Below, in pieces: positions 1 to 64,000 of a stretch of 64,000 nt of DNA. The notes beneath the pieces are model-generated. The model worked only from the letters and a program-made list of their open reading frames with translations, ran no database searches and had not been told where the DNA came from. Where the stretch lies: positions 1 to 64,000 of the forward strand of contig PDTD01000014.1 in assembly GCA_002748755.1 (NCBI GenBank), read 5' to 3'. The translations under genes were made by a program, and so were the position numbers. How positions within the stretch are numbered: position 1 is the first letter of the stretch; each line of letters opens with the position of its first letter. The DNA is from Desulfobulbus propionicus. Its GTDB lineage: Bacteria > Desulfobacterota > Desulfobulbia > Desulfobulbales > Desulfobulbaceae.

Positions 1-135
1 AAGACTCAATTCTTTTTGCGCTAGAAGCTCGAAAAGATTTATGTCAATTGCACAATTGAGTATTTTTGGTAAATAACTATTATACAGTATCTTCAGTAAA
101 CTACTGTTATTGGAGGTTATTTCTTGTTTTTTCAT
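1..135 (-). CDS. Partial SAM-dependent methyltransferase (N-terminus only)
   Basis: An ATG at 135 is preceded by a good ribosome binding site (GGAGGAA) and the frame stays open for 45 codons to the window edge. The visible N-terminus is helical, with a pattern (SLLKILYNSYLPKI, then AIDINLFELLA) like the dimerisation helices at the start of O-methyltransferase-type enzymes. No catalytic domain is in view, so the assignment is a family-level guess. The codons are AT-rich. It lies in the same orientation as the HD-GYP gene upstream. Confidence 0.45.
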   Translation of the reverse strand, partial: MKKQEITSNNSSLLKILYNSYLPKILNCAIDINLFELLAQKELSL

Positions 136-204
136 AATTGTTCCTCCATTTCATAAACTTATTTCTTGGTAACTGGCTTTAACAAGATGATGTTTATACA
201 GCGA

Positions 205-1242
205 TCAGTATGAAAGAACAACCCTGGTAAAAATTTCTACCAGTTCACCATCAAAATGGGTGTCGCTGCAACGGCGCATCTCCTCTACAGCTTCTTGCAC
301 AGAAAAATTACTTCGATAATTTCTCGGTGAAGTCATGGCATCATAACTATCGGCAATGGTTATGATCCGGGTAAGCGTATCTATATCATTACCTGCCAAC
401 CCATCAGGGTATCCTGAGCCATCAAGTTTTTCATGATGGTGTCGTATTATCTCCCTTTCCCTGTTCATGAAATGCAAGGGTTCTATGATACTGGCGCCTA
501 CTACGGGATGTTTTCGAAAGAGTTCCCACTCTTGTTCGTTGAGGGGGCCTGGCTTTTGAATACAGGAGAGATCGATAACAAGCTTCCCTATATCATGCAT
601 TTGAGCTGCCCTTTGTAAAACAACAAGATCATCCTTATCTAACTGGATAGCTTGACCTAGAAGGGTGGAGTATTCGGTTACCCGAATAGTGTGTCCGGCG
701 GTGTATTTGTCTTTTTCCTCCATGGCTGCCTGCATACTGGACATAATCTGCACGGTTGTCTCTTCCAGGTGCTGGCTGTATTCCTTGAGAAGAACATTTT
801 TCTCGGCAAGTTCTCTCGTTTTTTCAAGTACCTCCGATTCCAAGTTTTCTTTATACTGCTTTTCCTTTTGGATGTAACTTCTTTTTTCAATGGCCCTTTT
901 CACTCGAACGTGAAAAATCTCCAAATCTTCTATGGGTTTGGTCAAAAAATCATACGCTCCTAGTTTTATCGATTTGACAGCATAATCCATTGATCCTGCC
1001 CCTGTTAAAAAGAGAACAGGTATATCAAAACCTAATTCATTGAGTTTTTCCAGGGTTTGAAAACCATTCAGGCCAGGCATATTGATATCCAGAATGATGA
1101 CATCAAACTCATCGGTCACCTGTTCAAGCAACTCTGCACCGCTGGAAACAACAGTAGCTTCGTACTTGAAAAATGTAAGTATATTTTTTATGGCAGAGCG
1201 AACAAGCAGGTCGTCATCAGCAACAAGAATTCGTGATCCCAT
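205..1242 (-). CDS. Response regulator with HD-GYP output domain
   Basis: This protein of about 345 residues has a receiver domain (about residues 3-120; acidic pocket in ILVADDD, phospho-acceptor Asp in VIILDINMPG, conserved Lys in FLTKP), a coiled-coil linker (about 125-170) and an HD-GYP domain. The HD-GYP signatures are clear: MHDIGK, the HPVVGA helix and HHHEKLDGSGYP. HD-GYP enzymes hydrolyse cyclic di-GMP, so this is probably a phosphorylation-controlled c-di-GMP phosphodiesterase. I chose ATG 1242, where the receiver domain begins. A GTG at 1284 would add 14 residues inside the upstream gene. No partner histidine kinase is adjacent. It is probably cotranscribed with the folate gene just upstream. 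Confidence 0.9.
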   Translation of the reverse strand: MGSRILVADDDLLVRSAIKNILTFFKYEATVVSSGAELLEQVTDEFDVIILDINMPGLNGFQTLEKLNELGFDIPVLFLTGAGSMDYAVKSIKLGAYDFLTKPIEDLEIFHVRVKRAIEKRSYIQKEKQYKENLESEVLEKTRELAEKNVLLKEYSQHLEETTVQIMSSMQAAMEEKDKYTAGHTIRVTEYSTLLGQAIQLDKDDLVVLQRAAQMHDIGKLVIDLSCIQKPGPLNEQEWELFRKHPVVGASIIEPLHFMNREREIIRHHHEKLDGSGYPDGLAGNDIDTLTRIITIADSYDAMTSPRNYRSNFSVQEAVEEMRRCSDTHFDGELVEIFTRVVLSY

Positions 1243-1247
1243 TGTTT

Positions 1248-1826
1248 TTAGATATAAAATATTTGCTCTTCGTTCACAATGCACTCCATGGGAACATCAT
1301 GTGCACGTACTGGTACACGCGAAACTATCTGCAGCGCGTACGCCAGCCCCATCCGAAATCCTTTCTGGTTTTGTCGCGAAAAAAATTTATCATAATACCC
1401 TGCACCATAACCTATTCTATTGCCCTGCTTATCAAAAACAACTCCAGGTACAATGATAAGATCTATACTGTCAACAGGTACTTCCGCTGCTGTATACCTC
1501 TTCTTGACAGGTTCAGGTACACCCATATAGCCTGCTTTTACGTCTTTTTCTGGATCTGAAATCTGCACGGCACTCAGTCTCTTTTTAACAGGATCTACTT
1601 TTGGAACACAAAGTATTTTTTGATCTTGTAGAATAGTTTTGACCAGTCTGTTGGTCTGTACTTCACTGCGAAAATGTAAATAGGTAAATACAGTTCTCGC
1701 ACTTTTGTATATGGCTAAACTTCGTATGGTTTCTGTTATAAAAACACTCTTCAGCTCCTGTTCCTCCAGGCTCAGTTTATCACGTAAGGTAAGGATTTTT
1801 TTCCGTAATGCCTGTTTCGTACGCAT
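1248..1826 (-). CDS. 5-formyltetrahydrofolate cyclo-ligase
   Basis: The 192-residue product fits the MTHFS/YgfA family, which converts 5-formyl-THF to 5,10-methenyl-THF using ATP in the cytoplasm. The family signature IGYGAGYYDKFF is at about residues 137-148, and the basic N-terminus (RTKQALRKKILTLRD) is typical. Length is normal. The HD-GYP gene starts 5 bases after its stop, so the two are likely one transcript. I looked upstream for a 6S RNA, which neighbours this gene in some proteobacteria, but found only a repeat copy. Confidence 0.9.
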   Translation of the reverse strand: MRTKQALRKKILTLRDKLSLEEQELKSVFITETIRSLAIYKSARTVFTYLHFRSEVQTNRLVKTILQDQKILCVPKVDPVKKRLSAVQISDPEKDVKAGYMGVPEPVKKRYTAAEVPVDSIDLIIVPGVVFDKQGNRIGYGAGYYDKFFSRQNQKGFRMGLAYALQIVSRVPVRAHDVPMECIVNEEQIFYI

Positions 1827-1907
1827 TTTTCATCACAGTATTTTTTTGTCGGACAAGATGATGGCCAAGCATCTGTACAAAGTATGCACAAGCATATGTA
1901 TGTGATA

Positions 1908-1990
1908 TCCGTGAACAGGGTATAATTTCGATAAACTGTTCACCCAAGCTCAGCCCAGGCCATGCCTGATGTAAAATTTTTGGCAGTGTA
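1908..1990 (+). repeat. MITE-like intergenic repeat, degenerate core copy
   Basis: It carries the family core: CCGTGAACAGG, an ATTTCGAT tract, CTCAGCCCAGGC and TTTTTGGCAG in the order seen in the full copy at 32356-32578. Terminal repeats are not clear. The surrounding stretch 1827-2256 holds no gene I can support. Confidence 0.55.
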
Positions 1991-2256
1991 TGAGAGTCTC
2001 CTCTCTTTGCTCTCCAAAGGCTGATCCGGGATGGTGAGCCTCCCCCCATATCCAAACCACTGAGCGGCATTTTTTTTGTTTAGCAAAGATGAAAGCAAAA
2101 GGATAAGCGGTGGCCTGCTCCTGCCAATTACTTTTTTGAATTTACAGAAAAGATGTTACACTAACTTTTTTTTTCAAGCAACTGTGGAATAGTGTAAAGG
2201 CTGGTGTCCCTGGCCCTGTTCAAGAGCCAGGCCACACAGGAGCCAAAAGAGCTATG

Positions 2257-2568
2257 GACTCCATAGGTGGATAACAGGGCAGAGTGTGTGGTTGTGGAAA
2301 ACCCGGTATCAACTTCTATGGTACTGTTGTTTGCAAGACGCAGCCTAAGGCCAGAAGCCTGCATCTCTGTTACCTTGGGAGAAACTGCCAGGGCAATGGG
2401 AACCGGGACGAAGGAGGAGCAATCTAGGGTGGACGGCCCAGCTTGTGTTGTTTTTTAAACCCAGTACGTCAGGGCATGGTTCGAGAGATTATGCCGCCTG
2501 CAATATTCAGCACGACTCAGACCGCTTTGACGTTGTGCTTCTACCTGGGCTTTCCAGGGGTTGCCCAT
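2257..2568 (-). pseudogene. IS66-type accessory gene (orfA/tnpA) remnant
   Basis: Reading the minus strand from ATG 2568 gives an N-terminus beginning GNPWKAQVEAQRQSGLSRAE, then YCRRHNLSNHALTYWV and a TAA stop. The same frame continues to SGLRLRLANNSTIEVDTGFS, which matches the C-terminal pattern of IS66 accessory proteins (LRLANG...EVxxGF). One premature stop near 2457 and loss of homology after about 2257 mark it as dead. No IS66 tnpB or tnpC is nearby. A 9-bp inverted repeat (GCCCATGAT, spacer CGA) overlaps the start. Confidence 0.7.
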
Positions 2569-2851
2569 GATCGAATCATGGGCTTGTGGTCCATCAGGCA
2601 GGGAATACCTCCTTAAGCTAAGCTGAGTTGATGAGAAAATTCATCATGCCTCATGCCTGTGAGATAAAATAGAAGTACTTTATGAGGAGCTTACCCTCTT
2701 TCGCGGCATGGAAAACCTCCCTGAATTGTTAACTCAAAAAGGTCTGTCTCTACCAAATTACTCTCTGCGTCGCTTCTCTCTGCTTTAGGTGTCCGAATTG
2801 CTCAGGAATACGCAGTCCCAAAGAGAGAAGATATCCTCGGACCAATGAAAG

Positions 2852-2889
2852 TAAAACACCCTTGGCGCATATGCGCCAAGGGTGTTTTA
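2852..2889 (-). terminator. Perfect 38-bp palindrome, terminator of the PEP-CTERM gene
   Basis: Arms TAAAACACCCTTGGCGCAT and ATGCGCCAAGGGTGTTTTA are exact complements with no spacer. The hairpin lies 21 bases past the stop of the minus-strand gene and ends in a short U-run, as expected for an intrinsic terminator. Confidence 0.75.
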
Positions 2890-2910
2890 GGGAAATGTTT
2901 GTGAGAGTTA

Positions 2911-3483
2911 TTACTTCTTGCGTCGTCCTGTTATAGTCAAACCAGCAATGCCGCTTGCAAGAAGGAGAGCTGCCCCGGGCAGGGGAACCGCAGGGGGAGC
3001 TGCATTGGCTACGAAGGTGATATCTTCCATCCAATAATTCGTGCTCGGATAACCTGAGGCAAACGCTGATCCTGTCACCTGAAGGTTATAGGTTCCCGGC
3101 GCAAGGTAGTCCCAAGTATAAGTACTAACCAAATCGCTTCCGCTATAATATGGATCTTCTTTTACCCATGGAGTAACGTTTGAGGGAGCTGGGCCTGTGG
3201 TAAATTCTACCTCTGAGATGTCCACATATTCTGGGGAAAACATACCCCGATCATCCTTTTCCGACAGGGTAAAAGAAAGCTCGCCACCCGTCGTCAGCTG
3301 GAAAATAAAGGTATCATCGAAATCAGCTTCATACGCTCCTCCGACAGAGACAAGTTCTGGCTGAGAAAAAGATCGATAAATATTACTACCATCAAAAACA
3401 ACATCAAACGTTTTACCAATCGCAAACTGAGCAAAGCATACCAGGGCGCCCAGGGTCAATGCGGTTATTCTCAAAATTTTCAC
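2911..3483 (-). CDS. PEP-CTERM sorting domain protein (exosortase substrate)
   Basis: This secreted protein of about 190 residues has an N-terminal signal peptide (VKILRITALTLGALVCFAQF) and a beta-rich body. Its C-terminal tripartite signal has VPLPGAALLLASGIAG followed by a basic GRRKK end, as in exosortase-processed PEP-CTERM proteins. The start is GTG 3483, since GGAGG sits 5 bases upstream; a start at 3519 would put extra residues before the signal peptide. The body does not match a family I know. Such proteins are often exported with exopolysaccharide. No exosortase gene is in the window. Confidence 0.8.
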   Translation of the reverse strand: MKILRITALTLGALVCFAQFAIGKTFDVVFDGSNIYRSFSQPELVSVGGAYEADFDDTFIFQLTTGGELSFTLSEKDDRGMFSPEYVDISEVEFTTGPAPSNVTPWVKEDPYYSGSDLVSTYTWDYLAPGTYNLQVTGSAFASGYPSTNYWMEDITFVANAAPPAVPLPGAALLLASGIAGLTITGRRKK

Positions 3484-3704
3484 TATATCCTCCTTTAAAA
3501 ATTCGATGGTCTGGTACAAACGCTTGAGTTAAAAAATATCAGGTTTTTGCACCAGGCTGTCATTACAAACAGAGTGAAAAAATTTAGTCACCCCGAAACT
3601 ATTCTTATATAATAAATTATAACAATCTGCAAGAAAAAAATACTATCATTTGATAAAAAGACTACAAAACAGAGGTATGTCACCTTGGGTGAGTGTCTTA
3701 ATTA

Positions 3705-3820
3705 TCAACAGACTGTGCCCCAACAGCCCAAACCAGGCGGTACCATCTTGGGCAGTCTTTGGCAACACAGAGACCCAGGTAGAATGAGGTGCCAGAAACT
3801 CCCATACCCTGTTTCTAAAA
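3705..3820 (+). repeat. MITE-like intergenic repeat, 3' half copy
   Basis: It aligns by eye with the 3' half of the family: GTGCCCCAA, CCAGGCGGTACCATCTT, GGCAACACAGAGACCCA and AACTCCCATACCCTG. It lacks recognisable terminal repeats. The remainder of 3484-3927 holds only this copy and the terminator at 3869-3906. Confidence 0.6.
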
Positions 3821-3868
3821 AAGTATGGAAAATCAGAGGAGGAAAGCTCAAGAATTGAGTACGGTTCA

Positions 3869-3906
3869 TAAAAAAAGCGGTACCTTTTCAGGGTACCGCT
3901 TTTTTT
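3869..3906. terminator. Bidirectional rho-independent terminator
   Basis: Nine-bp arms AGCGGTACC (3876-3884) and GGTACCGCT (3892-3900) surround a 7-nt loop and are flanked by an A-run on the left and a T-run on the right. It can terminate the minus-strand yedE-like gene, which ends at 3928. Confidence 0.85.
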
Positions 3907-3927
3907 ATGCAGGTGACGAGTCATTAC

Positions 3928-5193
3928 CTACATAGGTAACAAGAGTTTATTGCTGTCTTCGTTCCAGGAAACTATCAACCACCAGACGATAGCGAAAACT
4001 ATAATCAACCCCAAGGTCCAACCGTATCCCATAACATCTGGGAGGTACACCTTTTTACCCAGCCAGCCGTTGGCCTCCACCTCGAAGGCTTTAAAAAAGG
4101 CTTTGACCAGAGAGTTGGAAATGGCAAAAAAAGGTACGACCAGCCATAGTTTTATCTGACCTTCACCTACACGCCAGAGGGTTCCGGAGCCACAACCACC
4201 TGCCATCATCGCGCCTACACCAAAGATAAAACCACCCACCACAGCGCCCCAGCCAAAGGTGGAACTTACATAGTATGCCGGATTCAAAACAGCGTCTCCA
4301 GAAGGGTGCACCGGGACACTGTACTTTAAAACAGCGGCTCCTGCCGCGACAATGAGAATGGACAGTGCAACTGAACGGGCCATGGTGCTGTCACCGGTCA
4401 TATGTGGCTCACGGAATCCTTGAATCATGCACCAGCGGCCCCGTTGCATGGTGTACCCGATAGCTGCTGCAATCAGAACAATTCCACAAAGAGAGTTGAT
4501 GTATTCTTCATAATCATCCGGCTCTATGGTCGCATACATATTGCAGCCCCAGATAAGAACACCTACACCCACGATACCGAAAAAAAACTGAACAGGATAG
4601 GGGATATTCAGTGTGAAGGATCCGCCGTCACCCCAGGAAATATGTTCCATTTCCTTGTACAGCAGCCAGAGCCCAAAAAGAGCACCAGGGACAAGACCTA
4701 CCCACATGGCAAAACCGTTAGCCGCTAGATTACCGATGGCATTGTACATACCGCCTACGTTACAACCACCGGCAAGGGCGGAACCCAAACCCATGAGTAT
4801 ACCAGCGATGATAGCCTTTACGTACTCTCGCACAGGAGGGAAACGAAAGGCGAACTGTCCGCCGAGACAGGCGGAAATAAAAGCTCCACCTATCAACCCA
4901 AGACCTATAACCGACCCTGAGTTAAACCAGATGGAATGTTTGAGAATAAACTCGTCACCATCTGTTATTCCAACCAGTTCAGAAAGATCCTCTCCATAAA
5001 CACCAATGCCGTACAGTATCCAGTCTCCCCAGTTGCGAAGAGCACCTACCGCACCCCATGGACGCCACCATGCCATGATCAAAATACTGAGTAACGCGAC
5101 AATTATTCCAGTGGTTGCGGCATTCCACTCATCCTGGCAAAGGATCTTGTACAATTTTTTTATCTTTTGCCAAAACAGCTTACTGTCATCCAT
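3928..5193 (-). CDS. YeeE/YedE family sulfur-compound transporter
   Basis: The 421-residue inner-membrane protein has about ten or more hydrophobic segments and the duplicated YeeE/YedE architecture. The functional cysteines of this family are present: GGCNVGG (about 142), RGRWCMIQ (about 255) and GGCGSGT (about 332). The family moves thiosulfate or other reduced-sulfur species by relay through these cysteines. A strong site (AAGGAGG) precedes ATG 5193. It diverges from the tusA-dsrE-type operon, a pairing seen in the YTD cluster of sulfur-disproportionating bacteria. The imported substrate is inference; selenium-linked YedE relatives also exist. Confidence 0.85.
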   Translation of the reverse strand: MDDSKLFWQKIKKLYKILCQDEWNAATTGIIVALLSILIMAWWRPWGAVGALRNWGDWILYGIGVYGEDLSELVGITDGDEFILKHSIWFNSGSVIGLGLIGGAFISACLGGQFAFRFPPVREYVKAIIAGILMGLGSALAGGCNVGGMYNAIGNLAANGFAMWVGLVPGALFGLWLLYKEMEHISWGDGGSFTLNIPYPVQFFFGIVGVGVLIWGCNMYATIEPDDYEEYINSLCGIVLIAAAIGYTMQRGRWCMIQGFREPHMTGDSTMARSVALSILIVAAGAAVLKYSVPVHPSGDAVLNPAYYVSSTFGWGAVVGGFIFGVGAMMAGGCGSGTLWRVGEGQIKLWLVVPFFAISNSLVKAFFKAFEVEANGWLGKKVYLPDVMGYGWTLGLIIVFAIVWWLIVSWNEDSNKLLLPM

Positions 5194-5539
5194 TTTCTGC
5201 CCTCCTTAGGCCCTCAAAAAAGTAAATACCTCAAGCCGATTCATACAAAAATAGAAAGATACATGTGCCATTTTATTTTGTCAATAATTTCAATTAATCA
5301 AATCATTATAACACAATATTGAACGTCCATTCATCAGGGCTTTTGTAAAAAAACTACTCTGAATGCCTTATACAGGGTTCCGGCAGTTTCCCCCAATATA
5401 CGCTTCTGCTTTTTTACCATTAAAGAGCGAAGAGAGAAAAAGGTACTCTTTTCAAGCGAATAAATGGCGCAAATAAAAGAGTATTTAGTATTTACCAACC
5501 AGAAAAGGCCAATGGCTATTACCGGGGAATGGTTTCTAT

Positions 5540-5607
5540 ACCGTTCACTCGCACCCCGGCAAAAAATTGGAATCTGGCACCGACTGAGCTGATAAGAAAT
5601 CCGGGCT
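5540..5607 (+). repeat. MITE-like intergenic repeat, 3' end fragment
   Basis: It ends in GATAAGAAATCCGGGCT, the right terminal repeat, preceded by TGGCACCGACTGAGCT, which matches the same place in other copies. It lies in the 545-bp spacer between the divergent sulfur genes (5194-5738), which otherwise holds only promoter-like sequence. Confidence 0.7.
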
Positions 5608-5649
5608 ATGGCCCATTTATAATTGGAAAATTCCTCCTCAGGATTCACC

Positions 5650-5678
5650 TTGACAAAAAGTTTTTTCTTCTATATTTA
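5650..5678 (+). promoter_or_regulatory. Probable sigma-70 promoter of the tusA-dsr operon
   Basis: An exact TTGACA (5650-5655) is followed by an AT-rich stretch containing TATATT (15-bp spacer) or TATTTA (17-bp spacer). It lies about 60 bases before tusA. The exact -10 is uncertain. Confidence 0.5.
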
Positions 5679-5738
5679 TAAAAGCTTATTAGTTTGTAAA
5701 AAAGACCTTTCAACTGTTCTTTTATTCAGGAGGAAAAA

Positions 5739-5996
5739 ATGAGTGATGTAAAAGTTGCACCTGACGGATTGGATGTAGCAGCAGTACTTGATGCAAAAGG
5801 CCTGAGTTGCCCCATGCCTCTGCTTCGCACCAAAAAGGAAATGGGAAAAATCAGTTCCGGTGAAATCCTTCATATAATGGGCACCGATCCTGGTTCCAGA
5901 AATGATATTCCCGGTTGGTGCGACCGCGCTGGCCACGAATATCTTGGTGAAAAAGAAGAAAGCGGATACATCAGCTTTTTTGTCAAAAAAGGATAA
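5739..5996 (+). CDS. tusA: TusA-type sulfur carrier protein
   Basis: The 85-residue cytoplasmic protein has the TusA/SirA fold signature LDAKGLSCPMPLLRTKK; the Cys in SCPMP carries the persulfide. The later GTDPGSRNDIPGWC segment also fits the family. AGGAGG precedes ATG 5739. It is the first gene of a four-gene operon whose other members are DsrE-type subunits, so it probably hands sulfur to them during reduced-sulfur oxidation or disproportionation. Confidence 0.9.
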   Translation: MSDVKVAPDGLDVAAVLDAKGLSCPMPLLRTKKEMGKISSGEILHIMGTDPGSRNDIPGWCDRAGHEYLGEKEESGYISFFVKKG

Positions 5997-6045
5997 TCGT
6001 TCTGTTTTTATCAACTAATAAATCCTTTTCAAGGAGGAAAAGCCA

Positions 6046-6378
6046 ATGGCTGCTGATCCTAATAAACTTGGTATTTTCGTTACCAGTAACCAACACATGC
6101 AGCATATTCTCGGCCTGACCCGTGCTGCCGTCAGAGCCGGAAAAGAGGTCATGGTCTTCTTTACATTCAAATCCGTTCACCTTACCAAAAGCCCTGAATT
6201 TCTTGAGCTGACCCAACTGTGCAAAGTGGAGAATGTGGCCATCTGCGCGGACAGCTACATCTGCGAAGGTTTTGATAATATAAATGACATTCCTCCGGGA
6301 CTGACCGACAAGCAGATGCGTACCCAGGCATTTCATGGTGCTATTCTCGAGGAATGCGCCAAATATATCGTAATGTGA
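6046..6378 (+). CDS. DsrE/TusD-family sulfur-relay protein
   Basis: This 110-residue protein has an alpha/beta DsrE-like fold. The beta-strand start KLGIFVTSNQ leads to the helix HILGLTRAAVRAGKEVMVFF, and Cys residues in AICADSYICEG lie where DsrE/TusD proteins hold their active cysteine. A perfect AAGGAGG precedes ATG 6046. In the Dsr/Tus system, DsrE accepts persulfide from TusA and works as a DsrEFH hexamer. Sequence is too divergent for a firm dsrE symbol. Confidence 0.75.
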   Translation: MAADPNKLGIFVTSNQHMQHILGLTRAAVRAGKEVMVFFTFKSVHLTKSPEFLELTQLCKVENVAICADSYICEGFDNINDIPPGLTDKQMRTQAFHGAILEECAKYIVM

Positions 6379-6390
6379 GGAGAAACGGAT

Positions 6391-6738
6391 ATGGAATCAC
6401 TGAAAGCCTATATACTGATAGCCAACCGTGTATTTAATGATGGGATTCGATCCGGTCTGGGTCTGGCTGTGGAAAACCATTATGCCTACCCTGTTATCTT
6501 CAACGGTGAATTTCCACGCATGTCCAATTACATGGCGGAAAACATCGCCTGGATAGCAGATATGGAAGGTGAAGTTTTTAGTTGCGGCGCGGAGGCACCG
6601 ACTGATTTACCGGAAGGCACTGATATTACAAATATAACCTTGGAAGAACTTGGCGAAAGACTGCGCGAAGCAGATGTAATCATCCCCTACGGTCTTCCCA
6701 AACAAACCCATGAACCGCCTGCGGCATGTAGTGAATAA
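6391..6738 (+). CDS. DsrF/TusC-like sulfur-relay protein
   Basis: The 115-residue protein begins LKAYILIANRVFNDGIRSGL, with a second strand YAYPVIFNGEFP, consistent with the DsrE/F superfamily. It follows the DsrE-like gene by 12 bases with its own site (GAGGAG). Cysteines occur at FSCGAE and near the C-terminus (AACSE). By position it is the DsrF/TusC equivalent. Family membership is reasonable; the specific subunit role is inferred from order. Confidence 0.6.
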   Translation: MESLKAYILIANRVFNDGIRSGLGLAVENHYAYPVIFNGEFPRMSNYMAENIAWIADMEGEVFSCGAEAPTDLPEGTDITNITLEELGERLREADVIIPYGLPKQTHEPPAACSE

Positions 6739-6749
6739 GGAGTACTCCC

Positions 6750-6938
6750 ATGAGCGATGAAAAAATGAAAATTCTGCAGGTATACCGTTCCGAGCCAAAC
6801 AGTGACGTACAGAAGCTGGTTGAGATCCTCAATCGAGATCGTGAGGCTGATGAGTTCAGGCTCTATGTCGATAAACCTAACTATGATACCCTGTTCCAAA
6901 AAATATGGACAGCTGATAAAACAGTTTGCTGGTGGTAA
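6750..6938 (+). CDS. Short DsrH/TusB-like protein
   Basis: The 62-residue product follows AAGGAG. Its start (KILQVYRSEPNSDVQKLVEI) and end (ADKTVCWW) resemble the first strand and the C-terminal tail (DKVxxW) of DsrH/TusB, but the middle of a normal DsrH of about 95 residues is missing. The only cysteine is in VCWW, near the C-terminus where TusB has its conserved residues. As the last gene after TusA, DsrE- and DsrF-like genes it occupies the dsrH position. The assignment is inference from position and weak similarity. Confidence 0.55.
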   Translation: MSDEKMKILQVYRSEPNSDVQKLVEILNRDREADEFRLYVDKPNYDTLFQKIWTADKTVCWW

Positions 6939-6962
6939 GTAACTCAGGTACAAAGGATAAAC

Positions 6963-6996
6963 ATCAAGCACTCTACCCTAGGGTAGAGTGCTTGAT
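6963..6996. terminator. Perfect 34-bp palindrome between convergent genes
   Basis: Arms ATCAAGCACTCTACCCT and AGGGTAGAGTGCTTGAT are exact complements with no spacer. It sits 24 bases past the end of the sulfur operon. There is no T-run on either side, so it is a terminator by position only and could be another kind of site. Confidence 0.55.
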
Positions 6997-7056
6997 TGAG
7001 TTTCCACAGACCTGAGCCCATTGTTCTCCAAAACTTTTTATTGCAATTAAAATCGT

Positions 7057-8181
7057 TCAAAGACAACCAACTATCTCCATAATCCGATTATGGAAAAGAG
7101 GACGAAACTGACGTATTTTTTCGTTGGTTCTAGACGGATGGACCCTATTCGTCAGCAAAACTACCGCTATTTTCTTAACAGGATCCATCCAGAATGATGT
7201 TCCCGTAAAACCAAGATGGCCAGCACTCTCTGGTGAAAAATAGGTGCCACTGCTCGATATGCCCGGAGTTGGCCTGTCAAAACCAAGATATCGGGGTGAG
7301 CCACGGTACCAGGTTTGAAAAAGAGAAGAGAACTGGCTTCCTGCAAGTGCAGGAGAATGCTGTTTACCAATCCAAGCGAACAACATCTCTTCAACAAGTT
7401 TCATCACCCCTTTAATATTGCCGAACAATCCAGCATGTCCGGCAACCCCTCCCATAAGACTGCAGTGCTCATCGTGAACCTCTCCCTGGAGCAGCCTTTT
7501 TCGCCAGGTGCATTGCTCTGTAGCAACAACTTCTGCAGCCTTTGGCTGTGCACTGGCTGTCAGGAAAAACAGAGAGTCGGATATGGATAATGGGTCTGTA
7601 ACCTTCCACTGAAAGTATCTTTCCAATTTTACTCCGCTCACTTTTTCTATTATATCACCCAAAACTATATATCCCAGATCACTGTATACTGTTACCTGAC
7701 CAGGCTTGTTTTCCAGCTTCTCTGAGAGAATTGATTCAATCAACGATGTTGTAATTTGGAGGTGTGAAAAAGGTGGCCTATATTCTGTAAAATAGGTTTT
7801 ATAGGCAGGTAAACCACTACAATGGGAAAGAAGGTGACCAATCAAAATGGTTCCAGTAACAGGGTTGCAATGCGGATAGAGATCTGCCAGGGGAGTATAC
7901 AGTGTTAATCTTTTCTCAGCGACCAGATGCATAATACAGAGCGCTGTACACAGCGGCTTTGTCAATGATGCAAGATCAAACAGAGTGTGAGTATTCACTT
8001 GGTTTGCAGCAAACGTATAGTTTGTCTTTCCATGAGTATATACCCGGCTATATTTTTCATGTCCTTTATCAAGGCAGACCCCTGCGGCCACCGCAGAAAA
8101 AATTTTCTGGGTGCAACCCTGAATACATATCTTTCTCACTTCATGGACAACTTTTTCTTTACTGGCATTTTTTCTATTCAT
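7057..8181 (-). CDS. Serine hydrolase of the beta-lactamase/penicillin-binding class C family
   Basis: This protein of about 374 residues has the catalytic SxxK motif (ASLTKPL, about residue 72), a YSD variant of the YxN motif (VYSDLGYIVLGDI) and a C-terminal HLGFTGTSFW segment in the HxG/KTG place. The family includes D-alanyl-D-alanine-modifying enzymes, esterases and peptidases; the substrate is not predictable. No clear signal peptide is seen, so it may be cytoplasmic. ATG 8181 is preferred; a TTG at 8208 preceded by AGGAT would add nine residues. It is convergent with the sulfur operon. Confidence 0.8.
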   Translation of the reverse strand: MNRKNASKEKVVHEVRKICIQGCTQKIFSAVAAGVCLDKGHEKYSRVYTHGKTNYTFAANQVNTHTLFDLASLTKPLCTALCIMHLVAEKRLTLYTPLADLYPHCNPVTGTILIGHLLSHCSGLPAYKTYFTEYRPPFSHLQITTSLIESILSEKLENKPGQVTVYSDLGYIVLGDIIEKVSGVKLERYFQWKVTDPLSISDSLFFLTASAQPKAAEVVATEQCTWRKRLLQGEVHDEHCSLMGGVAGHAGLFGNIKGVMKLVEEMLFAWIGKQHSPALAGSQFSSLFQTWYRGSPRYLGFDRPTPGISSSGTYFSPESAGHLGFTGTSFWMDPVKKIAVVLLTNRVHPSRTNEKIRQFRPLFHNRIMEIVGCL

Positions 8182-8383
8182 TCCAATAATAAATGATAAT
8201 AACGACAACTATCCTAACACAGGGAGCCCCAAAGATCCTGTAAAGGGGGACCGAATACACATAAAGACATTGCTCAATTAGGTCACAAAATTCAAGGGTT
8301 TTGTGTACCAGAACCCACCATTGGATAAAACAAAAAACGCTCTTTGTATCCCTGTGACTGCTCGTTAAAAAAAGGAAGCCTTT

Positions 8384-9028
8384 GTGCTCGCGTTGCCGAG
8401 CGAGAATATGGTAGCCGATGGGGTGAGCTGGGTTGTTCAGTGGGGTCTTACCCGGCGCTATCTCGATAACAATACGGCCATTGGTGTTGACCAAATAGAG
8501 TACAAGAAGTGGCAACGGTATCTTACTTTGGTGTATCAGATTGACAGGCACTGCCGTCGACTCTTTTGGATGGGCAAGAAACGTCAAAAAAAGACTCTCC
8601 ACGATTTCTGTGACTTTTGGGTGAGGAGCGCCTTGGATTGGTTTCACATTGTCGCAAAGCTGACCAAGACTCTTGATGAGGTTCGAGGCTCAGAAGTAAA
8701 GAAGCTTAAAGAGGAGGGGAAGCCAGCCTATCTCAAGAATTCGAGATGGCTTTTTCTCAAAAAGAAGAAACGGTTACAAGGCCAGGCGAGAAGGAGTCTG
8801 CGAGATTTACTCACGATGAACCTGCGTACAAGGAAGGCATATTTGTTCAAAGAGGATTTCGACCATTTATGGAGATATACATTTCTTGGCTGGGCAAGCA
8901 TCTTTATTGACCAATGGACACCTGATGTGGTGAAACATGGCCGTTTGCCGGAATTCCAAATAAAGATGAAAGATCGAGGGAGCAGGCTCAAAAAACAATC
9001 TCCTTATACTCTGAATCAAGAAATATAA
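8384..9028 (+). pseudogene. ISL3-family transposase remnant
   Basis: The reading frame matches the DDE domain of ISL3 transposases: TAIGVDQIEYKKWQRYLTLV, YQIDRHCRRLFWMGKKRQ, LDWFHIVAKLTK, and RSLRDLLTMNLRTRKAYL. The N-terminal zinc-finger/HTH region is missing. About 35 residues around the second catalytic Asp are deleted between DFCDFWVR and SALDWFHIV, and the C-terminus with the catalytic Glu is lost. It cannot be active. No terminal inverted repeats were found. Confidence 0.85.
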
Positions 9029-9292
9029 ATAGTTTGATATTTTACTGTTTTTCGAGTATTTTTTACTCATACGTACCTCCGAAATTGAACAACTCTGTTT
9101 ATAACCTGTTCAGGAAAGAGGGGACAAATTGTTGATAACTTGAATACAATATGAATCCACCTTTTATTCAAAACAAATAAACAACTGGATAATCAATAAA
9201 AATATAAAATAAATTAAACAGTTATTATCTTTATTAACATATAAACATACCTAATAATAATAATAAATATTAATATATAAGGATTTATAATT

Positions 9293-10423
9293 ATGGCCTT
9301 TCAGTTTAATATAAACAGAGATGAATTACTCAAGGCGATAAGCGCACAACAAAATATAACGAGTAAAAAAGGAACATTAGCTATCTTATCCAATGTTTTA
9401 TTGGAAATAGGCCATAACCAGGTAACTTTTACAGGGACAGATCTTGAAATCGGCTTAAAACAGACAGTACCGGCTGAGGTTATAAGCGAGGGGGCCTTGA
9501 CACTGCCAGCCAAAAAGCTTTTCGAACTTGCCAGAGAATCTGCTTCAACAGTCATTTCCTTTCAAGAAGAAGAGAACAACTGGGTAGAAATACAAGCAGG
9601 TCCCTCCGTTTATAAACTGGCAGGTATGATCGTAGATGAGTTTCCTCTTTTTCCCGAACTTAACCAAGATAACATGGTTGTCGTTAACAGTGACGCCATG
9701 GCGGACCTTGTGGACAAAACAGTCTTTTCAATTGCTCAGGAAAAAGAAAACATGTATAGCCTCAATGCTGCCATGTTTCTCAAAAGCCGAGAGGATGATA
9801 AACTTTTTTTGCGTATGGTTTCATCGGACGGCCATCGATTATCCATTATGAGTAGAGAAGTCGATGAGAAAATAGATGATCTGTATGTACCTGAAACAAC
9901 TCTTATTCCTAGGAGAGGTGTGCAGGAGATACGAAAATTTTGCGAAAACAGAGACTCTTTTTATTTTGGTATAGAAGAAAAACAGGCTTTTTTCAAAAGC
10001 GACAATGGTCTTCTTGTAATACGTTTAATGGAAGGCGTTTTTCCTGATGTCAATAACATAATTAATGCTATTGGACGAGAAAATATAATACAGATAAACA
10101 GAATACGGTTCTTGGAGAGTCTAAAAAGAATAAATCTTTTTACAGAAGATCTTTTTCATGCGATTAAAATGGAATTGAAAGATGAAAAAATGATTCTTAC
10201 ATCACAAAATTCTGATTATGGTTCGGCAAAAGATGAATTTTCAGTAAAATATGAGGGAAAATTTCTTTCTCTTGGTTTTAATTGTCGATATTTTATAGAT
10301 ACACTTCAGGTTATTGAGGGAGAAACTATTCAAGCTTCAATAAGTTCCAATGATAGTCCCTGTCTGATAACTTCTGATGATGACCCTGGTTTTCTTAGCA
10401 TAATAATGCCTATGAAGCTTTAA
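9293..10423 (+). CDS. dnaN: DNA polymerase III beta sliding clamp
   Basis: The 376-residue protein has the normal length and threefold clamp fold. Diagnostic stretches are FTGTDLEIGLKQTVPAEV, SSDGHRLSIMSREV and the C-terminal end FLSIIMPMKL. It encircles DNA and tethers polymerase III. ATG 9293 follows AAGGA. It is separated from its usual neighbours: no dnaA or recF flanks it. An ISL3 remnant lies upstream and 550 bp of very AT-rich DNA downstream. Codons are visibly more AT-rich than in gyrA or gpsA. Confidence 0.97.
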   Translation: MAFQFNINRDELLKAISAQQNITSKKGTLAILSNVLLEIGHNQVTFTGTDLEIGLKQTVPAEVISEGALTLPAKKLFELARESASTVISFQEEENNWVEIQAGPSVYKLAGMIVDEFPLFPELNQDNMVVVNSDAMADLVDKTVFSIAQEKENMYSLNAAMFLKSREDDKLFLRMVSSDGHRLSIMSREVDEKIDDLYVPETTLIPRRGVQEIRKFCENRDSFYFGIEEKQAFFKSDNGLLVIRLMEGVFPDVNNIINAIGRENIIQINRIRFLESLKRINLFTEDLFHAIKMELKDEKMILTSQNSDYGSAKDEFSVKYEGKFLSLGFNCRYFIDTLQVIEGETIQASISSNDSPCLITSDDDPGFLSIIMPMKL

Positions 10424-13385
<2,962 letters not shown>

Positions 13386-13610
13386 AAGGCATTATACTGG
13401 TTGCCAACTTTACCCCTTTTCGGACGGTAAGGATTGACCCAATAGAGGCACTATGGACGCCAACAGCGGGTGCCTGAATTTGGCCAAACTGAAAAAGATT
13501 GCAAGGCAAGCAAAATTTTCAAAAAGATATTTTGGTAATCTCGTTAAAAAATTTGAGTAACCATACCAAGAGATAGAAAAAAAGGCTCGTTTTAGACTCA
13601 GGAAATACGA

Positions 13611-16091
13611 ATGATAGATAGTTCAGATAGACAGGAAATGGAAAATCCGGTGATAGCCATTGAAAAAGAGTTACGTACATCCTATCTGGATTACGCCATG
13701 TCGGTCATCATCGGCAGGGCTCTTCCTGATGTACGTGACGGTCTGAAGCCGGTACACAGGCGCACGTTATATGCCATGCGTGAGCTGGGAAATACCTATA
13801 ATCGGCCGTATATCAAATCAGCACGTATAGTCGGTGATGTTATAGGTAAATATCATCCCCATGGTGATTCAGCAGCTTATGACACCCTTGTTCGCATGGC
13901 ACAGGATTTTTCCATGCGCTATCCCTTGGTGGACGGACAGGGTAATTTCGGCTCCATGGATGGTGATAGTGCTGCAGCCATGCGGTACACGGAAGCACGT
14001 ATGACCAGACTGGATCAGGAACTGGTGGCCGATCTGGATAAGGACACCGTTGATTTTGTACCTAACTACGATAACTCTTTGCAGGAACCTTCTGTTCTAC
14101 CTTCGAAAATACCCAATATCCTCATCAACGGCTCTGAAGGAATAGCTGTGGGTATGGCAACCAAGATTCCGCCCCATAATCTTTCAGAGGTTATTGAAGG
14201 CCTGATAGCTTTCATTGACAATCCGAATATAAGTATTCATGAACTCATGGAGTATATAAGCGGTCCAGATTTTCCCACTGGTGGATTCATCTGTGGCCGG
14301 GCAGGAATACGGGAGGCCTATGAGACTGGCAAGGGTGTTATTATAATGCGCTCCAAGACCCATGTTGAGCAAAGGAAAAAGAATGGGGAGTCCATTATCA
14401 TCACCGAAATTCCCTACCAACAGAACAAGGCGGCTCTGGTAGAAAAAATTGCCCTGTTGATAAAAGAAAAGCGCATGAACTCCATATCTGAAATTCGCGA
14501 TGAGTCAGACCGGCATGGTGTACGGATTGTTCTTGACTTGAAAAAAGATGAAATTGCGGATGTGGTGATAAACCAGCTTTTTAAGATGACACCTTTACAA
14601 AAAAGTTTTGGCATAATTTTTTTGTGTATTGTTAATAACCGACCTGAAATACTTAATATAAAGGAGATATTACAATATTTTATAAACCATCGCCGTACAG
14701 TGGTATACCGTCGTACTGCCTATGAGCTGCGGAAAGCGGAAGAAAAGGCGCATATCCTGGAAGGATTAAAGATTGCCATTGCTCATCTTGACGAGGTCGT
14801 CGAGTTGATAAAGGCAGCGGCCAATCCGGCTGCAGCCAGAGAGGAGTTGATCAAACGTTTTGATCTTTCTGAAATCCAGGCTCAGACTATTTTAGAAATG
14901 CGTCTTCAACGTTTGACCGGACTGGAGCGGGAAAAAATCATTGAGGAATACAACGAGGTTCGGGAAAAAATAGCCTGGTTACAAAAAGTACTGGGTGACG
15001 AAACCCTGGTCATGCAGATCATTCGTGAAGAATTAGAAAAGATAAAGGACGACTATGGCGATGTCCGGAGAACGGAAATTATCGATGCCCCGGATGAAAT
15101 ATTACCGGAAGATATGATAGTACCGGAGACCATGGTCGTAACGGTAAGTCACAGCGGGTATATAAAAAGAAATCCACTTTCCTTGTATAGGGCGCAGAAT
15201 CGAGGCGGTAAGGGAATAAAAGCGATGACGACCCTGGAGGATGATTTTGTTACGAATCTCTACACGGCATCGAGTCTGGATACCTTTCTCTTTTTTACCA
15301 ATACCGGTAGGGTATTCTGGCGTAAGGTCTATGAATTGCCCCTAGCTGGCCGCACTGCAAGGGGGAAGGCCATAGTCAATCTTCTGGAACTCGGAATGGA
15401 TGAAAAAGTGGCTGCCATTCTGCCGGTGGCTGATCTGGCCAATGCTGACGACAGTCAGAGCGTTCTGACAGTGACTAAGCGCGGCAGAGTGAAAAAAACA
15501 AGTATTTCAGAGTATAAACGTCCACTGCGAAGGGGAAAGTTTGGTCTAACCATCAAAGATGATGATGAGATCATTACCGCTGCCATAACCTCTGGAGAAG
15601 ATGAGATTTTTATAGTTACCAAAAATGGTATGTCCATCCGTTTCCATGAATCAAGTGTGCGTTCCATGGGGCGTTTGGCTGCCGGGGTCAAAGGAATACA
15701 TTTGACAAGGGAAGATGAAGTTGTTGGTGTAGCTATTATCCAAAGCGATGACTCTATCCTCACTGTAACTGAGAACGGATACGGCAAACGTACAGCAGTA
15801 GCAGAGTATAAACTGCAAAACAGAGGAGGAAAAGGTGTCTTTGCCATTAAGACCAGTGAACGTAATGGCAAGGTCGTTGGAGCACGCACCGTCGACGATA
15901 CAGACCAAGTTATGCTGATAGCCAACTCGGGGAAAATCATTCGCATGCCCATAGATAGTGTTCGTATCATTGGGAGGAATACCCAGGGGGTTCGTCTCAT
16001 CAACCTGGAAGAAAATGAACAGGTGGTGGGCCTATCCATGTTGGCCAAAGAAGATGCGATCGAGGTAGAGGAAGCTCCAGAATCGAAATAG
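13611..16091 (+). CDS. gyrA: DNA gyrase subunit A
   Basis: The 826-residue breakage-reunion subunit has the winged-helix quinolone region ([20 protein letters not shown]), the catalytic Tyr in [10 protein letters not shown] and a C-terminal beta-pinwheel with GyrA-box [11 protein letters not shown]. The QRGGKG-type box supports gyrase rather than topoisomerase IV. Start ATG 13611 follows AGGAAA. It lies downstream of gyrB and 12 bases before gpsA, so gyrA-gpsA are probably cotranscribed. Confidence 0.97.
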
Positions 16092-16103
16092 GGAAACATA
16101 TCC

Positions 16104-17114
16104 GTGAAAATTGATAAAACGGCTGTTATAGGTGCAGGCAGTTGGGGAACAGCCTTGGCAATACACCTGGCAAAAAAAGGTGAACAAACCTGTCTATGGG
16201 GACATAGACAGGAGCATATGAAAAAGCTGCAGCAGGAAAGAGCGAACAACCGCTACCTTCCAGGTGTACAATTCCCGGCAAAGCTGCACATAGAAGCGGA
16301 CCTGACCAATGCCGTTCAAAAAGCGGATTGTATAGTCATGGCTGTACCTTCCCATGGTTTTAGAAGAGTTTTCAGAGAAATTCTACCCCTGGCTGATGAT
16401 GGCACAATCTTCGTTTCAGCAACCAAGGGTATCGAGTTGGAAACACTCATGTCCATGACCAGGATCATGGAAGATGAAACTCCCCTACAAAGAAAGATGT
16501 ATTTTGGGGTTCTCAGCGGCCCGTCTTTTGCGGAAGAGGTTATCCAAGGTGAGCCTACTGCCGTTACCATCGCCTTTGCCGAAGAGGCTGCAGGGAAGGT
16601 GGTTCAGGAGCTTTTCTCCACGGATAAATTCCGTGCCTATACCTCAACGGATGTTATCGGGGTAGAAATATGTGGGGCATTGAAAAATATTATTGCCATA
16701 GGAGCCGGTATTTGTGAAGGGCTTGAATATGGATTGAATGCTCGGGCTGCCCTGATAACCAGGGGTTTGGCGGAAATAACCCGTCTTGGAGTTGCTTTAG
16801 GGGGTAATAGGCATACCTTTGCTGGCTTGAGCGGCCTGGGAGACTTACTTTTGACCTGTACAGGAAACCTAAGCCGGAACAGGACCGTTGGTTTAAAACT
16901 AGGTGCGGGAAAAACACTGGAGCAGAGCCTGCAGGAAATGACCATGGTTGCAGAAGGTGTTAGGACAACCAAGTCATGTTACAACTTGGCAAGGTCAAAA
17001 AACATAGAGATGCCTCTATTGGAGCAGGTCTACCAGATACTCTACGAGGGCAAGGAATGCCAAAGTGCAGTGCATGATCTGTTTAGCAGGGGCTTGAAGA
17101 GCGAAACCTGTTAG
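16104..17114 (+). CDS. gpsA: NAD(P)-dependent glycerol-3-phosphate dehydrogenase
   Basis: The 336-residue cytoplasmic enzyme makes sn-glycerol-3-phosphate for phospholipids. The N-terminal Rossmann motif is GAGSWGTALAIHLA. Substrate and catalytic segments include LSGPSFAEEV, CGALKNIIAIGAG and AGLSGLGDLLLTCTG. GTG 16104 follows a weak TAGGGA. The TAG stop (17112-17114) runs into the left end of a MITE-like element (TAGCCCG). Confidence 0.96.
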   Translation: MKIDKTAVIGAGSWGTALAIHLAKKGEQTCLWGHRQEHMKKLQQERANNRYLPGVQFPAKLHIEADLTNAVQKADCIVMAVPSHGFRRVFREILPLADDGTIFVSATKGIELETLMSMTRIMEDETPLQRKMYFGVLSGPSFAEEVIQGEPTAVTIAFAEEAAGKVVQELFSTDKFRAYTSTDVIGVEICGALKNIIAIGAGICEGLEYGLNARAALITRGLAEITRLGVALGGNRHTFAGLSGLGDLLLTCTGNLSRNRTVGLKLGAGKTLEQSLQEMTMVAEGVRTTKSCYNLARSKNIEMPLLEQVYQILYEGKECQSAVHDLFSRGLKSETC

Positions 17115-17196
17115 CCCGTCTTTCTCATGAACATCTGGTCTTGTTTAAGAAAAAAGATGGAAGTGCGGTTTGTGGGCAAGTTTACATTTCGATAAT
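17113..17196 (+). repeat. MITE-like intergenic repeat, 5' half copy
   Basis: It starts AGCCCGTCTTTCTCATGA, the left terminal repeat, directly on the gpsA stop codon. It continues through GTTTACATTTCGATAATG, then joins istB sequence at about 17197, so the copy was broken by the IS21 event or by a deletion. Confidence 0.7.
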
Positions 17197-17560
17197 GCCG
17201 CTGCTCCTGATGTAGGGCTGCAAGGCCATGGTCATCAAGAATCAAGAGATCTGTTTTTGCCTAAGCAGTCAACAGCTCGAGGTAACGGCCAGCACCTTTG
17301 GCCAGAGCCAGGTCTTCAAAAAGTTTGTTCATTCGGAAAGTAGAGGCCACTGTGGCCTTCCCTGCAGGCCTTCCAAGCAAAGGCACAGGCACGACAAGAC
17401 CTGCCCACTTCGCTGGGAGCAGTGATGATCAGATTGGTGTTCTTCCTGGTTTCCCTCACAGCCTGTTCCCGGTGGAGTATCAGTCCCAAGCGTTGTTCAA
17501 AGCTGAGGCTGTCGGTAATGTCCATCTCCAAATGAGCCATGTCGTGTGTCAAAAAAAATT
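17197..17560 (-). pseudogene. IS21-family helper ATPase (istB) remnant
   Basis: The minus strand gives MDITDSLSFEQRLGLILHRE, then NTNLIITAPSEVGRSCRACA and WKACREGHSGLYF. After a frameshift it continues KLFEDLALAKGAGRYLELLT, a stop, and AKTDLLILDDHGLAALHQEQ. These are consecutive IstB blocks: N-terminal helix, degraded Walker A (GPTGVGKS expected, APSEVGRS seen) and Walker B. A deletion, a frameshift and a stop prove decay. No istA is present. Confidence 0.8.
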
Positions 17561-17582
17561 TCATCCTTGAGATGTAGATTTA

Positions 17583-18605
17583 TCAAACAATAACTCTTAT
17601 AATTTTTATTTTCTTTATTATCAATATAATTATTGCAGAAAAACAAAAAGAAATTACTGCTGTAAGTGGAATAGACCACCAAACATTTCCCATGTTTACG
17701 TTTATTGAAAAGTAAACATATAACCTATCCATTACCAATATATGAATACAATATATCCCTAGTGTTAATTGAGATAAATACCTAATAATTTTAGCGAAAA
17801 GATTATTGATAATATAACCCGCTTTGTAACAGATATTATAAAAAAACAAAGAGGACATTATAACAAATATTGATGTGTAAACATAAAAAATTTCTGTAGG
17901 ACTTCCATTTTTTTTCGAAAAAATATACGTGAAAAACATAATACAGAATACAGATATCATGTATCCTAATATATTAATAATATTATATTTTGTCACATTT
18001 CTTCTGTATTCGTATAAAAATGCTCCTGAAAAAAAATATCCGATATAATCAGAAAAATATTTTAAATTATATACTGAAACAATATTGGCTTTGATATCAA
18101 ACAGGTGTGATAAAGAAGGTAGAGAAGAAACAAAAAACCAAATAAATAAAAATATAACTTTTTCTTTTATACTTGAATTAATATATATTTTTCTTAAAAA
18201 TGGAGTAAAAAGATAAAGTCCAAAAATACTGTATAAATACCATAAATGAAAAAATACAGGTCCTTTTAATAGAGTCTTTATCCACCCCCAAAGATTCCCA
18301 TAAGAAACACCATGGTAGTAGTTCCATAACATATAAATTATGGACCATGCAATAATTGGTGGAAGTAACCTTTGGACACGTTTTTTATAAAAGAGAAAAA
18401 TATTTTCTTCTTTTGTTAATAGAAGAGCACCAGAGATCATAAAAAATATAGGCACGCTACATCTACTAAGTGAATCATAAAAATTACTAGCCCACCAATA
18501 TTCATCAAATATGTAAAATTTATAACCTGATGTATGTAGTAGAACAACTAAAAAACAGGCTACTACTCGTAACAAATCAAAATTGACAACTGATTGCTTG
18601 TTCAT
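17583..18605 (-). CDS. Acyltransferase 3 family membrane protein
   Basis: This 340-residue multi-pass protein has the acyltransferase-3 signature at its start (FDLLRVVACFLVVLLHT, with the catalytic-type His) and SRCSVPIFFMISGALL. About ten hydrophobic helices follow. The family O-acetylates or succinylates surface polysaccharides and lipids. ATG 18605 follows AGGAAA. The gene is strikingly AT-rich compared with gpsA and tyrS and adjoins an istB remnant, which suggests recent horizontal acquisition. The substrate is unknown. Confidence 0.85.
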   Translation of the reverse strand: MNKQSVVNFDLLRVVACFLVVLLHTSGYKFYIFDEYWWASNFYDSLSRCSVPIFFMISGALLLTKEENIFLFYKKRVQRLLPPIIAWSIIYMLWNYYHGVSYGNLWGWIKTLLKGPVFFHLWYLYSIFGLYLFTPFLRKIYINSSIKEKVIFLFIWFFVSSLPSLSHLFDIKANIVSVYNLKYFSDYIGYFFSGAFLYEYRRNVTKYNIINILGYMISVFCIMFFTYIFSKKNGSPTEIFYVYTSIFVIMSSLFFYNICYKAGYIINNLFAKIIRYLSQLTLGIYCIHILVMDRLYVYFSINVNMGNVWWSIPLTAVISFCFSAIIILIIKKIKIIRVIV

Positions 18606-18869
18606 TTTTTTCCTATCGGTCTGGTCAAGAAAGAGAGCTTTTCTTCCCCTTCCTTTTTGTTTCCACCTTACACACGGAGAAAATAAATCAGCACAGAGAC
18701 ACGCTGTGAGTAGGTATCAGCGATGTTATAGAGTATCTCTACCCCAGCAAGATCCTCAGGTAGAGGGGAGCGATCACCTTCTTGCCAGGCGGGAGGTGGA
18801 ACATATATTTAGCGAGCTTGTTCTTCTTTAACAAGCGGCTTGGGTATGGCAAACAAAAGGAGAAGTTCG
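18606..18869. other. Intergenic, no recognisable gene
   Basis: I see no gene with support here. One minus-strand stretch (18735-18830) reads KYMFHLPPGKKVIAPLYLRI before a stop and may be a decayed coding fragment, but I cannot assign it. Confidence 0.4.
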
Positions 18870-19087
18870 AGCCCGGCTTTCCCATGACCCTTTTGTCTTA
18901 CTTGAAATAAAAGAGCCAAAAACAAATATCTGTGCTGTCCGTGGGCAGGTTCACATTTCAACAAGATGTGCACCCTGGGTCTGTCCAGGTGGTACCATCT
19001 GTGCCCGTTCAATGTATATACCCAAGGGGAACAAGTAATGAAAACTGCCAAAATTGGCACCACTTGGCCTGATGAGAAAACCGGGCA
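18870..19087 (+). repeat. MITE-like intergenic repeat, full copy with both ends
   Basis: Left end AGCCCGGCTTTCCCATGA and right end GATGAGAAAACCGGGCA form an imperfect terminal inverted repeat. Inside are GTGCTGTCCGTGGGCAGG (identical to the copy at 32356), CACATTTCAACAAGATGTGC and ATATACCCAAGG. The remaining sequence up to tyrS (19088-19354) contains nothing I recognise. Confidence 0.8.
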
Positions 19088-19354
19088 GGCCGCCGTTTCT
19101 CATCTGTTCCAGGAAGACTCTTCTTGATTTTACCAACCTTGAACTGCCCCTGCAGCGATTGTATACAGCGATTGTATGTGTCCCCACTGCTGGCCGGTTG
19201 CGGTAACCTAAGAAGGCCTGAAGAGTTTCCTTTTGGTATAAGGTTGTTATGCCCTGTTTTCAAAGGGTTGAAAGTTGAAAAACATCCCGAAAACGATCGC
19301 TGGGTACTAAAAGTCATAAAAAACGCGACCTACTCTTTATCACCACCAGCCTAA

Positions 19355-20647
19355 CTATAGAGCCTCGATAATAAAGTATTGTTTTTTACCTTTCTGTACG
19401 AGCAGGTATGCGTCCTTTATCAGATCTAATGAGGTTACCGAATACTCCAGGGCGGTAACTTTAGCCTTGTTCAGGCTGAGGCCGTTACCTTTTATCGTAC
19501 GGCGCACTTCACTTTTGTTCGGGAAAATTGCGGTTTCCGTGGCGAGCAACTCCACGATGGGCACCCCCTCATCAAGTTTGGCGCGGTCTATTTCAAAGGT
19601 TGGTACCCCTTCAAAGACGGAAAGAAAGGTTTCCTTGTTTAGTTTAACCAGGCTTTCCTTGGTGGCCTTTCCAAAAAGAATTTGTGAAGCTTCGACTACC
19701 TGATCATAGGCTGCTTGACCGTGCACCATACAGGTAACCTCTTGGGCCAATCGCTTCTGTAATGGCCGCTGGTGTGGGGCTGCCTCTTGTTCCTTTACCA
19801 GCTCGGCTATCTCATCCTTACCAAGGAGAGTAAAAATTTTGATATATTTTTCAGCATCGGCATCGGAAATATTGAGCCAGAACTGGTAGAAGGCGTAGGG
19901 AGTGGTGCGGTTAGCATCCAACCAGACATTACCACTCTCTGTTTTTCCAAATTTACCGCCATCAGCCTTGGTTATAAGAGGGCAGGTCAGGGCAAAAGCT
20001 TCACCGCCTTCTTTCCGACGGATAAGCTCGGTTCCGGTTGTGATGTTGCCCCATTGATCGGATCCACCCATCTGTAATTTACAGTTTTTTTCACGATAGA
20101 GATGGAGAAAATCTGTCCCTTGAACAAGCTGATAGGAAAATTCCGTGAAGGATAACCCCATTTTTGCTTCTTCGTTGAGACGTTTTTTAACGCTTTCCTT
20201 GGCCATCATGTAGTTTACTGTGATATGCTTACCAATCTCACGGATAAACGCAAGGAAACTGAATTCCTTCATCCAGTCGTAATTATTGACCAGCTCTGCA
20301 GCGTTGGCGGCATCGGATTCAAAGTCAAGAAATCTGGCCAGCTGTTTTTTGATACACTCTTCGTTATGGCGAAGGGTTGTCTCGTTGAGTAAATTTCGTT
20401 CTTCGGATTTTCCCGATGGGTCACCGATCATTCCGGTTGCCCCTCCAACCAATGCTAAGGGTTTATGGCCTGCGAGCTGAAAATGTTTGAGCATCATCAC
20501 GCTCACCAGGTGACCGATATGAAGAGAATCGGCCGTAGGATCAATGCCAACGTATGCCGATGTCATTTCTTTTTGGAGTTGCTCTTCTGTTCCGGGCGTG
20601 ATGTCATGAATCATGCCTCGCCATCGTAATTCATCAACAAAGTTCAT
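19355..20647 (-). CDS. tyrS: Tyrosyl-tRNA synthetase
   Basis: This 430-residue class I synthetase charges tRNA-Tyr. The HIGH motif is in [12 protein letters not shown] and the KMSKS equivalent is [19 protein letters not shown] binds the substrate. The C-terminal 65 residues ([19 protein letters not shown]) form an S4-type RNA-binding domain. Length matches bacterial TyrRS of the E. coli type. It is flanked by repeat-rich DNA on both sides and appears monocistronic. Confidence 0.97.
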
Positions 20648-20805
20648 GGTTTTGTACTTGTAAATATGGTTGAGGGTAACTGGAAAATAGTCCTAATGTA
20701 CACGTTTATATATTTGAGGCGACAATAAAATGCTTTTTCGGGTAGTCAATTTATTTCCAAGAACCTACATCTAGGGCGTAAAATGTTGATTTTTAGTGAC
20801 TATCT

Positions 20806-21005
20806 AGCCCGGATATCTCATGAGCATTTTGTTTTGTTTGAGAAAAATAAGATAAAAAGAGGTGTATGACCTGTTCGGAAAGACGGCTCACATTTCAACC
20901 TAATGTTCAGCAAAGGGTGATCTAGGGGTTACCGTTTTTGGCAGTTTTTTTGGCAACACATATATCCAAGTAGAACGAGTGATCCAAAAAATCCAGACCT
21001 GTTAA
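20806..21005 (+). repeat. MITE-like intergenic repeat, 3'-truncated copy
   Basis: It starts AGCCCGGATATCTCATGAGC, the best left end in the window, followed by TTTTGTTTTGTTTGAGAAAA. Family core elements continue (CTCACATTTCAACCTAATG, GGCAACACATATATCCAAG) and homology fades near 21005. The rest of 20648-21069 is unremarkable. Confidence 0.75.
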
Positions 21006-21069
21006 AGCATCCCAATTGGCAGTGTTTACTGAAAAAAAGGAAAAAAAGAAACTGCCAAGGAGATAATCA

Positions 21070-21291
21070 TTGCTTGTGATACTGATCCTCTTCCAGAGGA
21101 TGCTGATTGGTTATGAAGAGGCGCAAGGGGCTATAGATAGACGGAAAAATTGTGAACGGGCTTTCAATTTTATGAAAAATCGGCAAGGCTTGGAGCTGGT
21201 GAGGGTCCGGTTTCAGCATGCCCTGATGGGGCGTGTGAGGTTTACCATGATCGCTAGCCTGCTCGTTGAAATAACTGGATGTGCCGTTTAA
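21070..21291 (+). pseudogene. Transposase C-terminal fragment (IS1634/IS4-like)
   Basis: The translated segment YEEAQGAIDRRKNCERAFNF continues MKNRQGLELVRVRFQHALMG and VRFTMIASLLVEI. This resembles the Y(x)R...ExxF..LKN..(x)RVR.....GR...FIAxL pattern around the catalytic Glu of DDE transposases. Only about 70 residues survive and the remaining domains are absent. The family call is tentative. Confidence 0.5.
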
Positions 21292-21395
21292 AATGATAAA
21301 GAACGACCTCAACAACTTGAACAGCTGTAACCAATCACGGGGTCTGTATTTCTGCGTTTCTCTCTACTTCTGAGGTGTAACTGGTTACGGGTGTT

Positions 21396-21650
21396 TCAGA
21401 AGTGTTCTTTTTTTTTTGGAGGCAGAGAGGTTTCGCCCTTTTCCCCCGGTTTCAAAAGCATGACTCGGCAGGCTCGGTCTTTCAGATTACCGTTTACCTG
21501 ATACCAGTCCCACTGGGTACAAAGGACCCTGGATAGAGCTGTACGTCCCTGATCCCAATACATGGTGGCCCGTGTCAAGAGCTTCCTGGTCGATGATACG
21601 ACCCCGTATTTGATAAATTTGAGTTTCTCTTCTTTGGCAAATACCTTGGC
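21396..21650 (-). pseudogene. DUF4338 (DruA-like) protein fragment
   Basis: Two overlapping minus-strand frames together read IYQIRGRIIDQEALDT, then ALSRVLCTQWDWYQVNGNLK and DRACRVMLLKPGEKGETSLP. This is the N-terminal pattern of DUF4338 proteins (R.LS..LC..W.W...NG.LKD..CR.LLLKL...G.I.LPP). They include DruA of the Druantia defence system and stand-alone mobile relatives. A frameshift near 21580 and the missing remainder mark it as a decayed fragment. Confidence 0.55.
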
Positions 21651-21682
21651 AGGCCGTTAATATGACTGCGAAAGCCATTGCA

Positions 21683-22021
21683 TTACGCAAAGAGTTGTCT
21701 GTACATTTCATCGTTGTAGCCAACGATGACCATGTTGCCGATAACCAAGGTCGGTGCCCGCAGGGAGCCGCTTCTGCCGAGAGACAGCTTGAGAATTTCC
21801 TCCTGGTTGTCACTTGAGGGGGTGAAACGGGAGATTTTTTTGCCCCTACCGATGAGGATTTCATGGGCAGAAGCGAGAATTTTCCAAGCCCCTTCCCGGT
21901 CTATTTTTTCTTTGCGCGCCTCAACCGCAGCGGTAATCGCAATCTTTTTTTCCGTCAACACAGCCTGTGCTTTGGTACAGGATGTTCACCCTTTTCTAAG
22001 GTAGGCCCAGTCTATGGTCAT
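21683..22021 (-). CDS. ArsC-family selenoprotein with in-frame UGA (UxxC motif)
   Basis: From ATG 22021, preceded by AGGGAAG, the frame reads TIDWAYLRKG, a TGA codon (21986-21988), then TSCTKAQAVLTEKK and on to a normal stop. Read through, the 112-residue product has the thioredoxin-fold ArsC/Spx-like pattern: a UxxC (CxxC) motif after the first strand, IGRGKKISRF, and SGSLRAPTLVIGNMVIVGYN. A stop-based call would begin at GTG 21961 and lose the redox site. The conserved redox context and tRNA-Sec at 43934 favour selenocysteine over nonsense. It is probably a thiol oxidoreductase; its partner is unknown. Confidence 0.85.
21957..21971 (-). promoter_or_regulatory. Candidate bacterial SECIS hairpin
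   Basis: Twenty nucleotides after the UGA the mRNA can form AGCACA / UGUGUU (one G-U pair) around a GGC loop, so a G opens the apical loop as in known bacterial SECIS elements. The distance is in the usual range. A competing stem, CCUGU / ACAGG, also exists, so this is tentative. Confidence 0.4.
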
Positions 22022-22588
22022 TGTTTCTTCCCTGTTTGTCGATCTGTTCAAGCGGTCAGGATTTTGTCGTTTTTGAGGTACCTTTGTACCCCAGCCAGAT
22101 TGACCGCAACAAGTATGACCATGCTCAGTTTCGGGGGTGAAGAGCATAGCCGACTCCCGTCAGTGGTCCAGGATGCCCCTTGACGACTTTTTTGTTTTCT
22201 GCCAAAAAACGCTGTATTTTGTACTTATACCACATTTTATTTCGTATTGAAACAGGATGCGTTCAACATTGAGCACGTCCTCCAGGGAGGCGAAGTGGGG
22301 TGCCAGGATGGTCTATTGGTTCAGGTTGTGTCAGGTTTGGTTGTTTTTATGGCGAACATACACGTAGCTTGTTGGATGTGCAGGAGGTCATGAAGATACG
22401 CAACCGGGTTCGATGGTACCGGACGCATGCCATGTGGTTCAACGAGCCTGGTCGTTTTCCTCCCTGTGAAAAAAAGCCGAAAAAGAGTATACAACCTATG
22501 CTATGCATAATATGTGTCCATCCGGACAACCGGCAGGTCAAGGGCTGTATGGAAATGTAATCCTATCAAGGAGTATCAAGGAGGCATC
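22022..22588. other. Intergenic spacer, no gene seen
   Basis: This 567-bp spacer between divergent genes holds short open frames on both strands with no recognisable domain or good start site. I see no transposase homology. Confidence 0.4.
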
Positions 22589-23542
22589 ATGCGCTACTCT
22601 ACACTCTTCGGTGGTCAGAAAATGCCACTGTTTGGTCTTGGCACCTGGAAAGCAGGAAAAGGCGAAGTGTACCAGGCTGTTTGTGAGGCTGTGAAACAGG
22701 GATATACTCATATTGATTGTGCTCCCATTTATGGAAACGAACCAGAGATTGGCCGCGCCCTTTCCCACATCTTGAGCAGTAAAATGATAGAGCGCCGCAA
22801 CCTGTGGGTGACCTCAAAACTGTGGAATGATGCCCATGCAGCGGATAAGGTGCAGCCTGCTCTTGAAAAGACCTTGTCCGATTTGCGGCTTGACTACCTG
22901 GACCTCTATCTCATCCATTGGCCGGTTGTTTTTGCCCCGGGTGCCGGGTACCCTAAGACAGGAGAGGGGTTTTTGCCGCTTGAGCAACTGCCGATCAGTG
23001 CCACTTGGCAGGCCATGGAAGCATGCGTTGACAAGGGGTTGGCCAGGGTGATCGGTGTCTCTAACTTCAGCATCAAAAAATTAGATCGGCTGCTCGAAAC
23101 GGCCAGGATACTGCCTGCGGTCAACCAGATCGAGCTGCATCCGTTCCTGCAGCAAAATGAAATGATTCGTTACTGCCAAAAAAAGGGTATTCAGCTAACG
23201 GCTTACTCCCCGCTTGGCTCTCAAGATCGACCCAAGGGGCTGAAAGATTCCCGGGAACCTGTCCTCCTGGAGCACCCGGTCATTCAAGAAACTGCGGTTA
23301 AGCATGGGGCCACTCCGGGACAGGTACTGATAAGCTGGGCCATTGCTAGAGAGACTGCGGTGATTCCTAAGTCCGTGCATCCCGAGCGTATTAAGGAAAA
23401 CATAGAGGCCCTGGACCTGTGTCTTGATCAGGATGATATGAATACTATTGCCTCTCTGGACAGACATTTCCGGTATGTGACCGGTTCCTTCTGGCAAGTA
23501 CCAGGGTCTCCCTATACAATGGAAAACCTTTGGGATGAATAA
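22589..23542 (+). CDS. Aldo/keto reductase
   Basis: This TIM-barrel NADPH-dependent carbonyl reductase is about 317 residues. The catalytic tetrad is visible as Asp and Tyr in IDCAPIYGNEPEIG, Lys in WVTSKLWN and His in LIHWPVVF. The NADP-binding C-terminal block is VIPKSVHPERIKEN. ATG 22589 is chosen because AAGGAGG lies 6 bases upstream and FGGQKMPLFGLGTW is the usual N-terminal strand. The substrate is not predictable. It is followed by a repeat copy, so it is probably monocistronic. Confidence 0.92.
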   Translation: MRYSTLFGGQKMPLFGLGTWKAGKGEVYQAVCEAVKQGYTHIDCAPIYGNEPEIGRALSHILSSKMIERRNLWVTSKLWNDAHAADKVQPALEKTLSDLRLDYLDLYLIHWPVVFAPGAGYPKTGEGFLPLEQLPISATWQAMEACVDKGLARVIGVSNFSIKKLDRLLETARILPAVNQIELHPFLQQNEMIRYCQKKGIQLTAYSPLGSQDRPKGLKDSREPVLLEHPVIQETAVKHGATPGQVLISWAIARETAVIPKSVHPERIKENIEALDLCLDQDDMNTIASLDRHFRYVTGSFWQVPGSPYTMENLWDE

Positions 23543-23548
23543 CCCCCA

Positions 23549-23699
23549 GGGTCCGTGCATATTGAAAGTGAAAGGCTGGCTCTCGTCACCCCTGGCTGCA
23601 TCGTTTTGGCTGTCATTGTTCGACCCATATACCCAAGGAGAACGAGGAACCAGAAACCACCAAAGCTGACACCGTCTGAGCAGATACGAAGTCCGGGCT
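23549..23699 (+). repeat. MITE-like intergenic repeat, 3' part
   Basis: It contains CCCATATACCCAAGGAGAACG and ends GATACGAAGTCCGGGCT, the right terminal repeat, in the order of the other copies. The 5' end is degenerate near the stop of the aldo/keto reductase gene. Confidence 0.65.
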
Positions 23700-23777
23700 A
23701 TGGCGAACCCCTGTGTCTGTCCCAATGGGAAACAGGGTGTATGGAAGTGCCCTGGCAGAAAAACAATACTAAAACGT

Positions 23778-25178
23778 ATGATACAAATAGAACAATATGT
23801 GGGGCAAGGGATCTCCGTTGACCGTTTTCATGCCCAGGGGGGGCAGGGATGGTGCCTGCTTGGTCCCAACGGTTCGGGAATAGATGCCCTGGCAGATTTG
23901 CTGGCCGGATACGATATTGAGGGTACTTGGAAAACCTGTACCCTGGCTGAAGAGACGGGGTATATTTCTTTTGCCCGGCAACAGGAGATTTACGAGGCAG
24001 AGTTGCGCAATGATGAGACTAATTTCATAGGTCGGCTGGATCCGGGACGACCGGCGCGGGATTTTATCCGGAGTATGGACCAATATACGGACCTGATCGC
24101 TGCCTGTAACATGACCAGCGCCATGGATACGGGATATAAGCACCTCAGTTCCGGGCAGTCCAGGAAGCTCGTTCTGCTGAGTGAGGTCTCCAAGGGTAAG
24201 GCCTGTTTGATCATGCAGACCCCCTATGAGGGCATAGATCAGCAGACCAGGGGCGAGTTCGATCGTCTTTTTGCCCTCTTGATTCGGCAAGGTACCCTGG
24301 TCATTGTCACGGTTCATACCTGTGAGGATCTGCCAGGGTGGGCCACCCACGCTGGGCTGGTCCAGAATGGCATCTTGGTTGTGCAGGGAGAGGTGGAGCA
24401 TGTGCTGCCAGATATTAGGCACCAGTTTCAGGTGGAAAAAAAGTTTACAGCTACCTCAAAAGACCTGGAAGACGACAAACCGGCTGGTTATTCGGAGGGT
24501 GCGGACAGACCGCTGGTCCAGTTGCGCAATGGGTTTGCTTCCTATGGCGACACGACTATTTTTTCAGGTATCAGTCTCTCCATATACCCAGGGCAACACA
24601 CCTTGATAACCGGCCCTAATGGGTGTGGCAAATCAACCCTGATTCAGTTGATAACCGGAGATCACCCCATGTGCTACCGCAACGATTTGCAGATATACGG
24701 CAGAAAACGGGGAACCGGGGAGTCAATATGGGATATTAAACGTTCCATGGGGATTGTCAGTTCCGAACTGCACCGGAGCCATCGTATCCCGGGCAGTGCA
24801 CTGCAGGTGGTGCTTTCTGGACTGTTTGATTCCATTGGCCTCTATACCCAACCGACCAATGAACAGGTGGCGCTCTCCAGAAGGTGGCTTGCCCGGGTCG
24901 GTATGGCCGACGATGCCCGTACCCCATTTCGTCAGTTGACGTATGGCGAACAACGCCTTCTCCTGATCGGGCGTGCCCTGGTCAAAGGACCCAGACTGCT
25001 GATCCTTGATGAACCAACCCTGGGGCTGGATCATGCCAACCGAATGGCTATACTGGATTTCCTTGCTCAGGCTGCAGGGGAAGGGCTCTGTACTCTTATT
25101 TATGTCAGCCACCGTCAGGATGAGTATAGGTCCTTTTTTCAGCAGCATCTTGAGATGCCGTCCCTTTGTACCCATTGA
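23778..25178 (+). CDS. ModF-like ABC protein with two nucleotide-binding domains
   Basis: The 466-residue protein resembles E. coli ModF throughout: YKHLSSGQSRKLVLL, VQLRNGFASYGDTTIFSG, ITGDHPMCYRNDLQIYGRKR and ESIWDIKRSMGIVSSELH. The second ABC domain is intact (GPNGCGKSTL, LLILDEPTLGLD). The first is degraded: Walker A reads GPNGSGIDAL, lacking the Lys, and Walker B reads LIMQTPYEGID, lacking the catalytic Glu. ModF is linked to molybdate-related genes, but no modABC is present here. ATG 23778 is chosen by alignment; the Shine-Dalgarno is weak. Confidence 0.85.
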   Translation: MIQIEQYVGQGISVDRFHAQGGQGWCLLGPNGSGIDALADLLAGYDIEGTWKTCTLAEETGYISFARQQEIYEAELRNDETNFIGRLDPGRPARDFIRSMDQYTDLIAACNMTSAMDTGYKHLSSGQSRKLVLLSEVSKGKACLIMQTPYEGIDQQTRGEFDRLFALLIRQGTLVIVTVHTCEDLPGWATHAGLVQNGILVVQGEVEHVLPDIRHQFQVEKKFTATSKDLEDDKPAGYSEGADRPLVQLRNGFASYGDTTIFSGISLSIYPGQHTLITGPNGCGKSTLIQLITGDHPMCYRNDLQIYGRKRGTGESIWDIKRSMGIVSSELHRSHRIPGSALQVVLSGLFDSIGLYTQPTNEQVALSRRWLARVGMADDARTPFRQLTYGEQRLLLIGRALVKGPRLLILDEPTLGLDHANRMAILDFLAQAAGEGLCTLIYVSHRQDEYRSFFQQHLEMPSLCTH

Positions 25179-25307
25179 CCTGAAACTTGTATGGCGCCGA
25201 CATTGTTTCTGTGGTGTTCCTGCTTGCAGCTCCGGTCACTTCCAGGATCACGGTTGCTGCTTAGTGGGAGGAAGACCTCCCGGAACGGCAGTATGCGCCC
25301 TTTTCGT

Positions 25308-25336
25308 TTGACAGTCGGCAGGCTATTACGTATAAG
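25308..25336 (+). promoter_or_regulatory. Sigma-70 promoter of the nucleoside ABC operon
   Basis: A consensus TTGACA (25308-25313), an exact 17-bp spacer and TATAAG (25331-25336) lie about 80 bases before the substrate-binding protein gene. The predicted leader of about 75 nt contains no purine-riboswitch-like core that I can see. Confidence 0.75.
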
Positions 25337-25416
25337 AAAAATTCTTGTACCGTTGCCTTCTCTTCAAGAAACAGAACAAGGCGTATAATTCCGATTATCG
25401 ACCACAGGAGGTTTTC

Positions 25417-26478
25417 ATGCGATTTGTAAAAGTGTTTGTCCTGTTCCTGTCTGCCTTGGCAGTCACTGTTCCCCATGCGGTAGGCAAGGATCTGCATGTT
25501 GGTTTTGTCTATGTTTCACCCATTGGAGATGCAGGGTTTTCCTATGCCCATGATCAGGGCCGCCTGGCCGTGGAGAACATGGAAGGGGTGCAGACACACC
25601 CTGTGGAGGCTGTTAAAGAAGGGCCGGATTCAGAGCGGGTAATTCTCAACATGGCGCGGAAAGGGTATGATGTTGTCTTTGGGACCAGTTTTGGCTATAT
25701 GGATCCCATGCTCAAGGTGGCCGAAAAGTACCCCATGACCGTGTTTATGCATTGTTCCGGGTTCAAGAAGGCAAAGAATATGGGCAACTATTTTGGCCGC
25801 ATGTATCAGGCCAGGTATTTGACCGGTATGGTGGCTGGTTCCATGACCAAGTCGAATATACTGGGCTATGTGGCCGCCTTCCCTATCCCTGAGGTCATCC
25901 GAGGGATCAATGCTTTTACCCTGGGCGCCCAGGAGATCAACCCGGCCGTTTCTGTCCGGGTGGTGTGGACAAAGACTTGGTATGATCCGGCTACGGAAAA
26001 AGAGGCTGCCAAGTCATTGCTTGATGCCGGAGCAGATGTCATTGCTCAGCATCAGGATTCCCCCGGTCCTCAAGAGGCTGCGGAAGAGAAAGGGGTGTAC
26101 TCCATTGGGTATAACTCGGACATGAGCGCATTTGCTCCAACTGCGCATTTGACCTCTGCGGTCTGGAATTGGGCTCCCTATTACACCAAGGTGGTCAACG
26201 AGGTCAAAAACGGGACATGGCAATCAGGAGCAGACTGGCTGGGCATGCAGGACGGTATTGTGGATCTGGCTCCTTTGGGCCCCATGGTTCCTGAGGCGGT
26301 GCAGCAGAAAGTGGCAGCTACAAAAGCGGCCATTATTGCTGGCAAGGAAAAGGTTTTCACGGGACCAATCAAGGATCAGTCCGGGGCTGTCAAGCTGGCT
26401 GAAGGTATCACGGCCACGGATGAGGAAATGCTGGGCATGACCTGGTTTGTCCAGGGAGTGGTCGGCACGACGAAATAA
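25417..26478 (+). CDS. BMP-family ABC transporter substrate-binding protein
   Basis: The 353-residue periplasmic binding protein of the BMP/PnrA family binds purine nucleosides. A Sec signal peptide is clear (MRFVKVFVLFLSALAVTVPH, cleaved near VGK). Family motifs are VGFVYVSPIGDAGFSYAHDQ and YDVVFGTSFGYMDPM, with Asp and aromatic ligand residues. There is no lipobox, so it is soluble. ATG 25417 follows ACAGGAGG. It is the first gene of the operon and has its own strong promoter. Confidence 0.93.
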   Translation: MRFVKVFVLFLSALAVTVPHAVGKDLHVGFVYVSPIGDAGFSYAHDQGRLAVENMEGVQTHPVEAVKEGPDSERVILNMARKGYDVVFGTSFGYMDPMLKVAEKYPMTVFMHCSGFKKAKNMGNYFGRMYQARYLTGMVAGSMTKSNILGYVAAFPIPEVIRGINAFTLGAQEINPAVSVRVVWTKTWYDPATEKEAAKSLLDAGADVIAQHQDSPGPQEAAEEKGVYSIGYNSDMSAFAPTAHLTSAVWNWAPYYTKVVNEVKNGTWQSGADWLGMQDGIVDLAPLGPMVPEAVQQKVAATKAAIIAGKEKVFTGPIKDQSGAVKLAEGITATDEEMLGMTWFVQGVVGTTK

Positions 26479-26503
26479 GGCATACCCGGAATATACTGAG
26501 CTG

Positions 26504-27568
26504 ATGCTAAGGTTTCGCGTCGTACATAGACAGGAACGCCTGGGTTGGCGTTCCTGCTTTATATTTTTAGGGGCAATCGGTCTGTCCCTGGTTCTCTGTG
26601 CGCTGCTGCTTGCACTTCGGGGGACTCCCCCGCTGGAGGGCATTCTGGTATTGTTTCGGGGTGGATTTGGTTCCCGATGGGCACTGGAAGACAGCCTGCT
26701 CAAGGCGATCCCCCTCTTTCTCTGTTCCCTGGGGGTAGCCACCGCTTTTCGCCTGCAGATATGGAATATTGGGGCGGAAGGACAGTTCGGACTTGGGGCT
26801 ATAGGGGCTGCCTGGATAGCCTTACGGTACCCGGATTTACCGGGCTTTTTTCTCTTGCCCCTCATGATTGCAGCGGCCTGCGCGGCAGGAGGCGTTTGGG
26901 GCCTTGTGCCGGCACTTTTGCGCCAGAAACTGGGGACCAATGAGATCATTGTTACCTTGATGATGAATTATATTGCCATCCAACTTCTGGATTACCTGGT
27001 CTACGGAGTATGGAAAGATCCCACCAGTTTCGGTTTTCCAATGACCCCAACCTTTTCAGACCAGGCAATACTCGGTCGTATGGGGGATTCCACGATACAC
27101 TGGGGCGTGGTTCACTGCCTGGTTCTGGGGGTGCTCTTCTGGATTTTTTTCTCATTTACCCGTACCGGGTTTGAACTCACAGCCAGTGGTGACAGTGTTC
27201 GTGCCGCCCGGTATGCGGGTATTCCCTATGACAGGCTTGTCGTCCTGGTGATGGTGCTGAGTGGCGCCCTGGCCGGTTGGGCCGGGTTCATAGAAGCTTC
27301 TGGTACGTTGAACCGGCTGCAGCCCTCTCTCATGGTGGGCTACGGTTACACAGCCATTGTGGTTGCCTGGTTGGCCGGTCTCACCCCCCTGCGGATAGGG
27401 GTGACCTCCTTTCTCCTGGCCGGGCTGCGGGTCGGGGTTGAAAATATGCAGCTTGATCTTCAGGTCCCTGCGGCCTTTGGCAATATCATGGAAGGGCTTA
27501 TCCTGTTGATGGTGCTCGCGGGCGGCTTTTTCGTGCATTATAAAATCGCTGCGGTGCAATCGATATGA
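26504..27568 (+). CDS. Nucleoside ABC transporter permease (BmpB/YufP type)
   Basis: This inner-membrane permease is about 354 residues. Conserved blocks of the BPD_transp_2 family include FRLQIWNIGAEGQFGLGAIG and KLGTNEIIVTLMMNYIAI. Several transmembrane segments are evident. ATG 26504 is preferred over an upstream TTG (26447) that would overlap the bmp gene. Its stop overlaps the next permease start by four bases (ATGA), so the two are translationally coupled and likely form a heterodimer. Confidence 0.92.
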   Translation: MLRFRVVHRQERLGWRSCFIFLGAIGLSLVLCALLLALRGTPPLEGILVLFRGGFGSRWALEDSLLKAIPLFLCSLGVATAFRLQIWNIGAEGQFGLGAIGAAWIALRYPDLPGFFLLPLMIAAACAAGGVWGLVPALLRQKLGTNEIIVTLMMNYIAIQLLDYLVYGVWKDPTSFGFPMTPTFSDQAILGRMGDSTIHWGVVHCLVLGVLFWIFFSFTRTGFELTASGDSVRAARYAGIPYDRLVVLVMVLSGALAGWAGFIEASGTLNRLQPSLMVGYGYTAIVVAWLAGLTPLRIGVTSFLLAGLRVGVENMQLDLQVPAAFGNIMEGLILLMVLAGGFFVHYKIAAVQSI

Positions 27569-28485
27569 CCCTGGATATGCTCATTCCGCTGTTGGCAGCG
27601 GCTGTTGTTTCCGGAACCCCGATTCTCTATGCCACTCTTGGAGAGATGATTACCGAGAAATCCGGTGTGCTCAACCTTGGGGTCGAGGGCGTCATGATAG
27701 TGGGCAGCCTGGCCGGGTTTCTGGTAGCAAAGACCACGGGGAGTCCGGTACAGGGGTTTGTCGCTGCCGGCTTGGCCGGTGCCATGATAGCTTCCTTGCA
27801 TGGCGTGGTCTGCCTGGTTTTTCAGGGGAACCAGGTCGTGTCCGGTTTGGCCCTGACCATTGTTGGGACCGGTCTGGCGAACTATCTGGGGACCTCCTAT
27901 GTGGGCCAGTCGGCCCCTGGCTTTGCTCCGGTTTCCATCCCCTTTTTGGCAGATATTCCCGCCCTGGGACCGGTTTTGTTTCAGCATGATCCCCTGGTGT
28001 ACTGCAGTTATATTCTGCCGGTCTGTCTGTGGTTTTTCTTGTACAAGACGCGATTTGGCTTGGGAATGCGCGCTGTGGGAGAATTCCCCGAGGCTGCTGC
28101 TGCCGTGGGTCTGAACGTACTGCAGTACCGCTGGTTTGGTATTTTGGCTGGTGGTTTCTGTATTGGCCTGGGCGGGGCCTACCTTTCCCTGGCCTACACC
28201 CATTTGTGGACCAACACCCTGACCGGTGGCAGGGGGTGGATAGCGGTGGCGTTGGTTATCTTTGCCTTCTGGAGGCCGGGAAGGGCTGTCTTTGGGGCGT
28301 ATCTCTTTGGCGGGATTATGGCGCTGCAGCTGCGCATGCAGGCGGCAGGGACACAACTGTCGTCTTCTCTTCTTTTGATGTTGCCCTATGGCCTGACCAT
28401 CGTGGTTCTGATTCTGTCTTCCCTGAAACAGACGAGAACAGGTGAGCCCGCAGCGCTGGGGATAAACATGGAACCAATAGATTAA
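27565..28485 (+). CDS. Nucleoside ABC transporter permease (BmpC/YufQ type)
   Basis: This second permease of 306 residues has the family start TPILYATLGEMITEKSGVLN followed by LGVEGVMIVG. About eight to ten hydrophobic segments are visible. It overlaps the first permease gene (ATGA) and is followed 30 bases later by gpt. It forms the membrane channel with the preceding gene product. Confidence 0.92.
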   Translation: MTLDMLIPLLAAAVVSGTPILYATLGEMITEKSGVLNLGVEGVMIVGSLAGFLVAKTTGSPVQGFVAAGLAGAMIASLHGVVCLVFQGNQVVSGLALTIVGTGLANYLGTSYVGQSAPGFAPVSIPFLADIPALGPVLFQHDPLVYCSYILPVCLWFFLYKTRFGLGMRAVGEFPEAAAAVGLNVLQYRWFGILAGGFCIGLGGAYLSLAYTHLWTNTLTGGRGWIAVALVIFAFWRPGRAVFGAYLFGGIMALQLRMQAAGTQLSSSLLLMLPYGLTIVVLILSSLKQTRTGEPAALGINMEPID

Positions 28486-28515
28486 GCACCAGGAGAGCAG
28501 GAGGAGCAAGATAGC

Positions 28516-29004
28516 ATGGCCGAAAAAAGTGTCTACACCAAAACATACCCCATTTCCTGGGAGCAACTGCACCGTGATTCCAAAGCCCTGGCCTGGCGGC
28601 TGCTCAGCCAAGATTATTTTACAGGCATTATCGCCATCACCCGTGGGGGGCTTGTGCCAGCGGCCATTGTTGCCCGTGAGCTGGATATTCATCTGGTGGA
28701 CACCATCTGTATTTCCAGTTATGACTGGAAAGATAAAAAAGGTGATCCTGAAATACTCAAGTCGTTTGCAGGCGATGGAGAAGGGTACCTATTGATTGAT
28801 GACCTGGTTGATACGGGCCGGACTGCACAGATTGTCAAACATATGGTCCCTCGGGCGCATTTCGCCACGGTGTATGCCAAGCCGGCAGGGCGGCCGTTGG
28901 TGGAAACCTATATTACAGAGGTGAGCCAGGATACCTGGATTCTTTTTCCCTGGGATTCCGAGTCCCGGTTTGTGCAGCCCATGGCCGACACACGCAGAAC
29001 CTGA
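28516..29004 (+). CDS. gpt: Xanthine phosphoribosyltransferase
   Basis: The 162-residue enzyme converts xanthine or guanine plus PRPP to XMP or GMP. It resembles E. coli Gpt along its whole length: GIIAITRGGLVPAAIVAREL, VDTICISSYDWK, the PRPP loop LLIDDLVDTGRTA and KPAGRPLVETY. A GGAG-rich site precedes ATG 28516. Its place inside the nucleoside transporter operon suggests that the imported base or nucleoside is guanine- or xanthine-like. Confidence 0.92.
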   Translation: MAEKSVYTKTYPISWEQLHRDSKALAWRLLSQDYFTGIIAITRGGLVPAAIVARELDIHLVDTICISSYDWKDKKGDPEILKSFAGDGEGYLLIDDLVDTGRTAQIVKHMVPRAHFATVYAKPAGRPLVETYITEVSQDTWILFPWDSESRFVQPMADTRRT

Positions 29005-29097
29005 GCAAAGGTGAACCACCAGCATTCTTCGGGCTTTCGGTGGTGCTGGGGTGAATATTGTGTAAAAAAGTGCGCTGGCTCAAAGAGATCACAGAGG

Positions 29098-29153
29098 CCT
29101 GGTTTTGTCTCTTTTTTCTCAAATGAGACAAAATGTTCACCGGAAATCCGGGG
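29098..29153 (+). repeat. MITE-like intergenic repeat, internally deleted copy
   Basis: It keeps the TTTTGTCTC...GAGACAAAA hairpin of the family and a right end CGGAAATCCGGG with the middle missing. It lies in the 279-bp gap between gpt and the ATPase gene. Confidence 0.55.
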
Positions 29154-29283
29154 GAGGCTGACGCGCAGGGGCTCTTATCTGTCAGCCTGTCTGCACCGTA
29201 CCCAGCTACCAGCGAACGCGGATCTAAGCCTGGTTGCTGTTTCGGTGCTTTGTGTCGAGCAAGAGAAGGTGTTTTGAGAAAAG

Positions 29284-30789
29284 GTGCTATCATTGACCGA
29301 GCTGATTCCACGCATACGACTTGAGGGGATTTCCAAGAGTTTTGGTACGGTACAGGCTAATGTCGATATCAACCTGGAGATTTATACTGGGCAGGTGTTA
29401 GCATTGCTGGGGGAAAACGGGGCTGGCAAGTCTACACTCATGTCCATTTTGGCGGGTCGACTGCAACCTGACAGCGGTGCCATATATCTTGATGGCCAAC
29501 GGGTAGCCTTTACCGGGACGGATCGAGCCATCAAGAGCGGTATTGGTATGGTGTACCAGCATTTTAAGCTGGTGGAAGCGATGACTGTGGCGGAAAATGT
29601 GTTTCTGGGTATTGCCGACCGCGTTTTTCTTCGCAAAAGTACCATGTATCAGGAGGTGTGGGCACTGGCTGAGCGGTACGGCATGAGTGTTCGGCCAGAT
29701 GCTGTGGTGCATACTCTTTCCATGGGCGAAAAACAGCAGGTTGAGATTCTTAAACTGCTGTATCGCAGCAGTTCGATCCTGATCTTTGATGAGCCGACGG
29801 CTGTCTTGACTCCCAGTGAGGCGGAGGGATTGTTTGCGACAATGCGGCAAATGACAAGGCAAGGCAAAGCCGTGGTGTTTATCAGTCACAAGCTCGATGA
29901 GGTACTGCGTGTCGCCAACCATATATCTATCCTCAAACGGGGTAGGGTGGTAGGCTCCATGCCCCGTTCGGCGGTTAGCGGCGCGGCGGAGCTGGCACGA
30001 CGGATGGTCGGGCGGACAGTTCTTCTTGAGGTTGACAAGGAACCGGTTGAACCACGTCAGACGGTTTTGAAGATGAGTCAATTGGGCGGTTCCGGTCTGG
30101 AGAGCGTAGAGCTTGAGGTGAAACAGGGAGAGGTCCTGGGCTTGGTTGGTGTAGCTGGCAATGGACAAAGAGCCCTGGTGGAAATTATCTGCGGTCTACG
30201 CAAGCCAGAGCAGGGAGCCGTCCGTCTTTTGGGTCGGGATTGGAAAAAGTTTTATAGCTGGAACAGCCAGCGGCACAAGTTGAGCTATATTCCAGAAGAT
30301 CGTCTGGGGCTGGCAACGTGCAGGGGATTGGATCTGGTGGACAATTTCTTGTTGACCACAAGAAAGAGTTTTTGCCGTGGACCCTGGATTCTGCGCCGTC
30401 AAGCCAGGGAAAAGGCGGAAGCCCTTATAGAAAAATTTGATATTCGACCGCCGGAGCCAGGCGCCTTTGCCTGGCAGCTTTCTGGAGGCAATTTGCAGAA
30501 GATGGTGCTGGCCCGTGAGTTTTATCGCAAGCCGCACCTCATCATTGCCGAGCAGCCGACCCAGGGATTGGATATTGCTGCCGCAGAAGATGTCTGGAAC
30601 CTGCTTTTGAAGGCCCGGGAACAGGCCGGCATCCTGCTCGTGACCGGCGATCTTTCCGAGGCTCTGGCCCTTTCTGATCGCATTGGAGTCATGTTTGCCG
30701 GGACCATCATCGGGTTTGTCGATGTCGATGACGCAGATCAGGTAGACAGAATACCTGAAATGATGGCAGGCATTCGCCAGGAAGAGTGA
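29284..30789 (+). CDS. Nucleoside ABC transporter ATP-binding protein (two ABC domains)
   Basis: The product of about 501 residues has two tandem ABC modules, as in sugar and BMP-type nucleoside importers. The first has LLGENGAGKSTLMSIL, LSMGEKQQVEIL and LIFDEPTAVLTPSE. The second has a relaxed Walker A (LGLVGVAGNGQRALVEII) and QLSGGNLQKMVLAREFYR, typical of the degenerate second site in this class. GTG 29284 has a poor Shine-Dalgarno; the true start could be the TTG at 29293. A repeat copy separates it from gpt, so transcription may weaken here. Confidence 0.9.
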   Translation: MLSLTELIPRIRLEGISKSFGTVQANVDINLEIYTGQVLALLGENGAGKSTLMSILAGRLQPDSGAIYLDGQRVAFTGTDRAIKSGIGMVYQHFKLVEAMTVAENVFLGIADRVFLRKSTMYQEVWALAERYGMSVRPDAVVHTLSMGEKQQVEILKLLYRSSSILIFDEPTAVLTPSEAEGLFATMRQMTRQGKAVVFISHKLDEVLRVANHISILKRGRVVGSMPRSAVSGAAELARRMVGRTVLLEVDKEPVEPRQTVLKMSQLGGSGLESVELEVKQGEVLGLVGVAGNGQRALVEIICGLRKPEQGAVRLLGRDWKKFYSWNSQRHKLSYIPEDRLGLATCRGLDLVDNFLLTTRKSFCRGPWILRRQAREKAEALIEKFDIRPPEPGAFAWQLSGGNLQKMVLAREFYRKPHLIIAEQPTQGLDIAAAEDVWNLLLKAREQAGILLVTGDLSEALALSDRIGVMFAGTIIGFVDVDDADQVDRIPEMMAGIRQEE

Positions 30790-30898
30790 CCTTGTTATCC
30801 GGTCTGAACGGATTGAGCGTCCACGGGGGATCGTACAAGGTGCCATGTCTTTGGCCTGGTTTTCAAGGCGTGCCAATAGCCACAGGTGTTGTCCGAAG

Positions 30899-31128
30899 AG
30901 CTTATGAATGTTTTGTCTCATCTGAGACAAAAAGATGTGCAGATAAATATAGGGGATGCCTGTGAGCAGGCGTACATATCGACAAAATGGGCACCAGTTG
31001 ACAGCCCGGATGGACCTCTTCGGTGGGGTTTTAACGGCAAAGAGAAGGGGTATCGGAGTTTTTGGGTATCTGTTCACTGTCAAAAAGAGTACATGCGGCA
31101 CTGTTTGAGCTGCGGAGAAATTCGGACG
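30899..31128 (+). repeat. MITE-like intergenic repeat, degenerate full-length copy
   Basis: The internal hairpin TTTTGTCTCATCTGAGACAAAA is exact here. GAGCAGGCGTACATATCGACA and a 3' end TTGAGCTGCGGAGAAATTCGG match the family. It fills most of the 365-bp gap before the carbonic anhydrase gene. Confidence 0.65.
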
Positions 31129-31154
31129 TATACATCAAAAATGGGGGGAACAAG

Positions 31155-31709
31155 ATGATTGTACAGTACAAAGAGTATTATCCGATTGTGGGAAAGGGCG
31201 GCTGGGTTGCACCGACAGCGACGCTGATCGGTGACGCGGAGCTTGGTGAAGATGTCTCCCTGTGGTTTGGAACGGTGGTCCGTGGCGACGTGCACAGTAT
31301 TAGAATCGGGGCCAGGACCAATATCCAGGACAACTGCATGGTGCATACCACCAATGAACAGGGTCCGAAACATGCACTGGATGAGGGGTATCCTGCCATC
31401 ATAGGTGCTGAGGTAACCGTGGGGCATAACGTCATCCTTCACGGTTGTACCGTAGAGGATGCCTGCCTGATAGGAATGGGCGCCATTATCCTGGACGGAG
31501 CTGTCATCGGTCGAGAGTCCATTGTGGGGGCAGGGGCTGTGGTGACAGGCGGCAAGGTGTTTCCCCCCAGATCAATGATCCTGGGTGCACCGGCCAAGGC
31601 CGTGCGCGAAATCAGTGATGAGCAGGTGGCCGGTATTCGGAAGTCCTGGCAAGGGTATGTCGCTTTGAAAAACGAGTATCACCAGGCAAAGGTGGGGGAC
31701 TGCTTTTGA
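31155..31709 (+). CDS. Gamma-class carbonic anhydrase family protein
   Basis: This left-handed beta-helix protein of about 184 residues is built of hexapeptide repeats (VAPTATLIGDAELGEDVSLW, VVRGDVHSIRIGARTNIQDN). The metal-binding histidines are visible in CMVHTT and TVGHNVILHGC. Related proteins interconvert CO2 and bicarbonate or have related hydrolase roles. ATG 31155 follows GGGGG. It is flanked by repeat copies on both sides. Confidence 0.88.
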   Translation: MIVQYKEYYPIVGKGGWVAPTATLIGDAELGEDVSLWFGTVVRGDVHSIRIGARTNIQDNCMVHTTNEQGPKHALDEGYPAIIGAEVTVGHNVILHGCTVEDACLIGMGAIILDGAVIGRESIVGAGAVVTGGKVFPPRSMILGAPAKAVREISDEQVAGIRKSWQGYVALKNEYHQAKVGDCF

Positions 31710-31720
31710 TACGATTCCTG

Positions 31721-31927
31721 TCTTCCGCCTTGTTCATTGGCTCAGGCGGTTGTAGACTTGGTGGTTTTGGGTACGATAGTAGACGGGCATATGGGGCTTG
31801 CCACCATGGTGCCGAAGATGGTGCCGCATGAGTTGAGCTTGGGGGGCGCATTTTGCCGAAATGTGTGATTCCTACGACCACCACATTCCTTTGTTTGGAT
31901 AGAGTGTTGGTACCCGAGACAAGATGT
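31721..31927 (-). repeat. MITE-like intergenic repeat, reverse-orientation copy
   Basis: On the minus strand it reads CACATTTCGGCAAAATGCGCC, then CTCAACTCATGCGGCACCATC and CCGCCTGAGCCAATGA, in family order. Ends are degraded. Confidence 0.55.
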
Positions 31928-31931
31928 TTGT

Positions 31932-31994
31932 GCAAGATACGGGGTAAGGCACCCCGTATCTTGCTGTTCTTGAACCGTATGTATACGGTTCAAG
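31932..31994. terminator. Tandem hairpins between convergent genes
   Basis: The first hairpin has 14-bp arms GCAAGATACGGGGT / ACCCCGTATCTTGC and a 5-nt loop. The second has 12-bp arms CTTGAACCGTAT / ATACGGTTCAAG with a 2-nt spacer. They lie between the carbonic anhydrase gene and the CBM48 gene and probably end transcription from both sides. Confidence 0.65.
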
Positions 31995-32018
31995 CCGGAC
32001 GGGGGGATGTGATACCGT

Positions 32019-32315
32019 TTAGGTGGTGACAATGCTGTTTTGGTCACCGTATTCATTGGCACGGTAAGAGTCCGCACCGCTGTCGTTCACCCAGAGGTTG
32101 CCGTCCAGGATATACCGGAAAGCGTAGGAGGAATCCGGCTTCAGGGAAAGAGTGATGGAGAAGCTGTTGTCCTTGAGTTTTTTCATTGGTATCCCGTCCT
32201 GGGACCAGGCGTTGAAATCACCTGCCAGCACAGCGGAACCAGCGCCCTCCTCATTGGCATACTTAAAGGTGACCCTGCAGATTTTTCCTGTTTTTGAATA
32301 GTTTTTCTTCAGCAT
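32019..32315 (-). CDS. Small CBM48/isoamylase-early-set domain protein
   Basis: The 98-residue protein consists of a single glycogen-binding-type beta-sandwich: VLAGDFNAWSQDGIPMKKL and YAFRYILDGNLWVNDSGADS, as in AMPK-beta and glycan-branching enzyme N-domains. No catalytic domain is attached. ATG 32315 has an excellent site (AAGGAGA), so the upstream in-frame residues are not used. Stand-alone CBM48 proteins are common in Desulfobacterota; the role is unknown, possibly alpha-glucan binding. Confidence 0.85.
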   Translation of the reverse strand: MLKKNYSKTGKICRVTFKYANEEGAGSAVLAGDFNAWSQDGIPMKKLKDNSFSITLSLKPDSSYAFRYILDGNLWVNDSGADSYRANEYGDQNSIVTT

Positions 32316-32355
32316 ACTATTCTCCTTAATCATGATGGGGTGGAAAAGAGTACTC

Positions 32356-32578
32356 ACCCGCATTTCTCATGAACAATTTGTCTCGTTTTATGAAAAAGAG
32401 ACAAAAACAGATGGGGTGCTGTCCGTGGGCAGGCTCAACTTTCGACCCAATGTGCCCCAAACACTGAGCCCAGGCGGTACCACCTTTGACAGTCTTTTGG
32501 CAGCCCATATACCCAAGGAGCATGAGGTCCCAAAATTCCCATACCTGGCATCACCTGAGCCGATGAGACATCCGGGCT
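32356..32578 (+). repeat. MITE-like intergenic repeat, reference full copy
   Basis: Left end ACCCGCATTTCTCATGAAC and right end CCGATGAGACATCCGGGCT are imperfect inverted repeats. In between are TTTGTCTCGTTTTATG, GAGACAAAAACAGATGGG, GTGCTGTCCGTGGGCAGG, CCCAGGCGGTACCACC and CATATACCCAAGGAGCA. There is no coding frame of note. Confidence 0.8.
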
Positions 32579-32638
32579 CAAAACATCTCCTGGTAGTATA
32601 AAACTGTAGGAAGAGTTCCTAATCAGGTCAATTGCAGA

Positions 32639-33895
32639 ATGCAGAAACAGACAAATAAAATAAAAATTCCTGAGTTGCTTGCACCTGCAGGCAACATGGA
32701 CAAACTGGTTACGGCCATCCATTATGGAGCTGATGCCGTGTATCTGGGGGGGAAAGAGTTCAGTCTGCGGTCCCGGGCCGCCAATTTTGACCTGCCTGCT
32801 CTCCAAGAGGCCGTTTTGTATGCCCACGATCGAGGTGTACGGGTGTACGTGGCTGTTAATATTTTTGCCCACAATCGCGATCTGGCAGGAATGGAGGCAT
32901 ACCTGGCCTCTTTACGGCATTGCGGGGTCGATGCTGTTATTGTGGCTGATCCAGGGGTTTTGAGCATGGCCCGACAAGTTGTCCCGGATCTGTCTGTACA
33001 TCTGTCTACCCAGGCCAACGTAACCAATGCAGCCAGCGCCGACTTTTGGCGGGAGCAAGGGGTCAGCCGTCTGAATCTGGCACGCGAACTGGGCTATGAA
33101 GAAATCCAGCAGATCCGGCAGGCCACCGATGCTGAGCTGGAAATTTTTGTTCATGGGGCGCTGTGCATCTCGTATTCGGGCAGATGCATGTTGAGTACCT
33201 ATATGACCGGGCGTGATGCCAACAAGGGAGACTGTGCCCACCCGTGCCGCTATTCCTATAAACTGGTCGAAGAGAAACGGCCCAATGAATATTTCCCCAT
33301 AGAAGAGGATGATCGGGGCACCTATATTTTCAATTCCCAGGATTTGTGTCTTCTTGGCAAATTGCCGAGGTTGATAGAGGTCGGAGCCGATTCCCTCAAA
33401 ATAGAGGGACGGATGAAGTCTGTCGGTTATGTGGGGAGCGTGGTCCGCCTGTACCGTTGTGCCTTGGATTACATACAGGCCCAGCAAGCGTGTGTACCTT
33501 TGGCAGATATAGAGTTGCCCGCTGTTTTTTTTCAAGAAGTAAAGAAAATCGGCACCCGTGGACGTTCAGAGAATTTTTTTCTTTCTGCCCCTTCATTTGA
33601 TGACATGCTCTATGGTACAATGCGTGTGGACCAAGGATATGCGCCAGTCGGCATTGTACGAAAAACTGAACCGTTATTCATCGAAACCCGAAACAGGTTG
33701 TATTGCGGTGATGAAATCGAGTATCTTGGTCGCGCAATTACCCCGGTAACTGTTCAGGTCAAATCCATGTACACACAGGACGGGGGTGAAATGGCACTTG
33801 CACATCCAGGAAGTGTGGTACAGATAGTAACCGAACCGGTGCTGAGGTGTGCTGAAGAGAACGGCATTTTTCGGAAAAATATGGCAGAGCAATGA
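32639..33895 (+). CDS. Peptidase U32 family protein (TrhP/YegQ-like)
   Basis: The 418-residue protein has the U32 core: ELLAPAGNMDKLVTAIHYGA, RVYVAVNIFAHN, and the Cys-rich signature FVHGALCISYSGRCMLSTYM followed by GDCAHPCR. Members of this class act in tRNA hydroxylation (TrhP/RlhA-type) rather than proteolysis and probably bind a metal or Fe-S centre through these cysteines. The next gene overlaps by four bases (ATGA), so the two are coupled. Specific function cannot be fixed. Confidence 0.88.
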   Translation: MQKQTNKIKIPELLAPAGNMDKLVTAIHYGADAVYLGGKEFSLRSRAANFDLPALQEAVLYAHDRGVRVYVAVNIFAHNRDLAGMEAYLASLRHCGVDAVIVADPGVLSMARQVVPDLSVHLSTQANVTNAASADFWREQGVSRLNLARELGYEEIQQIRQATDAELEIFVHGALCISYSGRCMLSTYMTGRDANKGDCAHPCRYSYKLVEEKRPNEYFPIEEDDRGTYIFNSQDLCLLGKLPRLIEVGADSLKIEGRMKSVGYVGSVVRLYRCALDYIQAQQACVPLADIELPAVFFQEVKKIGTRGRSENFFLSAPSFDDMLYGTMRVDQGYAPVGIVRKTEPLFIETRNRLYCGDEIEYLGRAITPVTVQVKSMYTQDGGEMALAHPGSVVQIVTEPVLRCAEENGIFRKNMAEQ

Positions 33896-34977
33896 AACCG
33901 CAATTAGACGTACCGTTTTTAGTGGAACAATCCTATGTCGATTTTCTTGTCAGCTGCGAAGACGAATTGGACAGCGTTCATTTCAGTCTTCTTAAGGATC
34001 AACCATTGGACAGCCGTGTTCTCCTGCACCTGGAGAATACAGCAGAAATAATAGGGCAGCTGCAGAGGCTGAAGAAACCCTACAAGTATGCCTTGATGAA
34101 CAGCCGTTTCTACCTGCCTGCTTTTTTGACCGATGCGGGTAACATCCGACCGGTTCTCAAGGCATTGGAATTTCATCTGGAAAACGATCAACTCGATGGT
34201 ATCATTTACTGCGATCATTACCTTTTACAGCGTCTATCCGACGCGTCCCCGGAAATAGCTGCTTCTCTGGAAGCCGTCCCCGGAGTCAACACCATGCTCG
34301 ACACCTTTAAAAAGGTGGATGCCCAGCTCTCCTATATCGGTGGTACCGGGTTTCGACTCCCTTCAAAAATAGTTCTTGATCGAGCATTGAACCGCGACCT
34401 GGAGGGTCTTGCCAGTCTTGCCTTACAGTTGCACACGCAATATCCAGAGCTGTGCATTGAGATTTTGGCCAATGAAGGATGCCTGCCTTACTGTCCGTTT
34501 AAGCTCGCCCATGATTCTTATATTGCCTTTGCCAATATAAGCGGCGCTGACGCCACCTTTGACCTCAACTGTTTTCTGGGGTGTGTGCGGATGTTTGACG
34601 AGCAACCCCATCGAATCCTTTTTTCTCCTTTTGTCAGGCCTGAAGATCTTGACCTCTATTTGTATCACATCGACACCATCAAGCTCTGTGGTCGTACGTT
34701 GGGACCGCAATTCCTCAAGCGTGTGATAACTGCCTACCGTGACCGTAGATACGACGGCAACCTGCTTGATCTGCTTGATGCAACCAACTGGCTGACGGAC
34801 AAGCTGTATGTGGACAACGCCTCGCTGTCCTTTGATTTTGCCAACATACTATCCATGTGTGACGGTCACTGTGATAGCTGTGGTTTTTGTAAGGAGCTGT
34901 TCGAGGCCATAGCGTATCCCTTGCCTCTTTCCATTCAGGATAGACGTGTGGCTGCAGAGAGGCAGGTCCTGCCTTAA
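33892..34977 (+). CDS. U32-like companion protein, function unknown
   Basis: The 361-residue protein is translationally coupled to the U32 gene (ATGA overlap). It has Cys-containing segments EILANEGCLPYCPFKLAHDS and MCDGHCDSCGFCKEL, which could ligate a metal or Fe-S cluster, and a TIM-barrel-like alternation of strands and helices (DGIIYCDHYLLQRL, SYIGGTGFRLPSKIVLDRAL). The first motif is like the Cys signature of U32-related proteins. I do not recognise a named family; a paired role with the U32 enzyme is likely. Confidence 0.7.
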   Translation: MKPQLDVPFLVEQSYVDFLVSCEDELDSVHFSLLKDQPLDSRVLLHLENTAEIIGQLQRLKKPYKYALMNSRFYLPAFLTDAGNIRPVLKALEFHLENDQLDGIIYCDHYLLQRLSDASPEIAASLEAVPGVNTMLDTFKKVDAQLSYIGGTGFRLPSKIVLDRALNRDLEGLASLALQLHTQYPELCIEILANEGCLPYCPFKLAHDSYIAFANISGADATFDLNCFLGCVRMFDEQPHRILFSPFVRPEDLDLYLYHIDTIKLCGRTLGPQFLKRVITAYRDRRYDGNLLDLLDATNWLTDKLYVDNASLSFDFANILSMCDGHCDSCGFCKELFEAIAYPLPLSIQDRRVAAERQVLP

Positions 34978-35058
34978 GAGAGCGTGTTTACCCGCTCTTG
35001 CCTGAGCCCGGATGTATGACCGTTTAGGCATGGCCGAACTCTTGACCCAGGGACGATA

Positions 35059-35646
35059 ATGGAATCTTTTGAACGACTGCTTGATATTTCAACCAGGCTG
35101 CACGGACACCTCTGCGCAGGTCAGGTTATCGGGGTGCGTATGGCCATGGCTGCCCTGGAACGAATTGGTATAGACGATCCCAAGGGCAAGGATCGAAAAA
35201 AAACCTATGTCCTGGTAGAAATAGACCGCTGTGCCACGGATGCGATTCAGTCGGTCACAGGGTGCAGCCTGGGTAAACGCACCATGCGTTGGCTGGATTT
35301 CGGTATCATGGCGGCGACCTTTGTCAACCTGGAAACCAATCAAGCCGTACGGGTAACAGCACGCGAGGAGGCGCGAGAACTATCAGCGCGTTACGTTCCA
35401 GAAGGGGCAGATAAGTACAGATGTCAACTGGAAGCCTACCGCATTATGCCCTTGGAGGAACTGTTTACCTTTCAGAAAGTGCGGGTGGATATTAATGCCT
35501 GTGATTTGCCCGGCCGACCGACTCGAAGGGTGCAGTGTGCACAGTGTGGAGCCTGGGTTCAGGATAGCCGGGATATCATTCGCAACGGCAGGTCGATCTG
35601 CAGGGCCTGTGACAGCAGGCCATACTATCAAGTACTCCAGGAGTGA
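35059..35646 (+). CDS. FmdE family protein with C-terminal zinc ribbon
   Basis: This 195-residue protein has the FmdE signature LHGHLCAGQVIGVRMAMAAL, with Cys and His ligands, and a second cysteine in VEIDRCATDAIQSVTGCSLG. The C-terminus is a zinc ribbon (VQCAQCGAW, then ICRACD). FmdE was named from formylmethanofuran dehydrogenase clusters but is widespread in sulfate reducers, where its role is not established. It lies 80 bases after the U32 pair in the same orientation. Confidence 0.85.
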   Translation: MESFERLLDISTRLHGHLCAGQVIGVRMAMAALERIGIDDPKGKDRKKTYVLVEIDRCATDAIQSVTGCSLGKRTMRWLDFGIMAATFVNLETNQAVRVTAREEARELSARYVPEGADKYRCQLEAYRIMPLEELFTFQKVRVDINACDLPGRPTRRVQCAQCGAWVQDSRDIIRNGRSICRACDSRPYYQVLQE

Positions 35647-35698
35647 GACCCCATGCACAGTACAGGGAACTGGGTACACCCCGCATAAGGAGCTTGCC

Positions 35699-35840
35699 TT
35701 CGGGTTTCTCCTGCACACTTTGTCTCATGAGAAAAAAATAAAAACAGATGGATGTGTTGTCCGTGAACAGGCCCAAACCTCATCAACACGTTCCTGGGAT
35801 ATCCGCTCGCAAGTACGGTACCCAGGTATCTCTTGCAAGA
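35699..35840 (+). repeat. MITE-like intergenic repeat, 5' part
   Basis: It begins TTCGGGTTTCTCCTGCAC, then CTTTGTCTCATGAGAAAAAA, AAAACAGATGGATGTGTTGT and CCGTGAACAGGC. Homology fades after about 35840. It fills the 387-bp gap after fmdE together with the hairpin at 35933. Confidence 0.6.
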
Positions 35841-35932
35841 AAAGGGGATGTCAGGGGGTGGGGTGACCGTCTCCATGAGGGGACAGATGCGGGAAAGAGG
35901 GGGGAAGAGAAATCCTCTTCCAGCTCTTGTCA

Positions 35933-35966
35933 CCAAGAGGCTATCCTTGGGTTGACAGCCTCTTGG
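35933..35966. terminator. Hairpin between convergent fmdE and yajC
   Basis: Ten-bp arms CCAAGAGGCT and AGCCTCTTGG flank a 14-nt loop. There is no U-run on either side, so termination is inferred only from its convergent position. Confidence 0.45.
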
Positions 35967-36033
35967 GGTGTGGACCAGACGCAGGAAGAACGCTTTTCAT
36001 GCACGATGAAAATCAGCAACTGCCTCCAAGGCT

Positions 36034-36378
36034 TCATCCACCTTTTTTGGGGAGTGCTCTTGCCTGTTCGGTATCGGAAGGTGAGCCCATTATGGAGGCT
36101 CGATTTACCTTGACGCGCACTCCGTCGGCAACTTCCAGGGTAACCACAGTGTCGGTGAGACCGGTGATCTGCCCATGGATACCGCCTCCGGTGATTATTT
36201 TGTCACCTTTTTTCAGTTCAGAAAGAAATCTCTGGTGATCTTTGGCCTTTTTTTGCTGGGGACGGATAAGCAGAAAGTAGAAGACGCCAAAAATAAGCGC
36301 CATCATGATTAACTGGGTCCCAAAGCCTCCTGCTCCGGCGGTTGGGACGGCGTCCGCAGCGTATGCAATGCCGTTCAT
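36034..36378 (-). CDS. yajC: Preprotein translocase accessory subunit YajC
   Basis: The 114-residue protein has one N-terminal membrane helix (LIMMALIFGVFYFLLIRPQQ) followed by the cytoplasmic YajC domain (LKKGDKIITGGGIHGQITGL). YajC associates with SecDF and SecYEG. ATG 36378 follows GGAGG; the upstream residues are unlikely to be translated. It follows tgt, its usual neighbour, but the usual secD and secF are not downstream: the next gene is convergent. Confidence 0.92.
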   Translation of the reverse strand: MNGIAYAADAVPTAGAGGFGTQLIMMALIFGVFYFLLIRPQQKKAKDHQRFLSELKKGDKIITGGGIHGQITGLTDTVVTLEVADGVRVKVNRASIMGSPSDTEQARALPKKGG

Positions 36379-36458
36379 GTGAAATAGCCTCCAAAGTAAA
36401 AACTGTCTGTTTGCCGGTGCTTGTCGGAAGACGGTGTTTTCGGGCAGGCACCAGGGCA

Positions 36459-37829
<1,371 letters not shown>

Positions 37830-37842
37830 TCATGGTCCCCTA

Positions 37843-38125
37843 CCCCGGATTTTATCTCCGCTCAGGCTGTGTCAGATTCAGTCGGTCGTACCCAGGCATT
37901 CTACCCGGGCACACCTGGTGCTGCCAACTAGCGAAGTTGGCGCAGTCGGCGTGAACCCTGGGAGTACCATTTTTTCGCAACGAGAGAGTGGTCGTTGAGA
38001 TCACATAAGGTTTTTTCTGTTTTCTCACATAGAACCACTGTGCATGCGCAAGGCAAGAGTGCCGTGTATACAGGCCATACACACTCCCACGCTTTTTTCG
38101 TTGAGGCAACAGAAGAGACCAAAGA
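37843..38125 (-). repeat. MITE-like intergenic repeat, reverse-orientation copy
   Basis: The minus strand shows the right half in order: CCCAGGGTTCACGCC, AGTTGGCAGCACC, CTGACACAGCCTGAGCGGAG and an end ATAAAATCCGGGG. The left part is degenerate. The rest of 37584-37842 contains nothing I recognise. Confidence 0.55.
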
Positions 38126-38207
38126 GAATATGGAGATGCATCCATTGAATTTTTACCGTGATTCTGTGTTTGGCTTTGTGGCCCCCCAGGTCTTGGGAGA
38201 GTGTTGT

Positions 38208-38297
38208 ATGGATACAGCAAAATGTACGATCTGTTACCCCCGATTGATTGAAAAAAGACCACTCAAGTTTTTACTTGAGAGAGCACCCAGGCCATGA
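38208..38297 (+). CDS. Possible 29-residue leader peptide
   Basis: A short frame starts at ATG 38208 after GGGAGAG and encodes a basic peptide with a CTIC motif (MDTAKCTICYPRLIEKR). Its TGA stop overlaps the ATG of the GAF-ANTAR gene (ATGA), which would couple their translation. There is no homology to support it; it may be chance. Confidence 0.3.
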   Translation: MDTAKCTICYPRLIEKRPLKFLLERAPRP

Positions 38298-39013
38298 CCC
38301 AGGAAACCTCTCCTGAACTATATGAAAAGTATTGTAAGGCCCTCATGGAGATCAGTCGGGCAGTGATCTCTGATCATTACCTTGAGGATGTGTTGCAATT
38401 CATCGTTATGATTACTGCTCAGGTGGTTGGGGTTGAGATATGTTCTTTGTGGCTGCTGGAGAAGAAAAACGGCGCAAAAGTCATTAGGTTAAAAACAACC
38501 CAGGCAATTGATCAGGCATATGTGCATGACAGAATGCTGCAACTGGACGAAGGGGTGGTGGGCAAGGTCGCCACCGACGGCCGCCCGCTGATAGTGGAGA
38601 ATGTTCTGGAGAACAAGCTGTTCAAGGAGAAGGAGATGGCCCGCAAGCTCGGCCTGGTGTCCATGGTCGGCGTGCCCCTGAGCCTGGGTACTGGAGAGGT
38701 CATTGGGGTGCTGAACTGTTTTACAGACAAACTCCATGTGTTTCCAAAATCTGAAATCGACCTCATTTCTACTGTCGCCAATCAGGCCGCGCTGGCCATA
38801 CATAACACCCAGCTCGCGGTGGAAGCCCGTAAGGCCCGTGAACAGCTCCGCATTCGGAAGCTGGTCGAAAAGGCCAAGGAAATTATCATCGTACGCAAAA
38901 ATGTGAACGCAGATGAGGCCTTTCGATGGATGCAGAAAAAAAGCATGGATTCCAGGCGCTCCATGAGCGATATAGCCGAAGCTATCATTTTGTCTGAAGA
39001 GCTTTCTCAATAA
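38294..39013 (+). CDS. GAF-ANTAR antitermination regulator
   Basis: The 239-residue protein has a GAF sensor domain (about 20-175: VGVEICSLWLLEK, LDEGVVGKVATDGRPLIVEN, GVPLSLGTGEVIGVLN) joined by a helix to an ANTAR RNA-binding domain (about 180-235: RKLVEKAKEIIIVRKNVNAD, EAFRWMQKKSMDSRRSMSDI). ANTAR proteins bind paired hexaloop hairpins and prevent intrinsic termination, commonly upstream of nitrogen-assimilation genes. The next gene encodes a GltB-like enzyme preceded by a promoter and leader hairpin, its likely target. The GAF ligand is unknown. Confidence 0.88.
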   Translation: MTQETSPELYEKYCKALMEISRAVISDHYLEDVLQFIVMITAQVVGVEICSLWLLEKKNGAKVIRLKTTQAIDQAYVHDRMLQLDEGVVGKVATDGRPLIVENVLENKLFKEKEMARKLGLVSMVGVPLSLGTGEVIGVLNCFTDKLHVFPKSEIDLISTVANQAALAIHNTQLAVEARKAREQLRIRKLVEKAKEIIIVRKNVNADEAFRWMQKKSMDSRRSMSDIAEAIILSEELSQ

Positions 39014-39168
39014 CAAGCTGTACTGGAAAGAAATTTTTGCGCAAACAAAGAAGCCGGGACTCATTGTTTGCCTTGCCCATTGCCCGGACCAGCTTTTTGC
39101 ACAGCACTGCTGTGCGCCTTGCCCTTTGTCCGCGTGCTCAATTATCTTTCTCTCTTTTGAAAAACATC

Positions 39169-39197
39169 TTGACTTTTTCTGTTTTCAACAATAGGCT
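39169..39197 (+). promoter_or_regulatory. Promoter upstream of the GltB-like gene
   Basis: TTGACT (39169-39174), a 17-bp spacer and TAGGCT (39192-39197) give a plausible sigma-70 promoter. The transcript would start near 39204 and carry a leader of about 200 nt. Confidence 0.5.
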
Positions 39198-39254
39198 AAT
39201 AACGGATGTGGTCTGGAGTAACCCTCACAGGGTCTGGACCAACAGGTACAAAAA

Positions 39255-39288
39255 GCATACAAAGGCGTATGCTCTCTTTTTTTTATAG
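39255..39288 (+). promoter_or_regulatory. Leader hairpin with ANTAR-type hexaloop and U-run
   Basis: Stem GCATAC / GTATGC closes a six-nucleotide loop AAAGGC, with A at position 1 and G at position 4, as ANTAR target loops require. It is followed by TCTCTTTTTTTT, so the hairpin doubles as an intrinsic terminator. A clear second hexaloop upstream was not identified. Confidence 0.55.
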
Positions 39289-39406
39289 TGACAAGGGTGT
39301 CTCTATTCGGATAATGAAGGGATGCCCATGTTTTTTGCTATGACTCCTTGTTATCCGGGATGCCCTAATGCACTAAGGATTGTTAATCAGCAAGGAGAAA
39401 CCGGCA

Positions 39407-41047
39407 ATGCGTTTTGCAAAATCAAATGATGTTCTAGGAACCGCCAATCGCGGTAATCCCGCCGAATCAGGCTTGTGTACCCTTTGCAGGGCCGACTGCC
39501 AGGGGAAATGTGAGACCTGGCTTTCCGGTATGGTCGGCAGGAAGCTTCTTTATCCCAGGGATTTTGGTCTGGTAACCGCCGGGGCCAATAACACTACCCA
39601 TGTCGGGGTATCCTACAATTCTTTGAGAATCCAGGGCTACGCCTATGGTTCAAAAGGGTTGCACTCTTCTCTTTCCAATGATCCAGACGACTGTATTTTT
39701 CCTAATGTCAATCTGGAAACCTCCTTCGGCAATGAGATCAAGACAAAATGTACAATTCCCTTGATGACTGGAGCGCTCGGTTCCACCTTTATTGCGACGA
39801 AATACTGGGATTCTTTTGCTGTAGGCTGTTCATTGGTCGGTATTCCGGTCGTTGTCGGTGAAAACGTTGTTGGGGTGGACAAAGAGTCTGAGATGAGCAA
39901 CGGAAAAATCACCAAAGCTCCTGAGCTGGACAGAAGGATTGAGACCTACCTTCGCTACCATGATGGATATGGCGCTATCATCATTCAGATGAATGTGGAA
40001 GATACCAGAAATGGTGTGGCAAGTTATGTGGCGGAAAAATATGGGAACAAATGTATCATTGAGCTTAAATGGGGACAGGGGGCCAAGGATATTGGGGGCG
40101 AGATCCAGGTGACAAGCCTTGATTATGCCAAGTTTCTCAAGGAAAGAGGGTATGTTGTCGATCCCAACCCGATGTTACCTGAAGTTCAGGAAGCATTTCA
40201 CGCCGGCGCGATCAGAGCTTTTGCACGTCACTCCCGTCTCGGCGCAACCAATCTGGCGTCCGTGGTTGATGTGAAAGAAGATTTTATGAAAAGCGTGGAT
40301 TATCTTCGGGGTCTTGGTTTTAAGAGAATATCCTTGAAAACAGGGTCATATGGGATGGAAGAGCTGGCCATGGCCATTAAGTTCGCAACGGACGCCAAGT
40401 TAGACCTGTTGACCATTGATGGCTCTGGCGGGGGCACGGGCATGAGTCCCTGGAACATGATGCAGAGCTGGGGTGTTCCCTCTGTCCATCTGCATGCCAA
40501 GGCGTACGAGTACGCTTCTGTACTGGCCGCAAAAGGTGAAAAAGTTGTGGACCTCTCCTTTGCCGGTGGTTTTGCCTACGAAGACTCCATTTTCAAAGGC
40601 CTTGCCCTGGGCGCTCCCTATGTCAAGCTGATCTGTATGGGACGAGGTATCATGATTCCTGGATTCCTTGGCTCGAACATCGAAGGCGTTCTTAGGCCTG
40701 AAAGAAAAGAAACCGTCCACGGCAACTGGGATAAACTCCCCAAAAGTGTCAGCAGCATCGGGACAACAGCGGAAGAAATTTTTGCCTGTTATTACGATGT
40801 TGAGAAGAAAGTCGGTAAGGATGAGATGAAAAACATTCCCTATGGTGCCATCGCATTCTGGACCATGGCGGATAAAATCGGCTGTGGTCTCCAGCAATTG
40901 ATGGCTGGAGCAAGAAAATTCAACCTGAGTGAAGTGGAGCGTACAGACCTTATTGCAGGCAACTGGGAAACCGCACGAGAGATCGGCATCCCCTTCATGA
41001 CGGAAGCCAACAATGAATCGGCGATGAAAATTCTCAACACATTGTAA
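39407..41047 (+). CDS. FMN-binding glutamate synthase domain protein (GltB-like)
   Basis: The protein of about 546 residues corresponds to the central FMN/Fe-S domain of glutamate synthase. The segment LDLLTIDGSGGGTGMSPWNM binds FMN phosphate, as in GltB, and IIELKWGQGAKDIGGEIQVT is also conserved. An N-terminal Cys cluster (CTLCRADCQGKCETW) may hold an Fe-S centre. It lacks a glutaminase domain. ATG 39407 follows CAAGGAG. The preceding ANTAR gene and leader suggest nitrogen-dependent control. Whether it makes glutamate is unproven. Confidence 0.85.
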   Translation: MRFAKSNDVLGTANRGNPAESGLCTLCRADCQGKCETWLSGMVGRKLLYPRDFGLVTAGANNTTHVGVSYNSLRIQGYAYGSKGLHSSLSNDPDDCIFPNVNLETSFGNEIKTKCTIPLMTGALGSTFIATKYWDSFAVGCSLVGIPVVVGENVVGVDKESEMSNGKITKAPELDRRIETYLRYHDGYGAIIIQMNVEDTRNGVASYVAEKYGNKCIIELKWGQGAKDIGGEIQVTSLDYAKFLKERGYVVDPNPMLPEVQEAFHAGAIRAFARHSRLGATNLASVVDVKEDFMKSVDYLRGLGFKRISLKTGSYGMEELAMAIKFATDAKLDLLTIDGSGGGTGMSPWNMMQSWGVPSVHLHAKAYEYASVLAAKGEKVVDLSFAGGFAYEDSIFKGLALGAPYVKLICMGRGIMIPGFLGSNIEGVLRPERKETVHGNWDKLPKSVSSIGTTAEEIFACYYDVEKKVGKDEMKNIPYGAIAFWTMADKIGCGLQQLMAGARKFNLSEVERTDLIAGNWETAREIGIPFMTEANNESAMKILNTL

Positions 41048-41208
41048 TTCCGGCACCTGTGAGCGGGAAAAATCGGGCTCTCCGGATAGGATCGTGAACA
41101 GGGTGTCTTGTCAAATCCAGGTGTTGACTGGCGCTGTTAAGCTGAACAAGGAGAACAACCAAGCGTCTAATACCGGTCAGAGTCGGTCACAGCGTATGAT
41201 AGTACATT

Positions 41209-41321
41209 CCCAGGCTCATCTCAGGCTGCCCCCCATTGGCAGCTTGTGGATGGTATAAGGACCCAGGGGGAATGGGGGGCCAACAGCTCCCCAACCTGGC
41301 ACAGCCTGAGATGAGCCTGGG
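41209..41321. repeat. 113-bp element with 20-bp perfect terminal inverted repeats
   Basis: Arms CCCAGGCTCATCTCAGGCTG and CAGCCTGAGATGAGCCTGGG are exact complements, 73 bp apart. The interior (TTGGCAGCTTGTGGATGG, CCAACCTGGCACAGCCTGAG) resembles the 3' half of the MITE-like family, so it is probably a rearranged copy. The rest of the 482-bp gap 41048-41529 holds only degraded repeat-like sequence. Confidence 0.75.
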
Positions 41322-41529
41322 TGTAACGTATCTCTTTTTAAACTTGTTTTTTTGCGTTATATTTTTTTAGTCTTGATAAATTTTTTGTGAGAAATCCGAG
41401 TGGATCTTGGCCGACTTTATGTCTTGGGTAGTGGCCGGATACATCGGAGAAAAGGCTTTGTCCCATTTTTTTTGGGGGAATACGTATTGTTTTTACCATG
41501 TAACAACCTAAAATAACAGGAGTATGAGA

Positions 41530-41745
41530 ATGTTACCAAGCAAGAAAATGGAAAAAGCTTTCCTGGCCATTGTTGAAGAAGCAGAGAAACTACTCAAGAA
41601 AGATCTTCCGGAAAAACTCCAGAAGCGGGTCAATGTCATTCGTGCCATCGCCAAACACCAAAGTGATATTCGCGGCATGGAGATACCGGATAACTGCGCC
41701 CACTCCAATGTTGGGGCAAAGAAAAAGAAATGTGGAAAAAAATAA
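41530..41745 (+). CDS. Small basic protein of unknown function
   Basis: This 71-residue, Lys-rich protein has a helical N-terminal half (KKMEKAFLAIVEEAEKLLKK) and a Cys/His tail (DNCAHSNVGAKKKKCGKK) that might bind metal. ATG 41530 is chosen because AGGAG lies seven bases upstream; ATG 41524 is too close. A clear terminator follows. I do not recognise the family, but the start, codon use and terminator support a real gene. Confidence 0.65.
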   Translation: MLPSKKMEKAFLAIVEEAEKLLKKDLPEKLQKRVNVIRAIAKHQSDIRGMEIPDNCAHSNVGAKKKKCGKK

Positions 41746-41777
41746 CATGAATGGCTGGTCAAAAACGGGACAGTTGC

Positions 41778-41802
41778 AGGGGTCACAGAGATGACCTTTT
41801 TC
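41778..41802 (+). terminator. Intrinsic terminator of the small basic gene
   Basis: GGTCA / TGACC around CAGAGA is followed by TTTTT. It is nested in a larger AAAAACGG ... CCGTTTTT inverted repeat (41761-41817). Confidence 0.65.
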
Positions 41803-41915
41803 TCCTGTGCCGTTTTTGATCCATCATAGAGCTACAATCAAAAGGTGGGCAGAGGGGGGCAGGATTGATCACGGTGGACCATTGCCTTTGAGCCAAGACG
41901 CTAAGGGAAGTCTTC

Positions 41916-42986
41916 TCAAAAGAAGATTTTGGATACTATTTCCTGCAACTGTCGGCTCTGCCTGTCAATGGAAGCGGAGAGGTGCAACTGTACAAGCGCC
42001 CGGTTCAGGTTCTGGTTAGCGGTGCTGGTTGGAAAGTAGATATTGCCCTCCAGGTGATCGGTAAAAAAACGCAGGCCCAGTTCAAAACTGATCAGTTTCG
42101 CGGCCATGGGGAGGAGTTCGAGGTCTGCTCGTTTAAGGAGTCCATTTGCTTGGCCGGCATACCCACGGAGCAGGGCAGCAAAAAGCTCTGCTGAAAAGAA
42201 AATCTTTTCAGGCTGTTGATGTTCTTCACCAGCCTGATTGCAGCAAGATCGGCAGCAATCGCCCAGGTCGTGCAGGAGCAGGCCGGGTTTAACGGTGTCC
42301 AGGTCAATGAGACTGATCACCTCTTCGCTTGTCTGAGAGAATAAAAAATTGGACACTTTGGGATCGCCGTGGATGATATGGTGTGACAGCCGGGGTTTGT
42401 GGTGCTCAAACAGGTCGACAACAGGGCTGAGTTGCTCCACGAGCTGGCTGCAGAGCCGTTCCTCAGGGCTCCCTGATGGGCCAGATCCTGCAATCTCACG
42501 ATAGTGCTGGAGATAACGAGGGGTATCATGGAAGTGGGGCAGGGGGTCGGAGAGAGTCCCACTGTCCAGGTTGTTGAGCAGGCGATGAAAGGCGGCCAGG
42601 GCCTCTCCCAGGTTGTACGCCTGCTGCTGTGAGTCGACCTTTTCCAGGGTTCTGGAATTATCCAGGTACGAGAGCAGACGCCACCCATTGCCCTTGGAAT
42701 CGATTCGGGTGTCTTTTCCCCTGCTGTTGCAGATAAGTCGATAGAAGCGAAGGCAAGAATCTTGTCGACTGTGCAGATGCGCAGTGACCAGACGCTGATT
42801 GTGCATGACTGCAGAAGGCTTGGCAAAAACCGCTGCCGAAATCTTTTGGAGAATGTAGCGCTCCCCTTGTGCAGATCGCACCAGCCAGGTGTCGTTCACC
42901 TTGCCTCCGTGGAGCTGCTCCAGAGTGTAATCCTCCCGCACGCCAAGAAAATAGCTGATCATATCCTCGGGGAGTTCGTCACTCAT
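41916..42986 (-). CDS. Phosphotransferase of the APH/choline kinase-like family
   Basis: The 356-residue protein has the kinase Brenner motif HHIIHGDPKVSNFLF and the metal-binding VISLIDLDTVKPGLLLHDLG, with an N-terminal nucleotide lobe (VNDTWLVRSAQGERYILQKI). Similar bacterial proteins include N-acetylhexosamine 1-kinase (NahK-type) and other small-molecule kinases; the substrate is not predictable. It starts four bases after the MazG-like gene, so the two form an operon. Confidence 0.8.
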   Translation of the reverse strand: MSDELPEDMISYFLGVREDYTLEQLHGGKVNDTWLVRSAQGERYILQKISAAVFAKPSAVMHNQRLVTAHLHSRQDSCLRFYRLICNSRGKDTRIDSKGNGWRLLSYLDNSRTLEKVDSQQQAYNLGEALAAFHRLLNNLDSGTLSDPLPHFHDTPRYLQHYREIAGSGPSGSPEERLCSQLVEQLSPVVDLFEHHKPRLSHHIIHGDPKVSNFLFSQTSEEVISLIDLDTVKPGLLLHDLGDCCRSCCNQAGEEHQQPEKIFFSAELFAALLRGYAGQANGLLKRADLELLPMAAKLISFELGLRFFTDHLEGNIYFPTSTANQNLNRALVQLHLSASIDRQSRQLQEIVSKIFF

Positions 42987-42989
42987 GGC

Positions 42990-43322
42990 TCATACTTCAG
43001 GTGGGGGATACTTCCTGGCATTGAGCGCCATTTTTTCCTTGGCAACTGCCAAGAGATCAATGTCCAGCCGGTCTGCCATCCTGGTCAGGTAGATGAAAAC
43101 GTCAGCCATTTCATAGGCCACAGCCTGTTTGGTTGCAGGGTCCAGGTGCAGACTGTCTTTGGGTTCCAGCCACTGAAAATGCTCCAGAAGTTCCGCTGCC
43201 TCCACAATGAGCGCAGAGGCCAGGTTTTTCGGGCTATGAAGAGGTTCCCAGTTCCTGATCCGGGCGAACTCCCTGAGTGCCCTGGCCAGTTGTTCTACAT
43301 CCAAATAGCGATCAGATTCCAT
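42990..43322 (-). CDS. MazG-like nucleotide pyrophosphohydrolase
   Basis: The 110-residue all-alpha NTP pyrophosphatase is of the dCTPase/RS21-C6 type. The metal-binding acidic residues are in LIVEAAELLEHFQW (EAAEL) and YEMADVFIYLTRM (ExxD). The family hydrolyses non-canonical or excess dNTPs to the monophosphate. It is directly upstream of the kinase gene. Confidence 0.88.
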   Translation of the reverse strand: MESDRYLDVEQLARALREFARIRNWEPLHSPKNLASALIVEAAELLEHFQWLEPKDSLHLDPATKQAVAYEMADVFIYLTRMADRLDIDLLAVAKEKMALNARKYPPPEV

Positions 43323-43486
43323 GCAGCTGTTGTATTATTCTTGAAAAACAGGGCAGTAACCTTTGTCGTGGATCAAGGCGCAGGGCGTACGGATATGCTC
43401 CCTTCGGTTGTGGCAAGCGCCCTGCGAAGAAAAGTCTGCGCAAGAATCGTGAGAAGTTGGCATACAACATGCCCACCAGAGGCAGG

Positions 43487-43801
43487 CTACTCTTCCACCT
43501 CAACATCATCATAATTCAGATTGTCGAACTTCTCCTCCGGTTCCTCATCCTCCTCATCAGGAGAGATTTCGGGGGTGGAACGGTCATCTTGGTCGCGAAC
43601 CGCTTTGGGTATTTTGGATTCCGGGACGATGAATTCTCGAATTTTTTCTATTTCTTCTAAAAGACCTTGTTCAGACTGGCAGCTTTCGCACTCCCTCACG
43701 TGTTGATCAACAAACTGCATCATGCGTGCAGGGGCCATGGTTTCCTGTTTTACTCGCAGGTACCAGTCTTTTATCAGGCGAATGAGTCGTTCACATTCCA
43801 T
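43487..43801 (-). CDS. Small acidic protein with zinc-finger-like HxxxCxxC
   Basis: This 104-residue protein starts ECERLIRLIKDWYLRVKQET and has HVRECESCQSE, like the HxxxCxxC zinc site of anti-sigma factors. It ends in a strongly acidic tail. No membrane segment is present, so a classical membrane anti-sigma factor is unlikely. It is not linked to a sigma factor gene here. Function unknown. Confidence 0.6.
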   Translation of the reverse strand: MECERLIRLIKDWYLRVKQETMAPARMMQFVDQHVRECESCQSEQGLLEEIEKIREFIVPESKIPKAVRDQDDRSTPEISPDEEDEEPEEKFDNLNYDDVEVEE

Positions 43802-43933
43802 GTAAATCCTGGGGCTGCTCCAATTTGGTTCATACGGAGGTGTTCAAAAATAGTAAGCATAGTCTTAGGAAAGACAGATTATAATAAAAAGTTGTTTTTA
43901 AGGTCAATAGTTATTAAAATAAAAGTTTACCGT

Positions 43934-44031
43934 GGAAGTGGAAAGGGCACTGGTGGCTCTCCCGGACTTCAAATCCGGTGTGGGGGGTTAATGGCCTCCC
44001 AGGTGGGTTCGATTCCCATGCACTTCCGCCA
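43934..44031 (+). tRNA. selC: tRNA-Sec (anticodon UCA)
   Basis: The 98-nt gene has the features of bacterial selC: GGAAGTGG acceptor strand, anticodon loop CTTCAAA in a CCGGA / TCCGG stem, a long variable arm, T-arm GTGGGTTCGATTCCCAT and an encoded GCCA end. By my pairing, seven acceptor pairs are Watson-Crick and the eighth is G opposite G. It inserts selenocysteine at UGA with SelB, which is not in the window. A selenoprotein gene is at 21683. Confidence 0.95.
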
Positions 44032-44244
44032 CCCTCCTTTGTACTGTCTTTTTCCTGATCAGTATGTTTTTTCAGCACCTTGCCATACTTCCAGCAGGCA
44101 GGAATTCCAATGTTGGCTGGATACTCATCTCCTCAGATCAGAGGTACCTTGAAGACAGGGGGGCTTGATCTGGCCGTACTGTCGTGAGCACCGGAGCCAT
44201 TCTCCTTTTTTTCTCTTAAGCTGGATTGTTTCCATTGGAGAGGA

Positions 44245-44250
44245 TATAAT
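44245..44250 (+). promoter_or_regulatory. Possible -10 element upstream of pyk
   Basis: A perfect TATAAT occurs 126 bases before the pyk start, but no good -35 lies at the right distance. The rest of the 344-bp gap after tRNA-Sec shows nothing recognisable. Confidence 0.3.
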
Positions 44251-44375
44251 ACAAAAAAATAATCGCTCGGTAGCATTTCTTCCGAAGCATAGTGGAATCA
44301 TCTGATCGATGTTCCGTTGTCTACACAGGCGTTGAACTGCTTGTATCTCTCCTAATCACGCGGAATGGAAAGCTC

Positions 44376-45803
44376 ATGCCGGCACCGAATAAAACAAAGA
44401 TTGTCTGTACCATCGGCCCTGCCTCAAGATCACCGGAGGTACTGGAAAAGTTGATGGCAGCCGGGATGGATATTGCCCGGCTGAATTTTTCGCATGGTGG
44501 CTTTGAGCAGCATAAAAAAGATATTCAGCAGATCAAGGCTGTGGCTCATAAGCTGGGCAAACCTGTTGCCATTATGGCGGACCTGCCTGGTCCTAAAATA
44601 CGTATTGGCGATCTTGCAGAAGAAGAAATTGAACTGGTCAACGGGCAATCACTGATCTTGACCACTCTGGATGTTGTCGGCACCACGGAAAAAATAGCCG
44701 TGAATCTGCCCAATCTCCACCAGGTGGTCGCAGTGGGGGAGAACATTTTTCTCAATGACGGTTTTCTTCAGCTTGAGGTCAAAGAGATTCGGGGCCGTGA
44801 CATTCATTGCCGTGTTGTGGTGGGCGGCCCCTTACGCTCGAAAAAAGGTCTGAACATCCCTGACGTGGACCTTGGGATTGATATTCTGACCGAAAAAGAC
44901 AAGGAAATTGCAGCTTTTGCTCTGGAAAACGGGGCTGATGCCTTAAGCCTTTCTTTTGTAGAAAAGGCAGAGGATATTGTTGAACTCAGGGAATTGGCCA
45001 ATGATCTTGACCATGATCCGTTTATCATTGCCAAGATTGAACGTTCACAAGCCATAACCAACCTGGATGCCATCCTCAGTCAGGCCGACGGTATTATGGT
45101 CGCCAGGGGCGACCTGGGGGTGGAGATTCCCATTGCCCGTATTCCTGTCGTCCAGAAGATGATCGTGCGCAAGGCCAACCAGCTGGGGAAACCGGTTATC
45201 ACGGCCACGCATATGCTGGAATCCATGATCCATAACGTTATCCCCACCAGGGCGGAGGCCACCGACGTGGCCAACGCGATCCTGGACGGCACCGATTGTG
45301 TTATGCTGTCCGGTGAATCTGCTGTCGGTAAGCATCCGGTAGAATCTGTCACCACTTTGAGTGATATAGCAGTGGAAGCGGAACATCTTCGCAGTACCCA
45401 AAAATCGTATTCCTCCAGTGCGCTGACCCCGGCCAGCTGCTCACTGGATATCATCGCGCCAAGTGTTGAGGCGTCTGTATATAGGCTTTCTCCTGCTGCG
45501 GTACTGGTTCCTACCCGCAGTGGAACCACGGCACGTAATATTGCCCGTCATCATCTCCCTGTATGGGTGGTCGGTGTCAGTAAAAAGAAGAAGAGTTGCA
45601 TGGACATGGTCTTTACCTACGGCGTGATTCCTGTCCATGAACATGACCATCCCACAAACTGGCGTCACTGGGCCAAGAAAATGCTGGAAGAACATGGGCT
45701 CCATGGCAAATGGGTTATCCTCACCGAGGGTCCGTCCTCCAAATACCCTGATCGCAATGACCGCATGGAGATCATGGACCTGACACGCAAAGCATCAAAT
45801 TGA
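44376..45803 (+). CDS. pyk: Pyruvate kinase
   Basis: The 475-residue glycolytic enzyme converts PEP and ADP to pyruvate and ATP. It has KIVCTIGPASRSPEVLEKLM, the metal/PEP site MVARGDLGVEIP and ATHMLESMI. The C-terminal regulatory domain runs from about 355 (VLVPTRSGTTARNIARHH). ATG 44376 is chosen since MPAPNKTKIV is the family start. gap follows 156 bases downstream, giving a small glycolytic cluster. Confidence 0.96.
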   Translation: MPAPNKTKIVCTIGPASRSPEVLEKLMAAGMDIARLNFSHGGFEQHKKDIQQIKAVAHKLGKPVAIMADLPGPKIRIGDLAEEEIELVNGQSLILTTLDVVGTTEKIAVNLPNLHQVVAVGENIFLNDGFLQLEVKEIRGRDIHCRVVVGGPLRSKKGLNIPDVDLGIDILTEKDKEIAAFALENGADALSLSFVEKAEDIVELRELANDLDHDPFIIAKIERSQAITNLDAILSQADGIMVARGDLGVEIPIARIPVVQKMIVRKANQLGKPVITATHMLESMIHNVIPTRAEATDVANAILDGTDCVMLSGESAVGKHPVESVTTLSDIAVEAEHLRSTQKSYSSSALTPASCSLDIIAPSVEASVYRLSPAAVLVPTRSGTTARNIARHHLPVWVVGVSKKKKSCMDMVFTYGVIPVHEHDHPTNWRHWAKKMLEEHGLHGKWVILTEGPSSKYPDRNDRMEIMDLTRKASN

Positions 45804-45850
45804 ATCCTGAGAGAGCTGTATTCCTGGTTTGCAAAGATAGCATTGTAAGG

Positions 45851-45868
45851 GCCCCTGTTTTCAGGGGC
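45851..45868 (+). terminator. Short GC hairpin between pyk and gap
   Basis: GCCCCTG / CAGGGGC with a TTTT loop lies 47 bases past pyk. It has no U-run and may only attenuate or stabilise the pyk mRNA. Confidence 0.35.
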
Positions 45869-45959
45869 ATCCGCTGCCCCCAGGAGGCAGGCTGGTTGTT
45901 TTTGAATATCTACGGGTTCAGTCCATTCAACAATTTTATTTGAGAGAAGGAGACATACC

Positions 45960-46964
45960 ATGGGGATCAAAGTTGGTATCAATGGATTTGGTAGAATTGG
46001 CAGGACTATTTTTCGTGCCATGATGGAGGATGAGGCCTTCAATGAGATCGAGATTGTTGCCATCAACGATCTGACAGACATCGCAACCTTGGCTCACCTG
46101 ATGCAATACGATTCCATTATGGGAACCATGAAGGCGGAGGTTGCTGTCCGTGAAAACAGTATAGTGGTGAATGGCAGGGAAATTTTGGTAACCAGCCTGC
46201 GCAATCCCGCTGAAATTCCCTGGAATGCCGTCGGCGTTGAGTATGTGGCCGAATGCACGGGACGGTTTCGAGATTATGAAGCCGCTCAGGCCCATCTTGA
46301 TGCTGGGGCAAAAAAGGTGGTTATTTCAGCACCTGCAAAAGGTGCTGTGAAGACGTTTGTCATGGGGGTGAATGAAGACGAGTATGACCCGACCAGACAC
46401 CACGTGGTCTCCAACGCGTCCTGCACCACCAACTGCCTGGCGCCATTTGCCAAGGTTATCATGGACCGATTTGGGATAGTACGCGGGCTGATGACCACCA
46501 TCCATGCCTATACCGGTGATCAGCGGCTGCTGGATCTGCCCCATTCCGATCTACGTCGTGCCCGGGCGGCCTGCCTTTCCATGATCCCCACCAAGACAGG
46601 TGCTGCGGCAGCCGTCTCCCTGGTTATCCCTGAACTGAAAGGCAAGTTTGACGGACTGGCGGTTCGGGTGCCGACCCCAACCGTCTCCCTGGTTGATGCT
46701 GTTATGGAGGTAGAGCGAGAAGTAACCGTGGACGAAGTGAATACTGTTTTGAAAGAGGCTGCCAATCGGTATCTGGGCTACACAGATCTGCCGCTGGTGT
46801 CCATCGATTTCACGGGTGATAGCCATTCTTCCATCATCGATGGCCAGTCCACCAAGGTGATTGGCAAGAGTGTCAAGGTCATGAGCTGGTACGATAACGA
46901 ATGGGGCTATTCCAACCGTATGCTGGACCTTATACTCCACATGGATAAACAAGCCGTTCTCTAG
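45960..46964 (+). CDS. gap: Glyceraldehyde-3-phosphate dehydrogenase, type I
   Basis: The 334-residue enzyme has the NAD site INGFGRIGRTIFRAM, the catalytic Cys in VSNASCTTNCLAPF with its partner His, and the C-terminal WYDNEWGYSNR. The Asp in AINDLTD indicates NAD preference. ATG 45960 follows AGAAGGAG. It lies downstream of pyk in the same direction and convergent with glyQ. Confidence 0.97.
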   Translation: MGIKVGINGFGRIGRTIFRAMMEDEAFNEIEIVAINDLTDIATLAHLMQYDSIMGTMKAEVAVRENSIVVNGREILVTSLRNPAEIPWNAVGVEYVAECTGRFRDYEAAQAHLDAGAKKVVISAPAKGAVKTFVMGVNEDEYDPTRHHVVSNASCTTNCLAPFAKVIMDRFGIVRGLMTTIHAYTGDQRLLDLPHSDLRRARAACLSMIPTKTGAAAAVSLVIPELKGKFDGLAVRVPTPTVSLVDAVMEVEREVTVDEVNTVLKEAANRYLGYTDLPLVSIDFTGDSHSSIIDGQSTKVIGKSVKVMSWYDNEWGYSNRMLDLILHMDKQAVL

Positions 46965-47096
46965 CCCCAAGAGGTGATGAAAAATCGAGTTCAGGTTGTG
47001 GCCCAGTGAGGCATGAGGCGTACAGCTTAAAAAAAGACCGGGTCAGAATTCTTTACCGGGATTGTGCCAGAAAAGAAGGCTGCATGCACCAAGGGC

Positions 47097-47171
47097 AGTC
47101 CGGATTGCCCATCAGCTCAGGTGGCGCCTGTTTTTTCAAAGAAGAAACAATGTGCATGGGAAATCCGGGTT
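47097..47171 (-). repeat. MITE-like repeat, 75-bp internally deleted copy with both ends
   Basis: Left end (minus strand) AACCCGGATTTCCCATGC and right end GATGGGCAATCCGGACT survive while the middle is lost. The left end overlaps the glyQ stop codon (TAA). Confidence 0.7.
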
Positions 47172-48042
47172 AGCTCTTTGTCAGCAGAGGGTAGTCCATA
47201 TCAGCCCGTTGCTGGACGTATTTATGAGCCACCGCCCGGGCCAGGTTACGAATCCTTCCGATATATCGGGTCCTTTCGGCAACGCTTATGGCCTTCCGGG
47301 CATCAAGCAGGTTAAAGGTGTGGGAGCATTTCAGGCAGTAATCATATGCAGGTAAGATGAGGTTTTTATCCACCAGTTTGAGGGCCTCACGTTCGTACTG
47401 GGTAAAGGAGGCTGTCATATCCTCGATATTCGCTTCTTCAAAGTTGAAAGCGGAAAACTCTTTTTCAGCCTGGTGAAAAATCTGACCATAGGTGACCTGC
47501 GCATTCCATTGAATGGCATAGACTGAGTCCACCTTTTGCAGGTACATGGCTATGCGTTCAAGGCCATAGGTGATTTCAACGGTGATCGGTTTCAGGTCAA
47601 GGGAACCGGCTTGCTGAAAGTAGGTAAACTGGGTAATTTCCATACCGTCGAGCCAGACTTCCCAGCCCAGACCCCAAGCGCCAAGGGTGGGTGATTCCCA
47701 ATCGTCTTCGACAAAACGAATATCATGCTCCAGCAGGTCCAGTCCGAAACGCTTCAGACTCTCCAGATACATTTCCTGGATATCCTGGGGAGAGGGTTTG
47801 ATGACGACCTGATATTGGTAGTAATGCTGCAAACGGTTCGGGTTTTCACCATATCGGCCGTCAGTAGGACGACGTGAGGGCTGGACATACGCTGCTTTCC
47901 AGGGTTCCGGACCCAGTGCGCGCAACAGGGTAGCGGGATGGAATGTTCCCGCCCCAACCTCCATATCGTAGGGCTGCATCACAACACATCCCCTGGATGC
48001 CCAGTAATTGTTGAGTGTACTGATAATATCTTGAAAGTACAT
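47170..48042 (-). CDS. glyQ: Glycyl-tRNA synthetase alpha subunit
   Basis: The 290-residue class II catalytic subunit of the heterotetrameric GlyRS is clear from [40 protein letters not shown] and [20 protein letters not shown] 48042 is standard. The beta-subunit gene glyS, normally next in the operon, is absent here; a repeat and then the convergent gap gene follow. GlyS should therefore be encoded elsewhere. Confidence 0.96.
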
Positions 48043-48299
48043 GGTCAGGTGAAAATCCTACGTTGATTGTTAACAAATAATGGCTACTGTAACAGTACAA
48101 TTTACCATAGTGGTTGGATGCGGTAAACGAATTTGTACAGCACTTGGAGGTGACTACAGAGACCCCTTTGGGTCACGGGTCCGCCAGCAGGCATGGGGTA
48201 CTTCCCGAATCTAGGCTATTTGTGACTCTGGCATGCTTGGAGTTGCGGGCCATGCAGGCCGAACTGAATACGCACAGTTGTCAACCTTGTACAGACGTC

Positions 48300-48378
48300 C
48301 CGTACTCCCCATCGCGCCTGTTGTCTTAGCGGTGTGACGCATCCCCTTTGGATATGGGCGCAAGACTGCCATGCCGGC
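48300..48378 (-). repeat. MITE-like intergenic repeat, fragment
   Basis: On the minus strand GGCATGGCAGTCTTGCGCCC is followed by ATATCCAAAGG, like the centre-right part of the family. No other feature is visible in the 378-bp glyQ-uvrA gap. Confidence 0.45.
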
Positions 48379-48420
48379 ATACCCTCTTTTTACTCATACT
48401 GTGCAGGGCACTGAAATTGT

Positions 48421-51258
48421 ATGGAACCCCAGTTTGTACGCATTCGTGGCGCACGAATGCATAACCTGAAAAACATTTCTGTTGATTTACCTCGTAATAA
48501 ACTGGTTGTCTTTACCGGCTTATCGGGATCAGGCAAATCAACCCTGGCCTTTGATACGCTCTATGCGGAGGGGCAGCGGCGCTATGTGGAGTCACTCTCC
48601 ACCTATGCCAGACAGTTTCTGGGCCAGATGGACAAGCCGGAGGTGGACCTGTTGGAGGGGCTGTCACCGGCAGTCTCCATTGAGCAGAAAACAACCAGTA
48701 AAAATCCCCGCTCTACCGTGGGCACAGTGACAGAGATCTATGATCATCTGCGACTGCTCTATGCAAGGGCCGGGACCCCCCACTGTCCTCAGTGCGGGGA
48801 TCCCATCAGATCCCAGTCTATAGAGGATATGGTCACCCTTCTCTTGGCCAGGGAAAAGGGGGCCAAGGTGATCCTGCTTGCTCCGGTGGTCACCCAGAAG
48901 AAGGGGCAGCACGAACAGATCTTGCAGAAGCTGCGTGCAGATGGTTTTGTCCGGGTACGGGTAGACGGTGCAGTACGACAGTTGAGTGAAGAGATCAAGC
49001 TGGATAAAAATAAGCGTCATTGTATTGAGGTGGTGATTGATCGTCTGGTTCTCAAGTCAGGGATCAGAAGACGTCTTGATGCCTCTGTTTCCACGGCTGT
49101 CCAGGTGAGTGAAGGGACCATGGTGGCCGTGTTTCCAGAGAGCGGCGAGGAGATACTGCTCAGCGAATCAGCGGCCTGTCATCGATGCGGCATTTCCGTA
49201 CCCGAGCTGACGACGCAGCTGTTTTCCTTTAACAATCCCCAAGGGGCATGCCCGGCCTGCAGCGGTCTGGGGGCTAACCAGTTTTTAGATGAAGACCGCA
49301 TTGTAGCGGATCGTTCCCTGAGTCTTCTTGAGGGGGCCATTGTTCCCTGGACCCACAGGAAGCTTTCCACCCATGCCCGACAGTGGATTGACGCCTTTGC
49401 CCGGGAGTATGGATTTGATCCCGCCACCCCTTTTGCCAGGCTTCCAGACAAGGCGCAAAAAGGCTTGTTGTACGGGACGGGCCGGAAAAAACTGGCATTC
49501 CATCGGCAGCGAGCTGAGAGGACCGTCGTTTCCCATCGTCCCTTTGAGGGCATTCTTCCTCGGTTGGAACGGTTGTTTCGGGAGACTTCCTCGCCCAGGA
49601 TTCGTGAGGCCATCTCCACGTTCATGCATGAGCAGCCCTGTCCCCAATGCCGTGGCAAGCGGTTGAAACCAGAGGCCCTGGCCGTACAGGTGGGTAAATG
49701 GTCCATTATGGACTTGACAGCTATGTCCATTGCCCAACTCATCCGTGCACTCCAAGGGCTGGAGTTTTCCCAACGTCAAGAGGTGATTGCGGCCCCGATT
49801 GTAAAAGAGATCAATGAGCGTCTTGCCTTTTTGCTTGGTGTCGGTCTGGGGTACCTCTCCCTGGAGAGGAAGGCGGGGACACTTTCTGGAGGAGAGGCTC
49901 AACGGATCCGTCTTGCCTCCCAGATCGGTTCAGGGCTGGCAGGGGTGCTCTATATCCTGGATGAACCGAGTATAGGGCTGCATCAAAGAGATAACAACAA
50001 GCTGATTCAAACCCTGCTCAATCTGCGTGATCTTGGTAATTCGGTGATCGTCGTGGAACATGATACAGATACCATTACCGCTGCAGATCATGTGCTTGAT
50101 ATTGGTCCCGGAGCAGGGGTGCATGGCGGGGAAATTCTTTTTTCAGGCCCGGTTTCAGGGCTTTTGGATTGTCAGCAGTCCCTCACAGGCGGCTATCTCT
50201 CCGGTCGCCTGGCAATAACCATACCCAAAAAGCGCCGGACAGTGGCCAAAGGAAGAAAGCATGTTATTCACATAGCTGGTGCGAACAAGAATAATCTGAA
50301 TGATCTGCATGTGGACATTCCCCTGGGGGTGATGACCTGCATTACTGGTGTTTCTGGATCAGGGAAAAGCTCCCTGATGATCGAAACTCTCTACAGGGAA
50401 GCTGCCCGGTTTTTCCAGGATAAGAAAAAAAAGAGCAGGGCAGGAGGTGTTGTCCAAGGTCTCGAGCAGTTGGATAAGGTAATAAATATTGACCAGAGTC
50501 CCATTGGGCGAACCCCACGTTCCAACCCGGCTACCTATACTGGTGTGCTCACACCTGTTCGCGAATTGCTGGCCCGTCTGCCTGAGTCCCGGGCACGCGG
50601 GTATAAACCGGGACGGTTCAGCTTTAATCTCAAGGGCGGCCGCTGTGAAACCTGCGAAGGTGATGGCGTCTTGCGTATAGCCATGCATTTTTTGCCTGAT
50701 ATTTATGTAACCTGCGAGCGCTGTCATGGGAAGCGGTACAATCGCGAAACCCTAGAGATAGCGTACAAGGGAAAAAATATCGCCCAAATACTTGATATGA
50801 CGGTAGAAGAGGGTGTCGAGTTTTTTAAAAATATTCCTCCCATATACAATCGATTGAAAACGGTTTATGATGTCGGCTTAGGATATATCAAACTGGGGCA
50901 GTCGTCTGTGACCTTATCCGGCGGTGAGGCACAACGGGTTAAGCTGGCCAAGGAACTGAGTCGCCGCTCCACGGGTAGGACTCTGTATATCCTCGATGAA
51001 CCGACAACAGGACTGCATCCAGCCGATATTCAACACCTGCTGGCTGTCTTGGGCAGGCTTGTGGATCAGGGAAATACCGTGGTGGTGATCGAACATAACC
51101 TGGATGTGATCAAGACAGCGGACCATATCATTGACCTCGGTCCGGAAGGCGGTGACGGTGGTGGACGGGTGGTTGCCTGGGGTTCTCCTGAACAGGTGGC
51201 CCAGGTACCAACCTCCTATACCGGCCGTTTTTTACGTCAGACCTTGGGGATGGAGTGA
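48421..51258 (+). CDS. uvrA: Excinuclease ABC subunit A
   Basis: The 945-residue DNA damage-recognition ATPase of nucleotide excision repair has two ABC modules. Walker A motifs are [12 protein letters not shown] and [12 protein letters not shown]; signatures are [14 protein letters not shown] and [14 protein letters not shown]; Walker B is [10 protein letters not shown] and [10 protein letters not shown]. Zinc-binding cysteines occur in CPQCGDP, CHRCG/CPACSG and CETCEG/CERCHG. Length is normal. ATG 48421 immediately starts [18 protein letters not shown]. Confidence 0.97.
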
Positions 51259-51414
51259 TATAAAGGGTAGGCCGCCACCCTGCTGGGCTGTGTCGGCACT
51301 TGTCGCCCAGGCGATGTGGAGAGGATGAGTGTTACTCATGGGAACATTCGTTCCACTGTACCGAATGGAAGCGTACAGTGTTTTATTAATTACGTATAGA
51401 GACAAGGAAAAAAG

Positions 51415-51864
51415 ATGGCAGAACAGGAAACACCCGTATTTCGCATGCAGAAAATGTACACGAAGGATTTCTCCTTTGAAAGCCCCAATGCTCCCCAGGT
51501 TTTTCTGGAGCGCAACCAGGAACCCAAAGTAGACTTCAATCTCCAGGTAAAAAACAAAAAAATAGACGATGAGCATTATGAAGTGTCCATGGTGATCACC
51601 GCCAAAGTTATGGACAAGAAAAACGATGACAGGGTGTTGTTCATCATGGAGATCGAACATGCTGCACTCTTTTTCCTGAAAAATATCCCGGAGGAACACC
51701 TGGCCCGGGTCATGGGCGTTGATTGCCCTCTGATGTTGTTTCCTTTTACCCGTCAGATTGTCAGCCAGGCCTCAGTGGACGGTGGGTTTATGCCTTTTCT
51801 TATGGAGCCCATCAACTTTGTGGCCCTGTTTGACAATGCGCAAAAGAAGCAGGCCGCTCACTAA
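51415..51864 (+). CDS. secB: SecB export chaperone
   Basis: The 149-residue tetrameric cytosolic chaperone keeps preproteins unfolded for SecA. Family blocks are MYTKDFSFESPNAPQVF, VSMVITAKVMD and the C-terminal ASVDGGFMPFLMEPINF. ATG 51415 follows AAGGAAAAAAG. It lies 156 bases after uvrA; a repeat copy follows. Confidence 0.95.
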   Translation: MAEQETPVFRMQKMYTKDFSFESPNAPQVFLERNQEPKVDFNLQVKNKKIDDEHYEVSMVITAKVMDKKNDDRVLFIMEIEHAALFFLKNIPEEHLARVMGVDCPLMLFPFTRQIVSQASVDGGFMPFLMEPINFVALFDNAQKKQAAH

Positions 51865-51872
51865 TCAGGAGT

Positions 51873-51977
51873 ACACATTTCTCTTTTTCTTATCTGAGAA
51901 AAACGCATCCCAAGAAATGCAGGGGCGGCCACTGAGCGCGCCCACCTTCCGACAAGATGTGGATGAGAAATCCGGGC
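51873..51977 (+). repeat. MITE-like intergenic repeat, internally deleted copy
   Basis: It has a left part (CACATTTCTCTTTTTCTTAT), the core CACCTTCCGACAAGATGTG and right end GATGAGAAATCCGGGCT. A second, inverted GGATTTCTCATC follows at 51985-51996, giving 12-bp arms with the right end. Confidence 0.65.
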
Positions 51978-52052
51978 TGACCTGGATTTCTCATCCGCTC
52001 AGGGGCGAGGACTGCCAGAGCCCATAGAGCAAAGAGACGAAAAAGATTAAAG

Positions 52053-52088
52053 AGAAAAAAAAGGTGTCACTCTGGTGACACCTTTTGG
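52053..52088 (-). terminator. Rho-independent terminator of the pilus operon
   Basis: AAGGTGTCAC / GTGACACCTT around TCTG, with an A-run on the plus strand at its left edge, forms a strong intrinsic terminator for minus-strand transcripts. It lies 32 bases past the lipoprotein gene. Confidence 0.85.
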
Positions 52089-52119
52089 GGAATGAGGTAC
52101 AACGGAACCTATTGCTACC

Positions 52120-53133
52120 CTACAGGGAAGTGACAAAATCGTTGATTAAAGTAGATACGGCTTTCTCCGTGGCCCCCTCGAACAGGGCGTCGTATTGATA
52201 ATCAGCAAAAAAGGTTTCCGGTGAAACCTTGACATCGACACGATTTGTCCAGACCACGTCGCCATTGTAGGCATCCTGGACCCAGATTCTGAGCTGCACC
52301 ACGGCCTGGGGAGTCTTGCCTGAATTATGTGCCATGTTGCCAAGGTAGCCGCCAAAAGCCCCCCACAGGATGGTGTTGCCCATATCTCCGCCTGAGACGC
52401 CAAAGATGGTCTGACCAGCTTTGGAATAGGGCCATTCCGCGCCGTCGCCATACCATGCACCATGGACTTCACCTGCGAGCATGTTGCCCCATCTGTCATA
52501 TTTTGCCGTGTCTGCCTGGCCAAAGGCGATCTGGTTGGTTACGCCGGTGACAAAACCGATAACCCCTTTTTTCCACGGGGCCCAGGAAGGATCCAGACGA
52601 TCTTTGTATTGGAGAATACGTCCCCGCACGATGTAATCCGCTGAAAAATGGCGCCCGATTTTGACTATTTCCTGACGACTGAGTCCGTGGGTACCAGGAC
52701 TCTTCGATACAGGCATTGTATTGTTTCTGTTCTTGGCCAGATCAATGTAGCGCTGCAGGTTCTTTTTCATACTTTCGGACCATTCATCTTGCAACTCGGC
52801 TTCAAGAGGGGAGGTCTTCTTCTCATAGGCAACCACGTCTATGATGTGATGGTCCACCAGGTAGAGAAAAACATCTTCCTGCACAGGCAGGTGAAAACTG
52901 TTGGCGACAAACTGGTCCGTGAGGTCTTCGGTGATATAGAGGTTGCGCCGGTATGCGGCATCAATGCTATCTGCGTACGAGTAATCCGCAAAGGGCAGGA
53001 TGACTACTGTTTTATCTGCACCAACAGCACTCTTGGCTGCTGGTTGAACCTTGAGGGACTCTTGAACGGTTGTCCCGCAGCCTCCGAGAAGAAGTGCTAA
53101 CAAACCTATCAGCAGGTAGTGATTGTACTTCAT
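52120..53133 (-). CDS. Outer-membrane lipoprotein, CsgG/LpoB-like
   Basis: This lipoprotein of about 337 residues has the signal MKYNHYLLIGLLALLLGGCG with lipobox Cys (LGGC). The mature part has KTVVILPFADYSY and YIVRGRILQYKD, patterns of the CsgG/LpoB-type periplasmic domain, and a Gly-rich segment (TILWGAFGGYLG). ATG 53133 follows AGGAGAAATGGA. It is the last gene of the pilus operon, 60 bases after the secretin, so it may assist secretin assembly. That role is inference. Confidence 0.65.
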   Translation of the reverse strand: MKYNHYLLIGLLALLLGGCGTTVQESLKVQPAAKSAVGADKTVVILPFADYSYADSIDAAYRRNLYITEDLTDQFVANSFHLPVQEDVFLYLVDHHIIDVVAYEKKTSPLEAELQDEWSESMKKNLQRYIDLAKNRNNTMPVSKSPGTHGLSRQEIVKIGRHFSADYIVRGRILQYKDRLDPSWAPWKKGVIGFVTGVTNQIAFGQADTAKYDRWGNMLAGEVHGAWYGDGAEWPYSKAGQTIFGVSGGDMGNTILWGAFGGYLGNMAHNSGKTPQAVVQLRIWVQDAYNGDVVWTNRVDVKVSPETFFADYQYDALFEGATEKAVSTLINDFVTSL

Positions 53134-53192
53134 TCCATTTCTCCTATGTGTTCTAAATACAGTTAGCATGGCGTCTCAATATTCAGGTCGGT

Positions 53193-54866
53193 TTAAATAA
53201 TACGTGGGGTAAGAAGAATGACCAGTTCACGTTTTTGATGGATTTTTTCTTCCGCACCAAAGAGGTAGCGTATGATCGGGATGTCTCCCAAAACGGGCAG
53301 GAAGGAGCTGTCAGTGGACTCAACCTCATCGATCAGACCACCGATGATGAGCATTTCACCGTTGTTGACTTCGACCATGGTGGACATCTCACGAATGCTC
53401 ACCTTGGGCAGCCCGATTTCAAAATTAGCCCCAAAAGTCCGGTATTCAATGGGATCATCAATCAGATCCGTGGTAACGGGAGTCAGGTGGAGAATAACCT
53501 TGTTGTCATTGATGATGGACGCCATGACACCCAGGGAGACACCTTCAACGACATTGCCGACCTCTACGCTATAGGAAATAATTCTTCCATTTTCGGTCAC
53601 TTCCTCATCCCTTTCCATCTCCTGAACATAGGCGATATCCCTGCCGACACTGATCAAGGCCGGTTGACCATTGAGAACCGTCACCTTGGGATTGGAAAGA
53701 ACATTGGCGTCACCCTGCTCGTTCAGGGCGCTGAGCATCACGGAAAAATCAAGGGGACTCATGGTGACCGAACTGACAAACTGGGTAATACTGTCCCCAT
53801 CACCTTGAGCTGGCACCCAGGGATAGACCTGCCCGAGCTGAGTAGCTGTATCAGCAGTAATATTACCTAGATAGGTGGTACCTGTTATGTCGAAATCTTT
53901 GAGCACCCCGCTCCAGTCAAGACCAATCTTGGAGTCGTCCCGGAGATAGACCTCAATGATCTTGGCCTCAAGGATAACCTGTCGGTACAGCTCTTTCTTC
54001 AGGGTTTCCAGGTAGAGATCGACTTTTTCCAGCAGGGGCCTGGGCGCCGTAACCGTAATCAGTCCCACGGACTTGTCAATGGTGTAGTAGGAGGAGCCTG
54101 AGGCAACACGACGGGTCGCCTTCGGTTCAGCGGGGGCCTCATCCTCTGCGTCTTCTTCCAGGTCAGGAACACCGGTTTCTTTGCTTTCTTCTTTGGTGGT
54201 GGTCCACTGCTGCATGATCACATCCAGGTTGATCTGGATATTTTCCCAGACGTCAAAGGTGTTCTCTTCACTGGTTATTTTGACGGTGCCTTCCGTGCCT
54301 GTGGCAGCTTCCCTGTCCATGAGGTAGTTCCCGCCAACCGTGGTGTTGTAGTTCCCCTTCATGTGAGGAATGGCAATATAAAATTTTCTGGTCTCACGGT
54401 ATTTGACCACAATGGTATTGTTGACCACCTCCTGATAATAGTCCACCTGGCGGAGCAGGTTATCGATGGCCTCGAAATAGTTATCGTCTGCTGCAATATT
54501 GACATCAACCAGGACATCGCGTTCAACGTCACTTGCCCAGCTCACGCTCATGCCTTTCAGCGCTGCCAGCCGGTTGAGGATATCCCACAGAGGCTGAGGC
54601 CCACCGGTGGAACGTATGGTCGCGCCAACCTTGAGTTGAAAGTCAGACTCTTCCGTGTCCAGGTCCTCTCCTGTATTGATATCAGCAGCAAGATAGCCCG
54701 GCGTCTGGAAACGAACTGGCAGTTGAGCGGGTTTGGACGGCTCAGGCAGGTCTGCTTGAATCGCATTGTCCATAGGCGGCTCTTGCACGTCGTTTTGAGC
54801 ACAGGATACGAGTGCAAAAGCAAACAACGAGAAGAGTGTCGTTATTTTGATTGTAGGTAACTTCAT
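53193..54866 (-). CDS. Type IV pilus secretin (PilQ/MshL-type)
   Basis: This outer-membrane channel protein is about 557 residues. It begins with a lipoprotein signal (TLFSLFAFALVSCAQND), then an N-domain (PLWDILNRLAALKGMSVSWA), a secretin N1 region, and the C-terminal secretin barrel (SNPKVTVLNGQPALISVGRD, GEMLIIGGLIDE, PIIRYLFGAEEK). AMIN domains are missing; they sit in the upstream gene. ATG 54866 follows GAGG; a TTG at 54881 would precede it. It forms the pore for pilus extrusion. Confidence 0.88.
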   Translation of the reverse strand: MKLPTIKITTLFSLFAFALVSCAQNDVQEPPMDNAIQADLPEPSKPAQLPVRFQTPGYLAADINTGEDLDTEESDFQLKVGATIRSTGGPQPLWDILNRLAALKGMSVSWASDVERDVLVDVNIAADDNYFEAIDNLLRQVDYYQEVVNNTIVVKYRETRKFYIAIPHMKGNYNTTVGGNYLMDREAATGTEGTVKITSEENTFDVWENIQINLDVIMQQWTTTKEESKETGVPDLEEDAEDEAPAEPKATRRVASGSSYYTIDKSVGLITVTAPRPLLEKVDLYLETLKKELYRQVILEAKIIEVYLRDDSKIGLDWSGVLKDFDITGTTYLGNITADTATQLGQVYPWVPAQGDGDSITQFVSSVTMSPLDFSVMLSALNEQGDANVLSNPKVTVLNGQPALISVGRDIAYVQEMERDEEVTENGRIISYSVEVGNVVEGVSLGVMASIINDNKVILHLTPVTTDLIDDPIEYRTFGANFEIGLPKVSIREMSTMVEVNNGEMLIIGGLIDEVESTDSSFLPVLGDIPIIRYLFGAEEKIHQKRELVILLTPRII

Positions 54867-54898
54867 AAGGGCTTTCCTCAAGTCGTGTCTGATGGCAA

Positions 54899-56761
54899 TT
54901 ACATGGATTGATTACGTGCAAGTCTACCTTTGATATACTTTGCCAGGTCAGGTGGTATTCTAATACCTGATAACAGGAGCGCCTGGTATTGTTCAGTCGC
55001 TTTCGCCTGGTCGCCCATGTTGTCGTATATACGGGCAACAGCAACCATTGAAGCTAAGTTTCTCCCATAGAGTTCATCATGTCTGTGATACAGTTTGAGG
55101 GCGTTTTGAGGCTCTCCATGGGTTTCGATAAAGGCAGCGTAGCTGAGAAGCGCTTCCCGACTGGGTTTTTCCATACTGATGGCCTGGTCAAAATACTCAA
55201 TGGCGTTACCGGTTTCCTGCATGTTGGCAGATGCAATGGCTGCCGTCAGAGCAGCGCCAGTATGTGTACTGTCTATGGCCAACGCCTTTTGGGCAAAAAA
55301 GATGGCTTTGGCATTCTGGTGGAGATGCACCAGGAAGAGAGATGCTATCCGGTTGGCGAGGTTGGCATTGTCGGGCCAGAGTTCCAGCGCCTTTTCATGT
55401 AACAGGATGGCCGATTCAAAATCTTCACGTTTTTCCAAAGCCTTGGCTTGGTTTATCAGCTGCTTGGCCTCGGCAACTTCTTTGGGAATACTCATCTGCT
55501 GCCTGATGGTCAGGGCCTCAGCATCCCTGACCTCGGGATCTGTTTCAAAAGTAATCTCAGAACTGCCCCCGCTTGCCCAATTGTAGGTTTTGTCTTTGGG
55601 CAGAATCACCAGGGTGTTGAACCGCTCTTCTTTCTGCAGGTCCTTCAGGTTCATGATGACGTCCAGGGCAAAATCCCAGGGCACCTGATCCAGGGAGAGG
55701 GTAAGAGATCCACTTACTGATTCATCAACAATGATATTGATGCCGCTCACCTCGCGGAAGATACGAAAGACGTTATGAAGATCTGTCTTATAAAAATCCA
55801 CGGTGATACGTTTTTTTACGTATCCTGAGAAAAGAAAGGCATCCTGGATCTGTTGTTCTTCCGCCTCAGGAGAGAGCTGTCTGGCCAGAGGATTGACATC
55901 CGGCAGGTGGCTTTCGATGGAAGTCTGTTCCTGGATGATTGATGCCACCTCATCGGCTTTTGCGGCCTCTTCTATAACGATCTCAAGTCCTCTCTCAACA
56001 GTATTGATGGTGAACGGAAAGAGTTCGTCGTCCATGGCTTCTAAAACAAAACGGAGGCCGCTTCCGCGTTTGGTGACCCGTATCTGGGCCAGGGAGGCGG
56101 AGTTTACCTGCTGTTCCTGGAGGAGGTCGTCACCGGTGGCATTGTTGACATCGATGAAAAGGCGGGCCGGATTGGCTCCATCCTTGTCGAGAATGTCATA
56201 GGTATAATCCGTGAGCGGCGTGTTGCCGACAAGGACAATTCGGGTTTGGGTATCAGTGGGAGATACGTCAATCTGTTCAATGACCTGCGCGGCCACCGGA
56301 TTGGGCTCAGCGAAATCAGTTTTGCTTTCCCCTTTGGCAAGATGGAGCAGGATGCGGTTGCCAACCTGTTCGGAGGTGAAATCATGTTCCTGGTCAAGGA
56401 GAATTTCTACTCGGGCCAGCGAAGGTGTCATATCAGACAAGGTTTTGGTTTGAACGACAACGCCCGGTATATCTACTGCCTGACGGAAATCCCCTGCAAA
56501 TTCAGCCTCAGCGATGTCGACTATGATCCTGGGCGGGTTGAACAGTTTGTAGGAGGTAAAGGAAGGCTCACCATCCGTAGCCAGGGTGATGTGATAGGCT
56601 GCATCGGTCTCCTGGCTGGTAACATCAGAAATGTGAACCAGCTCAGCGGCCGTTGCACTGGCGGCAACAAACAGCGCGGATGCGGCGAGGCCAACCAGAT
56701 ATTTTCGTGCTGAGATATGAATCTGGGACACCAGAGCGCGCGGGAAAGATTGGTGCAACAT
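54899..56761 (-). CDS. AMIN/STN domain protein with C-terminal TPRs (split PilQ N-part)
   Basis: This 620-residue exported protein has a signal peptide (YLVGLAASALFVAASATAAE), two AMIN-like peptidoglycan-binding domains (about 40-145 and 160-270), and an STN/secretin-N domain (about 315-385: NVFRIFREVSGINIIVDESV). The last 180 residues are TPR-like (ALEKREDFESAILLHEKALE, AIEYFDQAIS). In a usual PilQ the AMIN and STN domains are fused to the secretin; here they are separate and carry TPRs. It is probably a periplasmic assembly partner of the downstream secretin. Confidence 0.8.
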   Translation of the reverse strand: MLHQSFPRALVSQIHISARKYLVGLAASALFVAASATAAELVHISDVTSQETDAAYHITLATDGEPSFTSYKLFNPPRIIVDIAEAEFAGDFRQAVDIPGVVVQTKTLSDMTPSLARVEILLDQEHDFTSEQVGNRILLHLAKGESKTDFAEPNPVAAQVIEQIDVSPTDTQTRIVLVGNTPLTDYTYDILDKDGANPARLFIDVNNATGDDLLQEQQVNSASLAQIRVTKRGSGLRFVLEAMDDELFPFTINTVERGLEIVIEEAAKADEVASIIQEQTSIESHLPDVNPLARQLSPEAEEQQIQDAFLFSGYVKKRITVDFYKTDLHNVFRIFREVSGINIIVDESVSGSLTLSLDQVPWDFALDVIMNLKDLQKEERFNTLVILPKDKTYNWASGGSSEITFETDPEVRDAEALTIRQQMSIPKEVAEAKQLINQAKALEKREDFESAILLHEKALELWPDNANLANRIASLFLVHLHQNAKAIFFAQKALAIDSTHTGAALTAAIASANMQETGNAIEYFDQAISMEKPSREALLSYAAFIETHGEPQNALKLYHRHDELYGRNLASMVAVARIYDNMGDQAKATEQYQALLLSGIRIPPDLAKYIKGRLARNQSM

Positions 56762-56763
56762 GT

Positions 56764-57312
56764 TTACTCGTCCCCCTCTTTATTTAATTTCATTGTATAG
56801 GTGCTCAATATTTCTTTCCCTGCACGGGTGACTGCTCGTTCTTCTATGAGCACTTGCGATGTCTCTATTTCTTTAACCGTTCCTCTTTTCCCGATGAGCA
56901 TGCCGGTCCGAAGGATGTATCCTTTGCCGGTCACGTCCTGTGCCATGGCAAATCGCTCTCCGTCGGTGGTTAAAATGGCGACCAGCTGCAGTTGTCCTGG
57001 TTCAAAGAGCTGCATGCCCGTGAGAACCCTGTCCTCATCGATGATTTCGTTGGGATCAGGGCCGCTCTGGGTGGCCTCCTGGGACAGAAAGGGTACAAAA
57101 GGGTCATGGCGGGCATCAAGAGGGTATTCGTAGGACGGTGCATCGCCAGCCCCGGGGTCGTTCTCTACGGTGTCACCGGGAAGGTTTTCAGCTCCAGCCG
57201 CAGGCTGCACCATAACACCAGAAACTAAGAAAATGGTGAACAGAGCTGATACTTTTTTACGCAGCGGCATACTCTTGTGATCCGCGTATGTGGTTGTTCG
57301 TTGAGCTAGCAT
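56764..57312 (-). CDS. pilP: Type IV pilus assembly protein PilP
   Basis: This inner-membrane/periplasmic protein of about 182 residues has a signal-like segment (KKVSALFTIFLVSGVMVQPA) and the PilP beta-domain (QLQLVAILTTDGERFAMAQD, KGYILRTGMLIGKRGTVKEI). It links PilMNO to the secretin. ATG 57312 has AGGA nine bases upstream; ATG 57270 is an alternative that would give a tighter signal peptide. It ends two bases before the AMIN/TPR gene. Confidence 0.88.
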   Translation of the reverse strand: MLAQRTTTYADHKSMPLRKKVSALFTIFLVSGVMVQPAAGAENLPGDTVENDPGAGDAPSYEYPLDARHDPFVPFLSQEATQSGPDPNEIIDEDRVLTGMQLFEPGQLQLVAILTTDGERFAMAQDVTGKGYILRTGMLIGKRGTVKEIETSQVLIEERAVTRAGKEILSTYTMKLNKEGDE

Positions 57313-57339
57313 TGTTTTTTCGTCCTGCTGAGTTATCCA

Positions 57340-57957
57340 TTATTTCTTCTTGTTCGGCGGAGGCAGAGCCTTGTCGGTGAACCTGTAGGTCAGGAGTTGA
57401 CATTGGGAACTGAGCAGCATTTCCCCGGCCTCTTTTAAGGGCGCCCCCATGGTGATGTTGTTTACTGTGACCAGACGCTTCATTTTACTGACCTGATCCA
57501 GGAAAAAACCCATGTTGTGATAAGGACCTTTGGTTTCTATGTTGATGGGGATGGTGGCATAGAAGTCTTGCGGCATTTCTGCTCCCGGCCTGAAGCTTAA
57601 AAAGTCCAGCCCTGCGCCTTTTCCAAGGTCAGAGATGGTTCTCAGGAGATCAGGGATCTCCTGAGATTTTGGAAGGATTGCGGCCTTTTCAGCAAATCTG
57701 GCTTGGGTTTCTTGCAGGTTTTTCTCATATTTGCTGCGATTGCGAACGGTCTGCTCAGCTTTTCTCAACTGGATTTGCGCCTGCTTGATCTGCCTCTCAA
57801 CCTGGGTTATCTGTTGGGACGTTGGCTTGTACATGAACCAGAATGCAGCCAGCAGTGGCAAGAGAAGAAGCGCTATTGCCAGAGCGGCCTTGAGCTTCAC
57901 GTCCAGCGGCAGATACTTCTCATCTATAAATGTGTCGAATTTGCTCTTGTTTTTCAT
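57340..57957 (-). CDS. pilO: Type IV pilus assembly protein PilO
   Basis: This 205-residue single-pass inner-membrane protein has a membrane helix at about 24-43 (AALAIALLLLPLLAAFWFMY), a coiled coil (QITQVERQIKQAQIQLRKAE) and a ferredoxin-like PilO domain (PDLLRTISDLGKGAGLDFLS, GPYHNMGFFLDQVSKMKRLV). It pairs with PilN in the alignment complex. It lies 26 bases from pilN. Confidence 0.92.
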   Translation of the reverse strand: MKNKSKFDTFIDEKYLPLDVKLKAALAIALLLLPLLAAFWFMYKPTSQQITQVERQIKQAQIQLRKAEQTVRNRSKYEKNLQETQARFAEKAAILPKSQEIPDLLRTISDLGKGAGLDFLSFRPGAEMPQDFYATIPINIETKGPYHNMGFFLDQVSKMKRLVTVNNITMGAPLKEAGEMLLSSQCQLLTYRFTDKALPPPNKKK

Positions 57958-57983
57958 GAGATCCGGGCTGTATGATTATCGAG

Positions 57984-58562
57984 TTACTTGTTTGAGGCTG
58001 GTTGTTGGGCCTCTTTCGACGGGTTCGGCAGGCTGCAGGAGATATCAAACCCTTTCAATTTTCTACCGGCGTATGTCTTCATTGATGATCCTGCCAGGGT
58101 AACAGCTTGAATATATTCTGAACTTTTCAGGTCATCCATGAACTTGGCAATGGTGCGATTGTCTAAAGCCATGCCTTTGAGTTTTAGGCTGTTGTTTTTT
58201 TGTATCAGGGATTCAAGCCACATCCTCTGGGGGGGGACAAAGGAAGACACCTCGTCCAAGGCGTGGACCGTGAGTGAGGAACTCTGTTTGAGTTCATCGA
58301 TTATGGCTATGCGTCTTTCCAAAGTCAGTTTATCCGTCTCAAGCTTCTTTATCTCATTGAGTAATTTTTGGTGTTGGCGTATTTGGGCCTGGAGTTGTTT
58401 ATGCGTCTGCTGTTTACTGGCCAGGGTGTTTTTTTGAACGAACAGGACCGCAGCCGCAACGATAAGGACAACAAAGAACAGGCTGATAAAGCCCATGACT
58501 TGCTTCGTGGCTCGATATCGACGCTTGATCTCTCTGACAGGAAGAAGATTTATGTGTGTCAT
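57984..58562 (-). CDS. pilN: Type IV pilus assembly protein PilN
   Basis: The 192-residue protein starts with the PilM-binding motif INLLPVREIKRR, followed by a membrane helix (GFISLFFVVLIVAAAVLFV), a coiled coil and a PilN fold (VPPQRMWLESLIQKNNSLKL). It begins three bases after pilM, consistent with one operon. Confidence 0.95.
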   Translation of the reverse strand: MTHINLLPVREIKRRYRATKQVMGFISLFFVVLIVAAAVLFVQKNTLASKQQTHKQLQAQIRQHQKLLNEIKKLETDKLTLERRIAIIDELKQSSSLTVHALDEVSSFVPPQRMWLESLIQKNNSLKLKGMALDNRTIAKFMDDLKSSEYIQAVTLAGSSMKTYAGRKLKGFDISCSLPNPSKEAQQPASNK

Positions 58563-58565
58563 GTC

Positions 58566-59615
58566 TTAAAAGGGTGCTTGTCTTATGGCTAAGCCGGTTG
58601 CAATAGCCATTTCCGGGGCTATTGATTGAAGATAGTGTGCATCAATTTTCTTCTCGTCGACTTTCATGGTCGCAAAGGGGTTAAAGGCGATAACACGAAG
58701 TGCAGTTTCCTCCTCGATGTAGTCGATCAGTCCAGCCACTTTGCTGCCCCCGCCGCTCAGGACCAGCGCTGTAAGCGGGTTGCTGGGATTATTGGCCGTA
58801 TACAGGTCCACGGCCTTTTTTATTTCCAGGATCCATTGGGTACAGGTCTGGTTAAAAACATCTTCTATTATTTCTCTGCTTTCATCGGCCTGGATATGGC
58901 CCAGTTTAATTTGTTCGGCCTGATCTTCGTCAATATCCAAGGCGTTGGCCAACTGTATGGTCAGTTGATTGCTGCCAACGACCACGTCCCGGGCGAGAAC
59001 GCTTATCCCCTCCTTGAGGATATTGATGTTCATTTTGGAGGCCCCGATGTCGACCAGGGCAATAGTATTCTGCTCCTCACCGGTGGAGAGTTCCCAGATA
59101 TTTTCCAGGGCAAAGCCGTCGACGTCCACCAGAACGGTTTTCAGGTTCAGCTCTTCCATCATCATGAGATAGTCATCGACAACTTCTTTTTTTGCAGCAA
59201 CGAGCATAATATCGCTTCGTCCTTCCTCTCGGCTGCTGGTGGGCAGTTGATGATAATCGAGATAGACATCATCGATATCAAAGGGGATGTACTGCTCGGC
59301 CTCTGCAAGGATATAGTTTTGCAGCTCGTCGCCTTCCATGTATTCAAGGTTGATCTTCTTGACGATAACTGAATAACCGGAGATGGAGAGCCCGATACGT
59401 TTATTTTTTATTTTCAAGTTGTTAAAGAGAGATGCAATGATCTGGCCGACGATTTCTGGTTCTTGGAGTACACCATCTTCGACCGCTCCTTCAGGGAGCA
59501 GGGCGCTGCCAACAGCCGAGAGCTTATATCCTTTCCCAGAGCGTCGGAGTTGGCAAATCTTCACCGCATGAGAGCCTATGTCTACCCCGGTGATGAGCTG
59601 ATCTTTTTTAGCCAT
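58566..59615 (-). CDS. pilM: Type IV pilus assembly protein PilM
   Basis: The 349-residue actin-like ATPase lies on the cytoplasmic face of the pilus alignment complex. Motifs include TGVDIGSHAVKICQL, IALVDIGASKMNINI and LVLSGGGSKVAGLIDYIEEE, the actin-type phosphate and adenosine loops. ATG 59615 has only a weak AAGAG. It opens the pil operon. Confidence 0.95.
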   Translation of the reverse strand: MAKKDQLITGVDIGSHAVKICQLRRSGKGYKLSAVGSALLPEGAVEDGVLQEPEIVGQIIASLFNNLKIKNKRIGLSISGYSVIVKKINLEYMEGDELQNYILAEAEQYIPFDIDDVYLDYHQLPTSSREEGRSDIMLVAAKKEVVDDYLMMMEELNLKTVLVDVDGFALENIWELSTGEEQNTIALVDIGASKMNINILKEGISVLARDVVVGSNQLTIQLANALDIDEDQAEQIKLGHIQADESREIIEDVFNQTCTQWILEIKKAVDLYTANNPSNPLTALVLSGGGSKVAGLIDYIEEETALRVIAFNPFATMKVDEKKIDAHYLQSIAPEMAIATGLAIRQAPF

Positions 59616-59707
59616 GATTATCTCTTAGAAATTGTGAATGCAGGAGCTTGAATTGACAGGGAAATATACGACTGTCTCTAGATATTAAGCACATAAACCG
59701 CTGCGTT

Positions 59708-59756
59708 TGTCAAGTGTCGAGCATAATTTTTTTGTTTTTATTTTATTAAAAACAAA
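59708..59756 (-). promoter_or_regulatory. Possible pil operon promoter and AT hairpin
   Basis: On the minus strand TTGACA (59708-59713) lies about 95 bases before pilM, with only a loose TTAATA-type -10 at a long spacing. An AT-only hairpin (TTTGTTTTTA / TAAAAACAAA, 59731-59756) lies just upstream of it. The rest of the 312-bp gap to lepB shows nothing else. Confidence 0.35.
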
Positions 59757-59927
59757 GGGATAGATATGGTCCCCTTGTGCTTTATCTTGTGTTATCCTTG
59801 CCTAATTTTTTAAAATAATTTTATAAATAACATGTGGTTGTTATAGCCGAAATCCTGCTTGTATTTTTATGAGCTATCGGTTAGTTTGGCAGGCAACTTT
59901 ATTCTCCATCTCCCCAGAGGCTTACGA

Positions 59928-60578
59928 GTGACTTCTCATCCATCCCCTTCCAAAAAATCCGCCTGGCGTGAGAACGTTGAGGCGATTGTCATTGCCCTGA
60001 TCCTGGCTCTGTTCATCCGGACCTTTATTGTGCAGGCCTTTAAGATCCCCTCGGGGTCCATGCTGCCCACCTTGCAAATTGGCGACCATATTCTTGTTAA
60101 TAAATTCATTTATGGTATCAAGATCCCTTTTTCCGGCAAAGTGCTGGTGCCGGTAAAGGATCCGCAACCAAATGATATCATTGTTTTTAAATACCCGGAA
60201 AACCCCAAGTTGGACTACATTAAACGTGTTGTTGGCACAGCAGGACAAACTGTGGAGATCCGTGATAAAGTGGTCTTGATTGACGGGGTGGCCTTTGATG
60301 ATAAGTACGGTGTTCACAGTGACGTCAATATTTTGTCGGCAGCCCAGGGGCCAAGGGATAACTATGGTCCGGTGACCGTCCCGCCGGGTAAACTGTTTGT
60401 GATGGGAGACAACAGGGATAACTCCTATGATGGGCGGTTTTGGGGATTTGTTGACCTGCAGGCGGTGCGGGGTAAAGCCTTTCTTATTTACTGGTCCTGG
60501 GATGTCCGGGCAGACCTTTTTTCTTTGGATCGATTCAGATCTGTTCGTTGGGGCCGTATTGGTGACCTTGTGCATTGA
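59928..60578 (+). CDS. lepB: Signal peptidase I
   Basis: This inner-membrane serine protease is about 216 residues and cleaves signal peptides. The catalytic Ser is in IPSGSMLPTLQIGDHILVNK, the Lys in YIKRVVGTAGQ, and box E is MGDNRDNSYDGRFWGFV. One N-terminal membrane helix (AIVIALILALFIRTFIVQAF) is present. GTG 59928 after AGAGG is preferred to a TTG at 59859. It starts a lepB-pyrB-pyrC gene row. Confidence 0.93.
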   Translation: MTSHPSPSKKSAWRENVEAIVIALILALFIRTFIVQAFKIPSGSMLPTLQIGDHILVNKFIYGIKIPFSGKVLVPVKDPQPNDIIVFKYPENPKLDYIKRVVGTAGQTVEIRDKVVLIDGVAFDDKYGVHSDVNILSAAQGPRDNYGPVTVPPGKLFVMGDNRDNSYDGRFWGFVDLQAVRGKAFLIYWSWDVRADLFSLDRFRSVRWGRIGDLVH

Positions 60579-60590
60579 AGCGGAGTACAC

Positions 60591-61523
60591 GTGGCAACAG
60601 GATATTTTTTCCCCCACAGGCATGTTCTTGGAATTGATCAACTTTCCCCTGATGATATATCCCACATACTGCGCACGGCCAAATCCCTGAAGGAGATTTC
60701 GGCACGACCCATTAAAAAGGTGCCGACCTTACGAGGGCATACCATTATCAACCTTTTTTTTGAGCCCTCGACCCGTACCAGGTTGAGCTTTGAGATCGCA
60801 GCCAAAAGGATGAGCGCTGATACCTTTACTCTTTCTCCGGCCACCAGCAGCGCAACCAAAGGGGAGACACTCATCGATACGGCCCGTACCCTTTCGGCCA
60901 TGCATCCTGATGGTATCATTCTTCGCCACTCCTGTTCAGGGGCACCCCACATACTCGCCCGGCATGTGAACGCCTCGGTTATTAACGCCGGTGATGGTGC
61001 GCATGAGCACCCCTCCCAGGCCTTGCTCGACATGATGACCGTTCAGGAGCATAAAGGTCGCCTGCATGATCTCAAGGTTGCCATCATTGGGGACATTATG
61101 CACAGCAGGGTGGCTCACTCGGATATAGAGGGCTTTACTAAGATGGGATCCCGTGTCCATGTGTTTGGACCCTCGACATTGATGCCCAAAGGATTGGTGA
61201 ATCTCGGGGCCGTGGTCGAAACCTCTTTGGAAGATGTCGTCCGTCGTGCTGACGTGGTCATGACACTGCGTATCCAGAAAGAGAGACAGAACGATCCTTT
61301 GCTCCCCTCGTTCAGGGAATATGCCCGACATTTCAGTATTTCAAAAGAGATACTCTCCCTGGCCAAACCGGACGCCCTTGTCATGCATCCCGGGCCTGTG
61401 AACCGAGGGATAGAGTTAAGCCCGGAAGTCGCCGACAGTGGGCAATCGGTTATTCTCAATCAAGTGACCAATGGTGTGGCGGTTCGCATGGCCTTGCTGT
61501 ATCTGGTCATGGGGAACGCCTGA
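60591..61523 (+). CDS. pyrB: Aspartate carbamoyltransferase catalytic subunit
   Basis: The 310-residue enzyme makes carbamoyl-aspartate in pyrimidine synthesis. It has the carbamoyl-phosphate loop EPSTRTRLSFEIAAKR, HPSQALLDMMTVQE and HPGPVNRGIELS. GTG 60591 follows CGGAG and lies 12 bases after lepB. No pyrI regulatory gene follows; dihydroorotase comes next. Confidence 0.96.
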   Translation: MATGYFFPHRHVLGIDQLSPDDISHILRTAKSLKEISARPIKKVPTLRGHTIINLFFEPSTRTRLSFEIAAKRMSADTFTLSPATSSATKGETLIDTARTLSAMHPDGIILRHSCSGAPHILARHVNASVINAGDGAHEHPSQALLDMMTVQEHKGRLHDLKVAIIGDIMHSRVAHSDIEGFTKMGSRVHVFGPSTLMPKGLVNLGAVVETSLEDVVRRADVVMTLRIQKERQNDPLLPSFREYARHFSISKEILSLAKPDALVMHPGPVNRGIELSPEVADSGQSVILNQVTNGVAVRMALLYLVMGNA

Positions 61524-61793
61524 ATCCGCTGCGGAGTACAGACTGATACCCCATGGTCTCTTGTTGTGTAGGAAGCAAGCTGGAGCCAGGTATAGAGGAG
61601 CAGCTGCACCTCGTCGTCCTGCGGCAGGTTCAAAAACAGGGCAGCCCAAGCTCCGCTTTATTCGCTGAGCTGCTGTCGTACTCCCAACTCTGGGCTGCCT
61701 GGAGACGGAGGTATGCGCCAGCTTTGCCTCTGTACTGTTTCATAAACGCGCTCGGATGCAGACCACGGAAAATAGAGATCGGACAGTATCTTC

Positions 61794-63062
61794 ATGAACA
61801 CCTCTTGGATTATTCAACAGGGCCGGGTTGTCGATCCGGTCAATGCCATTGATCGTTGCCAAGATTTGTATGTGCTAGACGGTATTCTCACCGCTGAGGC
61901 CTCCGCTCTACCTGATGATGTTCAAATTATTGACGCTAGGGGACAAATCGTTGTCCCAGGGCTGATTGATATGCATGTGCATCTTCGGGAACCCGGACAT
62001 GAATACAAGGAGGATATTCTTTCCGGGACAAGAAGCGCAGTGTCCGGCGGCTTTACTGCTGTGGCGTGTATGCCCAATACCGTGCCCGTCAATGACAGCG
62101 GTGCTGTCTGTTCTTTTATTAAAGAGACAGCCCGTCAGGCGCCTGCCAGGGTGTATCCGGTGGCGGCGATCAGTAAGGGCAGTCTGGGGCGGGAACTCAC
62201 AGAGATGGGTGACCTGCGCGATCACGGGGCAGTGGCTGTGTCTGATGACGGACTCCCGGTTCGTGACAGTCAGCTTATGCGGCGTGCGCTGGAGTATGCC
62301 AGTGATTTTCAGTTGACCGTGATTTCGCACTGTGAAGATCCGGCCTTGAGCAAGGGAGTGATGAACGAAGGCGCGAATTCCACCCTTCTTGGGTTGCAAG
62401 GTATCCCGGCGGCTGCTGAATCGGTCATGGTGTACCGGGATATCGCCCTGGCCGAGTTGACAGGTAAGCCGGTGCATATTGCCCATGTGAGCTGCGCCCA
62501 GTCCGTGGATCTGATCCGGGCTGCAAAAAAGCGCGGGGTTCAGGTGACTGCGGAAACCGCTCCCCATTATTTCAGCCTGACCGATGGGGCGGTTATCGGG
62601 TATGACACCAACGCGAAAATGCATCCGCCGCTCAGGGAACAGGCCGATGTTGAGGCGATCATTGCCGCACTTGTTGATGGGACCATCGATGCCATAGCCA
62701 CGGACCATGCTCCCCACTCCAGTTTGGAAAAGGATCTGGAGTTCGATCAAGCAGCCAATGGCATCATTGGGTTGGAAACCGCCTTGCCGTTAACCTTGGA
62801 GCTGGTACACCGGGATGTGCTGGATCTGACCCGCCTGGTCGAGCTGTTGTCCGTTTCCCCGGCCAGGATTCTGGGGGTGCAGGGAGGACATTTCTCCCCG
62901 GGAGAGAGGGCGGATATGACCATTATTGACCCAGATCATGTCTTTTCGTACACAGAGGAGATGATTGTGTCCAAGAGTGTCAATACGCCCTATATCGGAA
63001 GACAGTTCAGAGGCAGGGCTGTGCTAACCATGGTGGATGGTGCTGTCCGGTTTTCCCTCTAA
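61794..63062 (+). CDS. pyrC: Dihydroorotase (type I)
   Basis: The 422-residue zinc amidohydrolase has metal ligands in IDMHVHLREPGHEYKED, and further blocks VISHCEDPALSKG, IAHVSCAQSVDLIRAAKKRG, TAETAPHYFSLTD and AIATDHAPHS. The pyrB-pyrC gap of 270 bases shows no convincing gene. The TAA stop directly abuts a MITE-like element. Confidence 0.95.
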   Translation: MNTSWIIQQGRVVDPVNAIDRCQDLYVLDGILTAEASALPDDVQIIDARGQIVVPGLIDMHVHLREPGHEYKEDILSGTRSAVSGGFTAVACMPNTVPVNDSGAVCSFIKETARQAPARVYPVAAISKGSLGRELTEMGDLRDHGAVAVSDDGLPVRDSQLMRRALEYASDFQLTVISHCEDPALSKGVMNEGANSTLLGLQGIPAAAESVMVYRDIALAELTGKPVHIAHVSCAQSVDLIRAAKKRGVQVTAETAPHYFSLTDGAVIGYDTNAKMHPPLREQADVEAIIAALVDGTIDAIATDHAPHSSLEKDLEFDQAANGIIGLETALPLTLELVHRDVLDLTRLVELLSVSPARILGVQGGHFSPGERADMTIIDPDHVFSYTEEMIVSKSVNTPYIGRQFRGRAVLTMVDGAVRFSL

Positions 63063-63063
63063 C

Positions 63064-63173
63064 CCTTATTTCTCATGGACATTGGTCGAGATTGGGGCCT
63101 GAAAACGGAGGTCACACCCATCTGTTTTTATTTTTTATCAAGTAAAACCAAGGTGTTACGGGAGATCCGGGCT
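63064..63173 (-). repeat. MITE-like repeat, shortened copy between pyrC and sfsA
   Basis: Minus-strand left end AGCCCGGATCTCCCGTAA, then AAAACAGATGGGTGTG, and a right end CCATGAGAAATAAGGGT. The left end supplies the last codons and stop of sfsA; the right end touches the pyrC stop. Confidence 0.75.
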
Positions 63174-63878
63174 GGGAGGCAGGGAGACGGGTACCTCTTT
63201 TCTGATATATATTTCTTGGGGAGAAACTCGGGCCTTGAAGGCCAGGACCAGGACCCCCGCTTTAATAGCTTTAGCAAGCGTTTCTGCATAGTTGGGATCT
63301 ATATGTGCTGCAGGCTGAAAGGCGTCTGTATCCTCTCTTTGGATACAAAAGAGCAAACTAGCGCCATGCCCCTGATGGGCCAGGCTGATCAGTTCCTCCA
63401 GATGTCTGGTCCCGCGAGCGGTAACCGCGTCAGGAAAAAGAGCGCATTTATCCTGCGCCAGAGAACAGTTTTTCACTTCCAGGTAGGTTGTCCGACCTCC
63501 TGGTTCATGTTCAAGCATAAAGTCCAGACGGCTTTTCTCTGAAATTTTGACCTCAGGCACAATGGTCTTGATGGGATCAAAGTGGTTGATCCGGCCGTTG
63601 GTCAGGGCCTCGTGCACCAGTTTATTGGTCCGTGCTGTGTTGATCCCAATCCAAGAGGGGCCTACCCGAACAAGTTCCAGGGTCCAGGGATATTTTCGTT
63701 GAGGATTTGTCGACCTGGAGATGAGAACCGGAAGACCGGGATCCGAACAGCCAAGCATGGAGCCGCTGTTGGGACAGTGTACGGTCAGTATGCGCCCGTC
63801 ATCCAGTTGGACATCAGCCAGAAAACGTTTGTACCGCTTGACCAGTTTTGCACGAGTTTGTCTTGTTGGAAGAAGCAT
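63156..63878 (-). CDS. sfsA: SfsA family DNA/RNA-binding nuclease-like protein
   Basis: The 240-residue protein matches SfsA: RAKLVKRYKRFLADVQLDDG, LTVHCPNSGSMLGCSDPG, RLDFMLEHEPGGRTTYLEVK and FPDAVTARGTRHLEELISLA. The family has a sugar-fermentation-stimulation phenotype and a PD-(D/E)xK-like fold. ATG 63878 matches the E. coli start but lacks a clear Shine-Dalgarno. Its final residues SPDLP and stop are encoded by the terminal repeat of a MITE-like element, so the C-terminus may have been altered by insertion. Confidence 0.93.
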   Translation of the reverse strand: MLLPTRQTRAKLVKRYKRFLADVQLDDGRILTVHCPNSGSMLGCSDPGLPVLISRSTNPQRKYPWTLELVRVGPSWIGINTARTNKLVHEALTNGRINHFDPIKTIVPEVKISEKSRLDFMLEHEPGGRTTYLEVKNCSLAQDKCALFPDAVTARGTRHLEELISLAHQGHGASLLFCIQREDTDAFQPAAHIDPNYAETLAKAIKAGVLVLAFKARVSPQEIYIRKEVPVSLPPSPDLP

Positions 63879-64000
63879 AGCCAGAGATTGCAAAATGTAG
63901 CTGAATTTGCCCGATCCTCTGTAAGGAGCGGACCTGCGTCCAGCTGTTATACCTCTGGGGCATTCTGCAGGCAATGAGAAATACGGCAAAGGGAAAAAGA

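Follow-up and report, generated by a model that had tools for sequence, protein, structure and literature searches.

Does the in-frame UGA in a short minus-strand gene of Desulfobulbus propionicus end translation, or is it read as selenocysteine (Sec), and what would the resulting protein do? We refer to the whole 64,000-nucleotide stretch of DNA that was analyzed as the window. Stop-based ORF calling in the window recovers only a 92-amino-acid frame from GTG 21961 to 21683 that lacks the UGA region, as an earlier note on this DNA had claimed. The longer frame proposed there can likewise be read in the sequence, from ATG 22021, preceded by AGGGAAG, through TGA at codon 12 and then 100 further codons to a normal TAA stop ending at 21683. 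The N-terminus of the read-through product is MTIDWAYLRKG-UGA-TSC, and the features of the locus are as follows.

21683..22021, minus strand: ArsC/Spx-like selenoprotein gene (NF041106), 112 amino acids, Sec at residue 12, TAA stop.
21986..21988, minus strand: in-frame UGA as Sec codon, residue 1 of the U-T-S-C motif, with UGA in every family member collected.
21977..21979, minus strand: Cys15, presumed resolving residue of UxxC, shared by 40 of the 41 distinct members.
21957..21971, minus strand: SECIS-like hairpin AGCACA-GGC-UGUGUU, 6 bp, triloop starting 20 nt past the UGA, with constraint at family level.
22027..22033, minus strand: AGGGAAG ahead of the ATG, probable ribosome binding site judged from sequence.
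43934..44031, plus strand: tRNA-Sec by ARAGORN, with an Rfam RF01852 match of 74.4 bits at 43934-44027.

The read-through protein belongs to a family that has been named. It scores 125 bits against the NCBIfam model NF041106, 'ArsC family (seleno)protein' (cut-off 85), and falls below the cut-offs of Pfam ArsC (16.1 bits, gathering cut-off 24), Pfam glutaredoxin and the Spx/MgsR model TIGR01617 (29.1 bits, cut-off 75.05). The earlier description of a hidden selenoprotein therefore holds for stop-based callers, which miss the gene, and for them only, because NCBI has a curated family model; the gene is a further member of a catalogued selenoprotein family, and the kind of gene is already known. 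Table 1 of a 2026 review lists NF041106 as 'Arsenate reductase-like protein' with UxxC and gives reference 61 for it (PMC13188914). In our reading this reference is PMC2398784, a 2008 study of marine metagenomes, since that paper stands just before entry 62 in the reference list. One row of the 2008 study, 'Arsenate reductase 2, cd03032, UxxC', counts 42 selenoproteins and 238 Cys homologues; it may represent NF041106 or a more Spx-like selenoprotein type. We observed two genes of that second UxxC type (L044 1468-1809 and L045 1486-1830), which lie under the NF041106 cut-off, carry the motif SRUTTC or QKUTTC, with LIRRP, and score 80.0 bits in one case and 72.7 bits, just under the cut-off, in the other against TIGR01617. 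The literature searched and the relevant passages of the review and the 2008 study contained no functional study of the NF041106 family.

Conservation across relatives argues that the UGA is part of the coding sequence. Among 395 genomes sampled from the phylum, 28 (the window's own included) exceed the NF041106 cut-off, and all 28 matches have one in-frame TGA; eight weaker matches under the cut-off in this search were left out of membership. Peptide patterns that omit the Sec residue found 14 relatives, every one with UGA at that position. The combined set holds 42 genes and, with the window, 41 distinct proteins, after removal of L031, whose protein is identical to that of L012, and of L030, which is the window gene itself. 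UGA occupies the site in all 41, the window included, and the LRAP motif is likewise present in 41/41. Cys follows three residues past the UGA in 40 of the 41 and Ser in one. The latter, L039 in genome G052, has UASS where the others have UxxC, which shows that the second Cys can be absent.

With a pattern in which any TGN codon could occupy this position, 23 of the 395 genomes gave a match, 23 with TGA and 0 with a Cys codon; its reversed control matched 0, and the pattern overlooks 6 of the 28 above-cut-off genomes because the motif differs in them. G168, seen with this pattern only, is left out of the 41-member set. On viral contigs, 17 stretches fit a search pattern, none of them a relative. 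The earlier note had suggested alignment with Spx-type proteins as a check and had named homologues without Cys or Sec at this position as counterevidence; the first active-site Cys of the Spx CxxC in fact falls on the UGA. Between the window gene and its nearest relative, L001 from Desulfogranum japonicum (78% identical), dN is 0 across the 11 codons 5′ of the UGA and 0.17 across the 100 codons 3′ of it, with dS above 1, near saturation, on either side. Purifying selection acts on both sides of the UGA, and both are translated.

A second line of evidence comes from RNA structure. The SECIS stem with a GGC loop that had been described 20 nt downstream of the UGA is present, and by itself it is unremarkable: the 60-nt stretch has a dinucleotide-shuffle z of -0.41 and a different minimum-energy fold, and synonymous permutation of the window gene alone gives z -0.55 (four stretches between -0.25 and -1.43). 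The window hairpin is convincing only at the scale of the family. We permuted synonymous codons within each of the 41 genes and folded 30-nt segments, a test that presupposes no structure; mean z was -1.27 at +6 and -1.52 at +15 from the U of the UGA, and between +0.30 and -0.55 in the remaining 32 segments, each covering 40 or 41 genes. RNA folding in excess of what synonymous permutation predicts concentrates just 3′ of the UGA across the family, which is our main evidence for a SECIS element; the signal holds at family level and is not significant in the window alone.

For the shape of the hairpin, the genes were sorted by eye into groups of 12 and 29, the 12 being chosen by the codons GCA CAG GNT GTG past the UGA, whose invariance there is by construction and constitutes no test. 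In the 29-gene group, nt 19-26 face nt 30-37, counted from the U of the UGA, and 67.7% of cells pair. Double-changed cells number 18 in this stem, where shuffles give 8.1 (0/500 as high), and 5 pairs are changed on both sides (11/500 shuffles); its further pair types are ordinary (75/500). As sliding controls, a shift of +1 yields 13 double-changed cells and also 5 pairs, a shift of +3 yields 14 cells against the 18, and a shift of -1 leaves 66.8% of cells pairing against 67.7%. The covariation is partial, and the mixed sliding controls weaken the stem evidence. Three of the 29 genes (L033, L034 and L037) suit a tetraloop better, one position off the counted stem. The 12-gene group, to which the window belongs, has GCACA-GGN-UGUG with the loop one codon closer to the UGA, and its stem hardly varies, the only change seen being G-U versus G-C at one pair. 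Elsewhere in these 12 genes GCA accounts for 28 of 138 other Ala codons, and in the protein tree the group sits on one side of a branch whose support, 90/80, is not firm.

Most of the Sec machinery is present in the same genome. We found selA (599 bits) and selD (357 bits; L061, G000:C31:122022-122963), the latter with its own in-frame UGA read as KAAGUAAK, and the tRNA-Sec that the earlier note had placed on this contig is indeed there, within the window. Absence of selA, selB or selD had been named as a point against the reading, and it applies in part: in the window's own assembly (90.66% complete), selB gave no profile match over the cut-off. The SelB of a genus-mate, used as a query on this assembly, returned partial matches only. 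The best of these, at 140 bits, aligns residues 3-350 with 38% identity and lies in a frame of 407 residues; we read it as EF-Tu from its length and place. By comparison, selB occurs in 338 of the 395 phylum genomes, in 6/6 near relatives tested and in 27 of the 28 genomes above the family cut-off, the exception being the window's own. We favor a gap in the assembly, which is 90.66% complete and holds selA at full length, tRNA-Sec and a selD with its own UGA; loss of selB in a smaller genome (2.0 Mb) is less likely.

The failure to find selB would also suit an ordinary stop, with a product made from GTG 21961, or a decayed pseudogene. Such a reading could further draw on the size of the genome (2.0 Mb versus 4.8 Mb in a genus-mate) and on the end branch of the window gene, 0.25 against 0.042 in its sister L001, though the tree median is 0.24. 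Set against UGA in 41/41 proteins, conserved residues 5′ of it, two-sided purifying selection and RNA constraint across the family, we regard it as highly improbable. The gene almost certainly encodes a genuine selenoprotein, and the central proposal of the earlier note, an ArsC-family selenoprotein with a UxxC motif, agrees with the NF041106 match, the family-wide UGA, the aligned Spx Cys and the presence of selA, selD and tRNA-Sec.

What this selenoprotein does is suggested by its predicted fold. AlphaFold models (two of the five poorer, at pLDDT 76-77) give a thioredoxin-like fold that a structure search places nearest Spx/YffB, with Foldseek TM-scores to Spx of just 0.51-0.56 and with ArsC structures among the matches. 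The middle of the model contains a beta-hairpin at residues 54-66, a region that is helical in Spx. This difference, a length of 112 amino acids where the listed Spx chains have 120-132, and the 29.1 bits against a TIGR01617 cut-off of 75.05 make it unlikely that the protein is a redox-sensing regulator of the Spx kind, which would bind RNA polymerase and owe a more sensitive switch to Sec, even though Spx proteins are its best relatives in both structure and sequence.

The LRAP motif bears on a further possibility, that the selenoprotein reduces arsenate or another oxyanion. ArsC has its arsenate-binding Arg directly before the cis-Pro and has CxxS, not CxxC. The family has Ala where Spx has Arg just before the Pro, a position fixed by alignment with Spx, not ArsC, and this holds in all 41 members; with UxxC against CxxS and with TIGR00014 (arsC) not appearing in the list of 13 NCBIfam families that match at E of 1 or below, arsenate reduction seems a poor fit, for all that the family name, the sub-threshold Pfam ArsC score and the ArsC fold matches would favor it.

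We therefore prefer a selenoprotein that works as a thiol-disulfide (glutaredoxin-like) reductase, and give the two parts jointly a probability of roughly 0.7. In such a mechanism, SelB, directed by the hairpin just 3′ of the UGA, would insert Sec at codon 12, and the 112-residue product would adopt a thioredoxin fold like that of Spx, YffB and ArsC, with UxxC as its redox center. The Sec12 selenolate would then attack an oxidized protein or a low-molecular-weight disulfide, Cys15 would resolve the intermediate, and thioredoxin or a thiol system would regenerate the protein. Coding constraint on either side of the UGA, its presence in every member collected, the family-level RNA constraint, the predicted fold and most of the Sec machinery are what the analysis shows; actual Sec incorporation, the redox chemistry, the substrate and the electron donor are what we infer. 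Against it we count selB not being found, the chance-level score of the window's own hairpin, the mixed covariation controls, UxxS in L039, the low Spx TM-scores, the two poorer models and the lack of a neighbor pointing to a substrate.

On this last point, clustering of flanking ORFs at 42 loci revealed no partner conserved across the family, only lineage-specific neighbors; at loci L016-L043 the flank is 1.5 kb at most and at some far less, and partners there may have escaped notice. We set aside the two biggest clusters, of 25 and 22 loci, along with several minor ones, whose members are minus-strand ORFs that overlie or adjoin the selenoprotein gene or other genes. Names of neighbors come from Pfam in L001, L007, L008 and L010 and rest on BLAST clustering elsewhere. 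Downstream lie a bioF-like gene, directly adjacent in 9 of the 42 loci and followed by a bioG-like gene in 6 (for example, L001 5311-7186), an NFACT protein (7 loci), a rhodanese-rubrerythrin protein (5 loci) and, directly, a Mg-chelatase-like protein (L010, L036 and L040; the L013 copy is ~3.5 kb upstream). Upstream are a topoisomerase/gyrase A-like protein in 8 loci and a pyridine nucleotide-disulphide oxidoreductase in 3. Against TIGR00858, whose cut-off is 426.45, the L001 BioF falls slightly short at 412 bits; the name BioG in L001 comes from Pfam only, NCBIfam giving no match with E of 1e-5 or below. A search with the L001 ORFs saw no bioF remnant beside the window gene, and the best bioF match in its genome reaches just 27.6 bits. 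The ~1 kb 3′ of the gene (20648-21682) contains short ORFs only, followed by a tyrosyl-tRNA synthetase gene. The genome itself (G000) has 2.0 Mb at 90.66% completeness against 4.8 Mb in the genus-mate G088, and neither selB nor bioF was found in it.

A bolder proposal makes NF041106 a branch of the Spx/ArsC superfamily that uses Sec only, a distinct type of selenol reductase with a chemistry for which Cys could not substitute, in which the SECIS loop shifted by one codon between the two groups with its function kept. In its favor are the 23 TGA and 0 Cys codons of the phylum sample, together with the invariant LRAP and the mid-model beta-hairpin. Its odds are lowered by the 238 Cys homologues in the 'Arsenate reductase 2' row of PMC2398784, which may be NF041106, and by the search having covered one phylum, and we hold it only tentatively, as possible and rather doubtful. 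Overall, the analysis bears out a gene whose active site would be lost to truncation in stop-based annotation. Because the family appears strictly Sec-dependent in the phylum sample, it offers a good test case for the roles of selenium versus sulfur.

Among known systems, the closest is NF041106 (ArsC_rel_Se_1) itself, which the window protein matches over its full length and with which it shares UxxC with one Sec; we found no feature separating the two. The relation to the glutaredoxin-type arsenate reductase ArsC is a distant one of fold, the window family being set apart by UxxC and by Ala before the Pro. With Spx and YffB (6ghb, 3ihq and 1rw1), the window protein has the predicted thioredoxin fold in common, and the Spx CxxC stands at the position of its UxxC, whereas Sec in place of Cys, LRAP in place of the LRRP of Spx and the mid-model beta-hairpin distinguish it.
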